Notes under the pieces: generated by a model | The model's database searches: none | What the model was told of the DNA's origin: nothing | The model's input: the letters and a program-made list of their open reading frames with translations, nothing else | In this document: piece after piece, positions 1 through 51,733 of the stretch | How the letters are laid out: each line of letters starts with the position of its first letter | Position numbering within the stretch: position 1 is the first letter of the stretch | Translations under genes and position numbers: made by a program | NCBI RefSeq assembly: GCF_002161085.1 | Contig: NZ_NFLU01000015.1 | Span: 1-51,733, forward strand | Source of the DNA: Flavonifractor sp. An112 | Lineage (GTDB): Bacteria > Bacillota > Clostridia > Oscillospirales > Oscillospiraceae | DNA: 51,733 nt | Reading direction: 5' to 3'

Positions 1-40
1 GGCCGTTTTTCGTGGGAATCCGTCCCTTTTGCCGGGGAAA

Positions 41-80
41 CGGATTGCCACGCCAGTGTGCGCACTGGCTCGCAATGACA
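41..80 (+). repeat. 40-bp dispersed palindromic repeat, copy 1
   Basis: The stretch begins CGGATTGCCACGCCAGTG and ends GCTCGCAATGACA, with a self-complementary core (GCCAGTG TGCGCACTGGC). Near-identical copies lie at 12701-12740 (same orientation) and 13043-13082 (inverted). This copy is downstream of the ileS stop and has no gene between it and the window edge. It looks like a REP-type dispersed repeat. Positions 1-130 hold nothing else that I can support. Confidence 0.8.
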
Positions 81-130
81 GGTTTGTGCAAAACAGCTAT
101 TTTGCAACAGGCCCTTTTTCACAATATGGC

Positions 131-2926
131 TTACTCGCCCACAACAGCGGCGCAGCGGGGGCACAGCTCGGCGTGATGGCCGTCGGTGCCGATGGCGTCG
201 TTGTGGTTCCAGCAGCGGGGGCACTTGGGGGCCTCGGACAGCTTGACGGCGATGGTGCAGGGGATGAGGCTCTCCTCGTTGCGCTCCCCCTCCACGCTGC
301 CGGTGGTGACGGTGACCTTGGACACGATGCACAGGGAGGCCAGGTCCACCCCCTTCAGGAACTCGGCGTCCTCCGCGGACACGGAGATGGTGACCTCGGT
401 GTCCTGGGCCTTCTTGAACACGCCGGCATTGCGGGCGTTCTCCAGGGCCTTGTTGACGGCGTCCCGCAGGCCCACCAGCTTGGCCCAGCGGGCCTGGGCG
501 GCCTCGTCCAGAGCGAAGGCGGCGTTGTCCTGGGGCATATCGTTGAGGAGGACGCTCTCGGCGTCCACGCCGGAGGCGTGGCGCATGGCGTGCCAGATCT
601 CGTCGGAGGTGAAGGCCAGGATGGGAGCCACCAGACGGGTCATGCCGTCCAGGATGTGGTAGAGGGCGGTCTGGGCGGAGCGGCGCTCGGCCTCGCTGCC
701 GCAGTACAGCCGGTCCTTGATGATATCCAGGTAGAAGTTGGACATATCCACCACGCAGAAGTTGTAGACGGCCCGGTACACCCCGTGGAACTCGTAGCGG
801 TCGTAGGCGGCCCGGACGTTCTTCACCAGCTCGTTGAGGCAGTGGAGGGCGTAGCGGTCCAGCTCCATCAGCTCCTCCACCGGAACCAGGTTGGCGTCGG
901 GATCGAAGTCGCACAGGTTGCCCAGCATATACCGGGCGGTGTTGCGGATCTTCAGATAGGCCTGGGAGAGCTGCTTCATGATCTCCTTGGAGATACGCAT
1001 ATCCTGGGTGTAGTCGGCGGAGGCCACCCACAGACGGAGCATATCGGCGCCGTACTCCTTGATGACCTCATCGGGGGACACGGCGTTGCCCAGGGACTTG
1101 TGCATGGCCTTGCCCTCGCCGTCCACGGTCCAGCCGTGGGTGGCGATCTGGTGATAGGGGGCCACGCCGTTGACGGCGATGGAGGTGAGCATGGAGGACT
1201 GGAACCAGCCCCGGTACTGGTCGCCGCCCTCCAGGTAGAGGTCGGCGGGGTACTTCAGGTAGGGACGCTCGGCGGCCACGGCGGCCCAGGTGGAGCCGGA
1301 GTCGAACCACACGTCCATGATGTCGGTCTCCTTGGAGAAGTGGGCCTTGCCGCACTTGGGGCACACGAAGCCCTGGGGCAGCAGGTCGGCGGCCTGCTTG
1401 TCAAACCAGATGTTGGAGCCGTGCTGGCGGAAGAGGTCGGCCACATGGGCGATGGTCTCGGGGGTGACGATGTCGGCGCCGCAGTCGTCGCAGTAGAAGA
1501 TGGGGATGGGCACGCCCCACACCCGCTGGCGGGAGATGCACCAGTCGTTGCGCTCGGAGATCATGGAGATCATCCGCTCCTTGCCCCAGCCGGGGTGCCA
1601 CTGGATGGAGTCGCAGGCCTTGACGGCGGTGTCCTTGATGGCGTCCACGGAGCAGAACCACTGCTCGGTGGCCCGGTAGATGATGGGGTTCTTGCACCGC
1701 CAGCAGTGGGGGTAGGAGTGGGTGATGTTCTCCTTGGCCACCAGGAAGCCCTCGGCCTCCAGATCGGCCACCACCATGTCGTTGCCCTTGGCGTAGAACT
1801 GGCCGTTGTAGCGGCTGTCGGTCATGACGCCCTTGGCGTTGACGGGCACGGGCACCCCGATGTGGGTGAGCCCCGCCTTGTCGTACTGCTGGCAGATCTG
1901 GAAGTCCTCGGCGCCAAAGCCGGGGGCGGTGTGGACGCAGCCGGAGCCGGCGTCCAGGGTGACGTGCTCGCCGTTGAGGATGACGCTCTCCCGGTCAAAG
2001 AGGGGGTGGGTGGCGGTCATCAGCTCAAACTCGCTGCCCTTCAGGGTGGCCAGCACCTGGCAGGCCTCATAGTCGATATGGGCGGCCTTGCACACGCTCT
2101 CGGCCAGGTCCTTGGCCAGCACGTACACGTCGCCGGAGGGCACCTGGAGCAGCACGTAGTCGAACTCGGCGTTCAGGCAGATGGCGAAGTTGCCGGGGAT
2201 GGTCCAGGGGGTGGTGGTCCAGATCACGAAGTAGGTCTTGCTAAGGTCGGCATACTGGCCCAGCTTGCCCTTGTCGTCCCGGACGGGGAATTTCACAAAG
2301 ATGGTGGTGCAGGGGTCGTCGGCGTACTCGATCTCGGCCTCGGCCAGGGCGGTCTGGTCGTGGGGGCACCAGTACACCGGCTTCATACCCTTGTAGATGA
2401 GCCCCTTCTCGGCCATCTTGCCAAAGACCTCGATCTGCTTGGCCTCAAACTCGGGCAGCAGGGTGATATAGGGGTTGTCCCACTCCCCCAGCACGCCCAG
2501 GCGCTGGAACTGCTCGGTCATCTTGGCGATGTAGCCCTCGGCGTACTCCCGGCACTTGGTGCGGAACTGGGCGGTGGTCATCTCGTCCCGCTTGACCTTC
2601 TTGTCTTTGAGGACGGCGGACTCGATGGGCAGGCCGTGGGTGTCCCAGCCGGGCACATAGGGGGCGTAGTGGCCGGTCATGTTCTTGTGCTTGACGATGA
2701 TGTCCTTGAGGATCTTGTTCAGGGCGGTGCCGATGTGGATGTTGCCGTTGGCATAGGGGGGGCCGTCGTGGAGGACGAAGGAGGGCTTGCCCTCGTTGCG
2801 TTTGACCATCTTGTTATACAGGTCGTGGTCGTACATCTCCTGGAGCATATCGGGCTCGCGCTTGGGCAGGCCTGCCCGCATGGGGAAGTCGGTCTTGGGC
2901 AGGTGGACGGTCTGGTTGTAGTCCAT
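131..2926 (-). CDS. ileS: Isoleucyl-tRNA synthetase
   Basis: Class I aminoacyl-tRNA synthetase of 931 aa that charges tRNA-Ile in the cytoplasm. The HIGH signature reads HIGT at residues 64-67 after GPPYANGN. The KMSKS loop is present as the variant AMHKS (about 607-611) followed by LGN. A zinc-binding stretch with CDDC and CPKC pairs lies in the middle, and a four-cysteine ribbon (CPRC ... CPRC) closes the C terminus, as in bacterial type enzymes. The ATG at 2926 follows an AAGGAG site by 7 nt. The gene is transcribed from its own promoter through an Ile T-box leader, and lies downstream of divIVA as in many Firmicutes. Length is normal for the family, and the identification is secure. Confidence 0.98.
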   Translation of the reverse strand: MDYNQTVHLPKTDFPMRAGLPKREPDMLQEMYDHDLYNKMVKRNEGKPSFVLHDGPPYANGNIHIGTALNKILKDIIVKHKNMTGHYAPYVPGWDTHGLPIESAVLKDKKVKRDEMTTAQFRTKCREYAEGYIAKMTEQFQRLGVLGEWDNPYITLLPEFEAKQIEVFGKMAEKGLIYKGMKPVYWCPHDQTALAEAEIEYADDPCTTIFVKFPVRDDKGKLGQYADLSKTYFVIWTTTPWTIPGNFAICLNAEFDYVLLQVPSGDVYVLAKDLAESVCKAAHIDYEACQVLATLKGSEFELMTATHPLFDRESVILNGEHVTLDAGSGCVHTAPGFGAEDFQICQQYDKAGLTHIGVPVPVNAKGVMTDSRYNGQFYAKGNDMVVADLEAEGFLVAKENITHSYPHCWRCKNPIIYRATEQWFCSVDAIKDTAVKACDSIQWHPGWGKERMISMISERNDWCISRQRVWGVPIPIFYCDDCGADIVTPETIAHVADLFRQHGSNIWFDKQAADLLPQGFVCPKCGKAHFSKETDIMDVWFDSGSTWAAVAAERPYLKYPADLYLEGGDQYRGWFQSSMLTSIAVNGVAPYHQIATHGWTVDGEGKAMHKSLGNAVSPDEVIKEYGADMLRLWVASADYTQDMRISKEIMKQLSQAYLKIRNTARYMLGNLCDFDPDANLVPVEELMELDRYALHCLNELVKNVRAAYDRYEFHGVYRAVYNFCVVDMSNFYLDIIKDRLYCGSEAERRSAQTALYHILDGMTRLVAPILAFTSDEIWHAMRHASGVDAESVLLNDMPQDNAAFALDEAAQARWAKLVGLRDAVNKALENARNAGVFKKAQDTEVTISVSAEDAEFLKGVDLASLCIVSKVTVTTGSVEGERNEESLIPCTIAVKLSEAPKCPRCWNHNDAIGTDGHHAELCPRCAAVVGE

Positions 2927-3054
2927 GGGTGTTTCTCCTTTTTATATTGAAATAAAATAATAACCTTATAGCCTTCCCCTGGGGGAAGGTGGCCGGTCAG
3001 GCCGGATGAGGGAAACGGCAGCTGTGCAAAAGGTTTTGATTCGACGGGGCAAAC

Positions 3055-3088
3055 AAAAAGCGCCCCTGTCTCTCAAGAGACAAAGGCG
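3055..3088 (-). terminator. Regulated intrinsic terminator of the ileS T-box
   Basis: GCGCC...TGTCTC-type stem-loop (GCGCC paired with GGCGC, then TTGTCTC with GAGACA) ending in TTTTT on the minus strand, directly after the T-box sequence. It is the OFF conformation of the leader. Confidence 0.85.
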
Positions 3089-3297
3089 CACACCTCTGCG
3101 GTACCACTCTCATTGCTCCGGACGGGCCGGAACCACTCGACAGCCTGTAACGGGGCCAGCCGGGGCCGCTTACTGGGTTCGGCGGCCATGCTCGGAGGTG
3201 ATTTTCCCGGCCCGTCCTGTCCGCCTTGCACCAAAACGGCGGCTCTCTGCGCAGGGTTGGGGGCGGTACTCGTCCTCGTCACAGCATTTTGCAGATG
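3055..3297 (-). promoter_or_regulatory. T-box riboswitch, isoleucine-specific, ahead of ileS
   Basis: On the minus strand the leader contains a Stem I with a GACGAGGACGAGTA K-turn-like motif, a distal loop GGTGCAAGG, and a specifier AUC (3202-3200) followed by A, which reads isoleucine. The T-box sequence AGAGTGGTACCGCAG lies at 3110-3096; its UGGU would pair with the ACCA end of uncharged tRNA-Ile. A terminator hairpin with a T-run (about 3088-3055) follows. Uncharged tRNA-Ile would favour the antiterminator and so ileS expression. The 444-nt gap between divIVA and ileS is taken up by this leader and its promoter. The 5' boundary is approximate. Confidence 0.93.
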
Positions 3298-3304
3298 AAA
3301 ATCA

Positions 3305-3335
3305 CTGGGAGACGCCTTTTTCAGGCGTCTCCCAG
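3305..3335 (-). other. 12-bp perfect hairpin at the 5' end of the ileS leader
   Basis: Two 12-nt arms (CTGGGAGACGCC and its complement) enclose a 7-nt loop, TGAAAAA on the minus strand. The predicted transcription start for the promoter at 3337-3365 falls at about 3329, so the ileS leader would begin inside or at the foot of this hairpin. It lies 35 nt past the divIVA stop and could also stop divIVA transcripts, but the following T-run is weak (TGATTTTC). Confidence 0.6.
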
Positions 3336-3336
3336 T

Positions 3337-3365
3337 ATCTTACCTGTTTGCAGGACTTCTGTCAA
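3337..3365 (-). promoter_or_regulatory. Sigma-A type promoter for ileS
   Basis: TTGACA (3365-3360), a 17-nt spacer and TAAGAT (3342-3337) on the minus strand, just after the divIVA stop codon. It gives ileS transcription independent of the division cluster upstream. Confidence 0.8.
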
Positions 3366-3370
3366 GGGGT

Positions 3371-4108
3371 TCAGCGGATTTCGTAGTCCTTGCCGAATTG
3401 CAGGTTGTCAAAGTCGATGCGGCGGGTGGGCTCCTCCACCTCGTCGTCCTCGTCCTCCTGAGCCGGGTGGGCGGCGGGGGCCTTCCGGCCGCTGAGCTCC
3501 ATCAGCTCGTCGTACAGGCTGCTCTCCTTGGCGGGGGCGGCGGGCTTGGGGGCGGACAGGTCGGTGGTGTCCTCCTGCTCCTTCTGGATGATCCGCTCCA
3601 CGTTCTCCTCAATGTCCCGGGCGGTCTCCCCCACCGGGTCGGCGGGGGCCGGAGCGGAGGCGGTCAGCTTGGACAGGCCGCTTAAAAAGTCCATCTCATG
3701 CTGGTGCAGCTCCTTGAGCTTGCCCACATAGGCGGCGGTGGACTGCTGGGCGGCGGCCAGACGCATCTGCTCGTCCCGGATGGACTGCTGCAATTCGGCA
3801 ATGCGGGCTTTGGCGTCGGCCTCGGCGTTTTGCAGCAGCTGGTTGCGCTTGGCCTCGGCCTCGGCCACCAGGTCGTCCGCCATCTTCTGGGCGGTCATCA
3901 GGGCCTTGCGCATGGCGTCCTCGGTGGAGCGGTACTCCTCCACCTTGTCCACCAGCACCTTCATCTTGGCCTTCAGGGTGGCGTTTTCCTTGTAGAGGGT
4001 GGTGTAATCCGCCGTCAGGATATCCAGAAATTCGTCCACCATCGACATATTATATCCGTTAAACGCCTTGGTAAAGGCGTGTTCCGAAACTTCCTGCGGC
4101 GTAAGCAT
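3371..4108 (-). CDS. divIVA: DivIVA domain cell-division protein
   Basis: Protein of 245 aa starting MLTPQEVSEHAFTKAF, followed by a GYNMSMVDEFLD segment, the usual N-terminal membrane-binding DivIVA module. A long Glu/Lys/Ala-rich coiled coil follows (about residues 25-145), then an acidic, proline-rich tail. DivIVA proteins bind negatively curved membrane at poles and septa and recruit partners. The gene follows sepF in the conserved yggS-sepF-divIVA order. The ATG at 4108 has an AGGGGG site 9 nt upstream. It could be a GpsB-like paralogue, but the length and synteny favour DivIVA. Confidence 0.93.
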   Translation of the reverse strand: MLTPQEVSEHAFTKAFNGYNMSMVDEFLDILTADYTTLYKENATLKAKMKVLVDKVEEYRSTEDAMRKALMTAQKMADDLVAEAEAKRNQLLQNAEADAKARIAELQQSIRDEQMRLAAAQQSTAAYVGKLKELHQHEMDFLSGLSKLTASAPAPADPVGETARDIEENVERIIQKEQEDTTDLSAPKPAAPAKESSLYDELMELSGRKAPAAHPAQEDEDDEVEEPTRRIDFDNLQFGKDYEIR

Positions 4109-4140
4109 AGGTTGATTCCCCCTGATTTTTTGTGTCTTAG

Positions 4141-4276
4141 CCCCACCCGATGCTGTGCATCGTGGGGGGACCCCGATTTTATATCTGCATGGGCGAACTG
4201 AATTCGCCCGGCATCAAGGTTTTGCTGGGCAAAACGCTTGAACGGCGTAACCGCCGTCCCGCCTGCGGCGGGGCCC
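4141..4276 (+). repeat. Mosaic palindromic element, copy C (sepF-divIVA gap)
   Basis: In order: a CCCCACCCGATGC...TGGGG hairpin (4141-4165), GGGGACCCC, GATTTTATATCTGC, hairpin GGGCGAACTGAATTCGCCC (4191-4209), hairpin GTTTTGCTGGGCAAAAC (4219-4235), CGCTTGAA, hairpin ACGGCGTAACCGCCGT (4242-4257) and hairpin CCCGCCTGCGGCGGG (4258-4272). The same order of parts recurs at 43146-43272, 31376-31470 and, inverted, 16172-16300. No coding sequence is apparent in it. Confidence 0.8.
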
Positions 4277-4286
4277 GGTGGCCATT

Positions 4287-4796
4287 TTAGAAATACAGCC
4301 CGTTGTTCTCCAGCTCGTCGATGAGATCACCCAGAATATCCACATTGTAGGGCGTGATGATGTAGGTGGAGATGGCCACCTTCTTGATCTTGCCCTCGTT
4401 GGCGTAGGCCACGCCGGACAGGAAGTCCAGCAGGCGGCGGGCAATGTCCTTGTTGGTGGACTCCAGGTTGAGGACCACGGTGCGCTTTTCGCGCAGGTGG
4501 TCGGCGATCTCGCTGGCGTTCTCGAAGCGCTCGGGCTTTACCAGCACCACCTGCAGCTGGGTGGTGGTGTGGATGTTGACCACCTTGTTGCTGCGGCGCT
4601 CGTTATCCAGAGAATAGAGGCTGCCGGTGGACTCCTGAGCGGCCTGGCTCTTGGCGCTCTTGCGCTCCAGCCGGTCGCCGCCGGTGCGGTCCATCCGCTC
4701 ACTGCGGGAGACAGGCTCGAAGTCGTCCTCGTAGTCGTCCTCCGGCTCGTCCTCGTAGGGGCGGGCCAGCCGCCGCAGTTCATCAAACAATCCCAT
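4287..4796 (-). CDS. sepF: Cell division protein SepF
   Basis: Protein of 169 aa with the family architecture: an N-terminal amphipathic membrane-targeting helix (MGLFDELRRLARP), an acidic and charged linker to about residue 70, and a C-terminal SepF/YlmF domain (about 72-169, including VVNIHTTTQLQVVLVKPERF). SepF polymerises into rings and links FtsZ to the membrane. An AGGAGG site precedes the ATG at 4796. It lies between yggS and divIVA, with a mosaic palindromic element in the 178-nt gap before divIVA. The ylmG and ylmH genes that usually lie between sepF and divIVA are absent here. Confidence 0.96.
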   Translation of the reverse strand: MGLFDELRRLARPYEDEPEDDYEDDFEPVSRSERMDRTGGDRLERKSAKSQAAQESTGSLYSLDNERRSNKVVNIHTTTQLQVVLVKPERFENASEIADHLREKRTVVLNLESTNKDIARRLLDFLSGVAYANEGKIKKVAISTYIITPYNVDILGDLIDELENNGLYF

Positions 4797-4819
4797 ATTC
4801 GGTTACCTCCTGAATCATA

Positions 4820-5527
4820 TCAAGCTTTATGCATGGGAGGGCGGGGGCCGAACAGGGCGGTGCCTACGCGCACCAGGGTGGCGCCCTCGCGGACGGCGTC
4901 CTCGTAATCGCCGCTCATTCCCATAGAAAGACAGTCGATTGTGGTTCCATTATCCGACATCTTGTCTCTTATGTCAACAAAAAGCTGACGCATTTTCGCA
5001 AAAAAGGGCCGGTTTCCGTCGGGCCCCTCGGCCACCGGAGGAATGGCCATCAGTCCCCGCAGATTCACATGGGGACAGGCGGCCGCCTTCTGGGCCAGGG
5101 CGGGCAGCTCGTCGGGAGAAATTCCGCTTTTGGATTCCTCGCCGCCGATGTTGATCTCCAGCAGAATGTCCTGCACCAGGTCCAGCTTGGCGGCCTGGGC
5201 CTCGATGGCGTCCAGCAGATGCTCCGAGCCTACCGACTCGATGAGATCCACCCGGCCCACCACCTGCTTGACCTTGTTGGTCTGCAGATGGCCGATGAAA
5301 TGGAGGGCGGCCCCGGCATAGGCGTCGTCGTCCAGGTGGGCGGTCATCTCCTGCACCCGGTTCTCTCCGCAGATGGTGATACCGGCGGCAATGGCCTGCC
5401 GGATGGTATCCGAGGTCTGGACCTTGGTGGCGGCCACCAGGGTGATCTCGGACGGGTCACGGCCCACTTCCCGGGCCGCGGCGGCGATGTTGGCCTTGAC
5501 CTGCGCTACTTTCTCTTCCAGGGACAT
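4820..5527 (-). CDS. yggS: YggS/YlmE family PLP homeostasis protein
   Basis: Single-domain alanine-racemase-fold protein of 235 aa. The PLP-binding lysine is K35 in VAATKVQ, with GENRVQE, the HFIGHLQTNKVK segment and a C-terminal SMGMSGDYEDAV phosphate-binding stretch, all diagnostic of YggS/PLPHP. The family buffers pyridoxal phosphate and has no proven catalytic activity. The ATG at 5527 is chosen because a GGAGGTGCC site lies just upstream; a longer reading frame reaches 5566 but has no ribosome-binding site. It sits 23 nt before sepF in the conserved division cluster. Confidence 0.95.
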   Translation of the reverse strand: MSLEEKVAQVKANIAAAAREVGRDPSEITLVAATKVQTSDTIRQAIAAGITICGENRVQEMTAHLDDDAYAGAALHFIGHLQTNKVKQVVGRVDLIESVGSEHLLDAIEAQAAKLDLVQDILLEINIGGEESKSGISPDELPALAQKAAACPHVNLRGLMAIPPVAEGPDGNRPFFAKMRQLFVDIRDKMSDNGTTIDCLSMGMSGDYEDAVREGATLVRVGTALFGPRPPMHKA

Positions 5528-5605
5528 AATAGGCACCTCCAAAAAATACACACATAAATAAGGCAAAACCGCCTGCGCGTGTGGGGCGCAGAGGGATCGT
5601 CCAAA

Positions 5606-6892
5606 CTAATCGATGACCTTGCCGTCATAGAGCTCGCCGGAGGAGATGATGATCTGGTCTCCCGCCCGCAGGGCCTTTTTGGCTGCCGTGGTGGTGGAGG
5701 TATCGGCAGCGGTGACCAGGATGTAGTTGTCCTCCTCGGCCAGGATGGATACCGGCTTGAACTCGGCACACTGGCCCACCAGGGCGTACACGCCGGTGAC
5801 CGATACCTGGGACTCCTCGCCGGTCTCGCTGTCGGTGACGGTCTGCTGCTCCACCCGCAGGGCCTCCTTGGGCAGGCGGATGCCGGAGGTGGTCTCAAAG
5901 ACCAGCTCCACCGTCTGCCGCCGCAGCAGGGTGGTGTCGGACAGGAACTTGTCGGTGGACAGTACCACCACCACCTGCCCGTCCACCGGGTCCCCCAGCC
6001 GCTCCACCTTCATGTCCACCTCGCCGGACCAGTCCCGGGAAAAGCGGACGGTGATGCTCCGCCCTTCCACCAGCCGCTCGGCGTCCGCCTCCGGCAGGGT
6101 GCAGGCAAAGTACCAGGTGGAATTGGTGATGAGCTTGCCAATGGCGGAGGTATCCTCCGCCGGCTTCTGGTTGGACAGGTCCTTCAGCTGGGCCGGGGTA
6201 AGGGTCTCCATCATAGCGGGGGTGATAAGGCTCTCGTATCCGTCCACCAGACCGGAGAAAATGCCCGACTGGGCGGCGGTGACCCGGCTGGTGCTCTGGG
6301 AGGCCTGGGCGGTCAAAGACTGGATCTGGGCCTTCACGTCGTCCAACGAGGCCTGGAGAGCGGCGGTGGAGTCCTCCCCCTCCGCGTCAAAGGTATAGCT
6401 GCGCTTATAAATCAGGCTCTTCAGCTCCATGGTCTGGCTCTCCAGACAGGTGAGGTCGCCGGAGGCGGAAGCCCCCCGGAGATTGGCAATGGCGTCGGCC
6501 ACCCGGTCGCTGAGCTGGGCGGAGTCGCCGCTGCCGCCGGTCTGGGCCAGGGCATATTCCAGCTGCTCCTGCTCCAGCAGCAGCTGCTGGAGGGTTTCCC
6601 GCTGGGTGAGTCCGGCGTCGCTCTGGTAGAGCAGGGCCACGGTCTCACCCCGGCTTACCTTCTCCCCCTCCTCGGGGAGGACCTCCACCGTGCCGCCCTG
6701 GCCGGTGAGGACACTCTCCTCCCGGACCAGAAAGCCGGTGGCCTCCACGCTGTCGCTGACGGTGTAGGTATAGGCCAGCACCGTGGGATAGAGCTCCCGC
6801 AGGCTGCTGAAGGCGGAGACTCCGATGGAAATGAGCACCGCGGCCAGTACCACCAGCATCACGATGCGGGAATTCAAAGAACCTTGCTTCAT
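5606..6892 (-). CDS. HlyD-like membrane fusion protein linked to the division cluster
   Basis: Protein of 428 aa with one N-terminal transmembrane segment (about residues 9-30), then a short biotinyl/lipoyl-like segment (VEATGFLVREESVL; about 48-90), a coiled-coil hairpin (about 95-190) and a beta-rich C-terminal region with a second lipoyl-like half. This resembles HlyD/RND adaptor proteins, which bridge exporters and the cell surface, but no exporter gene is adjacent. It lies 14 nt after hfq and upstream of yggS-sepF-divIVA, so a role at the envelope or septum is an inference. The start at 6892 has AGGAG 5 nt upstream. Its exact function is unknown. Confidence 0.8.
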   Translation of the reverse strand: MKQGSLNSRIVMLVVLAAVLISIGVSAFSSLRELYPTVLAYTYTVSDSVEATGFLVREESVLTGQGGTVEVLPEEGEKVSRGETVALLYQSDAGLTQRETLQQLLLEQEQLEYALAQTGGSGDSAQLSDRVADAIANLRGASASGDLTCLESQTMELKSLIYKRSYTFDAEGEDSTAALQASLDDVKAQIQSLTAQASQSTSRVTAAQSGIFSGLVDGYESLITPAMMETLTPAQLKDLSNQKPAEDTSAIGKLITNSTWYFACTLPEADAERLVEGRSITVRFSRDWSGEVDMKVERLGDPVDGQVVVVLSTDKFLSDTTLLRRQTVELVFETTSGIRLPKEALRVEQQTVTDSETGEESQVSVTGVYALVGQCAEFKPVSILAEEDNYILVTAADTSTTTAAKKALRAGDQIIISSGELYDGKVID

Positions 6893-6906
6893 AGGCGCTC
6901 CTTTGG

Positions 6907-7143
6907 TCAGTCGCCACGCTCCTCCCGCTCCAGAGAGATGGCCCGTTCGGGCACAATGGTGGAGATGGCGTGCTTGTAGATCACCTGCTGCTTGTCCCCC
7001 GTCATAAGTACCACCACAAAGGCGTCATAGCCCACGATCTGGCCTTTCAGCTGATAGCCGTTCATCAAAAAGGTGGTGACGTTGGCCCGGGTCCGCCGGG
7101 CGCGGAGCAGGAACAGGTCTTGCAGGTTGGGTGTCTTTTGCAT
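6907..7143 (-). CDS. hfq: RNA chaperone Hfq
   Basis: Sm-like protein of 78 aa. The Sm1 motif (NLQDLFLLRARR to the GYDAFVVVL strand) and the Sm2 motif with YKHAISTI are clear. Hfq forms hexamers that bind U-rich and A-rich RNA and helps sRNA-mRNA pairing. The ATG at 7143 is used because AAAAGGAG lies upstream and the family starts near here; an extension to 7188 would be translated leader. It follows mutL, as miaA-hfq does in many bacteria, though no miaA is present. A perfect inverted repeat in its leader encloses the ribosome-binding site. Confidence 0.95.
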   Translation of the reverse strand: MQKTPNLQDLFLLRARRTRANVTTFLMNGYQLKGQIVGYDAFVVVLMTGDKQQVIYKHAISTIVPERAISLEREERGD

Positions 7144-7178
7144 TTGGATGCACTCCTTTTTCTCTGAGATGCATCCAA
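7144..7178 (-). promoter_or_regulatory. Inverted repeat enclosing the hfq ribosome-binding site
   Basis: TTGGATGCA (7178-7170) and TGCATCCAA (7152-7144) form a perfect 9-bp stem around a 17-nt purine-rich loop containing AAAAAGGAG. The second arm ends directly at the ATG. A TATATT overlaps the upstream arm, so the palindrome could act in RNA (translation control) or as a DNA operator. Neither is shown by the sequence. Confidence 0.6.
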
Positions 7179-7241
7179 TATATACCAATTACTGGAAAGG
7201 TTTTGTCGGATTCTGGGGAAGGGACCACATTTCCCGGGGAG

Positions 7242-9260
7242 TTATGCCCGTCCGAACCGCTTTTCGATCTGGCTGCGGGTCAGCTCAATGGCCACCGGGC
7301 GGCCATGGGGACAATATTTCACTTCCCCCGCCATGACAGCTTTAACCACCTTGAGCAGCTCGGCCTCCCCGTTTTTCTGGCCCCCCTTGATGGCCGCCTT
7401 GCAGGCCATGGTGTGGAGGAGAGCGTCCCGGGCGCTGTCCGGGTCGGCTGTGCCGCAGGTGATGAGCCTGCCCGCCAGCTCCAGCAGCACGTCGGGAATG
7501 GCGGCGGCGTCCACATCGTCGGGGGCGGTGCGGACGATGAGAGCTCCGCCGCCGAAGTCCTCCGCCTCAAAGCCGAAGCGCTCCAGCAGGGGCAGCTGGG
7601 CCAGCAGGGCGGCCCCCTCCTCCGCCGGAGGGGTAAAGACCACCGGGGTCAGGAGGGTCTGGACCATGGGGGTGTACCCCGCCGCCTTCAGGCGGTCAAA
7701 GTTCATCCGCTCATGGGCGGCGTGCTTGTCGATAAGGAGCACCTTGTCCCCCTGCTCCACGATGATGTAGGTGTTTAAGACCTCGCCTGCCATCCGCCAG
7801 GGTGTTTCTTCTGGCTCGGGCTGGATGGGAGTCTGGGGTTCCACAGGGGGGATGGTGGGAACGGGTTCCTTTTCGACCACCGTAGGGGCGACCCTTGTGG
7901 TCGCCCGCGGGGTTTCGGGAGCCACCTCCACAGGCGGGGTGGTTTTGGCCGGGATGTCTGGGACAGCAGTCCTTACAGACGATGGGGTGGGAGCCGGAGC
8001 CGGTTTGGGCTCGGGCTGTATGGTGGAGGCGGTTGGAACCGGCCGTTCCGGAACGGTAGGGGCCACCCTTGTGGCCGCCCGCACAGGTTGAGCGGTTTGG
8101 GCAGGCCGGGCGGCAATATCGTGGAGAGGCAGAGACGGGGCGGGTTTGTCCGCCGTCTTGCGGAATTGCTCCGCCGTCATGGTGCGGAAGGTGGTCTGGT
8201 GAGGGGGCACCGTGTCCTGAGCTGCCTTGGGAGCCAGCCGGGGGCTGTCCGCCAGGGCGGAGGGCCGGGACCGGTCGGCCTCCAGGGTGGATTTTACGGC
8301 GTAATACACCGCGTCAAATACCTTTTTATCGCTGCCGAACTTGACCTCCTGCTTGGTGGGGTGGACGTTCACGTCCACAGCGTTGAGCCTGGTGGTCAGA
8401 TGGAGGACGCAGCCGGGGAACTTGCCCACCATCTTCTGGTTGGCGTAGGCCTCCTCCAGGGCGGCCATCATGGTGCGGCTCTTTACATACCGGCCGTTGA
8501 CGAAGAAGTGCTGATAGCCCCGGGTGCCCCGGCAGCAGGTGGGCAGAGACACAAAGCCGGTGACCGTCATATCCTCCCCGGAGCCCTTCACCGGGGTGAA
8601 GCCCAGGGCCAGATCCCGGCCCAGCACGGCGTACAACGCCGATTTCAGCTGGCCGTCGCCGGGGGTGAGCAGGTCCTGCTTGCCGTCCCGGAGGAACTTG
8701 ATGCTCACCTCCGGGTGGGACAGGGCCAGCCGCTGGATCATGGCGAAGCAGGCGGCGCTCTCGGCGGAGTCCTTCTTCATGAACTTGAGCCGGGCGGGGG
8801 TGTTGTAAAACAGGTCCTTCACCACCATAGTGGTGCCCTGGGGACAGCCCGCCTCCTCCCGGCTCACCACCACCCCCGCCTCCAGGGAGAGAGCGGAGCC
8901 CAGGGGGGCATCAGCAGTGCGGGTGAGCAGCTCCATCCGGGACACGGCGGAGATGGCGGCCAGAGCTTCCCCCCGGAAGCCCAGGGTACCGATGGCCTCC
9001 AGGTCGTACTCGGTGCGCAGCTTGCTGGTGGCGTGACGGAGAAAGGCGGTGGGGGCCTCGTCGGCGGCAATGCCGCAGCCGTTGTCGGTGACCCGGATCA
9101 GGGTCATGCCCCCGTGCTGGATTTCCACCGTCAGCTTGCCGGCTCCGGCGTCGATGGCGTTCTCCACCAGCTCCTTCACCACGGAGGCGGGCCGCTCCAC
9201 CACCTCGCCGGCGGCGATCAGGTCGGCCACATGGGAGTCAAGTTGTTGGATGTGAGGCAT
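7242..9260 (-). CDS. mutL: DNA mismatch repair protein MutL
   Basis: Protein of 672 aa. The N-terminal GHKL ATPase has IAAGEVVERPASVVKELVENAIDAGA, DNGCGI and GFRGEAL. A proline-rich linker runs from about 335 to 485. The C-terminal dimerisation/endonuclease domain has the metal motif D511-K-H-A-x2-E (canonical DQHAx2E), ACKAAIKGG and CPHGRP, so it is an endonuclease-type MutL that nicks the daughter strand. The linker contains two peptides, at 394-403 and 452-461, encoded by GTAGGGGC-type palindromic repeats. It follows mutS, separated by a CPBP protease gene. Canonical Q512 is K, a small departure from the motif. Confidence 0.97.
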   Translation of the reverse strand: MPHIQQLDSHVADLIAAGEVVERPASVVKELVENAIDAGAGKLTVEIQHGGMTLIRVTDNGCGIAADEAPTAFLRHATSKLRTEYDLEAIGTLGFRGEALAAISAVSRMELLTRTADAPLGSALSLEAGVVVSREEAGCPQGTTMVVKDLFYNTPARLKFMKKDSAESAACFAMIQRLALSHPEVSIKFLRDGKQDLLTPGDGQLKSALYAVLGRDLALGFTPVKGSGEDMTVTGFVSLPTCCRGTRGYQHFFVNGRYVKSRTMMAALEEAYANQKMVGKFPGCVLHLTTRLNAVDVNVHPTKQEVKFGSDKKVFDAVYYAVKSTLEADRSRPSALADSPRLAPKAAQDTVPPHQTTFRTMTAEQFRKTADKPAPSLPLHDIAARPAQTAQPVRAATRVAPTVPERPVPTASTIQPEPKPAPAPTPSSVRTAVPDIPAKTTPPVEVAPETPRATTRVAPTVVEKEPVPTIPPVEPQTPIQPEPEETPWRMAGEVLNTYIIVEQGDKVLLIDKHAAHERMNFDRLKAAGYTPMVQTLLTPVVFTPPAEEGAALLAQLPLLERFGFEAEDFGGGALIVRTAPDDVDAAAIPDVLLELAGRLITCGTADPDSARDALLHTMACKAAIKGGQKNGEAELLKVVKAVMAGEVKYCPHGRPVAIELTRSQIEKRFGRA
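7881..7909 (+). repeat. GTAGGGGC palindromic repeat inside mutL, copy 1
   Basis: GTAGGGGCGACC-CTTGT-GGTCGCCC has an 8-bp perfect stem (7886-7893 with 7899-7906). It lies antisense to mutL and is read in frame as RATTRVAPTV (residues 452-461). The same type of repeat is intergenic at 39827 and 39909. Confidence 0.8.
8054..8082 (+). repeat. GTAGGGGC palindromic repeat inside mutL, copy 2
   Basis: GGTAGGGGCCACCCTTGTGG followed by CCGCCCGC, antisense to mutL and read in frame as RAATRVAPTV (residues 394-403). It is 172 nt from copy 1 and similar to it over the coding extension (PERPVPT versus EKEPVPT), so the pair may also reflect local duplication. Confidence 0.75.
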
Positions 9261-9328
9261 AGAAATACCTGCTTTCTAAACGGAGGAATGGATGAATGCA
9301 GGGGCGGCGCACCCGGCACTCCGCGGGA

Positions 9329-10030
9329 TCAGTGCAGCGTCCCCAGCAGCGTAAACCCGTTGAGGGCCATGTGCAGGGCAATGGCGCTCCAGATGGAGCC
9401 CCCCCGGTCATAGCACCAGGCCAGGGCCAGGGCCATGGGGGCGTACTGGATCATCAGCAGCAGGTACCGCAGGTCCAGGGTCCCGAAGGCATACACAAAC
9501 TGGACGGCGCAGTAGAAGGAGTAGAGGACCACCGACAGCACATAGCCCAGGGGCCGGCTGTAATTGCGGACTGAGCCGAAGAGCAGTCCACGGAACAGGG
9601 GCTCCTCCACCAGGGGCATGAGCACCACCAGGATAAAAACGGTGGCGGCGGGGGCGAAGTAGTATTGCTCGGGGTAGCTCATCAGGTTGGGGTTCTGCAC
9701 CGGCAGGGGGATGAGGCCCACCAGGAAGGAGAGTATCTCGGCTCCCACCAGACCGGTGACAAAGGCGAACAGGTTCTCCGGCAGCCAGTCCAGCAGCAGC
9801 CGGAAGCCGGTTCTCAGGAAGGACCAGAACACCAGGAAGGTGAGGGCGGCAATGATGAGGTAGTACACCACATTGGCCTCAGCCACCGGGAACTCCCCCT
9901 GATAGGAGCGCTGGACCCAGCCCATGAGCCAGGGGAAGAGAAACACATACAGGGCGAAAAAGACCCAGCCCCGGTAAAACTCCGCCTGGGTGATCTGGGA
10001 GCGCCAGGGGCGGCGCCGTCCGGTGAGCAT
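9329..10030 (-). CDS. CPBP-family intramembrane metalloprotease
   Basis: Protein of 233 aa with about six hydrophobic segments. It carries the CAAX/bacteriocin-processing signature: EE-x3-R as E142-E-P-L-F-R147, a middle aromatic stretch (SFYCAVQF) and a C-terminal ALHMALNG that supplies His and Asn. The family cleaves within membranes; in bacteria roles include bacteriocin immunity and maturation, and the substrate here is unknown. The ATG at 10030 has AGGAGG 9 nt upstream. It is inserted between mutS and mutL, which are usually adjacent. Confidence 0.88.
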   Translation of the reverse strand: MLTGRRRPWRSQITQAEFYRGWVFFALYVFLFPWLMGWVQRSYQGEFPVAEANVVYYLIIAALTFLVFWSFLRTGFRLLLDWLPENLFAFVTGLVGAEILSFLVGLIPLPVQNPNLMSYPEQYYFAPAATVFILVVLMPLVEEPLFRGLLFGSVRNYSRPLGYVLSVVLYSFYCAVQFVYAFGTLDLRYLLLMIQYAPMALALAWCYDRGGSIWSAIALHMALNGFTLLGTLH

Positions 10031-10059
10031 GGTGTGTTCCTCCTTTTTTGTGGTTGGTT

Positions 10060-12657
10060 TTATACCAGCTGCTTCAATTCAAAGAGCAGGTTCATGGCCT
10101 CGATGGGGGTGAGGGTGTTGAGATCCACCCCCTGGAGCCGTCGGGCCACCTCTCCGCCTCCCATGTCCAGCAGGGACATCTGGCCGGTGGTCTGAGCCGC
10201 CGGGGCCTGGGGGGTCTGGACGCCTCCGGACTCCAGCTCCTTCAGAATGTGGCGGGCCCGGGTGATGACCTTGTCGGGTACCCCAGCCAGCTTGGCCACC
10301 TCGATGCCGTAGCTCTGGTCGGCCCCGCCGGGGACGATCTTCCGCAGGAAGAGGATGTCGTCCCCCTTCTTCTTGGCGGCGATGTTGTAGTTCTTCACCC
10401 CGGGGATAACTCCCTCCAGGGCGGTGATCTCATGGTAGTGGGTGGCGAAGAGGGTCTTGGCACCCAGCCGCTTTTTGTCGGCGCAGTACTCCAGCACCGC
10501 ACGGGCGATGGACATACCGTCGTAGGTGGAGGTGCCCCGGCCGATCTCGTCCAGGATGAGCAGGCTTTTGCTGGTGGCGTTTTTCAGCAGCTCCGCCACC
10601 TCAGTCATCTCCACCATAAAGGTGGACTGGCCGGCGCTCAGGTCGTCGCTGGCTCCGATGCGGGTAAATACCCGGTCCACGATGCCGATGCGGGCCGACC
10701 TGGCGGGGACAAAGGAGCCCATCTGGGCCATGAGGACAATGAGGGCCACCTGCCGCATATAGGTGGACTTGCCTGCCATGTTGGGGCCGGTGATGATGGC
10801 CACCGTGTTGTCCTTCCCGTCCATCCGGGTGTCATTGGGGACAAAGAGGGCGTTTTTCAGCATTTTTTCCACCACCGGGTGGCGGCCCTCGGAGATCTCG
10901 ATGGTGTCGGACAGGTCCACCTCGGGGCGGCAGTAGCCGTTCTCGGCGGCTACGGCGGCAAAGGAGGCCAGCACGTCCACCTGGGCTACGGCGGCGGCGG
11001 AGCGCTGGATGTCCCCCACCCGGGCGGCAGCTTGCTGCTGCAGGTCGCAGAACAGCTGATACTCCAGGGCGGTGACCCGGTCCTGGGCGGACAGGATCTC
11101 GTGCTCCAGGTCCTTCAGCTCCTGGGTGATGAATCGCTCACAGTTGACCAGGGTCTGCTTGCGGATGTAATCCTCGGGCACCTGGTCATAGTAGGACTTG
11201 GATACCTCGATGTAGTAACCGAATACCTTGTTGAAGCCCACCTTCAGGCTCTTGATGCCGGTCTTTTCCTTCTCCCGGGCTTCCACGGCGGCCACCAGGT
11301 CCTTGCCGTTGGTGAGGATGTCCCGCAGCCGGTCCACCTCGGCATTATAGCCCGCCCGGATAAAGCCGCCCTCCCGGACGGAGAAGGGGGGCTCGTCCAC
11401 AATGGCGGAGCAGATCAGCTCCCGCAGGTCGGGCAGGTCGTCCAGGGCGGCGGACAGGGCGGTGAGCAGGGCCCCGGAATAGGGGGAGAGCAGCTCCCGC
11501 AGCCGGGGCAGCCTGCCCAGACCGGCGGCCAGGGCGGCCAGGTCCCGGCCTCCCGCGGTGCCGTATACGATGCGGCCGATGAGCCGCTCCAGATCGGTGA
11601 CCTCCCGCAGAGTGTTTTTCAGCTCGTCCCGGCCGATGGGGTCGCCCACCAGCTCCTCCACCGCCCCCAGCCGGCGGCTGATGGCGCCGGGGGAGAGCAG
11701 GGGCCGCTCCATCCAGGCGCGGATGAGCCGGTGGCCCATGGCGGTGCGGGTCTTGTCCAGCACCCAAAGCAGAGAGCCCTTCTTCTCCTTGGAGCGGAGG
11801 GTCTCGGTGAGCTCCAGATTGCGCCGGGCGGTGAGGTCCAGCTCCATAAACTGACCGGAGGTGTACCAGGAGAGGGTGGTGATGTGGGAGAGGTCGGTCT
11901 TCTGGGTCTCGTACAGGTAACTCAAAAGGCCCCCCACCGCTTGGAGGGCGTGGTCGTCCCCCTGGGGCAGCTGATCCAGGCCGCTGGTGAACTGCTCCTC
12001 CACCAGGGAGCGGGCAGCGTCGGGCCGGAAGCGGGCTTCCCCACCGTTCTCGCACCGGCAGTCCAGCTTATTGGTGAGAAAGTCCAGCAGGGCGGCGTCG
12101 CTGTAGGCCCCATCGGACAGCATGGCCTCCCGGGGGGAGAAGCGGCCCAGCTCGTTGCACAGGTGCTCCCTGCTGTCGGGGCCGGTAAAGGAGGTGACGG
12201 AGATCTCGCCGGTGGAGATGTCGCAGAAGCACAGCCCCGCCCCGGCGGAGTCCTCGTAGATGGCGCAGATGAAGTTGTTGCGGCCCTCCTCCAGCATGGA
12301 GGAGGCGATGACGGTGCCGGGGGTGACGATGCGGATGATGTCCCGATCCACCAGCCCCTTGGCGGTGGCGGGGTCCTCCATCTGCTCGCAGATGGCCACC
12401 TTGTAGCCCTTGGCGATGAGCCGGGCGATATAGGCGTCGGCACTGTGGTAGGGCACGCCGCACATGGGGGTGCGCTGATCCTCCGGCTTGCCCCGGTCCC
12501 GGGTGGTGAGGGTGAGATCCAGCTCCCTGGAGGCCAGCTTGGCGTCCTCCTGGAACATCTCGTAGAAGTCGCCCAGCCGGAAAAAGAGGATGCAGTCCGG
12601 GTGAAGCTCTTTCATTTTCAGATATTGGCGCATCATGGGGGTCAGCTCGGACGGCAT
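10060..12657 (-). CDS. mutS: DNA mismatch repair protein MutS
   Basis: Protein of 865 aa. The N-terminal mismatch-binding motif is FFRLGDFYEMF. The ABC-type ATPase has Walker A GPNMAGKST (from residue 624), a DEIGRGTSTYDG Walker B/signature region and FATHYHE. MutS recognises mismatches and hands over to MutL. The ATG at 12657 is chosen: it starts the conserved MPSELTPMMRQYLKMK segment and is preceded by AAAAGGAG. An upstream in-frame extension would only translate the 40-bp repeat at 12701-12740. The gene lies downstream of miaB, separated by the GIY-YIG unit. Confidence 0.98.
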   Translation of the reverse strand: MPSELTPMMRQYLKMKELHPDCILFFRLGDFYEMFQEDAKLASRELDLTLTTRDRGKPEDQRTPMCGVPYHSADAYIARLIAKGYKVAICEQMEDPATAKGLVDRDIIRIVTPGTVIASSMLEEGRNNFICAIYEDSAGAGLCFCDISTGEISVTSFTGPDSREHLCNELGRFSPREAMLSDGAYSDAALLDFLTNKLDCRCENGGEARFRPDAARSLVEEQFTSGLDQLPQGDDHALQAVGGLLSYLYETQKTDLSHITTLSWYTSGQFMELDLTARRNLELTETLRSKEKKGSLLWVLDKTRTAMGHRLIRAWMERPLLSPGAISRRLGAVEELVGDPIGRDELKNTLREVTDLERLIGRIVYGTAGGRDLAALAAGLGRLPRLRELLSPYSGALLTALSAALDDLPDLRELICSAIVDEPPFSVREGGFIRAGYNAEVDRLRDILTNGKDLVAAVEAREKEKTGIKSLKVGFNKVFGYYIEVSKSYYDQVPEDYIRKQTLVNCERFITQELKDLEHEILSAQDRVTALEYQLFCDLQQQAAARVGDIQRSAAAVAQVDVLASFAAVAAENGYCRPEVDLSDTIEISEGRHPVVEKMLKNALFVPNDTRMDGKDNTVAIITGPNMAGKSTYMRQVALIVLMAQMGSFVPARSARIGIVDRVFTRIGASDDLSAGQSTFMVEMTEVAELLKNATSKSLLILDEIGRGTSTYDGMSIARAVLEYCADKKRLGAKTLFATHYHEITALEGVIPGVKNYNIAAKKKGDDILFLRKIVPGGADQSYGIEVAKLAGVPDKVITRARHILKELESGGVQTPQAPAAQTTGQMSLLDMGGGEVARRLQGVDLNTLTPIEAMNLLFELKQLV

Positions 12658-12700
12658 GGCGGGCGCTCCTTTTCTAAATGATAATTGAAATGGAAAGGGA

Positions 12701-12740
12701 CGGATTGCCGCGCCAGTGTGCGCACTGGCTCGCAATGACG
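12701..12740 (+). repeat. 40-bp dispersed palindromic repeat, copy 2
   Basis: Matches the copy at 41-80 at all but two positions and is in the same orientation. It ends 3 nt before the GIY-YIG stop codon and faces the inverted copy at 13043-13082. Confidence 0.85.
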
Positions 12741-12743
12741 GCC

Positions 12744-13025
12744 CTATAGTGTGGGGTACAGATCAGTCCATCCGGGATTCCGGCGGTTGACCAGGGCGTT
12801 TTTTCGTTTCCTGGACCAGGATTTGATCTGCTTTTCTCGGGCAATGGCTGATTGGATGGATGGGGTGGCCTCAAAATAGACCAATTTTGTAATATCATAA
12901 CGGGCGGTATAGCTGGCGGGATCGGCATGGGCGCGGTGCTGGGCGACCCGGCGGACCAGGTCCCGGGTTACCCCGGTGTAAATGGCTACATTGGTGGCGT
13001 TTGCCAGGATATAGACGTAATACAT
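12744..13025 (-). CDS. GIY-YIG nuclease-domain protein
   Basis: Protein of 93 aa that is essentially one GIY-YIG domain: YYVYILAN (the GIY strand), YTGVTRDLVRRVAQHR (YIG strand with the catalytic Arg region), LVYFEATPSIQSAIAREKQIK (with the catalytic Glu) and a basic SWSRKRKNALVNRRNP tail. It belongs to the short UPF0213/YhbQ-like group, whose cellular role is not settled. The ATG at 13025 begins the domain; a longer frame to 13067 would translate the inverted repeat. It is bracketed by 40-bp inverted repeats, unlike any other gene in the window. Confidence 0.88.
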   Translation of the reverse strand: MYYVYILANATNVAIYTGVTRDLVRRVAQHRAHADPASYTARYDITKLVYFEATPSIQSAIAREKQIKSWSRKRKNALVNRRNPGWTDLYPTL

Positions 13026-13042
13026 GGCTCCGTTCTCCTGCC

Positions 13043-13082
13043 TGTCATTGCGCGCCAGTGCGCGCACTGGCGTGGCAATCCG
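13043..13082 (-). repeat. 40-bp dispersed palindromic repeat, copy 3 (inverted)
   Basis: Reverse-complement copy of the repeats at 41-80 and 12701-12740. It lies between the GIY-YIG start and the miaB stop, and its CGGATTGCC end is outermost. Confidence 0.85.
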
Positions 13083-13086
13083 TATT

Positions 13087-14493
13087 TTACTCCGCCTTCT
13101 CCCCCATCAAAGACCACTTATTGGCCCCGGTGATCTTCACGTCCACAAACTGGCCGATGAGGGACTCGTCTCCGGTGAGGCGCACCAGCCGGTTGCCGGG
13201 GGTGCGGGCGGTGAGGCCCTTGTCGTCGGTGCCGTCCACCAGACAGCGCACCGTCTTGCCGATGTAGGCCGCGTGCTTTTCCTCGGAAATTTGATCCTGC
13301 CGCTCCACCAGCCGCTGGAACCAGGCCGCCTTCTCCTCCTTGGAGACGGGGTCTTCCATCTTGGCGGCGGGGGTGCCCACACGGGGGGAATAAATAAAGG
13401 TAAAGAGGGCGTCAAACCGCACCTCGTCCAGCAGGGTCATGGTCTGCTCGAACTCCTGGGCGGTTTCCCCGGGAAATCCCACAATGACGTCGGAGGTGAT
13501 GACCACATCGGGGATGGCCTCACGCAAACGGCGCACCTTGTCCAGATAGCCCGCCCGGTCGTATACCCGGTTCATGGCTTTCAGCACCCGGTCGCTGCCC
13601 GCCTGGAAGGGCAGATGGAAGCAGGGGGCGATCTTGGGGGAGGACGCCATGGTGTCAAAGAGCTTCTGGGAGGCGTCCTTGGGGTGGCTGGTCATGAAGC
13701 GCAGCAGGAAGTCCCCCTCGATCTCGGAGGCCGCCTTCAACAGGTCTGCAAAGTCCATGGGGTCGTCCAGGTCCTTGCCGTAGGAGTTGACGTTCTGGCC
13801 CAGCAGGGTAATGTCCTTGTACCCCTCGGCCACCAGGCCCCGGATCTCCTCCAGAATGACCTCCGGCTGACGGGACCGCTCCCGGCCCCGGACGTAGGGC
13901 ACGATGCAGTAGGTGCAGAAGTTGTTGCAGCCGTACATGATGGACACCCAGGCCTTTACCTTGTCCTGACGCACCACCGGGATGCCCTCGGCGATGGACC
14001 CGGGCTCGTCGGCGATGTCGAAAATGCGGCCCCGGCGGGTCACCAGCCGGTACAAGAGTTCCGGGAACCGCCACAGGGCGTGGGGCCCGAACACCAGGTC
14101 CACCTGCCGGTAGCTCTCCTTGATCTTCTGGGCACGGTGGGGCTCCTGGGCCATGCAGCCGCACACGCAGATGAGCTGGTTGGGCTTCTGGCGCTTGGTA
14201 TGCACCAGCGCGCCCACGTTGCCCAATACCCGCATCTCGGCGTGCTCCCGGATGGCGCAGGTGTTGATGAGGATCAGATCGGCTTCCGCCTCGCTGTCGG
14301 TGAAGTCGTAGCCCATCTCCCGCAGGTAGCCCCGCAGCCGCTCGGAGTCGGCCTCATTCTGCTGGCAGCCGTAGGTGTCCACGAAGGCTAGGGGGGCGGT
14401 GGGACGGGCGGCGTTGCGCTCATGGAGTTTCTGGCAGAAGTCCCGCTGACGCGCCACGTCGGCGGGGGAAATTTTGGTGGTCTGTCGGTTCAA
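13087..14493 (-). CDS. miaB: tRNA-2-methylthio-N6-dimethylallyladenosine synthase MiaB
   Basis: Radical-SAM methylthiotransferase of 468 aa that modifies A37 of tRNAs reading UNN codons. The N-terminal MTTase domain binds an auxiliary 4Fe-4S cluster through C43 (TYGCQQNEADSE), C79 (NTCAIRE) and C113. The radical-SAM triad is C189-x3-C193-x2-C196, followed by VPYVRGRERSR. A C-terminal TRAM domain ends the protein. A TTG start at 14493 has GGGAGG 7 nt upstream. It heads the minus-strand block with its own promoter. MiaB acts after MiaA prenylation; miaA must be elsewhere. Confidence 0.96.
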   Translation of the reverse strand: MNRQTTKISPADVARQRDFCQKLHERNAARPTAPLAFVDTYGCQQNEADSERLRGYLREMGYDFTDSEAEADLILINTCAIREHAEMRVLGNVGALVHTKRQKPNQLICVCGCMAQEPHRAQKIKESYRQVDLVFGPHALWRFPELLYRLVTRRGRIFDIADEPGSIAEGIPVVRQDKVKAWVSIMYGCNNFCTYCIVPYVRGRERSRQPEVILEEIRGLVAEGYKDITLLGQNVNSYGKDLDDPMDFADLLKAASEIEGDFLLRFMTSHPKDASQKLFDTMASSPKIAPCFHLPFQAGSDRVLKAMNRVYDRAGYLDKVRRLREAIPDVVITSDVIVGFPGETAQEFEQTMTLLDEVRFDALFTFIYSPRVGTPAAKMEDPVSKEEKAAWFQRLVERQDQISEEKHAAYIGKTVRCLVDGTDDKGLTARTPGNRLVRLTGDESLIGQFVDVKITGANKWSLMGEKAE

Positions 14494-14528
14494 AACGGTT
14501 CCTCCCGAAAAGTCTGTATCAATGTTTA

Positions 14529-14557
14529 ATCATAGCACTTTTTGCGCTCAAACACAA
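14529..14557 (-). promoter_or_regulatory. Promoter for miaB
   Basis: TTGTGT (14557-14552), a 17-nt spacer and TATGAT (14534-14529) on the minus strand, back to back with the promoter of the alanine-racemase-like gene. Confidence 0.7.
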
Positions 14558-14574
14558 GGCCCGTCCCCTTTTCA

Positions 14575-14603
14575 TTGACTCAAATCGGCAGGGAGTATAT
14601 AAT
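14575..14603 (+). promoter_or_regulatory. Promoter for the alanine-racemase-like gene
   Basis: TTGACT (14575-14580), a 17-nt spacer and TATAAT (14598-14603). It starts the plus-strand block. Confidence 0.82.
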
Positions 14604-14636
14604 GGAAAGGACTATCCACGGAAAGGCGGCGGAGCC

Positions 14637-15704
14637 ATGAAAACCCTGGTCATCGAGCGGGATGCACTGAAGAATAATATCTCCGTGGTCAAGGAGCGGG
14701 CGGGGGGCGCCGTGATCTACGGCGTGGTCACCGGAGACGGCCAGGGAGCCGGTCTGGTGGAGCTGGCAAAGGCCCTCCGGGCCGAGGGCATCGGCCGCTT
14801 CGCCGTGTCCGAGGTGGCGGAGGCCGCCGCCCTGCGGAAGGCGGGCTTTGTGGAGGAGGAGATTCTCATGCTCCGCTGTACCACCGACCGGGAGGAGCTG
14901 GAGCAGCTGCTGGATCTCAACGTGATCTGCACCGTGGGCTCCCACGACAGCGGCATGGCCCTCAACGGGGTGGCGGAGGCCCGCTCCACCGTTGCCGAGG
15001 CCCACATCCAGATTGACACCGGCATGGGCTTCGGGGGCTTTCTCTCCAGCGAGCCGGAGAAGATCCTGTCTACCTTCCGGGACCTGTCCAGCATTGCCGT
15101 GTCCGGGGTGTGTACCCAGCTGTATACCAAGAGCCGCAAGGGCAAGGCCCTGGCGGCCCAGGTGGAGGAGTTCACCAAAACGGTGGAGGCCATCCACGCC
15201 GCCGGGTTTGAGACGGGCACCGTCCACGCCGCCGGGTCCTATGTGCTGATGCACCATCCTGCCGCCCGGCTGGGGGGCGTCCGGGCGGGTACGGTCCTTA
15301 TGGGCCGGTGCCGCCGGGCCAGAGGAGACGGCCTGCGCCGGGTGGGCTACGGCGAGGTCAAGGTGGAGGAGACCCGCTGGGTGCCCAAGGGCCACATTGT
15401 GGGGGGCAACACCCCCGCGCCCCTGAAGAAAAACACCCGGGTGGCGGTGCTGCCCGTGGGTTATCAGAACGGCTTCGGCATGGGCCGCCCCTGGGCGGGA
15501 GGCCTGCTGGATGCCATCCGCCGCTGGCTCACCCAGCGGCAGATCACCGTCCGGGTCAACGGCCAGAAGGCCAGGGTCATCGGGGGCATCGGCGCCATCG
15601 AGACCATTGTGGATGTGACCGACCTGAAATGTACCGCCGGAGACAAGGCGGTGTTCGATATCGACCCCATTTTTGTCAAGGGGTTTGTCCGTGAATATCG
15701 GTAA
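14637..15704 (+). CDS. Alanine-racemase-family protein lacking the PLP lysine
   Basis: Protein of 355 aa with the two-domain alanine racemase layout: an N-terminal TIM barrel (to about 225) and a C-terminal beta domain with RVGYGEV and LPVGYQNGFGMGRP. In active racemases the N-terminal motif reads AVVKANAYGHG, the Lys forming the PLP aldimine; here it is GVVTGDGQGAG with Thr32 in that place. The other half of the two-base mechanism (the YG tyrosine) appears kept. Racemase activity is therefore doubtful, and a binding or regulatory role is possible. A GGCGGAG site precedes the ATG. It is followed by dtd, another D-amino-acid-related gene. Confidence 0.85.
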   Translation: MKTLVIERDALKNNISVVKERAGGAVIYGVVTGDGQGAGLVELAKALRAEGIGRFAVSEVAEAAALRKAGFVEEEILMLRCTTDREELEQLLDLNVICTVGSHDSGMALNGVAEARSTVAEAHIQIDTGMGFGGFLSSEPEKILSTFRDLSSIAVSGVCTQLYTKSRKGKALAAQVEEFTKTVEAIHAAGFETGTVHAAGSYVLMHHPAARLGGVRAGTVLMGRCRRARGDGLRRVGYGEVKVEETRWVPKGHIVGGNTPAPLKKNTRVAVLPVGYQNGFGMGRPWAGGLLDAIRRWLTQRQITVRVNGQKARVIGGIGAIETIVDVTDLKCTAGDKAVFDIDPIFVKGFVREYR

Positions 15705-15724
15705 ATGAGAAAGGAATTTATACT

Positions 15725-16168
15725 ATGCGTGCAGTTGTGACCCGCGTGAAGAATGCCTCCGTCACCATCGGCGGCAAGGTGAACGGCGAGATCGGCCAGG
15801 GCTTCCTGGTGCTGCTGGGGGTGGCCCCCGGCGATACCGAGGCCCAGGCCGTCAAGATGGCCGACAAGGTGTGCGGCCTGCGTATCTTTGAGGACGAGAA
15901 CGAGAAGATGAACCTGAATCTGGAGGCAGTGGGGGGCTCCCTGCTGGTGGTGAGCCAGTTCACCCTCTATGCCGACACCAAGTCCCGCCGCCCCGGCTTC
16001 TCCGGGGCCGCCAAGCCGGACATCGCCATCCCCCTGTATGAGAAGTTCATGGCCGAGTGCGCCGGCCGGGGCTTTGAGGTCCAGCACGGCGAATTCGGCG
16101 CCGATATGCAGGTTTATAGTCAGAACGACGGTCCTGTGACCATTCTGCTGGACACCGACCAGATGTAA
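15725..16168 (+). CDS. dtd: D-aminoacyl-tRNA deacylase
   Basis: Protein of 147 aa that hydrolyses D-amino acids (and glycine) mischarged on tRNA. The signature SQFTLYAD and the C-terminal NDGPVTILLDTD motif are present, and the family's usual length (about 145-150 aa) is met. The last 76 nt, from the middle of GEFGADMQ to the stop, occur again at 16301-16376 beyond a palindromic element, so the gene end next to the downstream operon partner has been displaced. Start ATG after AGAAAGGA. It probably forms a unit with the racemase-like gene upstream and the MBL hydrolase downstream. Confidence 0.96.
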   Translation: MRAVVTRVKNASVTIGGKVNGEIGQGFLVLLGVAPGDTEAQAVKMADKVCGLRIFEDENEKMNLNLEAVGGSLLVVSQFTLYADTKSRRPGFSGAAKPDIAIPLYEKFMAECAGRGFEVQHGEFGADMQVYSQNDGPVTILLDTDQM

Positions 16169-16171
16169 CGC

Positions 16172-16300
16172 CGAATTCGCCCCCGCGCTTTGCGCGTCCG
16201 AGCGTTTTGCCAAAGGCAAAACCTCGATGCCGGGCGGATTCACTCCGCCCGAGCAGATCAAAAGATGCGGGGTCCCCGCAGGGCCGTGGCCCTGTGGGGG
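16172..16300 (-). repeat. Mosaic palindromic element, copy A (after dtd)
   Basis: Read on the minus strand it has the same order as the copies at 4141 and 43146: a CAGGGCCACGGCCCTG hairpin, GGGGACCCC, a short spacer with ATC, CTCGGGCGGAGTGAATCCG CCCG hairpin, TTTTGCCTTTGGCAAAA hairpin, CGCTCGGA and CGCGCAAAGCGCG hairpin. It separates two copies of the dtd 3' end. Confidence 0.8.
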
Positions 16301-16376
16301 ATTCGGCGCCGATATGCAGGTTTATTCTCAGAATGACGGTCCTGTGACCATTCTGCTGGACACCGATACCATGTAA
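16301..16376 (+). pseudogene. Stranded duplicate of the dtd 3' end
   Basis: These 76 nt match 16093-16168 at 69 of 76 positions and keep the reading frame to the stop (VYSQNDGPVTILLDTDTM). Differences include a serine AGT/TCT switch and AAC/AAT. The ribosome-binding site of the next gene (AGAAGGGGG) follows directly, which suggests this is the ancestral dtd end and the copy joined to the gene is the newcomer. Confidence 0.85.
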
Positions 16377-16395
16377 AGAAGGGGGCAGACAACCC

Positions 16396-17001
16396 ATGAA
16401 AATGCGTGTTTTACAGGTGGGGCCCATCGGCACCAACTGCTATCTGCTGGAGGACGAGGACACCCACACCGCCGCCGTGGTGGACCCCGGCGACGAGGCC
16501 GGCCGCATCCTGGCCCAGGCCAGGGAGGATGGGGTGGAGATCCAGTCCATCCTGCTGACCCACGCCCACTATGACCACACCACCGGCGTGGCCGGGCTGC
16601 TCAAGGCCTTGCCCAACATCCCGGTGTACCTCCACCCTGCCGACATCGCCCGGCTGGGCAGCCCGGTGTTCCCCCCGCTGGGCACCGACCCCAAGCCCTA
16701 TGACGACGGCGACCTGGTGAAGGTGGGAGGCATCGACGTGCAGGTGATCCACACCCCCGGCCACACCCCCGGCGGGGTGTGCCTGATGGCGGGGGACGCC
16801 CTCTTTACCGGCGACACCCTGTTCCAGGGCTCCATGGGCCGCACCGACCTGCCCGGCGGCAGCTATGGGGAGATCATGGCCTCCCTGGCCCGGCTGGCCC
16901 GGCTGCCCGGGGACTTCCACGTCCTCCCCGGCCACATGGGTATGTCCACCCTGGAGGCCGAGCGGAAGAGCAACTACTATATGCAGGAGGCCATGGGGTA
17001 A
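16396..17001 (+). CDS. MBL-fold metallohydrolase (glyoxalase II-like)
   Basis: Protein of 201 aa with the metallo-beta-lactamase fold. THAHYDH (H56-x-H58-x-D60-H61) binds two metals, with further ligands in HTPGHTPGG, GDTLF (bridging Asp) and LPGHMG. The short form resembles YcbL-type hydroxyacylglutathione hydrolase-like enzymes; the substrate is not predictable, and Firmicutes usually lack glutathione. AGAAGGGGG precedes the ATG by 11 nt. It lies between dtd and hemZ, spaced 30 nt from hemZ. Confidence 0.92.
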   Translation: MKMRVLQVGPIGTNCYLLEDEDTHTAAVVDPGDEAGRILAQAREDGVEIQSILLTHAHYDHTTGVAGLLKALPNIPVYLHPADIARLGSPVFPPLGTDPKPYDDGDLVKVGGIDVQVIHTPGHTPGGVCLMAGDALFTGDTLFQGSMGRTDLPGGSYGEIMASLARLARLPGDFHVLPGHMGMSTLEAERKSNYYMQEAMG

Positions 17002-17031
17002 TCTGATTTCCCCGGAAAGGATCATTCCGCT

Positions 17032-18510
17032 ATGAAACTCTACCTCCGCGGCCACGACTACAAATATGCCGCCGAGCAAATGTTATTGACGCTTTTTCCT
17101 GACCAGCGGCCGGAATACGACGACCAGCCCCCCGCTGCCGGGGAGGACCATCTGGTGCTCTCCCTGAGCCGGGGGGAGCTGTGGGCCACCGCCACCGCCA
17201 GGCTGACTTACCACGGTCAGTCATATGGGGCAAGCCACCGGTGTAAACTGGAAGAGCTCGCCGACGACCTCTCCACCAGCCGGGCCCTCCAGCGGATCTT
17301 GAAGCTGGCCTTCTACGACGCCGGGGTGGCCGCCCGTGGGAGCGAGCCTCCCTGGGGGGCGCTGACCGGCGTGCGGCCGGTGAAGATCCCCACCAAGGCC
17401 ATGCTGGCCGGAGCCACCCCCGTCCAGGCGGAGAAGGTACTCAAAGATACCTACCGGGTATCTCCCCTGCGGCGGCAGCTGGCCATGGACTGCGCCCGAG
17501 CCAGCCTGGACGCCCAGCGGAGCCTGCGGCCCGAGGAGGTGTCCCTCTATGTGGGCATTCCCTTCTGCCCCACCCGGTGCGCCTACTGCTCCTTTGTGTC
17601 CGCCGACGTGGGCCGTGCCCTCAAGCTCATCGACCCCTTCCTGGACTGCCTTTCCCGGGAAATCAAGGCCACCGGTGAAATGCTGGCGGGGGCGGGGTTG
17701 AAGGTGCGCTCGGTCTACTTCGGCGGCGGCACCCCCACCACCCTGTCCGCCCCTCAGCTGGACCGGCTCATGGGGGAGATCGCCGATTCCATTGACCTGT
17801 CCTGCTGCACCGAGTACACGGTGGAGGCGGGACGGCCCGACACCATTACCCGGGAAAAGCTGGAGGTCCTCTTCCGCCGGGGCTGCGGCCGGGTGTCGGT
17901 GAATCCCCAGACCATGCAGGACCATGTGCTGGCCGCCATGGGCCGGGCCCATCGGGCCGAGGACATCCGCAGGGCCTACGCCATGGCCCGGGACAGCGGC
18001 ATCCCCTGCGTCAACATGGATCTCATCGCCGGTCTGCCCGCCGACAGCGTGGACGGCTTCCGGTCCTCCCTGGATCAGGTGCTGGCTATGGCGCCGGAGA
18101 ATATCACCGTCCACACCCTGGCCATGAAGAAGGGTTCCCGGCTGATGGAGGAGGGGAGCGGCGTGCCCGCCGATGAAGAGGTGGCCGCCATGCTGGAGTA
18201 CGCCTGGTCCGCCCTGCGTACGGCGGGGCAGATCCCCTACTACCTCTACCGCCAGAAGTATATGTCCGGCTCCTTTGAAAACGTGGGCTGGTGCCTGCCG
18301 GGCACCGAGAGCCTCTATAACATCTGCATGATGGAGGAGCTGCACACCATCGTCTCCCTGGGAGGCGGCGGGGTGACCAAGCTGGTCAACCCGGCCACCG
18401 GCTACATCGAGCGTGTGGCCAACCCCAAGTATCCCAAGGAGTATATCGAGAAGATCGACGCCGTCTGCGCCGGAAAGGAGCGGGTGGCCCGCTTTCACGG
18501 CGCCCTGTAA
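17032..18510 (+). CDS. hemZ: HemZ-like coproporphyrinogen dehydrogenase (radical SAM)
   Basis: Protein of 492 aa. An N-terminal domain of about 165 residues, typical of HemZ, precedes a HemN-like radical-SAM core with C179-x3-C183-x2-C186 in GIPFCPTRCAYCSF, then YFGGGTPTTL and the TVEAGRPDTI strand. HemZ is named for anaerobic conversion of coproporphyrinogen III, but many Clostridia with hemZ have no complete haem pathway, and some HemN-like proteins are haem chaperones. No other haem gene is in view. The ATG at 17032 follows GGAAAGGA. It ends 11 nt before the kinase gene. Confidence 0.9.
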   Translation: MKLYLRGHDYKYAAEQMLLTLFPDQRPEYDDQPPAAGEDHLVLSLSRGELWATATARLTYHGQSYGASHRCKLEELADDLSTSRALQRILKLAFYDAGVAARGSEPPWGALTGVRPVKIPTKAMLAGATPVQAEKVLKDTYRVSPLRRQLAMDCARASLDAQRSLRPEEVSLYVGIPFCPTRCAYCSFVSADVGRALKLIDPFLDCLSREIKATGEMLAGAGLKVRSVYFGGGTPTTLSAPQLDRLMGEIADSIDLSCCTEYTVEAGRPDTITREKLEVLFRRGCGRVSVNPQTMQDHVLAAMGRAHRAEDIRRAYAMARDSGIPCVNMDLIAGLPADSVDGFRSSLDQVLAMAPENITVHTLAMKKGSRLMEEGSGVPADEEVAAMLEYAWSALRTAGQIPYYLYRQKYMSGSFENVGWCLPGTESLYNICMMEELHTIVSLGGGGVTKLVNPATGYIERVANPKYPKEYIEKIDAVCAGKERVARFHGAL

Positions 18511-18521
18511 GGAGGTCCGTT

Positions 18522-19466
18522 ATGCCCTATCAGCTGCAAGAGATCAACGAGAGCATCCGCACCGACCCCAAGGGATTTCTGGAGGCCTGCGACGCCGCCT
18601 ATCAAAGCCGCATTGCGTCGGCGGTGGACCGCATTCTGGAGCGGATGAAGGAGAGCCCCATCGTGCTGCTGTCCGGCCCCTCCGGCTCGGGCAAGACCAC
18701 CACTGCCCTCAAGCTGGAGCAGGAGCTGGAGCGCCGGGGCGTGAACACCCACACCATCTCCATGGACAACTACTATAAAACCCTCAACCGCAAGACCGCA
18801 CCCCGCACCCCCGAGGGGGACATCGACTACGAGTCCCCGGTGCTGCTGGACCTGGACCTGCTGGACGAGACCTTCTCCCGGCTGTCCCGGGGCGAGTGGG
18901 TGGTGGTACCCAAGTATGAATTTGCCCGGCAGATGCGCAACGACAGCCGGGGCACCTTTTTGAAGCTGGACAAAAATGAGATCGCCATCTTCGAGGGCAT
19001 CCACGCCCTCAACGACGACATCTTCGGCCGCCACCCCGAGGCCACCGGCCTGTACATCTCCGCCCGCTCCAACGTGCTGGAGGGGGAGGAACTGCGGTTC
19101 AAGGGCACCTGGATGCGCATTTCCCGCCGGGCGGTCCGTGACTATAATTTCCGGGGCACAGACCTTTTGGAAACCCTTTTGATGTGGTATAATGTGCGCC
19201 GGGGCGAGAAGACGTACATCTCCCCCTTTAAGAACCGGGCCAATATCATCATCGACTCCTCCCTGCCCTACGAGGTGCCGGTGTTTGCCAACTACGCTCA
19301 CGCTTTGAGAGAAGCGGTGGCACAGATCCCCGCCGACAACCCCCGCTGTCATGAGTTCCACGATCTGGTGGACGCCTTCGGGTATTTTGAGCCGGTGGAC
19401 CCGGCCCTGGTGCCTCCCGAGTCCCTGATCCGGGAGTTTATCGGCGGCGGAACATACAGTTACTGA
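18522..19466 (+). CDS. Uridine kinase-like nucleoside kinase
   Basis: Protein of 314 aa of the PRK/uridine kinase superfamily. The P-loop GPSGSGKTT spans residues 52-60. SMDNYYKTLNRKTAPRTPEG provides the substrate-binding Asp/Tyr region and IFEGIHALNDD is the second conserved block; the lid and RRAVRDYNFRG follow. It is longer than canonical Udk (about 210 aa) with an N-terminal helix and a C-terminal extension, a form common in Clostridia. Salvage of uridine or cytidine is the likely role, but phosphoribulokinase-like substrates cannot be excluded. GGAGG precedes the ATG, tightly coupled to hemZ. Confidence 0.88.
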   Translation: MPYQLQEINESIRTDPKGFLEACDAAYQSRIASAVDRILERMKESPIVLLSGPSGSGKTTTALKLEQELERRGVNTHTISMDNYYKTLNRKTAPRTPEGDIDYESPVLLDLDLLDETFSRLSRGEWVVVPKYEFARQMRNDSRGTFLKLDKNEIAIFEGIHALNDDIFGRHPEATGLYISARSNVLEGEELRFKGTWMRISRRAVRDYNFRGTDLLETLLMWYNVRRGEKTYISPFKNRANIIIDSSLPYEVPVFANYAHALREAVAQIPADNPRCHEFHDLVDAFGYFEPVDPALVPPESLIREFIGGGTYSY

Positions 19467-19471
19467 TCATG

Positions 19472-19620
19472 TCCAGGGGGGACCAGTCCCCCCTGGATAC
19501 AGCCCCGCCGCGCCGCAGGCGGCACAGCGGGGCTGATACCCCCCTCACCCGCGCCCACGCGGGTGGTTGCCCGCCGGTGGCGGAGCAAGCAGCGGTGTCC
19601 TGCGGCGAAATGAATTCGCC
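19472..19620 (+). repeat. Partial mosaic palindromic element, copy E (udk-mrp gap)
   Basis: A run of hairpins: TCCAGGGGGGACCAGTCCCC... (11-bp arms, 19472-19497), AGCCCCGC with GCGGGGCT (19501-19533), CACCCGCGCCCACGCGGGTG (19546-19565) and GGCGAAATGAATTCGCC (about 19604-19620), the last matching the central hairpin of the other mosaic elements. The order differs from the four full copies. No gene is seen in the 212-nt gap. Confidence 0.6.
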
Positions 19621-19678
19621 TGCGGACTTATTTTTACTGAAATCTCTGGTAACAACATAGGAAAGAAGGAAAAATACC

Positions 19679-20500
19679 ATGTCTGAATGTACCCACAACT
19701 GTTCCTCCTGCGGCGAGAGCTGCGGCGAGCGCACTGCCCCTCAGGATCTCCACGTCCCTGCCAACGGCCTGTCCCACATCGGCAAGGTCATTGCCGTGGT
19801 CAGCGGCAAGGGCGGCGTGGGCAAGAGCCTGGTGACCTCCTCCCTGGCGGTGGCTATGCGCCGCATGGGCAAGAAGGTGGCCGTGCTGGACGCCGACATC
19901 ACCGGCCCGTCCATCCCCGCCGCCTTCGGCATCCACACCCGGGCCGAGGGCAGCGAGCTGGGCATCTACCCCGCCGAGACCAAGACCGGCATCGGTATCA
20001 TGAGCCTCAACCTGCTCACCGAGCATGAGACTGACCCCGTGGTGTGGCGGGGCCCCGTCATCGCCGGCACCGTCAAGCAGTTCTGGACCGACGTGATCTG
20101 GGGCGACGTGGACTATATGTTCGTGGATATGCCTCCCGGAACCGGCGACGTGCCCCTCACCGTGTTCCAGTCCCTGCCCATCGACGGCATCGTGGTGGTC
20201 ACCTCTCCCCAGGATCTGGTGAGCATGATCGTCACCAAGGCCGTCAAGATGGCCGAGATGATGCACATCCCCGTGCTGGGCCTGGTGGAAAACTACTCCT
20301 ACTTCCAGTGCCCCGACTGCGGCAAGCGCCACGCCATCTTCGGCGAGAGCCACATCGACCAGGTGGCCGCCGGCCTGGGCCTGAAGGTGCTGGCCCGTCT
20401 GCCCATCGATCCCGCCGTGGCCGCCGCCTGCGACGCCGGCAAGATCGAGGATCTGGAGCAGAACTACCTGGCCGACGTGGCCCGCACCCTGGCGGAATAA
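19679..20500 (+). CDS. mrp: Mrp/NBP35 family Fe-S cluster carrier ATPase
   Basis: P-loop protein of 273 aa. The deviant Walker A SGKGGVGKS (42-50) and LDADITGPS are classic for Mrp/ApbC, and a C-terminal CPDC supplies the bridging cluster ligands. An extra N-terminal CTHNCSSCGESC cluster (C4, C8, C11, C15) resembles the ferredoxin-like N terminus of NBP35. The protein carries and transfers 4Fe-4S clusters, which fits a window with several Fe-S enzymes (MiaB, HemZ). Start ATG after AAGAAGG. A strong terminator follows at 20622. Confidence 0.94.
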   Translation: MSECTHNCSSCGESCGERTAPQDLHVPANGLSHIGKVIAVVSGKGGVGKSLVTSSLAVAMRRMGKKVAVLDADITGPSIPAAFGIHTRAEGSELGIYPAETKTGIGIMSLNLLTEHETDPVVWRGPVIAGTVKQFWTDVIWGDVDYMFVDMPPGTGDVPLTVFQSLPIDGIVVVTSPQDLVSMIVTKAVKMAEMMHIPVLGLVENYSYFQCPDCGKRHAIFGESHIDQVAAGLGLKVLARLPIDPAVAAACDAGKIEDLEQNYLADVARTLAE

Positions 20501-20621
20501 CCAATATCAGGCTTTACAAAACGTTCATATCCGGTTCAAAACGGGTTCACAGTGAGAGGTTAGGATAAGAACCGTGGTTGAGACATACCACTCCTCTCTT
20601 TCCTCTCTTTTTCAGATCTTG

Positions 20622-20667
20622 GAAACACAGGCCCGCAACAGGCGGCGGGCCTGTGTTTCTGCGTTTT
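20622..20667 (+). terminator. Intrinsic terminator after mrp
   Basis: Arms GAAACACAGGCCCGC and its complement (15 bp, 20622-20636 with 20645-20659) followed by TGCGTTTT. It lies just before the amidase gene, so the amidase must be read through or from an unrecognised promoter. Confidence 0.75.
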
Positions 20668-20691
20668 AGCCCCAAAAGGAGGGACAAGCCC

Positions 20692-21303
20692 ATGCCCACC
20701 CGTGTGAAAAAACGCCGCCGTTCCCCTCTGCTGCCCGCCCTTATCATTCTTGTGCTGATTGGAGCGGCCTTTCTGATCTGGCGGCTGGCCTTCTCCGCCC
20801 CCCAGCCCTCCGGCGATCTGCCCGACTGGATCACCGAGGAGCTGCTCCCCATCAATCCCTATTCCCGGCCCGGCGAGCCCCTGGAGGAGGTCAACGGCGT
20901 GGTGGTCCACTATGTGGGCAACCCGGGCACCACCGCCCAGCAGAACAACAGCTACTTCCGAAACCTGGCCACCACCGGAGAGACCTACGCCTCCAGCCAT
21001 TTCCTCATCGGCCTGGACGGGGAGATCATCTGCAACGTCCCCCTGGACGAGATCGCCTACTGTACCGGCCCCCGGAATGTGGACACCATCTCCATTGAGT
21101 GCTGCCACCCCGACGACACCGGGGCCTTCACTCAGGCCACCTACGACTCCCTTATCAAGCTGGTCCGCTGGCTTATGGACGAGTACCGCCTGGACACCGA
21201 CCAGGTCATCCGGCACTACGATGTCACCGGCAAGGAATGTCCCCTTTATTATGTTCGAAACCCGGAGGCGTGGGAACAATTTAAGGCTGACTTGCAAGAA
21301 TAG
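20692..21303 (+). CDS. N-acetylmuramoyl-L-alanine amidase, membrane-anchored
   Basis: Protein of 203 aa. A basic N terminus (MPTRVKKRRR) and one hydrophobic segment (about 12-30) indicate membrane anchoring or an uncleaved signal. The Amidase_2/PGRP domain has metal ligands in VVVHYVGN, and RHYDVTGKECP supplies His and Cys, as in T7 lysozyme-type amidases; FLIGLDGEI and the EIAYCTG segment are also typical. It would cleave the MurNAc-L-Ala bond outside the cell. The ATG at 20692 has AAAAGGAGGGA upstream; a longer frame back to 20578 crosses the terminator and is rejected. Confidence 0.92.
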   Translation: MPTRVKKRRRSPLLPALIILVLIGAAFLIWRLAFSAPQPSGDLPDWITEELLPINPYSRPGEPLEEVNGVVVHYVGNPGTTAQQNNSYFRNLATTGETYASSHFLIGLDGEIICNVPLDEIAYCTGPRNVDTISIECCHPDDTGAFTQATYDSLIKLVRWLMDEYRLDTDQVIRHYDVTGKECPLYYVRNPEAWEQFKADLQE

Positions 21304-21368
21304 TCCGTTTTATTGGACAGCTGCTCTGGTATCCTGTACCCAACGATACAGGAAAGGAGCGCTGAACC

Positions 21369-21491
21369 ATGGAATTTGAACTTCGCTATGTAAACGGACA
21401 CATTGAGGTATACGACGCCGCCGGACGCTTCCGGTTTTCCGCCGACTCCCAGGGGGAGGCGCTGGCCGAACTGGAGGACCTGGCTGCGTGA
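21369..21491 (+). CDS. Small hypothetical protein, 40 aa
   Basis: A complete reading frame with AGGAAAGGAGC ahead of its ATG and a strong terminator 8 nt after its stop. The product begins MEFELRYVNGHIEVYDAAG and continues with an acidic, Ala/Glu-rich helix-like end (EALAELEDLAA). It has no transmembrane segment or cysteine. The two-strand plus helix pattern and the dedicated expression signals argue that it is real. Function is unknown. Confidence 0.7.
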   Translation: MEFELRYVNGHIEVYDAAGRFRFSADSQGEALAELEDLAA

Positions 21492-21498
21492 GCAACAG

Positions 21499-21534
21499 GG
21501 CCGGACCACGGATTGCCGTGGTCCGGCCTTTCTT
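21499..21534 (+). terminator. Intrinsic terminator after the 40-aa gene
   Basis: GGCCGGACCACGG, loop ATTG, and the complementary 13-nt arm (21499-21528), then TTTCTT. It closes the transcript before the topoisomerase promoter. Confidence 0.85.
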
Positions 21535-21562
21535 GACACTTTAGGCGGGAATAGGGTAATAT
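21533..21562 (+). promoter_or_regulatory. Promoter for the parE-like gene
   Basis: TTGACA (21533-21538), an 18-nt spacer and TAATAT (21557-21562), with an overlapping TATAAT 3 nt further on. Confidence 0.75.
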
Positions 21563-21629
21563 AATAATATATACGCATCTTTTGCGCCGGCTCTGAGGGC
21601 CGGCAGTTTTACGATATGAGGAGAGGCCC

Positions 21630-23621
21630 ATGGCAAGAAGTTCTTCCCCAAAAAGTTACGGCAATGACTCCATTTCCTCCCTGAAGGGGGCGGACCGGGT
21701 ACGGAAGCGCCCGGCGGTTATCTTCGGCTCCGACGGGCTGGAGGGCTGCGAGCACGCGGTGTTCGAGATCCTGTCCAACGCCATCGACGAGGCCCGGGAG
21801 GGCCACGGTAATCTCATCACCGTCACCCGGTATGAGGACAAGTCCATCGAGGTGGAGGACTTCGGTCGGGGCTGCCCGGTGGACTGGAACGAGAAGGAGC
21901 AGAAGTTTAACTGGGAGCTGGTATTCTGCGAGCTGTACGCCGGCGGCAAGTACAACAACAACTCCGGCGACAACTACGAGTACTCCCTGGGCCTCAACGG
22001 CCTGGGCTCCTGCGCCACCCAGTATGCCAGCCGCTACTTTGACGCGGTGATCCACCGGGATGGCTTCGAGTATACCCTCCATTTTGAGAAGGGTGAAAAC
22101 ATCGGCGGCCTGAAGAAGGAGCCCTACTCCGGCAAAAAGACCGGCTCCAAATTCCGCTGGCTGCCCGACCTGGACGTGTTCACCGACATCGACATTCCGG
22201 TGGAGTACTACCTGGACGTGCTGAAGCGGCAGGCGGTGGTCAACGCCGGTATTACCTTCCGGTTCCGCAATCAGGTGGGGGGCAAGTTCGAGACCACCGA
22301 CTTCAAGTATGAAAACGGCATCGAGGACTATGTGAAGGAGCTGGCGGGGGACAACCCCCTGACCCAGCCGGTGTTCTGGCAGACCGAGCGCCGGGGCCGT
22401 GACCGGGCGGACAAGGACGAGTACAAGGTGAAGCTCTCCGTGTCCTTCTGCTTCTCCAACACGGTGCAGGTCATCGAGCACTACCACAACTCCTCCTGGC
22501 TGGAGCACGGCGGCTCCCCGGAGAAGGCGGTGAAGTCCGCTTTTGTCAACGGCATCGACGCCTGGCTGAAATCCCAGGGCAAGTACCAGAAGAACGAGAG
22601 CAAGCTGACCTGGGCCGACGTGGAGGACTGCCTGGTGCTGGTGAGCAACAACTTCTCCACCCAGACCTCCTACGAGAACCAGACCAAGAAGGCCATCACC
22701 AACAAGTTTGTCCAGGAGGCCATGACCGAGTTCCTCCGCTCCCAGCTGGAGGTCTACTTCATCGAGAACCCCTTTGACGCCGCCAAGATCGGCGAGCAGG
22801 TGCTCATCAACAAGCGCTCCCGTGAGAACGCCGAGCGCACCCGGCTGAACATCAAGAAGAAGCTGTCCGGCAATGTGGATATCTCCAACCGGGTGCAGAA
22901 GTTTGTGGACTGCCGCACCAAGGATACCACCCGCCGGGAGCTGTATATCGTGGAGGGCGATTCCGCTCTGGGCAGCGTCAAGCTGAGCCGGGACGCCGAG
23001 TTCCAGGGCATCATGCCCGTCCGGGGCAAGATTTTGAACTGCCTCAAGGCCGACTACGCCAAGATCTTCAAGAGCGAGATCATCACCGACCTGCTGAAGG
23101 TGCTGGGCTGCGGCGTGGAGGTTCACGACAAGCACGCCAAGGATCTGGCCGCCTTCGACCTCATGAACCTGCGGTGGAACAAGATCGTCATCTGTACCGA
23201 TGCCGACGTGGACGGCTTCCAGATCCGCACCCTGATCTTGACCATGCTCTACCGCCTTACCCCCACCCTCATCCAGCGGGGCTATGTGTATATCGCCGAG
23301 TCCCCCCTGTATGAGATCAATTATAAGGAAAAGACCTGGTTCGCCTACTCCGACACCGAGAAGAACGACATCGTAAACGGCGAGCTGGCGGGCAAGAAGT
23401 GCTCCATCAACCGCTCCAAAGGTCTGGGCGAGAACGAACCCGACATGATGTGGCTCACCACCATGAATCCCGAGACACGGCGGCTTATCAAGGTCATGCC
23501 CGAGGATGTGGAAAACACCGCCCGGGTCTTTGACCTGCTGCTGGGGGACAACCTCCAGGGGCGGAAAGACCACATTGCAGAAAATGGATATAAATATCTG
23601 GAACTGGCGGATATTTCGTAA
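21630..23621 (+). CDS. Divergent type IIA topoisomerase subunit B (ParE/GyrB-like)
   Basis: Protein of 663 aa. The GHKL ATPase has FEILSNAIDEAREGHG and SLGLNGLGS; the TOPRIM domain has YIVEGDSALGSVKLSRD (canonical EGDSAGGSAKQGRD) and ICTDADVDGFQIRTL, and SKGLGEN is present. The changed residues around EGDSA and the insertions place it outside canonical GyrB and ParE, as a third, clostridial-type topoisomerase. Together with the parC-like gene downstream it would form an ATP-dependent strand-passing enzyme. It has its own promoter and terminator. The ATG at 21630 follows GAGGAGAGG. Confidence 0.9.
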   Translation: MARSSSPKSYGNDSISSLKGADRVRKRPAVIFGSDGLEGCEHAVFEILSNAIDEAREGHGNLITVTRYEDKSIEVEDFGRGCPVDWNEKEQKFNWELVFCELYAGGKYNNNSGDNYEYSLGLNGLGSCATQYASRYFDAVIHRDGFEYTLHFEKGENIGGLKKEPYSGKKTGSKFRWLPDLDVFTDIDIPVEYYLDVLKRQAVVNAGITFRFRNQVGGKFETTDFKYENGIEDYVKELAGDNPLTQPVFWQTERRGRDRADKDEYKVKLSVSFCFSNTVQVIEHYHNSSWLEHGGSPEKAVKSAFVNGIDAWLKSQGKYQKNESKLTWADVEDCLVLVSNNFSTQTSYENQTKKAITNKFVQEAMTEFLRSQLEVYFIENPFDAAKIGEQVLINKRSRENAERTRLNIKKKLSGNVDISNRVQKFVDCRTKDTTRRELYIVEGDSALGSVKLSRDAEFQGIMPVRGKILNCLKADYAKIFKSEIITDLLKVLGCGVEVHDKHAKDLAAFDLMNLRWNKIVICTDADVDGFQIRTLILTMLYRLTPTLIQRGYVYIAESPLYEINYKEKTWFAYSDTEKNDIVNGELAGKKCSINRSKGLGENEPDMMWLTTMNPETRRLIKVMPEDVENTARVFDLLLGDNLQGRKDHIAENGYKYLELADIS

Positions 23622-23624
23622 CGG

Positions 23625-23667
23625 ATACAGGCCGGGATCTTTTTCAGATCCTGGCCTGTATATTCTT
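23625..23667 (+). terminator. Intrinsic terminator after the parE-like gene
   Basis: ATACAGGCC-G-GGATCT, loop TTTTC, AGATCC-T-GGCCTGTAT, then TATTCTT (23625-23661). One internal mismatch. Confidence 0.75.
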
Positions 23668-23694
23668 GCAAAAATAACCGCTGTTTGCTATAAT
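23666..23694 (+). promoter_or_regulatory. Promoter for the S15 peptidase gene
   Basis: TTGCAA (23666-23671), a 17-nt spacer and TATAAT (23689-23694). Confidence 0.8.
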
Positions 23695-23745
23695 TTATCC
23701 GCATCGTATTCAGGAGAATACAAATCTGGATCAGGAGGGATCATC

Positions 23746-26175
23746 TTGAGGAAATTGCTTTCTTGTGGTCTTACCCTGGCGCTCTGCGGGAGCCTGCTCA
23801 CCCCCGCTTTTGCCGCTGACCAGGGGTTGACCCGGGGGGAGTTGGCCCAGCAGCTGGTGGAGCTGTGCGGCTACACCCAGGAGCTGGAGACCTACGAGGC
23901 CCAGCCCAGCGTCTACACCGACGTGGCGGATGACGCGGCCTGTCAGGGCGCCGCCAATCTGCTCCAGGACAAGGGCCTGATGCAGGGCAGCGGCGGCGGA
24001 GCCTTCCAGCCCCAGCGTACCGCCACCCCGCTGGAGGCGGCCACCGCCCTGATGCGCTGGGCGGGCCTGAGCGACAAACAGATCGGCGCCTGGCCCAACG
24101 ATTACAGCGCCCTGGCCGACAGCCTGACTCTGGCCGGAGGGGACGTACTGACCGAAAGCTCCCTGAAGGAGATGGCGGAGCTTGCCGCTCAGTACCGGGA
24201 GACCATCCAGGCCGAGACCCCCGCGCCCCTGTTCGTCAACGGCGAGGCCCAGCCCATCTTCCCCTATGACACCATCATCCGGGAAGTGGTGTATGTGGAG
24301 ACCCCCGTGGACACCGACAGCGACGGCAAGGCGGACCTGGTCAAGGTGCTGATCCAGCGCCCCGCCGCCACCGACGAGGGCATGAAGGCCGCCACCATTT
24401 TTGAGGCCCGGCCCTACTCCGCCGGCTGCACCGACGCCTATGACCTGGACACCTGGAACGCCCACATCGTGGACGCCCAGCTCACCCAGGCCCAGCAGTC
24501 CACCACCACGACCAAGGAGGACTGGGACTGGACTGCCGCTGAGACCGAGGACGCCAAACTGACCCGGCAGACCGTGACCGGCACCGGCAAGGCCGGAGAC
24601 GGCGGCGATGTGTGGACCACCACCGAAAACGTGGATTCCTATGACTACTGGCTGGTGCGGGGCTACGCCTATGTGTCCTGCGCCGGACCGGGCACCCTGG
24701 GCTCCGACGGCTTTGAGACCTGCGCCAGCGCTGATGAGACCGCCGCCTTTGCCGCGGTGGTGCAGTGGCTGGCCGGGGACGAGAGCGTGAAGGCCTACAC
24801 CGACAAGACCTCCGGCATTGAGGTAAAGGCCGACTGGTCCAACGGCAATGTGGCTATGACCGGCCAGTCCTATGCCGGTTCCACCGCCTTCGCCGTGGCC
24901 TCCACCGGTGTGGAGGGCCTCAAGACCATCGTGCCCCGGGCGGGCATCGCCAGCTGGTACGACTACTACCGCTCCCAGGGCACCGCGGCGGGCGGCCTGT
25001 ACTACCCCGGCGACGACTGCAACATCCTGGCCGACTACTGTATGTCCCGCCAGCTGGAACCGGCGGACTACTCCACCATCCAGCTGGACTATGAGCGCTA
25101 CCTCAGCGGTATGGTGGAGGAGCAGGACGCCCTCTCCGGCGACTACAACTTCTTCTGGGACGAGCGCAACTACACCAACGGCGCGGAGAACCTGAACTGT
25201 TCCGCCCTCATCATCCACGGCCTCAACGACTTCAACGTGCGGCCCAAGCAGTTTAACCTGATGTATGACGCCTTCCAGTCCGCCGGTCAGGAGGCCAAGC
25301 TGGTCCTCCACCAGGGCGCCCACATGACTCCCGACCAGATCGACGGTCTGGACCTGAACGGCATCCTGGGCCGCTGGTACGCCCACTACCTGTACGGGGT
25401 GGACAACGGCGCCGAGGACGAGGCCAACGTCCGCATCCAGAGCAACACCGACCTGAGCTGGGCCAGCTATGACAGCTGGGGCAGCGACACCACCGTGCGC
25501 TTTGACGCCGGGGAGGGCCAGGCGGCCTTCTCCAGCGACCTGTCCGCCACCAGCTTCGACACCTCTCTGGCTGACGTGGACGAGGGCTGGATCGAGTACT
25601 GCACCGACATGGCCTACGCCTGGGAGAACGATGTGATCTCCGGCAGCACCAGCGCCAGCAAGGTGCTCACCTTCGATGTGGAGGAGGACCTGCACATCAA
25701 CGGTACTCCCACCGTCACCATCAAGGCCAGCGCCGACCAGCCCACCGGTATCCTCAGCGCCATGCTGGTGGATCTGGCCCCCGAGGGCGGCATGAAGGCC
25801 GTCATGCTGGAGCAGTACAGTGAGGCTGTGGCCACCGAGACCCTGGAGAGCGGCGCGGTGTGGCAGGGCGGCGGCCTGACGGCCAAGGACCTGCAGCAGT
25901 TTGCCCTGACCCAGACCGACCACAAGATCATCACCCGTGGCTGGATGGACATCCAGAACCGCACTTCCATCTACAATGTGGACACCGTCACTCCCGGCGA
26001 GTTCTACACCTTCCAGCTGGAGCTCCAGCCCATGGACTACACCGTGGAGGCCGGCCACCAGCTGGCCCTGGTGCTCTACTCCGTGGACCCGGAGGTTACC
26101 TACTGGCCCGAGACCGTCACCAACTTTACGGTGGACTGCACCGGCACCTACGTCACCATTCCTGTCATGGAGTAA
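23746..26175 (+). CDS. Secreted S15-family peptidase (Xaa-Pro dipeptidyl-peptidase/CocE type) with SLH-like N terminus
   Basis: Protein of 809 aa from a TTG start with CAGGAGGG 6 nt upstream. Residues 1-23 are a signal peptide (KLLSCGLTLALCGSLLTPAFA). About 25-155 resemble SLH repeats, which would hold it on the cell wall. The alpha/beta hydrolase core has a GQSYAGS nucleophile elbow (S375), D495 in HGLNDFNV and H526 in GAHMTP, with spacing like PepX; a C-terminal jelly-roll domain follows. It probably releases Xaa-Pro dipeptides from extracellular peptides, but esterases share this fold. It separates the two topoisomerase genes and has its own promoter and terminator. Confidence 0.88.
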   Translation: MRKLLSCGLTLALCGSLLTPAFAADQGLTRGELAQQLVELCGYTQELETYEAQPSVYTDVADDAACQGAANLLQDKGLMQGSGGGAFQPQRTATPLEAATALMRWAGLSDKQIGAWPNDYSALADSLTLAGGDVLTESSLKEMAELAAQYRETIQAETPAPLFVNGEAQPIFPYDTIIREVVYVETPVDTDSDGKADLVKVLIQRPAATDEGMKAATIFEARPYSAGCTDAYDLDTWNAHIVDAQLTQAQQSTTTTKEDWDWTAAETEDAKLTRQTVTGTGKAGDGGDVWTTTENVDSYDYWLVRGYAYVSCAGPGTLGSDGFETCASADETAAFAAVVQWLAGDESVKAYTDKTSGIEVKADWSNGNVAMTGQSYAGSTAFAVASTGVEGLKTIVPRAGIASWYDYYRSQGTAAGGLYYPGDDCNILADYCMSRQLEPADYSTIQLDYERYLSGMVEEQDALSGDYNFFWDERNYTNGAENLNCSALIIHGLNDFNVRPKQFNLMYDAFQSAGQEAKLVLHQGAHMTPDQIDGLDLNGILGRWYAHYLYGVDNGAEDEANVRIQSNTDLSWASYDSWGSDTTVRFDAGEGQAAFSSDLSATSFDTSLADVDEGWIEYCTDMAYAWENDVISGSTSASKVLTFDVEEDLHINGTPTVTIKASADQPTGILSAMLVDLAPEGGMKAVMLEQYSEAVATETLESGAVWQGGGLTAKDLQQFALTQTDHKIITRGWMDIQNRTSIYNVDTVTPGEFYTFQLELQPMDYTVEAGHQLALVLYSVDPEVTYWPETVTNFTVDCTGTYVTIPVME

Positions 26176-26181
26176 ACCCTT

Positions 26182-26222
26182 CCGGCGGCCTGCGCGTTGC
26201 GCGGGCCGCCGGTCTTTGTTTT
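26182..26222 (+). terminator. Intrinsic terminator after the S15 peptidase gene
   Basis: CCGGCGGCC (26182-26190) pairs with GGCCGCCGG (26204-26212); the loop has an internal GCGC pair; TCTTTGTTTT follows. Confidence 0.8.
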
Positions 26223-26241
26223 GGCGCTTTACGGCGATGAA

Positions 26242-26270
26242 TTGCGTTTTTTTCAAAGGAATGATATAAT
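26242..26270 (+). promoter_or_regulatory. Promoter for the parC-like gene
   Basis: TTGCGT (26242-26247), a 17-nt spacer and TATAAT (26265-26270). Confidence 0.8.
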
Positions 26271-26319
26271 TCTAACCACTGAAAGCGGCCAGTCTGTACT
26301 GACAAAGGAATGATTCGAT

Positions 26320-28563
26320 TTGGCAAAGAAAAAGGACCCCCAGGAGGGGGCGAAGAAGGTCAACAACCCCAACGTCATGGGCCTGCGGCCCGAGGTGCTG
26401 GAGCAGCCCATCACCGAGACGCTGGAGCTCAACTATATGCCCTACGCCATGAGCGTTATCGTCTCCCGGGCCATCCCGGAGATCGACGGGTTCAAGCCCT
26501 CCCACCGGAAGCTGCTGTACACCATGTACCAGATGCACCTGCTGGGCGGCAACCGCACCAAGAGCGCCAACGTGGTGGGCCAGACCATGAAACTCAACCC
26601 CCACGGCGACGCCGCCATCTACGACACCATGGTGCGCCTCTCCCGGGGCTACGGGGCCCTGCTCCACCCCCTGGTGGACTCCAAGGGTAACTTTGGTAAG
26701 GTGTACTCCCGGGACATGGCCTGGGCGGCCAGCCGTTACACCGAGGTGCGGCTGGACCCCATCTGCGCCGAGCTCTTCCGGGACATCGACCAGGACACGG
26801 TGGACTTTGTGGACAACTACGACGGCTCCATGAAAGAGCCCACCCTGCTGCCTACCACCTTCCCCAACGTGCTGGTAAGCGCCAACCAGGGCATCGCCGT
26901 GGGCATGGCCTCCAACCTGTGCGGCTTCAATCTGGGCGAGGTGTGCGACGCCACGGCGGCCTATCTGAAAAACCCCCAGGTCAACCTGATGGAGTACCTG
27001 AAGGCCCCCGACTTCCCCACCGGCGGGGAGCTGCTGTACGACGAGGCCGCGCTGAGGCAGATCTACGACACCGGCCGGGGCTCCTTCCAGGTGCGGGCCA
27101 GGTGGCGCTACCTCAAGAGCGAGAACCTCATCGAGGTGTACGAGATCCCCTACACCACCACGGTGGAGGCCATCATGGACAAGGTGGCCGAGCTCATCAA
27201 GGCGGGCAAGATCAAAGAGATCGCCGATATGCGGGATGAGACCGACCTGAACGGCCTGAAGATCACCATTGACCTGAAACGGGGCACCGACCCGGACAAG
27301 CTGATGGCCAAGCTGTTCAAGTCCACCACCCTCCAGGACGCCTGCTCCTGCAACTTCAATATCCTCATTGCCGGGATGCCCCGGGTCATGGGCGTGGGAG
27401 AGATTTTGGAGGAGTGGACCGGCTGGCGGATGGACGGAGTGCGCCGCCGCACCTACTATGTGATGAAGAAGAAGCAGGAGAAGCTCCACCTGCTCAAAGG
27501 CCTGAAAAAGATCCTGCTGGACATTGACCGGGCCATCAAGATCATCCGGGAGACCGAGGAGGACGCCGAGGTGGTGCCCAACCTGATGATCGGCTTCGGC
27601 ATCGACAACATCCAGGCGGAATATGTGGCCGACATCAAGCTGCGCAACATCAACAAGGAGTATATCCTCAAGCGTATTGAAGAGGTGGCCGGGCTGGAGG
27701 AGGAGATCGCCGACCTCCAGGACATCGTCAACAACCCGGGCCGCATCAAGAAGATTATTTCCCAGGAACTCTCGGCGGTGAAGAAGAAGTACGCCTCTCC
27801 CCGGCACACCGAGATCGTCTACGACTATCAGGCCGCCGGCGCCGTGGAAGAGGAGGACGAGACCCCCGACTATCCCGTCCATGTGTTCTGCTCCAGGGAG
27901 GGCTACTTCAAGAAGATCACCCCCCAGTCTCTCCGCATGAGCAGCGAGCAGAAGTACAAGGAGGGGGACGGCCCCTACCTGTACTGGGAGGGGAACAACC
28001 GGGATATGCTGCTGGTGTTTACCGACAAGCAGCAGTGCTACAAGGCCCCCCTCAGCGAGTTCGACGATGCCAAGGCCAGCGTGCTGGGCGACTTTTTGCC
28101 CACCAAGCTGGGCATGGACCCCGGCGAGAGCTTCGTGTGGGCCTGCCTGACCAGCGACTACTCCGGCCATATCCTCTTCTTCTTTGAGAACGGCAAGGTA
28201 GCCCGGGTAGAGGTGGCTGCCTACCAGACTCAGACCAAGCGGAGAAAGCTCACCGGCGCCTACTCCGACAAGTCCCCCCTGGCCGCCGCCCTCCACATCA
28301 AGGAGGATTTGGAGGTGGCAGTCACCTCCACCGAGGGCCGCTGCCTGGTGTTCCACACCGCCGCCCTCACCCCCAAGACCACCCGCTCCACCCAGGGGGT
28401 CAACGTCATGACCCTCAAGCCCAAGTGGAAGGTGGAAAAGGCCGTGCCGCTGGCGGATACCACCATTGTCAACGCCGCCCGGTACCGGGCACGGTCCCTG
28501 CCGGTGGCGGGGGCCCTGCTCAAGGAGGAGGACCGGGGCGAGGAACAGATCAGCCTGCTGTGA
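26320..28563 (+). CDS. Divergent type IIA topoisomerase subunit A (ParC/GyrA-like)
   Basis: Protein of 747 aa from a TTG start. The winged-helix core includes SHRKLLYTMY and NPHGDAAIYDTMVRLS, and the catalytic tyrosine is Y140 in AASRYTEVRL. A coiled-coil arm (about 365-500) and a C-terminal beta-propeller-like region without a GyrA box follow, so decatenation or relaxation is more likely than supercoiling. The position equivalent to E. coli GyrA Ser83 is Ala98, while Asp87 is kept (D102). The partner ATPase subunit lies 2.7 kb upstream. AAAGGAATG precedes the start. Confidence 0.9.
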   Translation: MAKKKDPQEGAKKVNNPNVMGLRPEVLEQPITETLELNYMPYAMSVIVSRAIPEIDGFKPSHRKLLYTMYQMHLLGGNRTKSANVVGQTMKLNPHGDAAIYDTMVRLSRGYGALLHPLVDSKGNFGKVYSRDMAWAASRYTEVRLDPICAELFRDIDQDTVDFVDNYDGSMKEPTLLPTTFPNVLVSANQGIAVGMASNLCGFNLGEVCDATAAYLKNPQVNLMEYLKAPDFPTGGELLYDEAALRQIYDTGRGSFQVRARWRYLKSENLIEVYEIPYTTTVEAIMDKVAELIKAGKIKEIADMRDETDLNGLKITIDLKRGTDPDKLMAKLFKSTTLQDACSCNFNILIAGMPRVMGVGEILEEWTGWRMDGVRRRTYYVMKKKQEKLHLLKGLKKILLDIDRAIKIIRETEEDAEVVPNLMIGFGIDNIQAEYVADIKLRNINKEYILKRIEEVAGLEEEIADLQDIVNNPGRIKKIISQELSAVKKKYASPRHTEIVYDYQAAGAVEEEDETPDYPVHVFCSREGYFKKITPQSLRMSSEQKYKEGDGPYLYWEGNNRDMLLVFTDKQQCYKAPLSEFDDAKASVLGDFLPTKLGMDPGESFVWACLTSDYSGHILFFFENGKVARVEVAAYQTQTKRRKLTGAYSDKSPLAAALHIKEDLEVAVTSTEGRCLVFHTAALTPKTTRSTQGVNVMTLKPKWKVEKAVPLADTTIVNAARYRARSLPVAGALLKEEDRGEEQISLL

Positions 28564-28590
28564 TCCAGCCAGAGAAATGAGGAATATTCG

Positions 28591-29457
28591 TTGAAACACA
28601 CTGTGAGCTATTATGTAAAAAGCTATGTGGTCATTACCCTGGGCTCCATCCTGTACGCTCTGGCCTATAACATCTTCTACGCCCCCAACCTGGTGGCCAT
28701 GGGCGGCCTCACCGGCCTGGGCCAGGTCATCAACGCCCTGGTGCCGGTGCTGCCGGTGGGCACCATGGTGTTTATCATGAATGTGCCCCTGTTCTTCCTG
28801 GGGTGGAAGTATATCGGCGGGCACCTGCTGGTGTCCTCCCTGTACGCCATGACCTTCAGCTCCTTTGCCATCGACCTGATGGACATGATCTATCAGTTTC
28901 CGCCCATGGACACCATGCTGGCCGCCATCTTCGGCGGCGCTCTGCTGGGGCTGGGCATCGGCCTGGTGTTCTCCAAGGGAGCCACCACCGGCGGCACCGA
29001 CCTGATTGCCCGGCTGCTCAAGCTGAAATTTGCCTGGCTGCCCATGGGTACCCTGGTGCTCATCCCCGACTTTGTGGTTATCGTGCTGGCGGCCATCGCC
29101 TTCGGCAAGGTGGAGAGCGCGCTGTACGGCCTGGTGTCCCTGTTCATTACCACCAAGGTGATGGACATGGTGCTCTACGGCCTGGACAGCTCCAAGGTGG
29201 CCTATATCATCAGCGATGCCTGCAAGGAGATCACCGACGCGGTGATGGCCATGGACCGGGGAGCCACCATCCTCCACGGCGAGGGGGCCTACTCCGGCGA
29301 TGAGAAGAAGGTGCTGATGGTGGCCTTTAAGCAGAAGGAGATCGTGCCCCTGAAGGAGAAGGTCAACGAGATCGATCCCCACGCCTTCCTCATTGTGTGC
29401 GACGCCCACGACGTACTGGGCGAGGGCTTCCGCACCTACAGCAAGGACGACATTTGA
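28591..29457 (+). CDS. YitT family membrane protein
   Basis: Protein of 288 aa with about five to six transmembrane segments in the first 200 residues (including MGGLTGLGQVINALVP and KGATTGGTDLIARLLK, repeats typical of YitT) and a cytoplasmic DUF2179 domain at the C terminus (about 205-288). TTG start 27 nt after the parC-like stop, so it is probably cotranscribed. The family is widespread in Firmicutes and its biochemical role is not established; transport is often assumed. Confidence 0.92.
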   Translation: MKHTVSYYVKSYVVITLGSILYALAYNIFYAPNLVAMGGLTGLGQVINALVPVLPVGTMVFIMNVPLFFLGWKYIGGHLLVSSLYAMTFSSFAIDLMDMIYQFPPMDTMLAAIFGGALLGLGIGLVFSKGATTGGTDLIARLLKLKFAWLPMGTLVLIPDFVVIVLAAIAFGKVESALYGLVSLFITTKVMDMVLYGLDSSKVAYIISDACKEITDAVMAMDRGATILHGEGAYSGDEKKVLMVAFKQKEIVPLKEKVNEIDPHAFLIVCDAHDVLGEGFRTYSKDDI

Positions 29458-29487
29458 TCCCAGTCCACAGAGAAAGGAAGGGTTTCC

Positions 29488-30078
29488 ATGACGGATTTCA
29501 CCAAGGTAAAGGCCAACCTGGAGAAGCGGGGCTACGCCGTGTCCTGCTTTGCCACGGCGGCGGAGGCCGCCGGCTATCTGGACGGCAAGCTGGACGGCAG
29601 GACCATCGGCATCGGCGGTTCGGTGACCGTCCGGGAGATGGGCCTTCTGGACCGGCTCAAGACCCACAACACCGTGGTCTCCCACTGGGAGGGCAGCCGC
29701 AAGGAGGATGCCGCCTTCACCCAGGTCTACCTGTGCTCGGTGAACGGCCTGGCGGAGACCGGCGAGATGGTGAACATCGACGGGGTGGGCAACCGCATTG
29801 CCTCCACCGTGTTCGGCCATGAGGAACTCTATCTGGTGGTGGGCCGCAACAAACTGGCCCCCGATTACGACGGCGCGGTATGGCGGGCCCGCAACGTGGC
29901 CTCCCCCAAAAACGCCATCCGTCTCCAGCGTAAGACCCCCTGCGCCGTCAAGGGGGACAAGTGCTACGACTGCAACAGCCCCGAGCGGCTGTGCCGGGGC
30001 ATGACGGTGCTGTGGCAGGCATCCAACGGCATCGGACGTACCGAGGTGGTACTGATTGACGAGGACCTGGGCTTTTGA
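29488..30078 (+). CDS. LUD-domain protein (lactate-utilisation fold)
   Basis: Protein of 196 aa that is a single LUD domain: GIGGSVTVREMGLLDRL near residue 43-60 is the characteristic turn, and VGNRIAS with the ELYLVVGRNKL strand continue the NagB-like fold. A CYDCNSPERLCRG cysteine cluster near 160 is present, as in stand-alone LUD proteins of Clostridia. LutB and LutA partners are absent, so participation in lactate oxidation is unproven. GAAAGGAAGGG precedes the ATG. Confidence 0.88.
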   Translation: MTDFTKVKANLEKRGYAVSCFATAAEAAGYLDGKLDGRTIGIGGSVTVREMGLLDRLKTHNTVVSHWEGSRKEDAAFTQVYLCSVNGLAETGEMVNIDGVGNRIASTVFGHEELYLVVGRNKLAPDYDGAVWRARNVASPKNAIRLQRKTPCAVKGDKCYDCNSPERLCRGMTVLWQASNGIGRTEVVLIDEDLGF

Positions 30079-30100
30079 GGAAAGAAAGGGGGCGGGGCCT

Positions 30101-31159
30101 GTGAAAAAGTGCATACCGGCCCTGGCCCTGAGCCTGGCCCTGCTGCTGGGCGGGTGCTCCCTGTCGGGGCAGGCCTATACGGTGGTGGAGCCCCACGCCG
30201 AGCATCCTGTTCTGGGGGAAAATGAGTCTACCATCAAGGCCAGCACCTATTCCGAGCTGGTCAACGGCATACTGTTTTTTGTCTCCCAGGGGGTAGAAGA
30301 GGGCGTTATCCAGATCACCGACTATAACGGCGACGTGGAGGCCGACCTGAACCGGGCCTGCCTGGAGGTAGCCAAGGACGACCCTCTGGGGGCCTATGCG
30401 GTGGACTTCATCAAGAACGACTATACCACCATCATCACCACCTATGAGGCCACCATCACCATCTCTTACCGCCGTTCCCCCGAGCAGGTGAGCAATCTGG
30501 TGAACATCACCGGTACCAGCGCCATCCGGGAGGAGGCGGTCCAGGCCCTGTCGGCCTTCAAGACCGAGCTGGCCCTGCGGGTGGGCTACTTCACCGGGGA
30601 CGCCGCCGCGGTGGAGGAACAGGTGCGCCAGGCCTACTATGACACCCCTGAGACCGCTTTGGGGATGCCGGAGTGCTTGGTGGAGCTCTACCCCAAAACC
30701 GACGCCGGCACTCAGCGCATCGTGGAGATCCTGCTGGACTACCCGGAGGAGCCCACGGCCCTCCAGCGGAAGCGCCAGCAGCTCCAGGAGCAGTCGGCGG
30801 CCATCCTCACCCCCATCCAGCACCAGATCGCCAGCCGGCGGCTGGATCTGCTGATGGGGACGCTGCCCAATGTGGTTCAGGTAGACCTGAAGACCGGCGG
30901 CGCTACCGCCTGGGACGCTCTGGTGGGGCAGGGAGCCAACGAAGAGGGATTGGCCCTGGCCTTCCAGCTGCTGTGCGACGGCCTGGGGCTGAAGGGTCAG
31001 ATCATAGAGGGTACCCTGCAGGGTCAGCCCCACTTCTTCAACCAGGTGGACCGCAACGGACAGACTGTGTGGGTGGATCTAAGCCGCAGCACCGGCAAGA
31101 CCTGGACGGCGGCCCAAATGGCTGAAATGGGCTATCAGTGGACAGACCAGGAGGCCTGA
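30101..31159 (+). CDS. Predicted lipoprotein, function unknown
   Basis: Protein of 352 aa from a GTG start preceded by AAAGGGGGCG. A basic n-region, a hydrophobic stretch and the lipobox LLLGGC indicate a lipidated exported protein. Residues 50-300 are mostly helical with no repeat or catalytic signature that I recognise; the C-terminal third (about 260-330) has a pattern loosely like a transglutaminase-type fold but no clear Cys-His-Asp triad. It is 22 nt after the LUD gene. Confidence 0.75.
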   Translation: MKKCIPALALSLALLLGGCSLSGQAYTVVEPHAEHPVLGENESTIKASTYSELVNGILFFVSQGVEEGVIQITDYNGDVEADLNRACLEVAKDDPLGAYAVDFIKNDYTTIITTYEATITISYRRSPEQVSNLVNITGTSAIREEAVQALSAFKTELALRVGYFTGDAAAVEEQVRQAYYDTPETALGMPECLVELYPKTDAGTQRIVEILLDYPEEPTALQRKRQQLQEQSAAILTPIQHQIASRRLDLLMGTLPNVVQVDLKTGGATAWDALVGQGANEEGLALAFQLLCDGLGLKGQIIEGTLQGQPHFFNQVDRNGQTVWVDLSRSTGKTWTAAQMAEMGYQWTDQEA

Positions 31160-31190
31160 AAAGAAAAAATAAAAAAATCGAAAAATTCCC

Positions 31191-31219
31191 TTGACATTGG
31201 CGGCACGGATTGCTATAAT
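31191..31219 (+). promoter_or_regulatory. Consensus promoter for tRNA-Gly
   Basis: TTGACA (31191-31196), a 17-nt spacer and TATAAT (31214-31219): both hexamers are perfect, as expected of a stable-RNA promoter. The mature tRNA begins 15 nt later. Confidence 0.93.
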
Positions 31220-31233
31220 AACATCCGTCGCTT

Positions 31234-31309
31234 GCAGGTGTAGCTCATCTGGTAGAGCGCCACCTTGCCAAGGTGGAGGTAGCGAGTTCGAGCCTCGTCA
31301 CCTGCTCCA
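31234..31309 (+). tRNA. tRNA-Gly (anticodon GCC)
   Basis: A 76-nt cloverleaf: acceptor GCAGGTG/CACCTGC, D-arm AGCTC...GAGC, anticodon arm CACCTT-GCC-AAGGTG (anticodon 31267-31269), T-arm with GTTCGAGCC, discriminator T and encoded CCA. It is monocistronic with its own promoter and terminator. Confidence 0.96.
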
Positions 31310-31356
31310 GAAAAAGAAAGAGACAGGACATATGTCCTGTCTCTTTCTTTTTCTGG
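31307..31356 (+). terminator. 50-bp perfect palindrome terminating tRNA-Gly
   Basis: Two 25-nt arms, CCAGAAAAAGAAAGAGACAG... and its exact complement, with no spacer. The 5' arm begins with the CCA of the tRNA. The A-rich arm pairs with a T-rich arm, giving a terminator in both directions. Confidence 0.8.
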
Positions 31357-31375
31357 ATTCCGTGAGAATTTGAAA

Positions 31376-31470
31376 TGCTCGGCGGAAATAAATTCCGCCT
31401 GCGCCGAGGTTTTGGCCCAAAGGCCAAAACGCTCGAACGGCGCAAAAGCGCCGCCGACCCGAAGGGCCGG
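31376..31470 (+). repeat. Mosaic palindromic element, copy D (after tRNA-Gly)
   Basis: Hairpin GGCGGAAATAAATTCCGCC (31381-31399), TGCGCCGAGG, hairpin TTTTGGCCCAAAGGCCAAAA (31410-31429), CGCTCGAA, hairpin CGGCGCAAAAGCGCCG (31438-31453) and a last GACCCGAAGGGCC. It lacks the first hairpin and the GGGGACCCC link. TGGATTCC occurs on both sides (about 31354 and 31476). Confidence 0.75.
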
Positions 31471-31490
31471 TTTTGTGGATTCCATAACCA

Positions 31491-31528
31491 CAACAAAAAC
31501 GCAGGACATCCTTTGGGTGTCCTGCGTT
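31491..31528 (-). terminator. Intrinsic terminator of the SOS-type small gene
   Basis: On the minus strand AACGCAGGACA, an 8-9-nt loop, TGTCCTGCGTT and TTTGTTG, 11 nt after the stop codon at 31539. Confidence 0.85.
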
Positions 31529-31538
31529 CTGTTTTTGA

Positions 31539-31877
31539 TTACCCCAGGAAGAACCGGACCGCCACCGCCGCCACGGCGGTGAGCATCCCCGCCGACGCGA
31601 TGAGATCGGCGGCCAGGGCCAGGTCCAGCCGGCGGCGGGGCCGGGCCTCCTCCTCCGGCGCGGGAATCTCCTCCGGGATCTCTTCTGCCGCAGAATCCCC
31701 TTCCAGGGCCCGGCGGCAGGCCTCAAAGTCCAGCACCTTTCCCTCCGGCCGGGCGGGCTTCCGCCGGGGCAGCACGGTATAGCACACCGTCTCCTGACCC
31801 ACGCAGGCCTTTTGGTCCGACTCGTTTGCGTATCCTGTAATCCGTCTGGCGTCCAGATTCAGATAAATGGTCTCCAT
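31539..31877 (-). CDS. Small tail-anchored membrane protein under an SOS-type promoter
   Basis: Protein of 112 aa beginning METIYLNLDARRITGY. Residues 55-85 are acidic and Pro-rich, a basic RPRRR precedes a single C-terminal transmembrane segment (about 92-110), and only two residues follow it, so it is predicted tail-anchored with the body in the cytoplasm. I recognise no family. The ATG at 31877 has GGAGGG 7 nt upstream. Its promoter has two LexA-like boxes, so DNA-damage induction is inferred; a YneA-like role in division arrest is possible, but there is no LysM domain. Confidence 0.75.
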   Translation of the reverse strand: METIYLNLDARRITGYANESDQKACVGQETVCYTVLPRRKPARPEGKVLDFEACRRALEGDSAAEEIPEEIPAPEEEARPRRRLDLALAADLIASAGMLTAVAAVAVRFFLG

Positions 31878-32009
31878 ACCGTTTCCCTCCTGTTGTTCCG
31901 GCGTTTGATCCCAGTATACGGGATAAGGTGTCCTATAAAACGTACTTTGTAAGGACCCTTGTACTTTTCTGACGGCGCAGAGCGGCAAAAAGTTCCCGAC
32001 GCAGGATTA

Positions 32010-32056
32010 GAACTTTTGTTCGTGCCCAGTATACAACATACGTTCGATTTTTGCAA
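32010..32056 (-). promoter_or_regulatory. SOS-type promoter with two LexA-like boxes
   Basis: On the minus strand: TTGCAA (32056-32051), a 17-nt spacer and TATACT (32033-32028). The spacer contains CGAACGTATGTTG (32046-32034), and CGAACAAAAGTTC (32022-32010) lies at the start site. Both fit the Firmicutes LexA box CGAAC-N4-GTT. The 303-nt gap between the divergent genes holds this and the promoter at 32115-32143; nothing else is recognised in it. Confidence 0.8.
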
Positions 32057-32114
32057 GCACTTTTTTTGAGGGGAAATAGGAAACCGCCAGGTTCAGAAAA
32101 AGAGGTTATTTTCC

Positions 32115-32143
32115 TTGCAACCGGGCAAAAGATTTGATATACT
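32115..32143 (+). promoter_or_regulatory. Promoter for the shikimate-kinase-like gene
   Basis: TTGCAA (32115-32120), a 17-nt spacer and TATACT (32138-32143). The expected start near 32150 makes an ATG at 32154 almost leaderless and supports the GTG at 32181 instead. Confidence 0.75.
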
Positions 32144-32180
32144 GGCAAAGATCATGACATTGGGAAAGGATGACCCCGCT

Positions 32181-32684
32181 GTGGAGTATCAAAACGTTAC
32201 CTTGATCGGAATGCCCGGCTCGGGCAAGAGCACCGTGGGGGTGCTGCTGGCCAAGACCCTGGGCTATCGCTTTGTGGATGCCGATCTGCTCATCCAGCAG
32301 CGGGAGGGCGCCCTGCTCCAGGACATCCTGGACCAGCGGGGCGTGGAGGCCTTCCTGGATGTGGAGGAGGCCGTGATCCGGGATCTGGACTGCACCCGCA
32401 CTGTCATTGCACCCGGCGGCAGCGCCATCTGCCGGGAGGAGGCCGCCCGCCACCTCAAGGAGCTGGGGCTGGTGGTGTATCTCCATGTGCCTCTGGAGGA
32501 GCTGGAGCGGCGCATCCGCAACATCACCACCCGGGGCATTGCCATGTCCCCCGGCCAGACCCTGGCCGACGTGTACGCCGCCCGGGAGCCTCTGTACCGC
32601 AAATACGCCGACCTGACGGTGGATGTGACGGGGGGAAACACCCTGGAGCAGACGGTGGCGGCAGTGGTGGCCCGGCTGGGCTGA
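32181..32684 (+). CDS. Shikimate kinase-like P-loop kinase
   Basis: Protein of 167 aa from a GTG start with GGAAAGGA upstream. The Walker A is GMPGSGKST (10-18), VDADLLIQQREG corresponds to the DxD substrate region, PGGSAI to the GG motif, and REPLYRKYADLTVD is the conserved C-terminal Arg segment. In shikimate kinases the shikimate-binding Arg lies in FRxxE; here the site reads FLDVE, so the natural substrate may differ. It stands alone with its own promoter, and no other shikimate gene is present. Confidence 0.82.
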   Translation: MEYQNVTLIGMPGSGKSTVGVLLAKTLGYRFVDADLLIQQREGALLQDILDQRGVEAFLDVEEAVIRDLDCTRTVIAPGGSAICREEAARHLKELGLVVYLHVPLEELERRIRNITTRGIAMSPGQTLADVYAAREPLYRKYADLTVDVTGGNTLEQTVAAVVARLG

Positions 32685-32691
32685 CCGCCCC

Positions 32692-32719
32692 TTGTATTTT
32701 TTTGAAATAATGATATACT
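32692..32719 (+). promoter_or_regulatory. Promoter upstream of the DEAD-box helicase leader
   Basis: TTGTAT (32692-32697), a 16-nt spacer and TATACT (32714-32719). It gives a leader of about 135 nt containing the hairpin at 32749. Confidence 0.6.
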
Positions 32720-32748
32720 ATATTCCAGTAAACTATCATGTACGAAAT

Positions 32749-32786
32749 GCCCGCCGGCTGGCCGGCGGGCTTCGTCGTGTTTTTTC
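32749..32786 (+). terminator. Terminator-like hairpin in the helicase leader (possible attenuator)
   Basis: GCCCGCCGGC and GCCGGCGGGC form a 9- to 10-bp stem (32749-32770), followed by TTCGTCGTGTTTTTT. It lies about 25 nt after the predicted start site and 75 nt before the helicase ATG, so transcription of the gene must pass it. Confidence 0.65.
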
Positions 32787-32860
32787 TGCCTCCGCGCGGC
32801 AGTCTTATTTTTTGTGCCCCCGGCGCGGAAGGGGCATTTCTAACGAAAGGAACGAACCGC

Positions 32861-34648
32861 ATGACATTCCAGGACCTCGGCCTGAAAGCGCCCATCCTGA
32901 GGGCGCTGGCCGAACAGGGGTATGAACGCCCCTCCCCCATTCAGGAAAAAGCCATTCCCCCCGCTCTGGCAGGCCGGGACGTGCTGGGCTGCGCCCAGAC
33001 CGGCACCGGCAAGACCTGCGCCTTTGCCGCCCCCATCCTCCAGCGGCTCAGCGACCGCAAGGGCAAGGGCATCCGGGCCCTCATCCTCACCCCCACCCGG
33101 GAGCTGGCCCTCCAGATCCAGGAGAACATTGTGGCCTACAGCCGCCACCTGCCCATCCGCTCCGCCGTCATCTTCGGCGGCGTGGGCCAGAACCCCCAGG
33201 TGGAGCAGCTGAAAAAGGGCGTGGACATCCTGGTGGCCACCCCCGGCCGCCTGGGCGATTTGTACAACCAGAAGTTTGTGGATCTGTCCAGGCTGGAGGT
33301 CTTTGTGCTGGACGAGGCCGACCGGATGCTGGACATGGGCTTCATCCACGATGTGCGCCGCATTCTGGGCTGGCTGCCCAAGAAGAAGCAGACCCTCTTC
33401 TTCTCCGCCACCATGCCCCCGGAGGTCCAGGGGCTGGTGGACTCCCTGCTGGTGAATCCGGTAAAGGTGGCGGTGGACCCGGTGTCCTCCCCGGTGGAGG
33501 TCATCGACCAGAAGCTCTACTATGTGGACCGGGGCAACAAGACCAAGCTGCTGGCCTCTCTGATCCTGGAGCCCGACGTGAAGAACGCCCTGGTGTTTAC
33601 CCGCACCAAGCACGGGGCCAACAAGGTGGCCGGGGACCTGGTGAAGGCGGGTATCGCCGCCGCCGCCATCCACGGCAACAAGAGCCAGACCGCCCGGCAG
33701 CAGGCCCTGGCCGACTTCAAGAGCGGCAAGGTCACCGCCCTGGTGGCCACCGACATTGCCGCCCGGGGGCTGGACATCGAGGAGCTGAGCCACGTCTTTA
33801 ACTACAACCTGCCCGATGTACCCGAGACCTACGTCCACCGCATCGGCCGTACCGGTCGGGCGGGCCACGGCGGCACCGCCATCTCCTTCTGCGACATCAA
33901 TGAGAAGGAGGAGCTCAAGGGCATCCAGAAGTTGCTGGGCAAGGCCATCCCGGTGGTGGAGGACCACCCCTGGCCCATGGAGGTCTTTGAGCCCCTGCCC
34001 AAGGATAAGAAGGGCCGGATTATCAACCCGGAGGACGCCGAGGCCCGGGCCGCCGCCAAGGAGAAGCGCCGCCAGCGGGACGCCGCCAACAAGGCCGCCG
34101 CTGCCGAGCGCAAGGCCAAGGCTGCTCAGAAAGCGGCTGAGGCGGTGGAACAGCCCGCCCCGGCCCAGCCGGAGAAAAAGAAGAAGTCCAGGCGGGGGGT
34201 GCGCAACAGCGCCACTCTGGAGGAGGCCCTGGTAGCCACCGCTCCCACCCGCCCTGCTGCGCCCGAGCCGGCGTTTGAGGATTTCCGCCGGCCCGATCCC
34301 CTGGCCAGCGACATCATTATGGATGCCACCGCCCGGCTGCTGGCCCCCCGGAAGCCCGCTCCCCGGCCTGAGAAGAAGGACAACCGGAAGGAAAAGCGGC
34401 CCAAGGAGAAGCAGGCCAAAGAGAAGCAGGCCCCTCAGGAGAAGGCTTCTCAGAAGCAGCCAAAGGCCCAGGGCAAGAAGCAGGCGGCAGCCCAGTCCCC
34501 CGCCCCCGCGCCCAAGAGTGAGCGGAAGAAGCGGGGCGGCAGAGGCCGTGCCGGCCGTCCGCCGGAGATCGTGCTGCGGTCCAACGGCCAGAAGGACTCC
34601 ACCGAGCAGCCCAGCCTGATGAAACCCTATTATCTCAGCGACGACTGA
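32861..34648 (+). CDS. DEAD-box ATP-dependent RNA helicase
   Basis: Protein of 595 aa. Motifs in order: Q motif (YERPSPIQ), AQTGTGKT (45-52), PTRELA, TPGR, DEAD (151-154), [11 protein letters not shown] and HRIGRTGR. After the two RecA domains (to about 380) comes a long Lys/Ala/Pro-rich tail of about 210 residues ending [15 protein letters not shown], typical of RhlE/CshA-type cold-shock and ribosome-assembly helicases. The ATG at 32861 has GAAAGGAA 7 nt upstream; the in-frame extension to 32738 crosses the leader hairpin and is rejected. Confidence 0.95.
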
Positions 34649-34663
34649 TAGGATCCATCCCTC

Positions 34664-34703
34664 AACGGCGCTGCCGCGACTATCGCGGCAGCGCCGTTTT
34701 TTT
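34664..34703 (+). terminator. Intrinsic terminator after the helicase
   Basis: AACGGCGCTGCCGCGA, loop CTA and the complementary arm (34664-34698), running into seven T. Confidence 0.92.
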
Positions 34704-34817
34704 GCCCAGTTCTCAAGGTATGAAAAAGGCCTGAAAGAAAAAATATATACAAAAAATTTTTATGTTAAATAATTAACAAAAATGAATTAGGTAAAAAAAG
34801 GAGGAAAATGCGGCATA

Positions 34818-34892
34818 ATGGATAAAGAAGCTAAAAATATGGAAAGAAAAACTAGGCAAAACCAGCTGAAAAAAAGAAAGACCAAAAAATAA
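34818..34892 (+). CDS. Possible 24-aa Lys/Arg-rich micro-ORF
   Basis: ATG at 34818 with AGGAGG 13 nt upstream (longer than usual). The product starts MDKEAKNMERKTR and ends KKRKTKK; about half the residues are Lys or Arg. An overlapping ATG at 34808 gives only five codons. Chance is quite possible in so A-rich a sequence. If translated it could act as an upstream peptide for the ntp operon. Confidence 0.3.
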   Translation: MDKEAKNMERKTRQNQLKKRKTKK

Positions 34893-34908
34893 ACTCGCTA
34901 TTTTAAAC

Positions 34909-34937
34909 TTGCAATCTTGGTCAAATTGAAGTATCAT
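34909..34937 (+). promoter_or_regulatory. Promoter for the V-ATPase operon
   Basis: TTGCAA (34909-34914), a 17-nt spacer and TATCAT (34932-34937), 60 nt before the first operon gene. Confidence 0.7.
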
Positions 34938-34997
34938 GACTAGTAACATCGGATAAATTGTCCGGAGGGACAAGAGATGGGGAAAGGCGGTGAATGT

Positions 34998-35311
34998 ATG
35001 TCTCTGGAAGCGATCAAGCAGGTGACTGAGGCTGAACAGGCCAACAAGCAGCGCAAGGCGGAAGCACAGGCGGAGGCCAAGCGCACCGTGGCGGAGGCCG
35101 AGCGGGCTGGCAAGGCCCGGCTGGCGGAAGCCCGGGCTCAGGCCGAGGCTCAGGTCCGTGAATTTATGCGGGCGGCGGAGGAAACGGCGGCCAAGCACGC
35201 GGCCGAGGTCAACGCCCAGACGCAGAAGGCCTGCGACGCCCTGCGGGCCAAGGCGGAGGGCCGTCTGGCCGACGCCGCTGAGAGCATCGTGAGAAGGGTA
35301 GTGAAGAACTG

Positions 35312-35312
<1 letters not shown>
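34998..35312 (+). CDS. ntpF: V-type ATPase peripheral stalk subunit G/H
   Basis: Protein of 104 aa, almost entirely an Ala/Glu/Arg coiled coil (MSLEAIKQVTEAEQANK...), the stator partner of subunit E. The ATG at 34998 fits the family start; an ATG at 34977 with GGAGGG 7 nt upstream would add seven residues and is a real alternative. It is the first gene of the operon, in the Enterococcus hirae ntp order, and its TGA overlaps the ATG of ntpI (TGATG). Confidence 0.88.
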
Positions 35313-37817
<2,505 letters not shown>

Positions 37818-37831
37818 GCAAGAGGTAGACT

Positions 37832-38419
37832 ATGGACGGAATTGAAAAAATCACCGGACGCATCGCGGCCGACGCCGGACGGGAGATCGGCGACATCAAC
37901 GCCGAGGCCCGCCGTCAGGCCGACGAGATCACGGCCCGGTATGAGGCTCAGGCCCAGCGGGAGAGTGAGGAGATTATCTCCCGGGGCCGCCGCAACGCCG
38001 ACGAGCGGGTGGAGCGGCTGGCCAGCGTGGCCCAGCTGGACGCCCGCAAGCTGGAGCTGGCCGCCAAGCAGGAGATGCTCTCCAAGGCCTACGACCTGGC
38101 GCTGGAGAAGCTGGTCAACCTGCCCGACAAGGAGTATGTGAACCTGCTGGCCGACCTGGCCGTGAAGGCCTCCTCCACCGGCCGGGAGGCGGTCATCTTC
38201 TCCCAGAAGGACCGCGCCCGCTACGGCAAGGCCGTGGTCACCCAGGCCAACGAGAAGCTGGGCGACGGACACCTGACCATGTCCGAGCAGTCCCGCCCCA
38301 TTCAGGGGGGCCTCATCCTCAGCGACGGGGACGTGGAGGTCAACTGCACCTTTGAGACGCTGGTGCGCCTCCAGCGGGGCGAAATGGACCGCGAGGTGGC
38401 CAAGGTGCTCTTTGACTGA
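37832..38419 (+). CDS. ntpE: V-type ATPase peripheral stalk subunit E
   Basis: Protein of 195 aa: an N-terminal helix rich in Ala, Arg and Glu (about 1-85) that pairs with subunit G, and a C-terminal globular domain (about 100-195) with QGGLILSDGDVEVNCTFETL, the family signature. It anchors the A3B3 head to the stator. It lies 14 nt after ntpK. Confidence 0.94.
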   Translation: MDGIEKITGRIAADAGREIGDINAEARRQADEITARYEAQAQRESEEIISRGRRNADERVERLASVAQLDARKLELAAKQEMLSKAYDLALEKLVNLPDKEYVNLLADLAVKASSTGREAVIFSQKDRARYGKAVVTQANEKLGDGHLTMSEQSRPIQGGLILSDGDVEVNCTFETLVRLQRGEMDREVAKVLFD

Positions 38420-38449
38420 TGCGCTCCTTGCAAGTAAGGAGGCAACATT

Positions 38450-39448
38450 TTGGCTAAGATCAAAGATACCGACTATCTGACCATATCCGCCCGTATCCGG
38501 GCCATGGAGAACCGTCTCCTTACCCGGGAGCGGATGGAGCGGATGCTGGACGCCCGCACCGACGATGAGGCCGCCAAGGTCCTCACCGAGTGCGGCTACG
38601 GGGAACTGACCGCCCTCACCCATGCCGGGCTGGACGAACTGCTCTCCGCCGCCCGGGCCGCTCTGTACAAGGAGCTGAAGGGCGCGGTGCCCGACAAGCG
38701 GCTGGTGGACGTGTTCCAGATGAAATACGACTACCACAACGCCAAGACCCTCATCAAGGCCGCTGCCGTAGGGGCTGAGCCCGACCGGCTGCTGATGGAG
38801 GGCGGTCGCTGGACCGCCGCCCAGATCAAGGAGGCCTACCAGCGGGACAACCTGCGGGACTTCACCGATCCCTTCCGGCAGGCCATCGTCCAGGCCAGGG
38901 AGCTGCTGGGCGGCGGCAACGACCCCCAGCTGGCCGACTTCGTGCTGGACCGGGCCTACTTCGCCGAGATGAGCGAGGCCGCCAAGGCCGTGGGCAGTCC
39001 CTTCCTGGAGGGGTATGTCCGCCTGCTCATTGATTCCACCAACCTGCGCTCCGCCGTTCGGGCCGCCCGCATGGGCAAGGGCAACGATTTCCTCAATCAG
39101 GTGCTCCTCCCCGGCGGCAACGTGGAGGTACACACCCTCACCTCCGGCAAGGGCAGCGACCTGGCCGCCCTGTTCCGGGCGGGCCCCCTCAGCGAGGCGG
39201 CCGCCGCAGGCGCCGCCCTCACCGCCCCCGGCAGCGGGGAGCTCACCGCCTTTGAGCGCCTGTGCGACAACGCGGTGATGGGCTATCTGGCCCAGGCCCG
39301 CCGCATCCCCTTCGGGGAGCAGGCGGTGATCGGCTACCTGTACGCCAGGGAGAACGAGTTCACCGCCATCCGCACCATTCTGTCCGGCCGCATGGCGGGG
39401 CTGGACGGGGACACCATCCGGGAAAGGCTGCGTGAAGCCTATGTCTAA
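38450..39448 (+). CDS. ntpC: V-type ATPase subunit C (d-like)
   Basis: Mostly helical protein of 332 aa. It has the YLTISARIRAME start, the FQMKYDYHNAKTLIKA block and EGYVRLLIDSTNLRSAVRAARMG repeats typical of archaeal/bacterial subunit C. This cone-shaped protein links the central rotor shaft to the K ring. A TTG start follows AAGGAGG. Its last 8 nt overlap the start of the next gene. Confidence 0.94.
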   Translation: MAKIKDTDYLTISARIRAMENRLLTRERMERMLDARTDDEAAKVLTECGYGELTALTHAGLDELLSAARAALYKELKGAVPDKRLVDVFQMKYDYHNAKTLIKAAAVGAEPDRLLMEGGRWTAAQIKEAYQRDNLRDFTDPFRQAIVQARELLGGGNDPQLADFVLDRAYFAEMSEAAKAVGSPFLEGYVRLLIDSTNLRSAVRAARMGKGNDFLNQVLLPGGNVEVHTLTSGKGSDLAALFRAGPLSEAAAAGAALTAPGSGELTAFERLCDNAVMGYLAQARRIPFGEQAVIGYLYARENEFTAIRTILSGRMAGLDGDTIRERLREAYV

Positions 39449-39755
39449 GTACAAAATCGCAGTGCTGGGAGACAAGGACAGCGTGCTGGGCTTCAAGGCC
39501 CTGGGGCTGGATGTGTTTCCCGCCGAGACCGTGGAGGAGGCCAAGCAGACCCTCCACCAGCTGGCCAAGGAAAATTACGCGGTGATCTACCTCACCGAGC
39601 AGTACGCCGCCGGTATGACGGCGGAGGTGGCCCGGTACAAGGATGAGCTCACCCCGGCCATCATCCTCATCCCCGGCAAGGACGGCTCTCTGGGCATCGG
39701 CATGGCCAACGTCAAGAGCGCCGTGGAACGGGCCGTGGGCGCGGATATTCTTTAA
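39441..39755 (+). CDS. ntpG: V-type ATPase subunit F
   Basis: Protein of 104 aa with the Rossmann-like fold of subunit [21 protein letters not shown] at the N terminus and [17 protein letters not shown] near the C terminus. It joins subunit D in the central shaft and regulates ATP hydrolysis. The ATG at 39441 overlaps the ntpC stop (ATGTCTAA). The gene is named ntpG in E. hirae. The next gene is unusually far (209 nt) because of inserted palindromes. Confidence 0.94.
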
Positions 39756-39777
39756 CTGCTGACTGCACGGGTCAAAT

Positions 39778-39803
39778 GGGACGATGTGGGCATCGTCCCC
39801 TAC
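39778..39803 (-). repeat. GTAGGGG palindromic repeat, inverted copy
   Basis: GTAGGGGACGATGCCCACATCG TCCC on the minus strand: same GTAGGGG head and CCCACA loop as the two copies that follow, but in the opposite orientation and with a different stem. Confidence 0.7.
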
Positions 39804-39826
39804 GCGCGCAGATCTTTCATTGCTCT

Positions 39827-39854
39827 GTAGGGGCGGGTGCCCACACCCGCCCGC
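39827..39854 (+). repeat. GTAGGGGC palindromic repeat
   Basis: GTAGGGGCGGGTGCCCACAC followed by CCGCCCGC; the stem is GGGCGGGTG with CACCCGCCC. It is identical over 28 nt to the copy at 39909. Between them, CCGCCGGA...TCCGGCGG forms another stem. Confidence 0.85.
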
Positions 39855-39908
39855 ACCCCCGCCGGAGCCCAACGAAGTGGGTCCGGCGGGGAGGAGAAGG
39901 GGCGCTTC

Positions 39909-39936
39909 GTAGGGGCGGGTGCCCACACCCGCCCGC
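39909..39936 (+). repeat. GTAGGGGC palindromic repeat
   Basis: Second exact copy of the 28-nt repeat at 39827. It ends 28 nt before the ntpA start, so it sits in the leader close to the ribosome-binding site. Confidence 0.85.
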
Positions 39937-39964
39937 GTCCCGACGAGAAAGAAGGTTGAGCTAT

Positions 39965-41743
39965 TTGAGCGGAAAAATCGTCAAAGTCTCCGGCCCGCTG
40001 GTGGTGGCCACCGGACTGACCGACGCCAACATGGCCGACGTGGTCCGTGTGGGCGAGCAGCGCCTCATCGGTGAGATCCTCACCATGAACGGCGACTCCG
40101 CCTCCATCCAGGTCTACGAGGAGACCTCCGGCCTGGGCCCCGGCGCCGTGGTGGAGACCACCGGCGCCCCCATGTCCGTGGAGCTGGGCCCCGGCATTAT
40201 TGAGAACATCTACGACGGCATCCAGCGCCCCCTGGAGGGCATCATGAAGAAGGCGGGCTCCAACAACCTGCCCCGCGGCGTGGAAGTCCCCGCCCTGGAC
40301 CGGGAGAAGAAGTGGCAGTTCAACGCCACCGTCCAGCCCGGCGCCAAGGTCATCGGCGGCGACGTCATCGGCACCGTCCAGGAGACCAGCGTGGTACTCC
40401 ACAAGATTATGATCCCCCCCAAGATGAGCGGCACCATTGAGTCCATCCAGTCCGGCGAGTTCACCGTGCTGGACACCGTGGCCGTGCTGGTGGACGACAA
40501 GGGCGAGAAGCATAATCTCACCATGGTTCAGAAGTGGCCTGTCCGTGTGGGCCGCCCCTACAAGCATAAGTATCCCCCCAAGACCCCCCTGCTGTCCGGT
40601 CAGCGTATCGTGGACGCCATGTTCCCCGTGGCCAAGGGCGGCACCGCCGCCATCCCCGGCCCCTTCGGCTCCGGCAAGACCGTCATGCAGCACCAGCTGG
40701 CCAAGTGGTCCGACGTGGACATCGTGGTCTACATCGGCTGCGGCGAGCGGGGCAACGAGATGACCGACGTGCTCCGGGAGTTCCCCGAGCTGGTGGACCC
40801 CCGTACCGGCGAGTCCCTGATGAAGCGGACCGTGCTGATTGCCAACACCTCCGATATGCCCGTGGCTGCCCGTGAGGCCTCCATCTACACCGGCATCACC
40901 ATCGCCGAGTACTTCCGCGACATGGGCTACCATGTGGCCGTTATTGCCGACTCCACCTCCCGCTGGGCCGAGGCCCTGCGTGAGATGTCCGGCCGTCTGG
41001 AAGAGATGCCCGGCGAAGAAGGCTACCCCGCCTACCTGTCCTCCCGTCTGGCCCAGTTCTACGAGCGGGCCGGCATGGTGGAGTGCATCGGCTCCGACGC
41101 CGACCGCCGGGGCTCCCTGACCGCCGTGGGCGCTGTTTCGCCCCCCGGCGGCGACCTGTCCGAGCCCGTGTCCCAGGCCACCATGCGTATCGTCAAGGTG
41201 TTCTGGGCCCTGGACGCCTCCCTGGCCTACCGCCGTCACTTCCCCGCCATCAACTGGCTGAACTCCTACTCCCTGTACCTGGACTCCCTGAAGCCCTGGT
41301 ACGACGAGCACCTGGGTCCCCAGTTCATGGTCAACCGCGACAAGTCCATGTCCATCCTCCAGGAGGAGGCCAGCCTGAACGAGATCGTGCAGCTGGTTGG
41401 TAAGGACTCCCTGTCCGCCGGCGACCAGCTGACCCTGGAGACCGCCAAGATGCTCCGCGAGGACTTCCTCCAGCAGAACGGCTTTATGGAGGTGGACTGG
41501 TACTCCAGCTACGAGCGCCAGGACAAGATGATCCAGATGATTCTGGACTACGACAAGCTGTGCCGGGCCGCCATCGAGAAGGGCGCCCCTGTGGCAGAGC
41601 TGTTCAATATCCCCTTCCGTGAGAAGATGGGCCGTGCCAAGAGCGTGCCCGACGACCAGTTCAAGGCCGTCTACGCCGATATGGCCCGGGAAATGGAAGA
41701 GGAGATCGAGGCCATTGCGGCCAAGGGAGGTGAAGAGGCATGA
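39965..41743 (+). CDS. ntpA: V-type ATPase catalytic subunit A
   Basis: Protein of 592 aa. The N-terminal beta barrel is followed by the non-homologous region typical of V-type A subunits, the P-loop GPFGSGKT (232-239), GCGERGNEM and the [15 protein letters not shown] Walker B region. It hydrolyses or synthesises ATP in the A3B3 head. The TTG at 39965 is chosen: it begins [14 protein letters not shown], where the family starts, and GAAGG lies upstream; longer frames would translate the palindromic repeats. Its stop overlaps the ntpB start by 4 nt (ATGA). Confidence 0.97.
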
Positions 41744-43122
41744 TCCGTGAATACCGTACCATTCAGGAGATCAACGGCCCCCTGATGGTGGTCCGCAAGG
41801 TCGACCGCGTCACCTACGACGAGCTGGCCGAGATCGAGCTGTCCGACGGCTCCATCCGCCGCTGTAAGGTGCTGGAGGTCAACGGCGACAACGCGGTTGT
41901 GCAGCTCTTCGAGTCCTCCGCCGGCATCAACCTGGCCCAGTCCAAGGTCCGCTTCCTGGGTCACCCCCTTCAGCTCCCCGTGTCCGGCGATATGCTGGGC
42001 CGGGTGTTCAACGGCATGGGCCGTCCCATTGACGGCGGCCCCGAGATCATGGCCGAGGAGTACCGTGACATCAACGGCCTGCCCATGAATCCCGCCGCCC
42101 GCGACTACCCCAACGAGTTCATCCAGACCGGCATCTCCACCATCGACGGTCTGAATACCCTGGTCCGCGGCCAGAAGCTGCCTATCTTCTCCGGCTCCGG
42201 CCTGCCCCACGCCGCCCTGGCCGCCCAGATCGCCCGTCAGGCCAAGGTGCTGGGGGACGACGCCGGCAACTTCGCCGTAGTCTTCGCCGCCATCGGCATC
42301 ACCTTCGAGGAGTCCGACTTCTTCGTGCAGGAGTTCCGCCGCACCGGTGCCATTGACCGTACCGTGCTCTTTACCAACCTGGCCAACGACCCCGCCGTCG
42401 AGCGTATCGCCACCCCCCGTATGGCCCTCACCGCCGCCGAGTACCTGGCCTTTGAGAAGGATATGCACGTGCTGGTCATCCTCACCGACATCACCAACTA
42501 CGCCGAGGCCCTCCGTGAGGTGTCCGCGGCCAAGAAGGAGGTCCCCGGCCGCCGGGGCTACCCCGGCTACCTGTACACCGACCTGGCCACCATGTACGAG
42601 CGGGCCGGCCGCCAGCTGGGCAAGAAGGGCTCCATCACCATGATCCCCATTCTGACCATGCCCGAGGACGACAAGACCCACCCCATTCCCGACCTGACCG
42701 GCTATATCACCGAGGGCCAGATCATCCTGTCCCGGGAGCTGTACCGCAAGGGCATCAATCCCCCGGTGGACGTGCTGCCCTCTCTGTCCCGTCTGAAGGA
42801 TAAGGGCGTGGGCCCCGGCAAGACCCGTGAGGACCACGCGGGCACCATGAACCAGCTGTTCGCCGCCTACTCCACCGGTAAGGAGAACAAGGAGCTCATG
42901 AGCATCCTGGGCGAGGCCGCCCTCTCCCCCACCGATCTGCAGTACGCCAAGTTTGCCGACGAGTTTGAGAAGCGCTATGTCTCCCAGGGCACCGATGAGA
43001 ACCGCTCCATCATGGAGACCCTGGACCTGGGCTGGGATCTGCTGAGCCTGCTGCCCAAGGCGGAGCTGAAGCGTATCAAGCCGGAGTATATCGAGAAATA
43101 CCTCCCGAAAAAGGAGGGATAA
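41740..43122 (+). CDS. ntpB: V-type ATPase non-catalytic subunit B
   Basis: Protein of 460 aa of the expected length. It resembles subunit A but the P-loop is degenerate (FSGSGLPH), as in all B subunits. [17 protein letters not shown] and [15 protein letters not shown] are characteristic blocks. It alternates with A in the hexameric head. AAGGGAGGTGAAGAGGC precedes the ATG. A stranded copy of the ntpD start follows 3 nt after its stop. Confidence 0.97.
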
Positions 43123-43149
43123 ATCATGCCGGCCATTAACGTGAGCCCC
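43106..43149 (+). pseudogene. Stranded duplicate of the ntpD ribosome-binding site and 5' end
   Basis: AAGGAGGGATAAATC then ATGCCGGCCATTAACGTGAG, read as MPAINVSP. It corresponds to 43291-43335, where the real ntpD starts GTGCCTGCGATTAACGTGAA (MPAINVNP). Of 24 coding positions 19 match, and three of the five changes are synonymous third-position changes. Because it lies 3 nt after the ntpB stop it is probably the ancestral ntpD start. Translation from it would run into the palindromic element for about 66 codons. Confidence 0.8.
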
Positions 43150-43272
43150 ATGCGGCCAGCCGCATGGGGACCCCTAGATTTCACATCCTCGGGCGGAGTG
43201 AATCCGCCCTGCGGAAATTGCCTGCGGCAATTTTACGGCGCAAAAGCGCCGTCCCCGCGTTGCGGGGCCCCT
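43146..43272 (+). repeat. Mosaic palindromic element, copy B (ntpB-ntpD gap)
   Basis: Hairpin CCCCATGCGGC/GCCGCATGGGG (43146-43169), GGGGACCCC, a spacer with CACATC, hairpin GGGCGGAGTGAATCCGCCC (43191-43209), hairpin AAATTGCCTGCGGCAATTT (43215-43233), hairpin CGGCGCAAAAGCGCCG (43236-43251) and hairpin CCCCGCGTTGCGGGG (43253-43267). It has the same order as copies C, D and A. It interrupts an operon whose other genes mostly overlap or nearly touch. Confidence 0.85.
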
Positions 43273-43312
43273 CTGGAAGCTGACAATGGTCGAAGGAGAG
43301 GAGGGGTGATCC

Positions 43313-44017
43313 GTGCCTGCGATTAACGTGAACCCTACCCGGCAGGAGCTGACCCGGCTGAAAACCCGGCTTAAGACCTCCATCCGGGGCCACAAGCTGC
43401 TGAAGGATAAGCGGGATGAGCTGATGAAGCAGTTCATGGACGTGGTGCGGGAGAACCGGGCCCTGCGGAAGAAGGTGGAGGACGGGCTGATGAAAGCCCA
43501 CGGCTCCTTCACCGTGGCCTCCGCCCTCATGTCCTCCGAAATGCTGGAGCAGTCCCTCCTGTATCCCAAGCAGTCTGTGGAGCTGGACATGACCTTCCAG
43601 AACATCATGAGCGTCAACGTGCCCGTCTACCAGTTCCGCACCAAGAGCGACGACGCCGGGGAGATCTACCCCTACGGCTTCGCCGCCACCTCCGGTGAGC
43701 TGGACGGTGCGGTGGACGCCCTGTCCGGGGTCTTTCAGGATATGCTCAAGCTGGCCGAGATCGAAAAGACCTCCCAGCTGCTGGCGGAGGAGATCGAAAA
43801 GACCCGCCGCCGGGTCAACGCCCTGGAGTATGTGAAGATCCCCCAGATGGAAGAGGCCATCAAGTATATCTCCATGAAGCTGGACGAGAACGAGCGCTCC
43901 AACACCATCCGTCTGATGAAGGTGAAGGATATGCTCCTCAAGGAAGCCATCGAGGAACGCCAGGAGGCCGACGCCCGCGCGGTGGAAGCCTTTGGCGGAA
44001 AACAGGAAGAGGTATAA
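43313..44017 (+). CDS. ntpD: V-type ATPase central shaft subunit D
   Basis: Protein of 234 aa, mainly two long helices (MPAINVNPTRQELTRLKTRL... and the C-terminal TRRRVNALEYVKIPQMEEAI block) that form the rotating shaft with subunit F. It uses a GTG start with GGAGAGGAGGGG upstream. This start and ribosome-binding site are a diverged duplicate of the ones stranded at 43106-43149. It is the last operon gene, followed by a strong terminator. Confidence 0.96.
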   Translation: MPAINVNPTRQELTRLKTRLKTSIRGHKLLKDKRDELMKQFMDVVRENRALRKKVEDGLMKAHGSFTVASALMSSEMLEQSLLYPKQSVELDMTFQNIMSVNVPVYQFRTKSDDAGEIYPYGFAATSGELDGAVDALSGVFQDMLKLAEIEKTSQLLAEEIEKTRRRVNALEYVKIPQMEEAIKYISMKLDENERSNTIRLMKVKDMLLKEAIEERQEADARAVEAFGGKQEEV

Positions 44018-44024
44018 CGATCAT

Positions 44025-44058
44025 AAAAAAGACGGTCCCCACCGGGACCGTCTTTTTT
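44025..44058 (+). terminator. Terminator of the V-ATPase operon
   Basis: AAAAAAGACGGTCCC, loop CACC, GGGACCGTCTTTTTT (44025-44058). It is symmetrical, so it can stop transcripts from both sides. Confidence 0.92.
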
Positions 44059-44070
44059 CGTGGCATAAGC

Positions 44071-44107
44071 GCAAAAAACCGGGGCGGCCCACACTGGGCC
44101 GCCCCGG
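44071..44107 (-). terminator. Intrinsic terminator of fakA
   Basis: On the minus strand, a 13-bp GC stem CCGGGGCGGCCCA with its complement, loop GTG, then TTTTTTGC. It lies 14 nt after the fakA stop. Confidence 0.88.
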
Positions 44108-44120
44108 TCTGTATACCGGC

Positions 44121-45797
44121 TTATTCGGCGGAAATCATATAGTAGTAGACAGGCTGACCGCCGGAGAGCAGGGTGATCTCGGCGTTGGGGCAGCACTCGG
44201 TGAAGAGCGCCAGAGCCTTCTGGGCCTCCTCCTCGGACACATCCACACCGTAGAAGATGTTGATAAACTCAGCGGACTGCTGGGCGTCAGCCTCGGCCAG
44301 ACGGCGCAGCAGGGTGTCCAGATTCTGATCGGTGCCAAAGAGCTGATGCTCGGTGAGGGCCAGGTAGTCCCCCTGCTTGATGGCGAAGCCGTCAAAGTCG
44401 GAGTCCCGGGCGGCGTAGGTGATCTCGGAGGTGTGGACGTTGCCGATGGCCTCGGTCATAGCGGCCACGTTGTCCTCCTGGGAGGCGTCCAGATCCATGA
44501 CCATCAGAGCGGAGATGCCCTGGGGTACGGTCTTGGTGGGGAGAACCACCACCTGCTTGCCCTCCGCCAGAGGGATGCACTGCTGGGCGGCCATGATGAT
44601 GTTGCCGTTGTTGGGCAGCACAAAGACGATCTCCGCCGGGGTGGCGTCAATCACCTTCATAATGTCGTCGGTGGAGGGGTTCATGGTCTGACCGCCGCTG
44701 ATCACGCCATCAGCGCCCAGATCCTTGAATACGGCGGCCAGGCCGTCGCCGGCGGCCACCGCCACCACGCCGTACTTCTTCTCGGGGGCCGCGATCTTCC
44801 GGCCGCCCTCGTGGTGGTCGTGGTCGTCCTCTTCCAGGTCGTCGGTGCTCTGGATGTGGCGACCGGCGGCCAGATCCTCCGCCTGGGTGCGCATATTCTC
44901 GATCTTGGCCAGCTCCAGGGTGCCGTACTTCTGGGCCTCGGTGAGGGCGGCACCGGGGATGTCGGTGTGGACGTGGACCTTGAAGCAGTCGTCGTCCTCG
45001 CCGATGACCAGGCTGTCGCCGATGCTGTTCAGGTAGGCCTCGAAGGAGGTCAGCTCCTTGTTGGTGGTCTTGCGGACAATGAACACCGTATCGAAGGTAA
45101 AGGTGATCTCCTCGGCGGCGATGGCGGCATAGTCGGTCTTGGTCTCCGTCTTGCTCTCCTCGCCTCCCTCAGGCAGGGGCAGGCCCCGCAGGGAGTCCAG
45201 CATACCCTGGAGGATCACCAGGAAACCCTTGCCGCCGGCGTCCACCACACCCGCCTTCTTGAGGACGGGGTTCATCTCGGTGGTGTGCTCCAGGGCCACC
45301 TGGCCCTCGGCAATGGCGGCCTCCAGCACGGCCTCGGGGTCGTCCGGGGTCTTGCGGGCGGCGTCGGCAGCCCGGGCGGCGGCCAGACGGGACACGGTGA
45401 GGATGGTGCCCTCGGCGGGCTTCATAACGGCCTTGTAGGCGGCGGCCACGCCGAAGTCCAGGGCAATGGCCAGATCCCGACCGTCGATGGTCTCCTTGTC
45501 CTTCACGGCCTTGGAGAAGCCCCGGAACAGCAGGGACAGGATGACGCCCGAGTTGCCGCGGGCGCCCCGCAGCAGGGCGGAGGCGTTGGTAGCGGCGGCC
45601 TCGCCCACGGTACGGGGTTGTTTTTTCTTCAGCTCAGCGGCGGCGGTGGAGATGGTCAGACCCATATTGGTACCGGTGTCGCCGTCAGGCACGGGGAATA
45701 CGTTCAGCTCGTTGATCTGCTGTTTTTGAAGATTGATGGAGGCTGCCGCGTGGATGATAGCCTGGGCAAAGGACGCTCCGTCAATGCGCTCTCTCAT
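44121..45797 (-). CDS. fakA: DAK2/FakA-like fatty acid kinase, ATP-binding subunit
   Basis: Protein of 558 aa of the FakA (YloV) family. The N-terminal DhaL/DAK2 domain (about 1-200) has NVFPVPDGDTGTNM, whose Asp residues bind Mg-ATP, and LLRGARGNSGVILS. A middle domain and a C-terminal FakA-specific domain follow. FakA phosphorylates exogenous fatty acids presented by a FakB (DegV-family) protein, and no fakB gene is in the window. A His/Asp/Glu stretch (about 350-362) is unusual. The ATG at 45797 has AAGGAAGG upstream. It is cotranscribed with the Asp23 gene, 35 nt before it. Confidence 0.92.
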   Translation of the reverse strand: MRERIDGASFAQAIIHAAASINLQKQQINELNVFPVPDGDTGTNMGLTISTAAAELKKKQPRTVGEAAATNASALLRGARGNSGVILSLLFRGFSKAVKDKETIDGRDLAIALDFGVAAAYKAVMKPAEGTILTVSRLAAARAADAARKTPDDPEAVLEAAIAEGQVALEHTTEMNPVLKKAGVVDAGGKGFLVILQGMLDSLRGLPLPEGGEESKTETKTDYAAIAAEEITFTFDTVFIVRKTTNKELTSFEAYLNSIGDSLVIGEDDDCFKVHVHTDIPGAALTEAQKYGTLELAKIENMRTQAEDLAAGRHIQSTDDLEEDDHDHHEGGRKIAAPEKKYGVVAVAAGDGLAAVFKDLGADGVISGGQTMNPSTDDIMKVIDATPAEIVFVLPNNGNIIMAAQQCIPLAEGKQVVVLPTKTVPQGISALMVMDLDASQEDNVAAMTEAIGNVHTSEITYAARDSDFDGFAIKQGDYLALTEHQLFGTDQNLDTLLRRLAEADAQQSAEFINIFYGVDVSEEEAQKALALFTECCPNAEITLLSGGQPVYYYMISAE

Positions 45798-45832
45798 GTC
45801 TGTGTTCCTTCCTTTCAATGGGCGGACCGGCC

Positions 45833-46183
45833 TCAGCCGATGACCATGGAATCGATGCACACGTCCACGTTGCGCACCTCGGCGCCGGTGGTACGCTGCA
45901 CGATATAGCGGACCTCGCTCATAATGGAGCGGCTCACCGCCATCAGATTCACGCCGTTGTCCACGATGATATGCAGTTCGATGGAGACGGTGGAATCCTC
46001 ATTGTAAGTGACTTTAACGCCCTTACCCATAGACTCCCGGCGCAGCAGGTGGACCAGGCCGTCCGCCTTGGAGCGCACCGCCATACCCTTCACGCCGTAG
46101 CAGTTGGTGGCGGCGGCGCCGGTGATGTTGGTAAATACTTCGCTGCTGATGGTGATCTCGCCCTGTTCGGTCTGCAGCTTCAT
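45833..46183 (-). CDS. Asp23/Gls24 family envelope stress protein
   Basis: Protein of 116 aa of the Asp23/YloU family. It starts MKLQTEQGEITISSEVF and has GVKGMAVRSK and the VNLMAVSRSIMSEVRYIV helix. The family forms membrane-associated filaments through partners or is cytoplasmic; small YloU-type members pair with fakA (yloV), as seen here. The ATG at 46183 has GGAAGGGA 7 nt upstream. Confidence 0.93.
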   Translation of the reverse strand: MKLQTEQGEITISSEVFTNITGAAATNCYGVKGMAVRSKADGLVHLLRRESMGKGVKVTYNEDSTVSIELHIIVDNGVNLMAVSRSIMSEVRYIVQRTTGAEVRNVDVCIDSMVIG

Positions 46184-46264
46184 GATCTGATCCCTTCCTT
46201 TCCTGGGGTGTCTGCATGGCATCCCCGTCAAAGCGGGGGAAAAGGTTACATTGTTTGTCTTTTT

Positions 46265-46293
46265 ATTGTATTCTATTTCACCACAAAATACAA
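46265..46293 (-). promoter_or_regulatory. Promoter for asp23-fakA
   Basis: On the minus strand TTGTAT (46293-46288), a 17-nt spacer and TACAAT (46270-46265). Confidence 0.75.
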
Positions 46294-46327
46294 GGGAAAA
46301 AAGTTTCTTCAAAGTGGGAATGTACAC

Positions 46328-46356
46328 TTGTAATTTCCCACAAAAACGTGTACACT
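46328..46356 (+). promoter_or_regulatory. Promoter for the 61-aa membrane protein
   Basis: TTGTAA (46328-46333), a 17-nt spacer and TACACT (46351-46356). TGTACACT occurs at 46321 and again at 46349, so two TGTACA palindromes one promoter-length apart could be regulator sites. Confidence 0.65.
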
Positions 46357-46403
46357 GTTCCTATCGGCACATTGCGTTCAACACGAAGGAGGCTGTTTGC
46401 ATC

Positions 46404-46589
46404 ATGAAGAAGTTTTTCTGCGGTATTGTGAAGTTTTTGGCCGTGCTGGCGGTGCTGGGCGCGGTGGTTTATGCCGTGGTGGCCTACTGGGACAAGATCA
46501 TGGAACTGGTCTGCAAGGTGAAGGGCCTGATCTCCGGCAAGTGCGACGACTGCATGGAGGACGTGGAGTTCGCCGACTGGGAAGAGTAA
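46404..46589 (+). CDS. Small single-pass membrane protein, 61 aa
   Basis: The product starts MKKFFCGIVKFLAVLAVLGA, with one transmembrane helix (about 8-28), an amphipathic KIMELVCKVKGLI segment, a CDDC pair (about 48-51) and an acidic end (EDVEFADWEE). GAAGGAGG lies 10 nt before the ATG, and a strong terminator follows the stop. It is divergent from asp23-fakA. The family is not recognised; the short CxxC could bind metal or be redox active. Confidence 0.8.
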   Translation: MKKFFCGIVKFLAVLAVLGAVVYAVVAYWDKIMELVCKVKGLISGKCDDCMEDVEFADWEE

Positions 46590-46596
46590 GAACTTG

Positions 46597-46633
46597 AAAA
46601 AGGGCCGCTGCCATGGGCAGCGGCCCTTTTTTA
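46597..46633 (+). terminator. Bidirectional terminator between convergent genes
   Basis: AAAAAGGGCCGCTGCC, loop ATG, GGCAGCGGCCCTTTTTT. It serves the 61-aa gene and, on the minus strand, overlaps the stop codon of the phosphoesterase gene. Confidence 0.88.
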
Positions 46634-47743
46634 TGCTTGAGGCGGGCGGCACAACCGTCCAACGTACCAGCCGGTGACGCCGTTTTTCTTCACCAGAGCC
46701 CGGTCGGCCAGCCGCCGGACGATGGACAGGATGTCCCCCGGCTCCACCGCCGGGCGGTAGTCGGTGGACTCCTTGCACAGGGTCTGGTCTCCCGAGCGGT
46801 AGAGGTAGTCGGTGAGTACGTCCACCTCCCGGCCGCTCTCCAGATGGCGGCAGCGGCACAGGGCGCCGCCCCGCAGCAGCACCTCCACCTGGTTGTGGCC
46901 CCAGCGGACGTTTGCCGACTCCGCCGTCTCCTCCTGCCGGTCCAGAGCCATGGCGGTGGGCAGGCCGTCGTAGGCAAAGAAGGTGAAGTCCTCCCCGGGG
47001 GTCCGGGGGAGGACCAGGGCGTTGAGCTGGGCGTCCAGATGGAGGGCGCACCCTCCGTCAATGGAGACAATGTGCTGGGCCTGGGAGATCAGGGGATTGG
47101 AGGTGGGAATGTGGGGGTGGTAGAGGGTCACCGGGGTGTGCCCCACGATGCACCACCGCCGGAACACCCGGCCCTGGTCCAGGAAGTTGTCGTTTTTCAT
47201 GCAGTCCCAGGCGGTCATGTCCTCCAGCCGGTCCTCGTTCTCTACCCCGCCGTGGACAAAGAGATAGTCGGGGGTGAGCAGGATCTCGGGCATGGACTTC
47301 AGAAAGGCCAGCTCCGGGCCGAAGTGGTCCAGAATCACCTGCCGCAGGGCGGGCAGGTCCTCGGGGGAACGGGTCTCAAAGCCCGCCTCCTGGCCCATCT
47401 GGAGCAGGGTGCAGCGGTTGCGCCACACGTTGAGGTAGTGGTGGAAAAATTCCGGCCGCACCTGGGGGGACTCCACAAACTCGGTGACCAGGTCGTCGCA
47501 GTTGCCCCGGACGCAGTACACCGTCCGGCGGGTGGACAGGTCCATGACGTAGCGCAGCACCGCCAGGCTGTCCTGGCCCTTTTCTACCAGGTCCCCCAGC
47601 AGCACCAGAATGTCGTCGGGGCCGTAGCCCGCCCGGTCCAGCAGCCCCTGGAACAGGGGCAGGCTGCCGTGGATGTCGCTGACCACCAGTACCCGCCGCC
47701 CGGCGGGGAATTCCAGCCGCTGTATCCGTGCTTTGCGCGCCAT
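46631..47743 (-). CDS. Metallophosphoesterase
   Basis: Protein of 370 aa of the calcineurin-like family. The metal ligands are in VVSDIHGS, LLGDLVEKGQDS, VRGNCDD, FVHGG and IVGHTP, the full set for a two-metal site. The C-terminal part (about 240-370) is beta-rich and not recognised. The arrangement resembles Ser/Thr phosphatases or fructose-1,6-bisphosphatase-like enzymes, but the substrate is unknown. The ATG at 47743 has GAGGTGG 5 nt upstream; a GTG three codons earlier is possible. It lies 15 nt after the ABC gene and is probably cotranscribed. Confidence 0.9.
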   Translation of the reverse strand: MARKARIQRLEFPAGRRVLVVSDIHGSLPLFQGLLDRAGYGPDDILVLLGDLVEKGQDSLAVLRYVMDLSTRRTVYCVRGNCDDLVTEFVESPQVRPEFFHHYLNVWRNRCTLLQMGQEAGFETRSPEDLPALRQVILDHFGPELAFLKSMPEILLTPDYLFVHGGVENEDRLEDMTAWDCMKNDNFLDQGRVFRRWCIVGHTPVTLYHPHIPTSNPLISQAQHIVSIDGGCALHLDAQLNALVLPRTPGEDFTFFAYDGLPTAMALDRQEETAESANVRWGHNQVEVLLRGGALCRCRHLESGREVDVLTDYLYRSGDQTLCKESTDYRPAVEPGDILSIVRRLADRALVKKNGVTGWYVGRLCRPPQA

Positions 47744-47758
47744 ACCGGCCACCTCGCT

Positions 47759-49516
47759 TTATACGGAAACTGATTTCTGAGCCTGATACAACCGGGCGTA
47801 TTCGCCGCCCTTGGCCATCAGCTCCTCATGGGTGCCCTCCTCGGCGATGCCGCAGCCGTCGATGACCACAATGCGTCCGGCGGAGCGGATGGTGGACAGC
47901 CGGTGGGCGATGATGAGGGTGGTACGGCCCTGGGCCAGGGCGTCAAAGGCGGACTGGATGCGGGCCTCGGTGACGGTGTCCAGGGCGGAGGTGGCCTCGT
48001 CCAGAATGAGGATGGGCGGGTTTTTCAGGAAGATGCGGGCGATGGACACCCGCTGCTTCTGGCCGCCGGAGAGCATGACGCCCCGCTCACCCACCTGGGT
48101 CTGGAAGCCGTCGGGCATCTCCAGAATGTCGTCGTAGATCTCGGCCTTCTTGGCGGCCTCAATGATCTCCGCCTCGGTGGCGTCGGGCCGGCCGTAGCGG
48201 ATGTTGTCGTAGATGGTGCCGGCGAAGAGGAACACGTCCTGCTGGACAATACCGATGTGTTCCCGCAGGTCGTGCTGCTTCAGCTCCCGCACGTCCTGGC
48301 CGTCCACCAGCACCCGACCGCCGGTGACGTCGTAGAACCGGGGGATGAGCTGGCACAGGGTGGACTTGCCGCCGCCAGAGGGACCCACCACCGCCACCGT
48401 CTCGCCGGGGCGGACGTGGAGGGTAATGTGCTCCAGCACCGGCTCAGGGGAGGACTCGTAGCGGAAGGTCACGTCGTCCACCAGAATGTCGCCCTTCACG
48501 TCGGTGAGGGTGCGGGCGTCGGGGGCGTCCTGGATGTCGGGCTCCACCCGCATCAGCTCGGTAAACCGCTTGAAGCCAGCCATGCCCTGCATGAACTGCT
48601 CCACAAAGGCGGACAGTTTGCGGATGGGGGTAATGAAGGTGGTGACATAGAGGGCGAAGGTGGTGAGATCGATGAAGTCCATCTCACCCTTCATAATAAG
48701 GAAGCCGCCGAAGGCGATGACCACCACGGACAGGATGCCCATGAAAAACTCCATGCCCGACTGGTAGAAGGCCATGGTCTTGTAGTAGCCCCGCTTGGCG
48801 CCGCGGAACTGGTCGTTGGCGGCGTTGAACTTGGCGCTCTCGGCGTCCTCGTTGGCGAAGGCCTTGGCGGTGCGCATCCCGGAGATGGAGGACTCCACCT
48901 CGCCGTTGATGCCGGCCAGCTTGGCCTTGACCTCGATGGAGGCCTTCATCATCTTTTTCCGGGTAAGAGCGGTAAAGAGAATGAAGATGGGAATGACGGC
49001 GAATACCATCAGGGCCAGCTGCCACTGGATGGTGAGCATGATGAAAAAGGCACCCAGAATGGTCACCGAGGAGATAAACAGGTCCTCCGGGCCGTGGTGG
49101 GCCAGCTCGGTGATCTCAAAGAGGTCGCCGGTGACCCGGCTCATCAGCTGGCCGGTGCGGTTCTTGTCGTAGAAGGAGAAGGACAGATCCTGCATATGGG
49201 AGAACAGGTCCCGGCGGATGTCGGCCTCCATCCGCACGCCCAGCAGGTGGCCCCAGTAGGTGACGATGAAGTAGAATACACCCTTGAGCACATAGGCCAG
49301 GGCCAGGGCGGCCATGACGGCGAAGAAGGTGGCAAAGAGCTGGTTGGGCAGCAGGGTCTGCATGGACCAGCGGGACACCATGGGGAAGAGCAGGTCCACG
49401 ATGCAGATCAGCAGGGCGCATACCATATCCAGCAGGAACAGCTTCCAGTGGGGCTTATAATAGGAGGCAAAAATCCGCAGATAGCCCCGGTTTTTAAAGT
49501 CTTTTTGGTTGGTCAT
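47759..49516 (-). CDS. ABC transporter, fused permease and ATPase (exporter type)
   Basis: Half-transporter of 585 aa. The N-terminal domain has six transmembrane helices (to about 320). The nucleotide-binding domain has Walker A GPSGGGKST, LSGGQKQRVSIAR, Walker B ILILDEATSALD and an IIAHRLS switch. It would work as a homodimer exporting a lipid, peptide or drug (MsbA/BmrA-like); the substrate is not predictable. The start at 49516 has GAGAGGAG upstream. It is divergent from the XRE regulator, which may control it. Confidence 0.95.
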   Translation of the reverse strand: MTNQKDFKNRGYLRIFASYYKPHWKLFLLDMVCALLICIVDLLFPMVSRWSMQTLLPNQLFATFFAVMAALALAYVLKGVFYFIVTYWGHLLGVRMEADIRRDLFSHMQDLSFSFYDKNRTGQLMSRVTGDLFEITELAHHGPEDLFISSVTILGAFFIMLTIQWQLALMVFAVIPIFILFTALTRKKMMKASIEVKAKLAGINGEVESSISGMRTAKAFANEDAESAKFNAANDQFRGAKRGYYKTMAFYQSGMEFFMGILSVVVIAFGGFLIMKGEMDFIDLTTFALYVTTFITPIRKLSAFVEQFMQGMAGFKRFTELMRVEPDIQDAPDARTLTDVKGDILVDDVTFRYESSPEPVLEHITLHVRPGETVAVVGPSGGGKSTLCQLIPRFYDVTGGRVLVDGQDVRELKQHDLREHIGIVQQDVFLFAGTIYDNIRYGRPDATEAEIIEAAKKAEIYDDILEMPDGFQTQVGERGVMLSGGQKQRVSIARIFLKNPPILILDEATSALDTVTEARIQSAFDALAQGRTTLIIAHRLSTIRSAGRIVVIDGCGIAEEGTHEELMAKGGEYARLYQAQKSVSV

Positions 49517-49548
49517 GACGGTCTCCTCTCAAAAATCCGTTGCCTTAC

Positions 49549-49578
49549 AGTATAGCCCGCTGCCACTGGATTTGTCAA
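49549..49578 (-). promoter_or_regulatory. Promoter for the ABC exporter operon
   Basis: On the minus strand TTGACA (49578-49573), an 18-nt spacer and TATACT (49554-49549). Confidence 0.82.
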
Positions 49579-49630
49579 CCGATGGAGGGGGGCGAAACCC
49601 GGTCCTGCCGGGTACTCTACCGCTGTTCGG

Positions 49631-49659
49631 TTGCCAAATTGCCCCCTGTGGGGTATGCT
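49631..49659 (+). promoter_or_regulatory. Promoter for the XRE regulator
   Basis: TTGCCA (49631-49636), a 17-nt spacer and TATGCT (49654-49659), only 15 nt before the start codon. Confidence 0.6.
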
Positions 49660-49673
49660 GGTGGAGCGAGGTG

Positions 49674-50429
49674 ATGGACGTGTACGACATGGACAAGGCG
49701 GCCTTCGGGGCCTTTGTGGCCGGGCTGCGGAAGGAGAAGGGATGGACCCAGCGGGAGCTGGCGAAACAGCTTCACATTACCGACAAGGCGGTGAGCAAGT
49801 GGGAGACCGGGGCCAGCATCCCGGACACCGCCCTGCTCATCCCTCTGTCCGAGCTGCTGGGGGTGACGGTGACCGAGCTGCTGCTCTGCAAGCGGCAGGA
49901 GAAACCCCTGGAGCCGGAGGCAGTAGAGGACGTGGTAAAAACCGCCATCCGCTGCGCCGGAGGCAGGCCCAAGCGGGCCTGGCAGGAAAAGAGACTGTGG
50001 CCCCTGTGGTATGTGCTCTCACTGCTGGCGGGAGGCCTGGGCTTGTGGGCCAACTGGGTATGGACCGGTGTGCCCGAGGCCCTGTGGACCCCAGTGCTGT
50101 TGGGGGCCATCTTTGGGGTCTGGTTCTGCTTTTTTACCCGGCTCACTCTGCCGGAGGTCTATGACCGGTACCCTCTGGGTATGGTGCGGGACGGGCCGCT
50201 GCGCATGAATATGCCCGGTCTGAACTTCAATAACCACAACTGGCCCCACATCGTCACGGTGGGCCGGGCGTGGTCCTGTGCCGTTATGGCGGGTATGCCC
50301 CTGCTGTCCCTGGCGCTGGGGCTGGCCTGTCCCGCTTTGTGGCAGGATACCCAGCTTTGGGTCATCCTCGTCCTCACGCTGGGCGGACTGTTTCTTCCCC
50401 TCTACCTGGTGGGGAAAAAATACGAATGA
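49674..50429 (+). CDS. XRE-family regulator with C-terminal membrane domain
   Basis: Protein of 251 aa. The N-terminal Cro/C1 helix-turn-helix (about 8-65; TQRELAKQLHITDKAVSKWE is the recognition region) is followed by a linker and four hydrophobic segments (about 110-245), so it is a DNA-binding protein tethered to the membrane. Such regulators often control a neighbouring envelope-stress exporter; the divergent ABC gene is the obvious candidate target. The ATG at 49674 has GGAG 7 nt upstream. The longer frame to 49509 runs through the promoter and is rejected. Confidence 0.88.
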   Translation: MDVYDMDKAAFGAFVAGLRKEKGWTQRELAKQLHITDKAVSKWETGASIPDTALLIPLSELLGVTVTELLLCKRQEKPLEPEAVEDVVKTAIRCAGGRPKRAWQEKRLWPLWYVLSLLAGGLGLWANWVWTGVPEALWTPVLLGAIFGVWFCFFTRLTLPEVYDRYPLGMVRDGPLRMNMPGLNFNNHNWPHIVTVGRAWSCAVMAGMPLLSLALGLACPALWQDTQLWVILVLTLGGLFLPLYLVGKKYE

Positions 50430-50433
50430 CCTC

Positions 50434-50472
50434 AGCAGCCGGCGCGTGTGATCGCGCCGGCTGCTTCTTTTT
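50434..50472 (+). terminator. Intrinsic terminator after the XRE gene
   Basis: AGCAGCCGGCGCG, loop TGTGAT, CGCGCCGGCTGCT (50434-50465), then TCTTTTTG. Confidence 0.9.
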
Positions 50473-50494
50473 GCGCCGGAAGGAGCCCGTTCCC

Positions 50495-50523
50495 TTGCCT
50501 CTATCCCGGTTTGATGATACAAT
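50495..50523 (+). promoter_or_regulatory. Promoter for the AEC permease gene
   Basis: TTGCCT (50495-50500), a 17-nt spacer and TACAAT (50518-50523). Confidence 0.7.
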
Positions 50524-50560
50524 AAATTGAATTTTTGTGCAAAAAAAGAGGGAAACGGCA

Positions 50561-51493
50561 ATGGTGGACTATCTGCTGATGGTGTCCTCCCAGGTGGGGA
50601 CCATGTTTCTGATGATGGCGGCGGGTTTTGCCCTGGCCAAGCGGGGGCTGCTGACCCAGGCGGCCATTCCGCAGATGACCAATCTGCTGCTCACCGTGGT
50701 GCTCCCCTGTATGCTGGTAGACTCCATGCAGATCGAGCGGACCCCTGCCCTGCTGGGATCCATGGGATACACCTCCCTGCTGGCGGCGGGGCTGTATGTG
50801 CTCTACTGCCTGCTGTCCATCCCCCTGTTCCGGCGGCAGAACCCCGCTACCGGCAAGGCCCTGCGCTTCGGCACCCTCTACGGCAACGTGGGCTTTATGG
50901 GCCTGCCCCTGATCCAGCTGGTGCTGGGCGAGCAGGCCATGGTCTACGGCGTCATCAATCTCATGGTGTTCAACGCCTTTAACTGGAGCCAGGGCGTGGT
51001 GCTCATGGGAGGGCGCAGGCAGGTCTCCCTGAAACAGGCCGTCCTCAATCCGGGGATTCTGGGTACTGTGGTGGCCCTGGTGCTATTCCTGTGTGGGATC
51101 ACCCTGCCCTCCATGGTGGGCAGCGCCGTCAGCTTTCTGGGCAGTATGAACACCCCGCTGGCCATGGTCATCATCGGGGCCCAGATGGCCAGCGCCGACT
51201 GGCGCTCGGTGTTCCGCAGTCCGGCCATCCTTCTGACCTGCGGCCTCAAGCTGGTGGCCATGCCCCTGCTCACCGCCCTGATCCTCTACCCCCTCCACCC
51301 GGAGCCCGATCTGTACTGCACTCTGGTGCTGCTGGCCGGAGTGCCCACCGCCAGCATTACCGCCATGTTTGCCCAGCGGTACGGCCAGGACGTGTCCACC
51401 AGCGCCCAGCTGGTCACCGTCAGCACCCTTTTGTCCATTCTCACCCTGCCCTGCTGCGGGGTGCTGGCCGCCCTCCTCAGCGGCGCGGCCTGA
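50561..51493 (+). CDS. AEC family transporter (auxin efflux carrier/malate permease type)
   Basis: Membrane protein of 310 aa with about ten hydrophobic segments in two five-helix halves. It has the conserved LTVVLPCMLVDSM near helix 2, YGNVGFMGLPLIQLVLGE in helix 4 and LLAGVPTASITAMFAQRYG near the end. AEC proteins move organic anions such as malate or citrate; the substrate is not predictable. The ATG at 50561 has AGAGGG 8 nt upstream; the GTG at 50537 lacks a site. It has its own promoter. Confidence 0.93.
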   Translation: MVDYLLMVSSQVGTMFLMMAAGFALAKRGLLTQAAIPQMTNLLLTVVLPCMLVDSMQIERTPALLGSMGYTSLLAAGLYVLYCLLSIPLFRRQNPATGKALRFGTLYGNVGFMGLPLIQLVLGEQAMVYGVINLMVFNAFNWSQGVVLMGGRRQVSLKQAVLNPGILGTVVALVLFLCGITLPSMVGSAVSFLGSMNTPLAMVIIGAQMASADWRSVFRSPAILLTCGLKLVAMPLLTALILYPLHPEPDLYCTLVLLAGVPTASITAMFAQRYGQDVSTSAQLVTVSTLLSILTLPCCGVLAALLSGAA

Positions 51494-51622
51494 GGGCCGG
51501 AATGGTCACAAATGTTTACAGAATGCGTTTTTCCATTTACGGCACAGGGGTGCGGGTGTTAAAATGTCTAAATCATCTCATGCGCCGGGCGGCTTGCCGC
51601 CCACAGTACAATGGAGGTTACC

Positions 51623-51733
51623 ATGAAAAAACAGACCATTCTGACCGGGGCTGCCGCCCTGGCTCTGGCCCTTTTTTTGACCGCCTGCGGCGGACAGGCT
51701 CCGGAGGTCACCCCCTCCCCCACGGTTGAGCCC
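51623..51733 (+). CDS. Lipoprotein, N-terminal fragment cut by the window end
   Basis: The first 37 codons are visible, after GGAGG 7 nt before the ATG. The peptide has a signal sequence with the lipobox LTAC (MKKQTILTGAAALALALFL then TACGG) and a Pro/Thr-rich start to the mature protein. The function cannot be read from this part. The 129-nt gap before it has only a weak promoter-like pair (TTTACG at 51536, TTAAAA at 51559). Confidence 0.8.
   Translation, partial: MKKQTILTGAAALALALFLTACGGQAPEVTPSPTVEP

Follow-up and report, generated by a model that had tools for sequence, protein, structure and literature searches.

Repeated hairpins in mosaic arrangement, often in arrays, are typical of REP and BIME sequences, for which RAYT (TnpA_REP) proteins are known. 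Diversity-generating retroelements feature a second, imperfect copy of a gene 3′ end together with a hairpin after the gene, while the target-site duplications of MITEs are short and of fixed length. Small bacterial repeats and MITEs such as ERIC, Correia, RUP and YPAL have been described as sequences of 100–200 bp with long stem-loops that are repeated in the genome (PMC2229807). In fungal mitochondria, mobile ORFs (Allomyces atp6; Glomus atp6, atp9, cox2 and nad3) are flanked on one side by a new end continuous with the gene and on the other by the original native end, which is displaced downstream; in the account cited, the two ends differ far more in DNA than in protein, the foreign origin of an end is inferred and a homing endonuclease is encoded (PMC3630166).

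A related arrangement was observed in a window of 51,733 nt (the whole stretch of DNA that was analysed) from Flavonifractor sp. An112, the assembly termed G000 below. A forward-strand coding sequence (15725..16168; ORF of 147 aa, with matches in 19 of 20 genomes of the genus) carries the putative name dtd given to it in the original prediction. Its last 76 nt (16093..16168, the near copy, B′, C-terminus DTDQM), in which the coding sequence terminates, recur on the same strand at 16301..16376 (the far copy, B, C-terminus DTDTM). Sequence comparison confirmed 7 differences between the copies (69 of 76 positions identical), both of which end in ATGTAA. The far copy adjoins the native downstream sequence, AAAGAAGGGGGCAG followed by the ATG of the next gene (16396), and continues like the flank of the element-free genomes G010 and G002. 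Serine is encoded by AGT in the near and by TCT in the far copy, as had been reported, but the accompanying statement that the protein is unchanged was incorrect, since the third-last codon encodes Gln in the near copy (DQM) and Thr in the far copy (DTM). The repeat pair is not due to chance, because scanning the 51.7-kb window without gaps, for repeats spaced 60–700 nt, gave just two pairs, namely this one (score-trimmed to 63/66) and one short tandem palindrome.

Two features had escaped the original prediction: a perfect 13-nt inverted repeat flanking the near copy, and three more copies of the element within the window. The left arm of the inverted repeat, GGCGAATTCGGCG (16088..16100, forward strand), is derived from the target, lying inside dtd across the insertion point. 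The right arm, CGCCGAATTCGCC (16169..16181, forward strand; termed IRR), follows immediately 3′ of the near stop and is the exact reverse complement of the target junction. It is followed on the same strand by a GC-rich hairpin (16182..16198), found before the core in many of the copies printed, and by the element core, E (16199..16299), with hairpins at approximately 16199–16226, 16228–16255 and 16274–16299. The structured element between the dtd ends measures about 130 nt, and the 231-nt dtd region folds much better than shuffled sequences (z=−7.1). The core is supported by covariation and scores 112.9 bits with a covariance model, R1, this copy being one of the 16 sequences from which R1 was built. 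Like the fungal mobile ORFs, E sits between a new, joined gene end and the native end, and here too the ends diverge more in DNA than in protein. Unlike them, it has a core of about 100 nt with no room for an endonuclease, occurs at numerous unrelated genes and includes its target's reverse complement. Searches of Rfam gave no match at E≤0.1 in nine loci, so that E lacks the covariance-model match expected of group I and II introns; around the window element, sub-threshold matches were to unrelated families only. No bacterial description of this anatomy was found among the matches listed in literature searches of titles and abstract openings.

A first DNA search of the G000 assembly returned 18 places, and at most of the 17 other than dtd the flanks contained near and far copies of unrelated gene ends. 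Target names used here (groEL, gdhA, pgi, rnc, polC, pheS, aspS, rubrerythrin, trxB, a fusA-like gene and others) were recognized by eye. In the alignment of 16 core copies underlying R1, 96.7 % of cells were paired, with two-sided changes in 16 of 33 pairs, and none of 500 shuffles reached as high a value. G-U pairing at one position in seven of the 16 copies favours an RNA in the sense of the upstream gene. R1 matched all 20 genomes of the genus, many of them incomplete drafts, with 9–58 copies each (28 in G000). Matches were found in 113 of 400 genomes of the family, distributed over 40 of 106 genera, and in four of 391 genomes drawn from the class, three of which belong to the family. E is a structured, non-coding repeat that occupies gene ends in Oscillospiraceae. 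The phages searched contained no match. One copy (L258), lacking a gene-end duplication, lies on a plasmid typed as conjugative (NZ_AP023421.1, Pusillibacter faecalis pMM59_01), which is a possible vehicle between species.

The generality of flanking gene-end repeats, for which the original prediction had proposed a search, was examined in 64 copies, comprising 18 of 28 R1 hits in G000, 26 of 27 loci from other genomes of the genus and 20 of 21 rows from other genera; decayed copies are under-represented in this set because mostly the best-scoring hits were chosen. A near/far duplication was present in 57 of the 64 (57 of 65 if L049 is counted, the excluded dtd locus of G007 with a truncated far end). 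Duplications extended over 34–210 nt (median 74) with a mean identity of 93.6 %, and the gene frame was open in 53 of 57. E resembles small bacterial repeats and MITEs in its size, its stem-loops and its repetition over the genome. It is unlike MITEs in these long, variable duplications, and in having an inverted repeat that matches the target gene and no terminal inverted repeats of its own (on inspection, the 16 aligned cores begin with CAAGCGTT... and finish with ...GTGGGG, which do not form mutual inverted repeats). Seven copies were without such a duplication (L033, L037, L041, L048, L054, L226 and L227); L037 and L048 have shorter or weaker ones (24/26 and 28/36), and L054 lies inside an array. 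For copies outside gene ends or at the extreme gene end (L033, L226, L227 and the window copy at 31335), the duplication is short or absent, which suggests that it may be selectively kept rather than formed at each insertion.

An IRR, again unnoticed in the original prediction, was found between the near copy and the core in 47 of the 57 duplicated copies (score ≥18), compared with 6.6 % when tails were paired to other loci and two of 57 when the upstream arm of the same gene was substituted. Scores were lower in ten copies (L039b, L040, L044, L047, L066, L067, L212, L216, L218 and L229). In 39 of the 42 strongest cases the duplication start lies within the target arm, which mostly begins 2–7 nt upstream of it, and 39 of 50 distinct insertion sites have a G at −2. 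Across orthologues, 632 of 714 IRR cells were paired, with two-sided changes in six of 173 pairs. Where target arms differed between genomes, the IRR paired with the arm of its own genome in 81 of 111 comparisons and with that of the other in 37 of 111. The order of gene body (A), near end in use (B′), IRR, E, far end (B) and native flank is almost certainly shared by many unrelated genes in several genera, with each group of cores tied to one target gene and with patchy presence.

The other three window copies lie on the reverse strand and show how far this layout can vary. The second copy (4141..4240) is downstream of a gene and has no far gene end beyond, at most, a stop codon; a target complement, ATGGCCACC, was recognized by eye. 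The third (43146..43233) is antisense to its target and is bordered on each side by the gene start and ribosome-binding site (28/36, under the threshold score). Its target belongs by eye to a V-ATPase-like operon, the near start being GTG and the far start ATG. The fourth (31335..31435, located with R1) is intergenic, its 3′ hairpin is replaced and no gene-end duplication is present; it adjoins a tRNA-like sequence, with a short repeat, GGAATCCA, on either side. What stays intact, whichever end E hits, is the gene itself. Tandem series were also seen: L025 (Flavonifractor plautii, G005) contains three dtd ends with E between them, the first E being broken by an assembly gap of N, and two other series with periods near 200 bp occur at G001:C1:190684-191203 and G001:C9:96030-96524.

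An independent view of the association was provided by a scan of 449 kb of G000 that made no use of E. Among 18 local direct repeats, seven were gene-end duplications and all seven held E by R1 (weakest score 30 bits, E 1e-4); the other 11 were judged by eye to be tRNA genes, palindromes or repeats inside genes. Second dtd ends, which the original prediction had proposed to seek in element-free relatives, were detected in G000, G006, G005 and G017 only, all of them carriers, among 19 genomes (G015 is cut at a contig end). Both results speak against the view that the gene end merely underwent tandem duplication or slippage and that a hairpin repeat filled in later, a reading that would be in keeping with the near/far direct repeats and tandem arrays but is very improbable.

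Mobility was addressed by comparing occupied with empty orthologous sites. Counterparts of 17 G000 loci were looked for in six genomes to give 15 classified loci, with sites of unclear state left unclassed. All but one of the 15 were occupied in some genomes and empty in others, and the patterns differed by gene. The nearest relative of a core was in the same gene of another genome in 44 of 47 cases, in another gene of another genome in three and in the same genome in none; mean core distance was 0.116 at one and the same locus and 0.323 among different loci of a genome (L033, L041 and L048 are omitted from this clustering, from the occupancy classes and from the element-free-orthologue, shared-state and gene-body comparisons). 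This grouping by target gene rather than by genome indicates that new genes are rarely invaded and that most change is gain or loss at old sites. Vertical descent and loss explain much of the patchiness. E divergence between the same two genomes varied from locus to locus more than expected by chance (p about 0.01 in each of the two genome pairs sharing the most loci), in keeping with transfers made at different times, although unequal rates could also explain it. At pgi, G000 and G002 have near-identical E copies (1/100) with different far ends and context, and the far end of G002 runs into the start of a second element that G006 and G016 carry alone. Gene bodies of E-bearing pairs were 14 % closer than expected (200 permutations, p=0.02), a weak signal.

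Patchy presence, at 14 of the 15 loci, also bears on the idea that E is mainly a selected regulatory RNA of mRNA 3′ ends, affecting stability or termination, in which the duplication and IRR would be by-products kept since the closing stem matters. In sense orientation, 58 of 64 copies have a gene stop no more than 200 nt upstream, compared with 109 of 300 random points, and this position, the covarying structure, whose G-U pairs appear when it is read in the gene's direction, and the tracking of each gene's own changes by its IRR would all suit such a role. It would not, however, account for the duplicated end, and the tandem arrays and the copy antisense to a gene start also count against it; a mainly regulatory function is therefore improbable.

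The original prediction held that the near end was brought in from another allele and that the far end was the original one. For dtd this was examined in 17 of 19 dtd-bearing genomes (G011 and G015 were left out). The G000 gene body is closest to element-free G010 (9/368 differences) and then G002 (14/368). Measured against these two genomes, the far end differs at 7/76 positions from each, whereas the near end differs at 12/76 and 14/76. The near end instead has its closest counterparts in carriers G006 (5/76) and G007 (6/76), with element-free G014 and G016 at 9/76. The proposed clustering with another lineage thus applies to these two carriers and does not extend to carriers G005 (11/76) and G017 (17/76), both more distant by gene body, with which there is no grouping. 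Import of the near end is supported at dtd by these sequence distances, and the fungal pattern, in which a foreign end enters and the native end is pushed downstream, fits the G000 gene.

As a general rule the same claim fails. Over 6,790 sites, near ends showed 904 and far ends 894 differences from element-free orthologues, and the far end was closer in 37 comparisons, the near end in 35, with 38 ties. This equality of distance shows that a foreign near end and a native far end are not the general state. A universal rule of that kind also finds no support at groEL, where the near/far duplication takes in the native terminator, or at rubrerythrin, where near and far ends are alike within genomes (0–6 differences). 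The groEL locus looks like a plain long target duplication, and the fungal pattern is not general for E.

The assertion that both ends diverged largely as coding sequence was upheld: near/far differences comprised 111 synonymous and 23 non-synonymous changes in 45 of the 57 copies (eight gapped and four frameless copies were dropped), where about 23 % synonymous would be expected without constraint. This excess indicates that the far copy was not idle through most of the divergence. At columns where near and far ends differ, both states were seen in other genomes for 91 of 130, with 23 private to the far and 15 to the near end. In 28 of 51 copies, near/far similarity breaks off no more than 4 nt from the near stop. 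Mismatch rises from 5.8 % in the half by the insertion point to 11.7 % toward the stop (51 copies, p=4e-4) and from 4.4 to 9.4 % without the eight gapped copies (43 copies, p=0.007), but fades inside the local alignment (4.2 to 6.1 %, p=0.08). A rise toward the stop would fit an import crossover within the far copy, with the last part replaced.

These comparisons also weigh on an explanation in which a trans-acting transposition enzyme makes a very long, variable target duplication, followed by vertical inheritance, loss through near/far recombination and gene conversion, without transfer between species. The identity of near and far copies through the groEL terminator, the likeness of rubrerythrin ends within genomes, the equal distances to element-free orthologues and the attachment of cores to their loci are all as it would have them. 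A far copy that had been non-coding since an old insertion should nonetheless gain non-synonymous changes, contrary to the ratio of 111 to 23, and the affinity of the near dtd end to two other carriers conflicts with that of the gene body. Nor is the IRR predicted. On balance this explanation is fairly unlikely, although it deserves more weight than a regulatory role.

Enzyme searches were made in the 20 carrier genomes of the genus. Y1_Tnp (PF01797; E≤0.001) was found in ten, including five of the nine most complete, several matches being weak, and not in G005 (99 % complete, 58 copies of E). RVT_1 (E≤0.001) was found in seven, all seven being among the nine genomes at least 90 % complete, and not in G004 (99 % complete, 24 copies). 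At this threshold, therefore, neither a transposase nor a reverse transcriptase was found in every carrier, many of the genomes being incomplete. E is like REP and BIME in its repeated hairpins, mosaic arrangement and arrays, but the target duplication and IRR, together with the lack of a Y1_Tnp match in ten carriers, set it apart from REP/RAYT systems. No long autonomous version with this anatomy was seen among eight repeat pairs spaced 701–8000 nt in 449 kb of G000.

A reverse transcriptase could instead copy the mRNA end into the target, in the manner of retrohoming or of diversity-generating retroelements, with which E loci share an imperfect second gene 3′ end and a hairpin. Snap-back is a habit of some reverse transcriptases, near copies reach the terminator T-run in groEL and the fusA-like gene, and the presence of RVT_1 in seven of the nine most complete genomes would agree. 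Yet all 20 genomes contain E and RVT_1 was found in seven of them, the Rfam searches gave no intron match at the element, and near-to-far changes were not adenine-specific (T>C 65, C>T 52, A>G 37, G>A 31, others fewer). An origin by reverse transcription is accordingly regarded as quite improbable.

A second element family, E2, has no evident sequence likeness to E; its core runs from near CCCGAAGC to GACGACGC, and it was found in 17 of 20 genomes. Gene-end duplication was seen in nine of 16 near-full-length copies examined, and four of the nine have a clear IRR (trxB of G002, trxB of G010 and two repeat units from a single G001 array). At L284 the duplication is not creditable to E2 alone, because a copy of E adjoins it there. 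Instances of E2 are L259, L260, L261, L276 and L263, and it also occurs in the far copy of L040. In the window, two identical 28-nt palindromes (GTAGGGGCGGGTGCCCACACCCGCCCGC) flank a hairpin that is E2-like by eye (39827..39936). The same anatomy in E2 suggests that it probably does not depend on a particular element sequence; a common mechanism would then be indicated.

The best overall explanation, given about an even chance of being correct, is that a rare insertion duplicates the gene end and adds an inverted copy of the target, and that the resulting unit then spreads by homologous recombination. The rare first step would begin with a 3′ end that runs off the near gene end, folds back onto the A/B junction and is extended by 10–20 nt copied there, forming the IRR. 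E would then be joined, and its GGGG end would re-enter the target at the junction, where G is common, leaving B duplicated and the gene whole. The IRR reproduces an unbroken sequence that crosses the insertion point; since only the intact gene or A-B′ contains such a sequence, snap-back on A-B′ is the simplest source. De novo insertion by snap-back is proposed tentatively from this geometry of the IRR, as possible rather than probable. A microhomology-primed form of snap-back at gdhA (L065/L073) was withdrawn, as the L065 far tail resembles a decayed IRR and element start from an array. RNA-guided cutting by the IRR was also set aside, since the near copy keeps an intact target and self-cutting would be expected.

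In the second, common step, the E-bearing allele would pass between strains and species through ordinary homologous recombination. The gene body with B′ would serve as one homology arm, and the far B, conserved as coding sequence and placed just past E where flanks otherwise share little sequence, as the other. The end of the recipient would become the far copy, and the E-linked end of the donor the near copy. Recombination between B′ and B could remove the unit, multiply it into arrays or homogenize it. Spread of this kind is considered somewhat probable; the results for dtd and for synonymous sites argue for it and the mismatch gradient does so less firmly.

It is conceivable, though rather unlikely, that E and E2 exemplify an undescribed mode of mobility, possibly common to unrelated non-coding elements, in which insertion writes the reverse complement of the target, as a guide or a scar, and rebuilds the gene end as a homology arm for cross-species spread without an endonuclease. 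In practice, the far gene end is easily taken for an assembly or frameshift error during annotation, and the IRR is a sequence signature from which the chemistry of insertion could be deduced. If the proposal is true, it accounts for the uneven occurrence of C-terminal variants among housekeeping proteins (groEL, gdhA, pgi, aspS, pheS and others, named by eye), and parasitic DNA could inhabit essential genes without breaking them, crossing between species in conserved coding sequence rather than in variable flanks.
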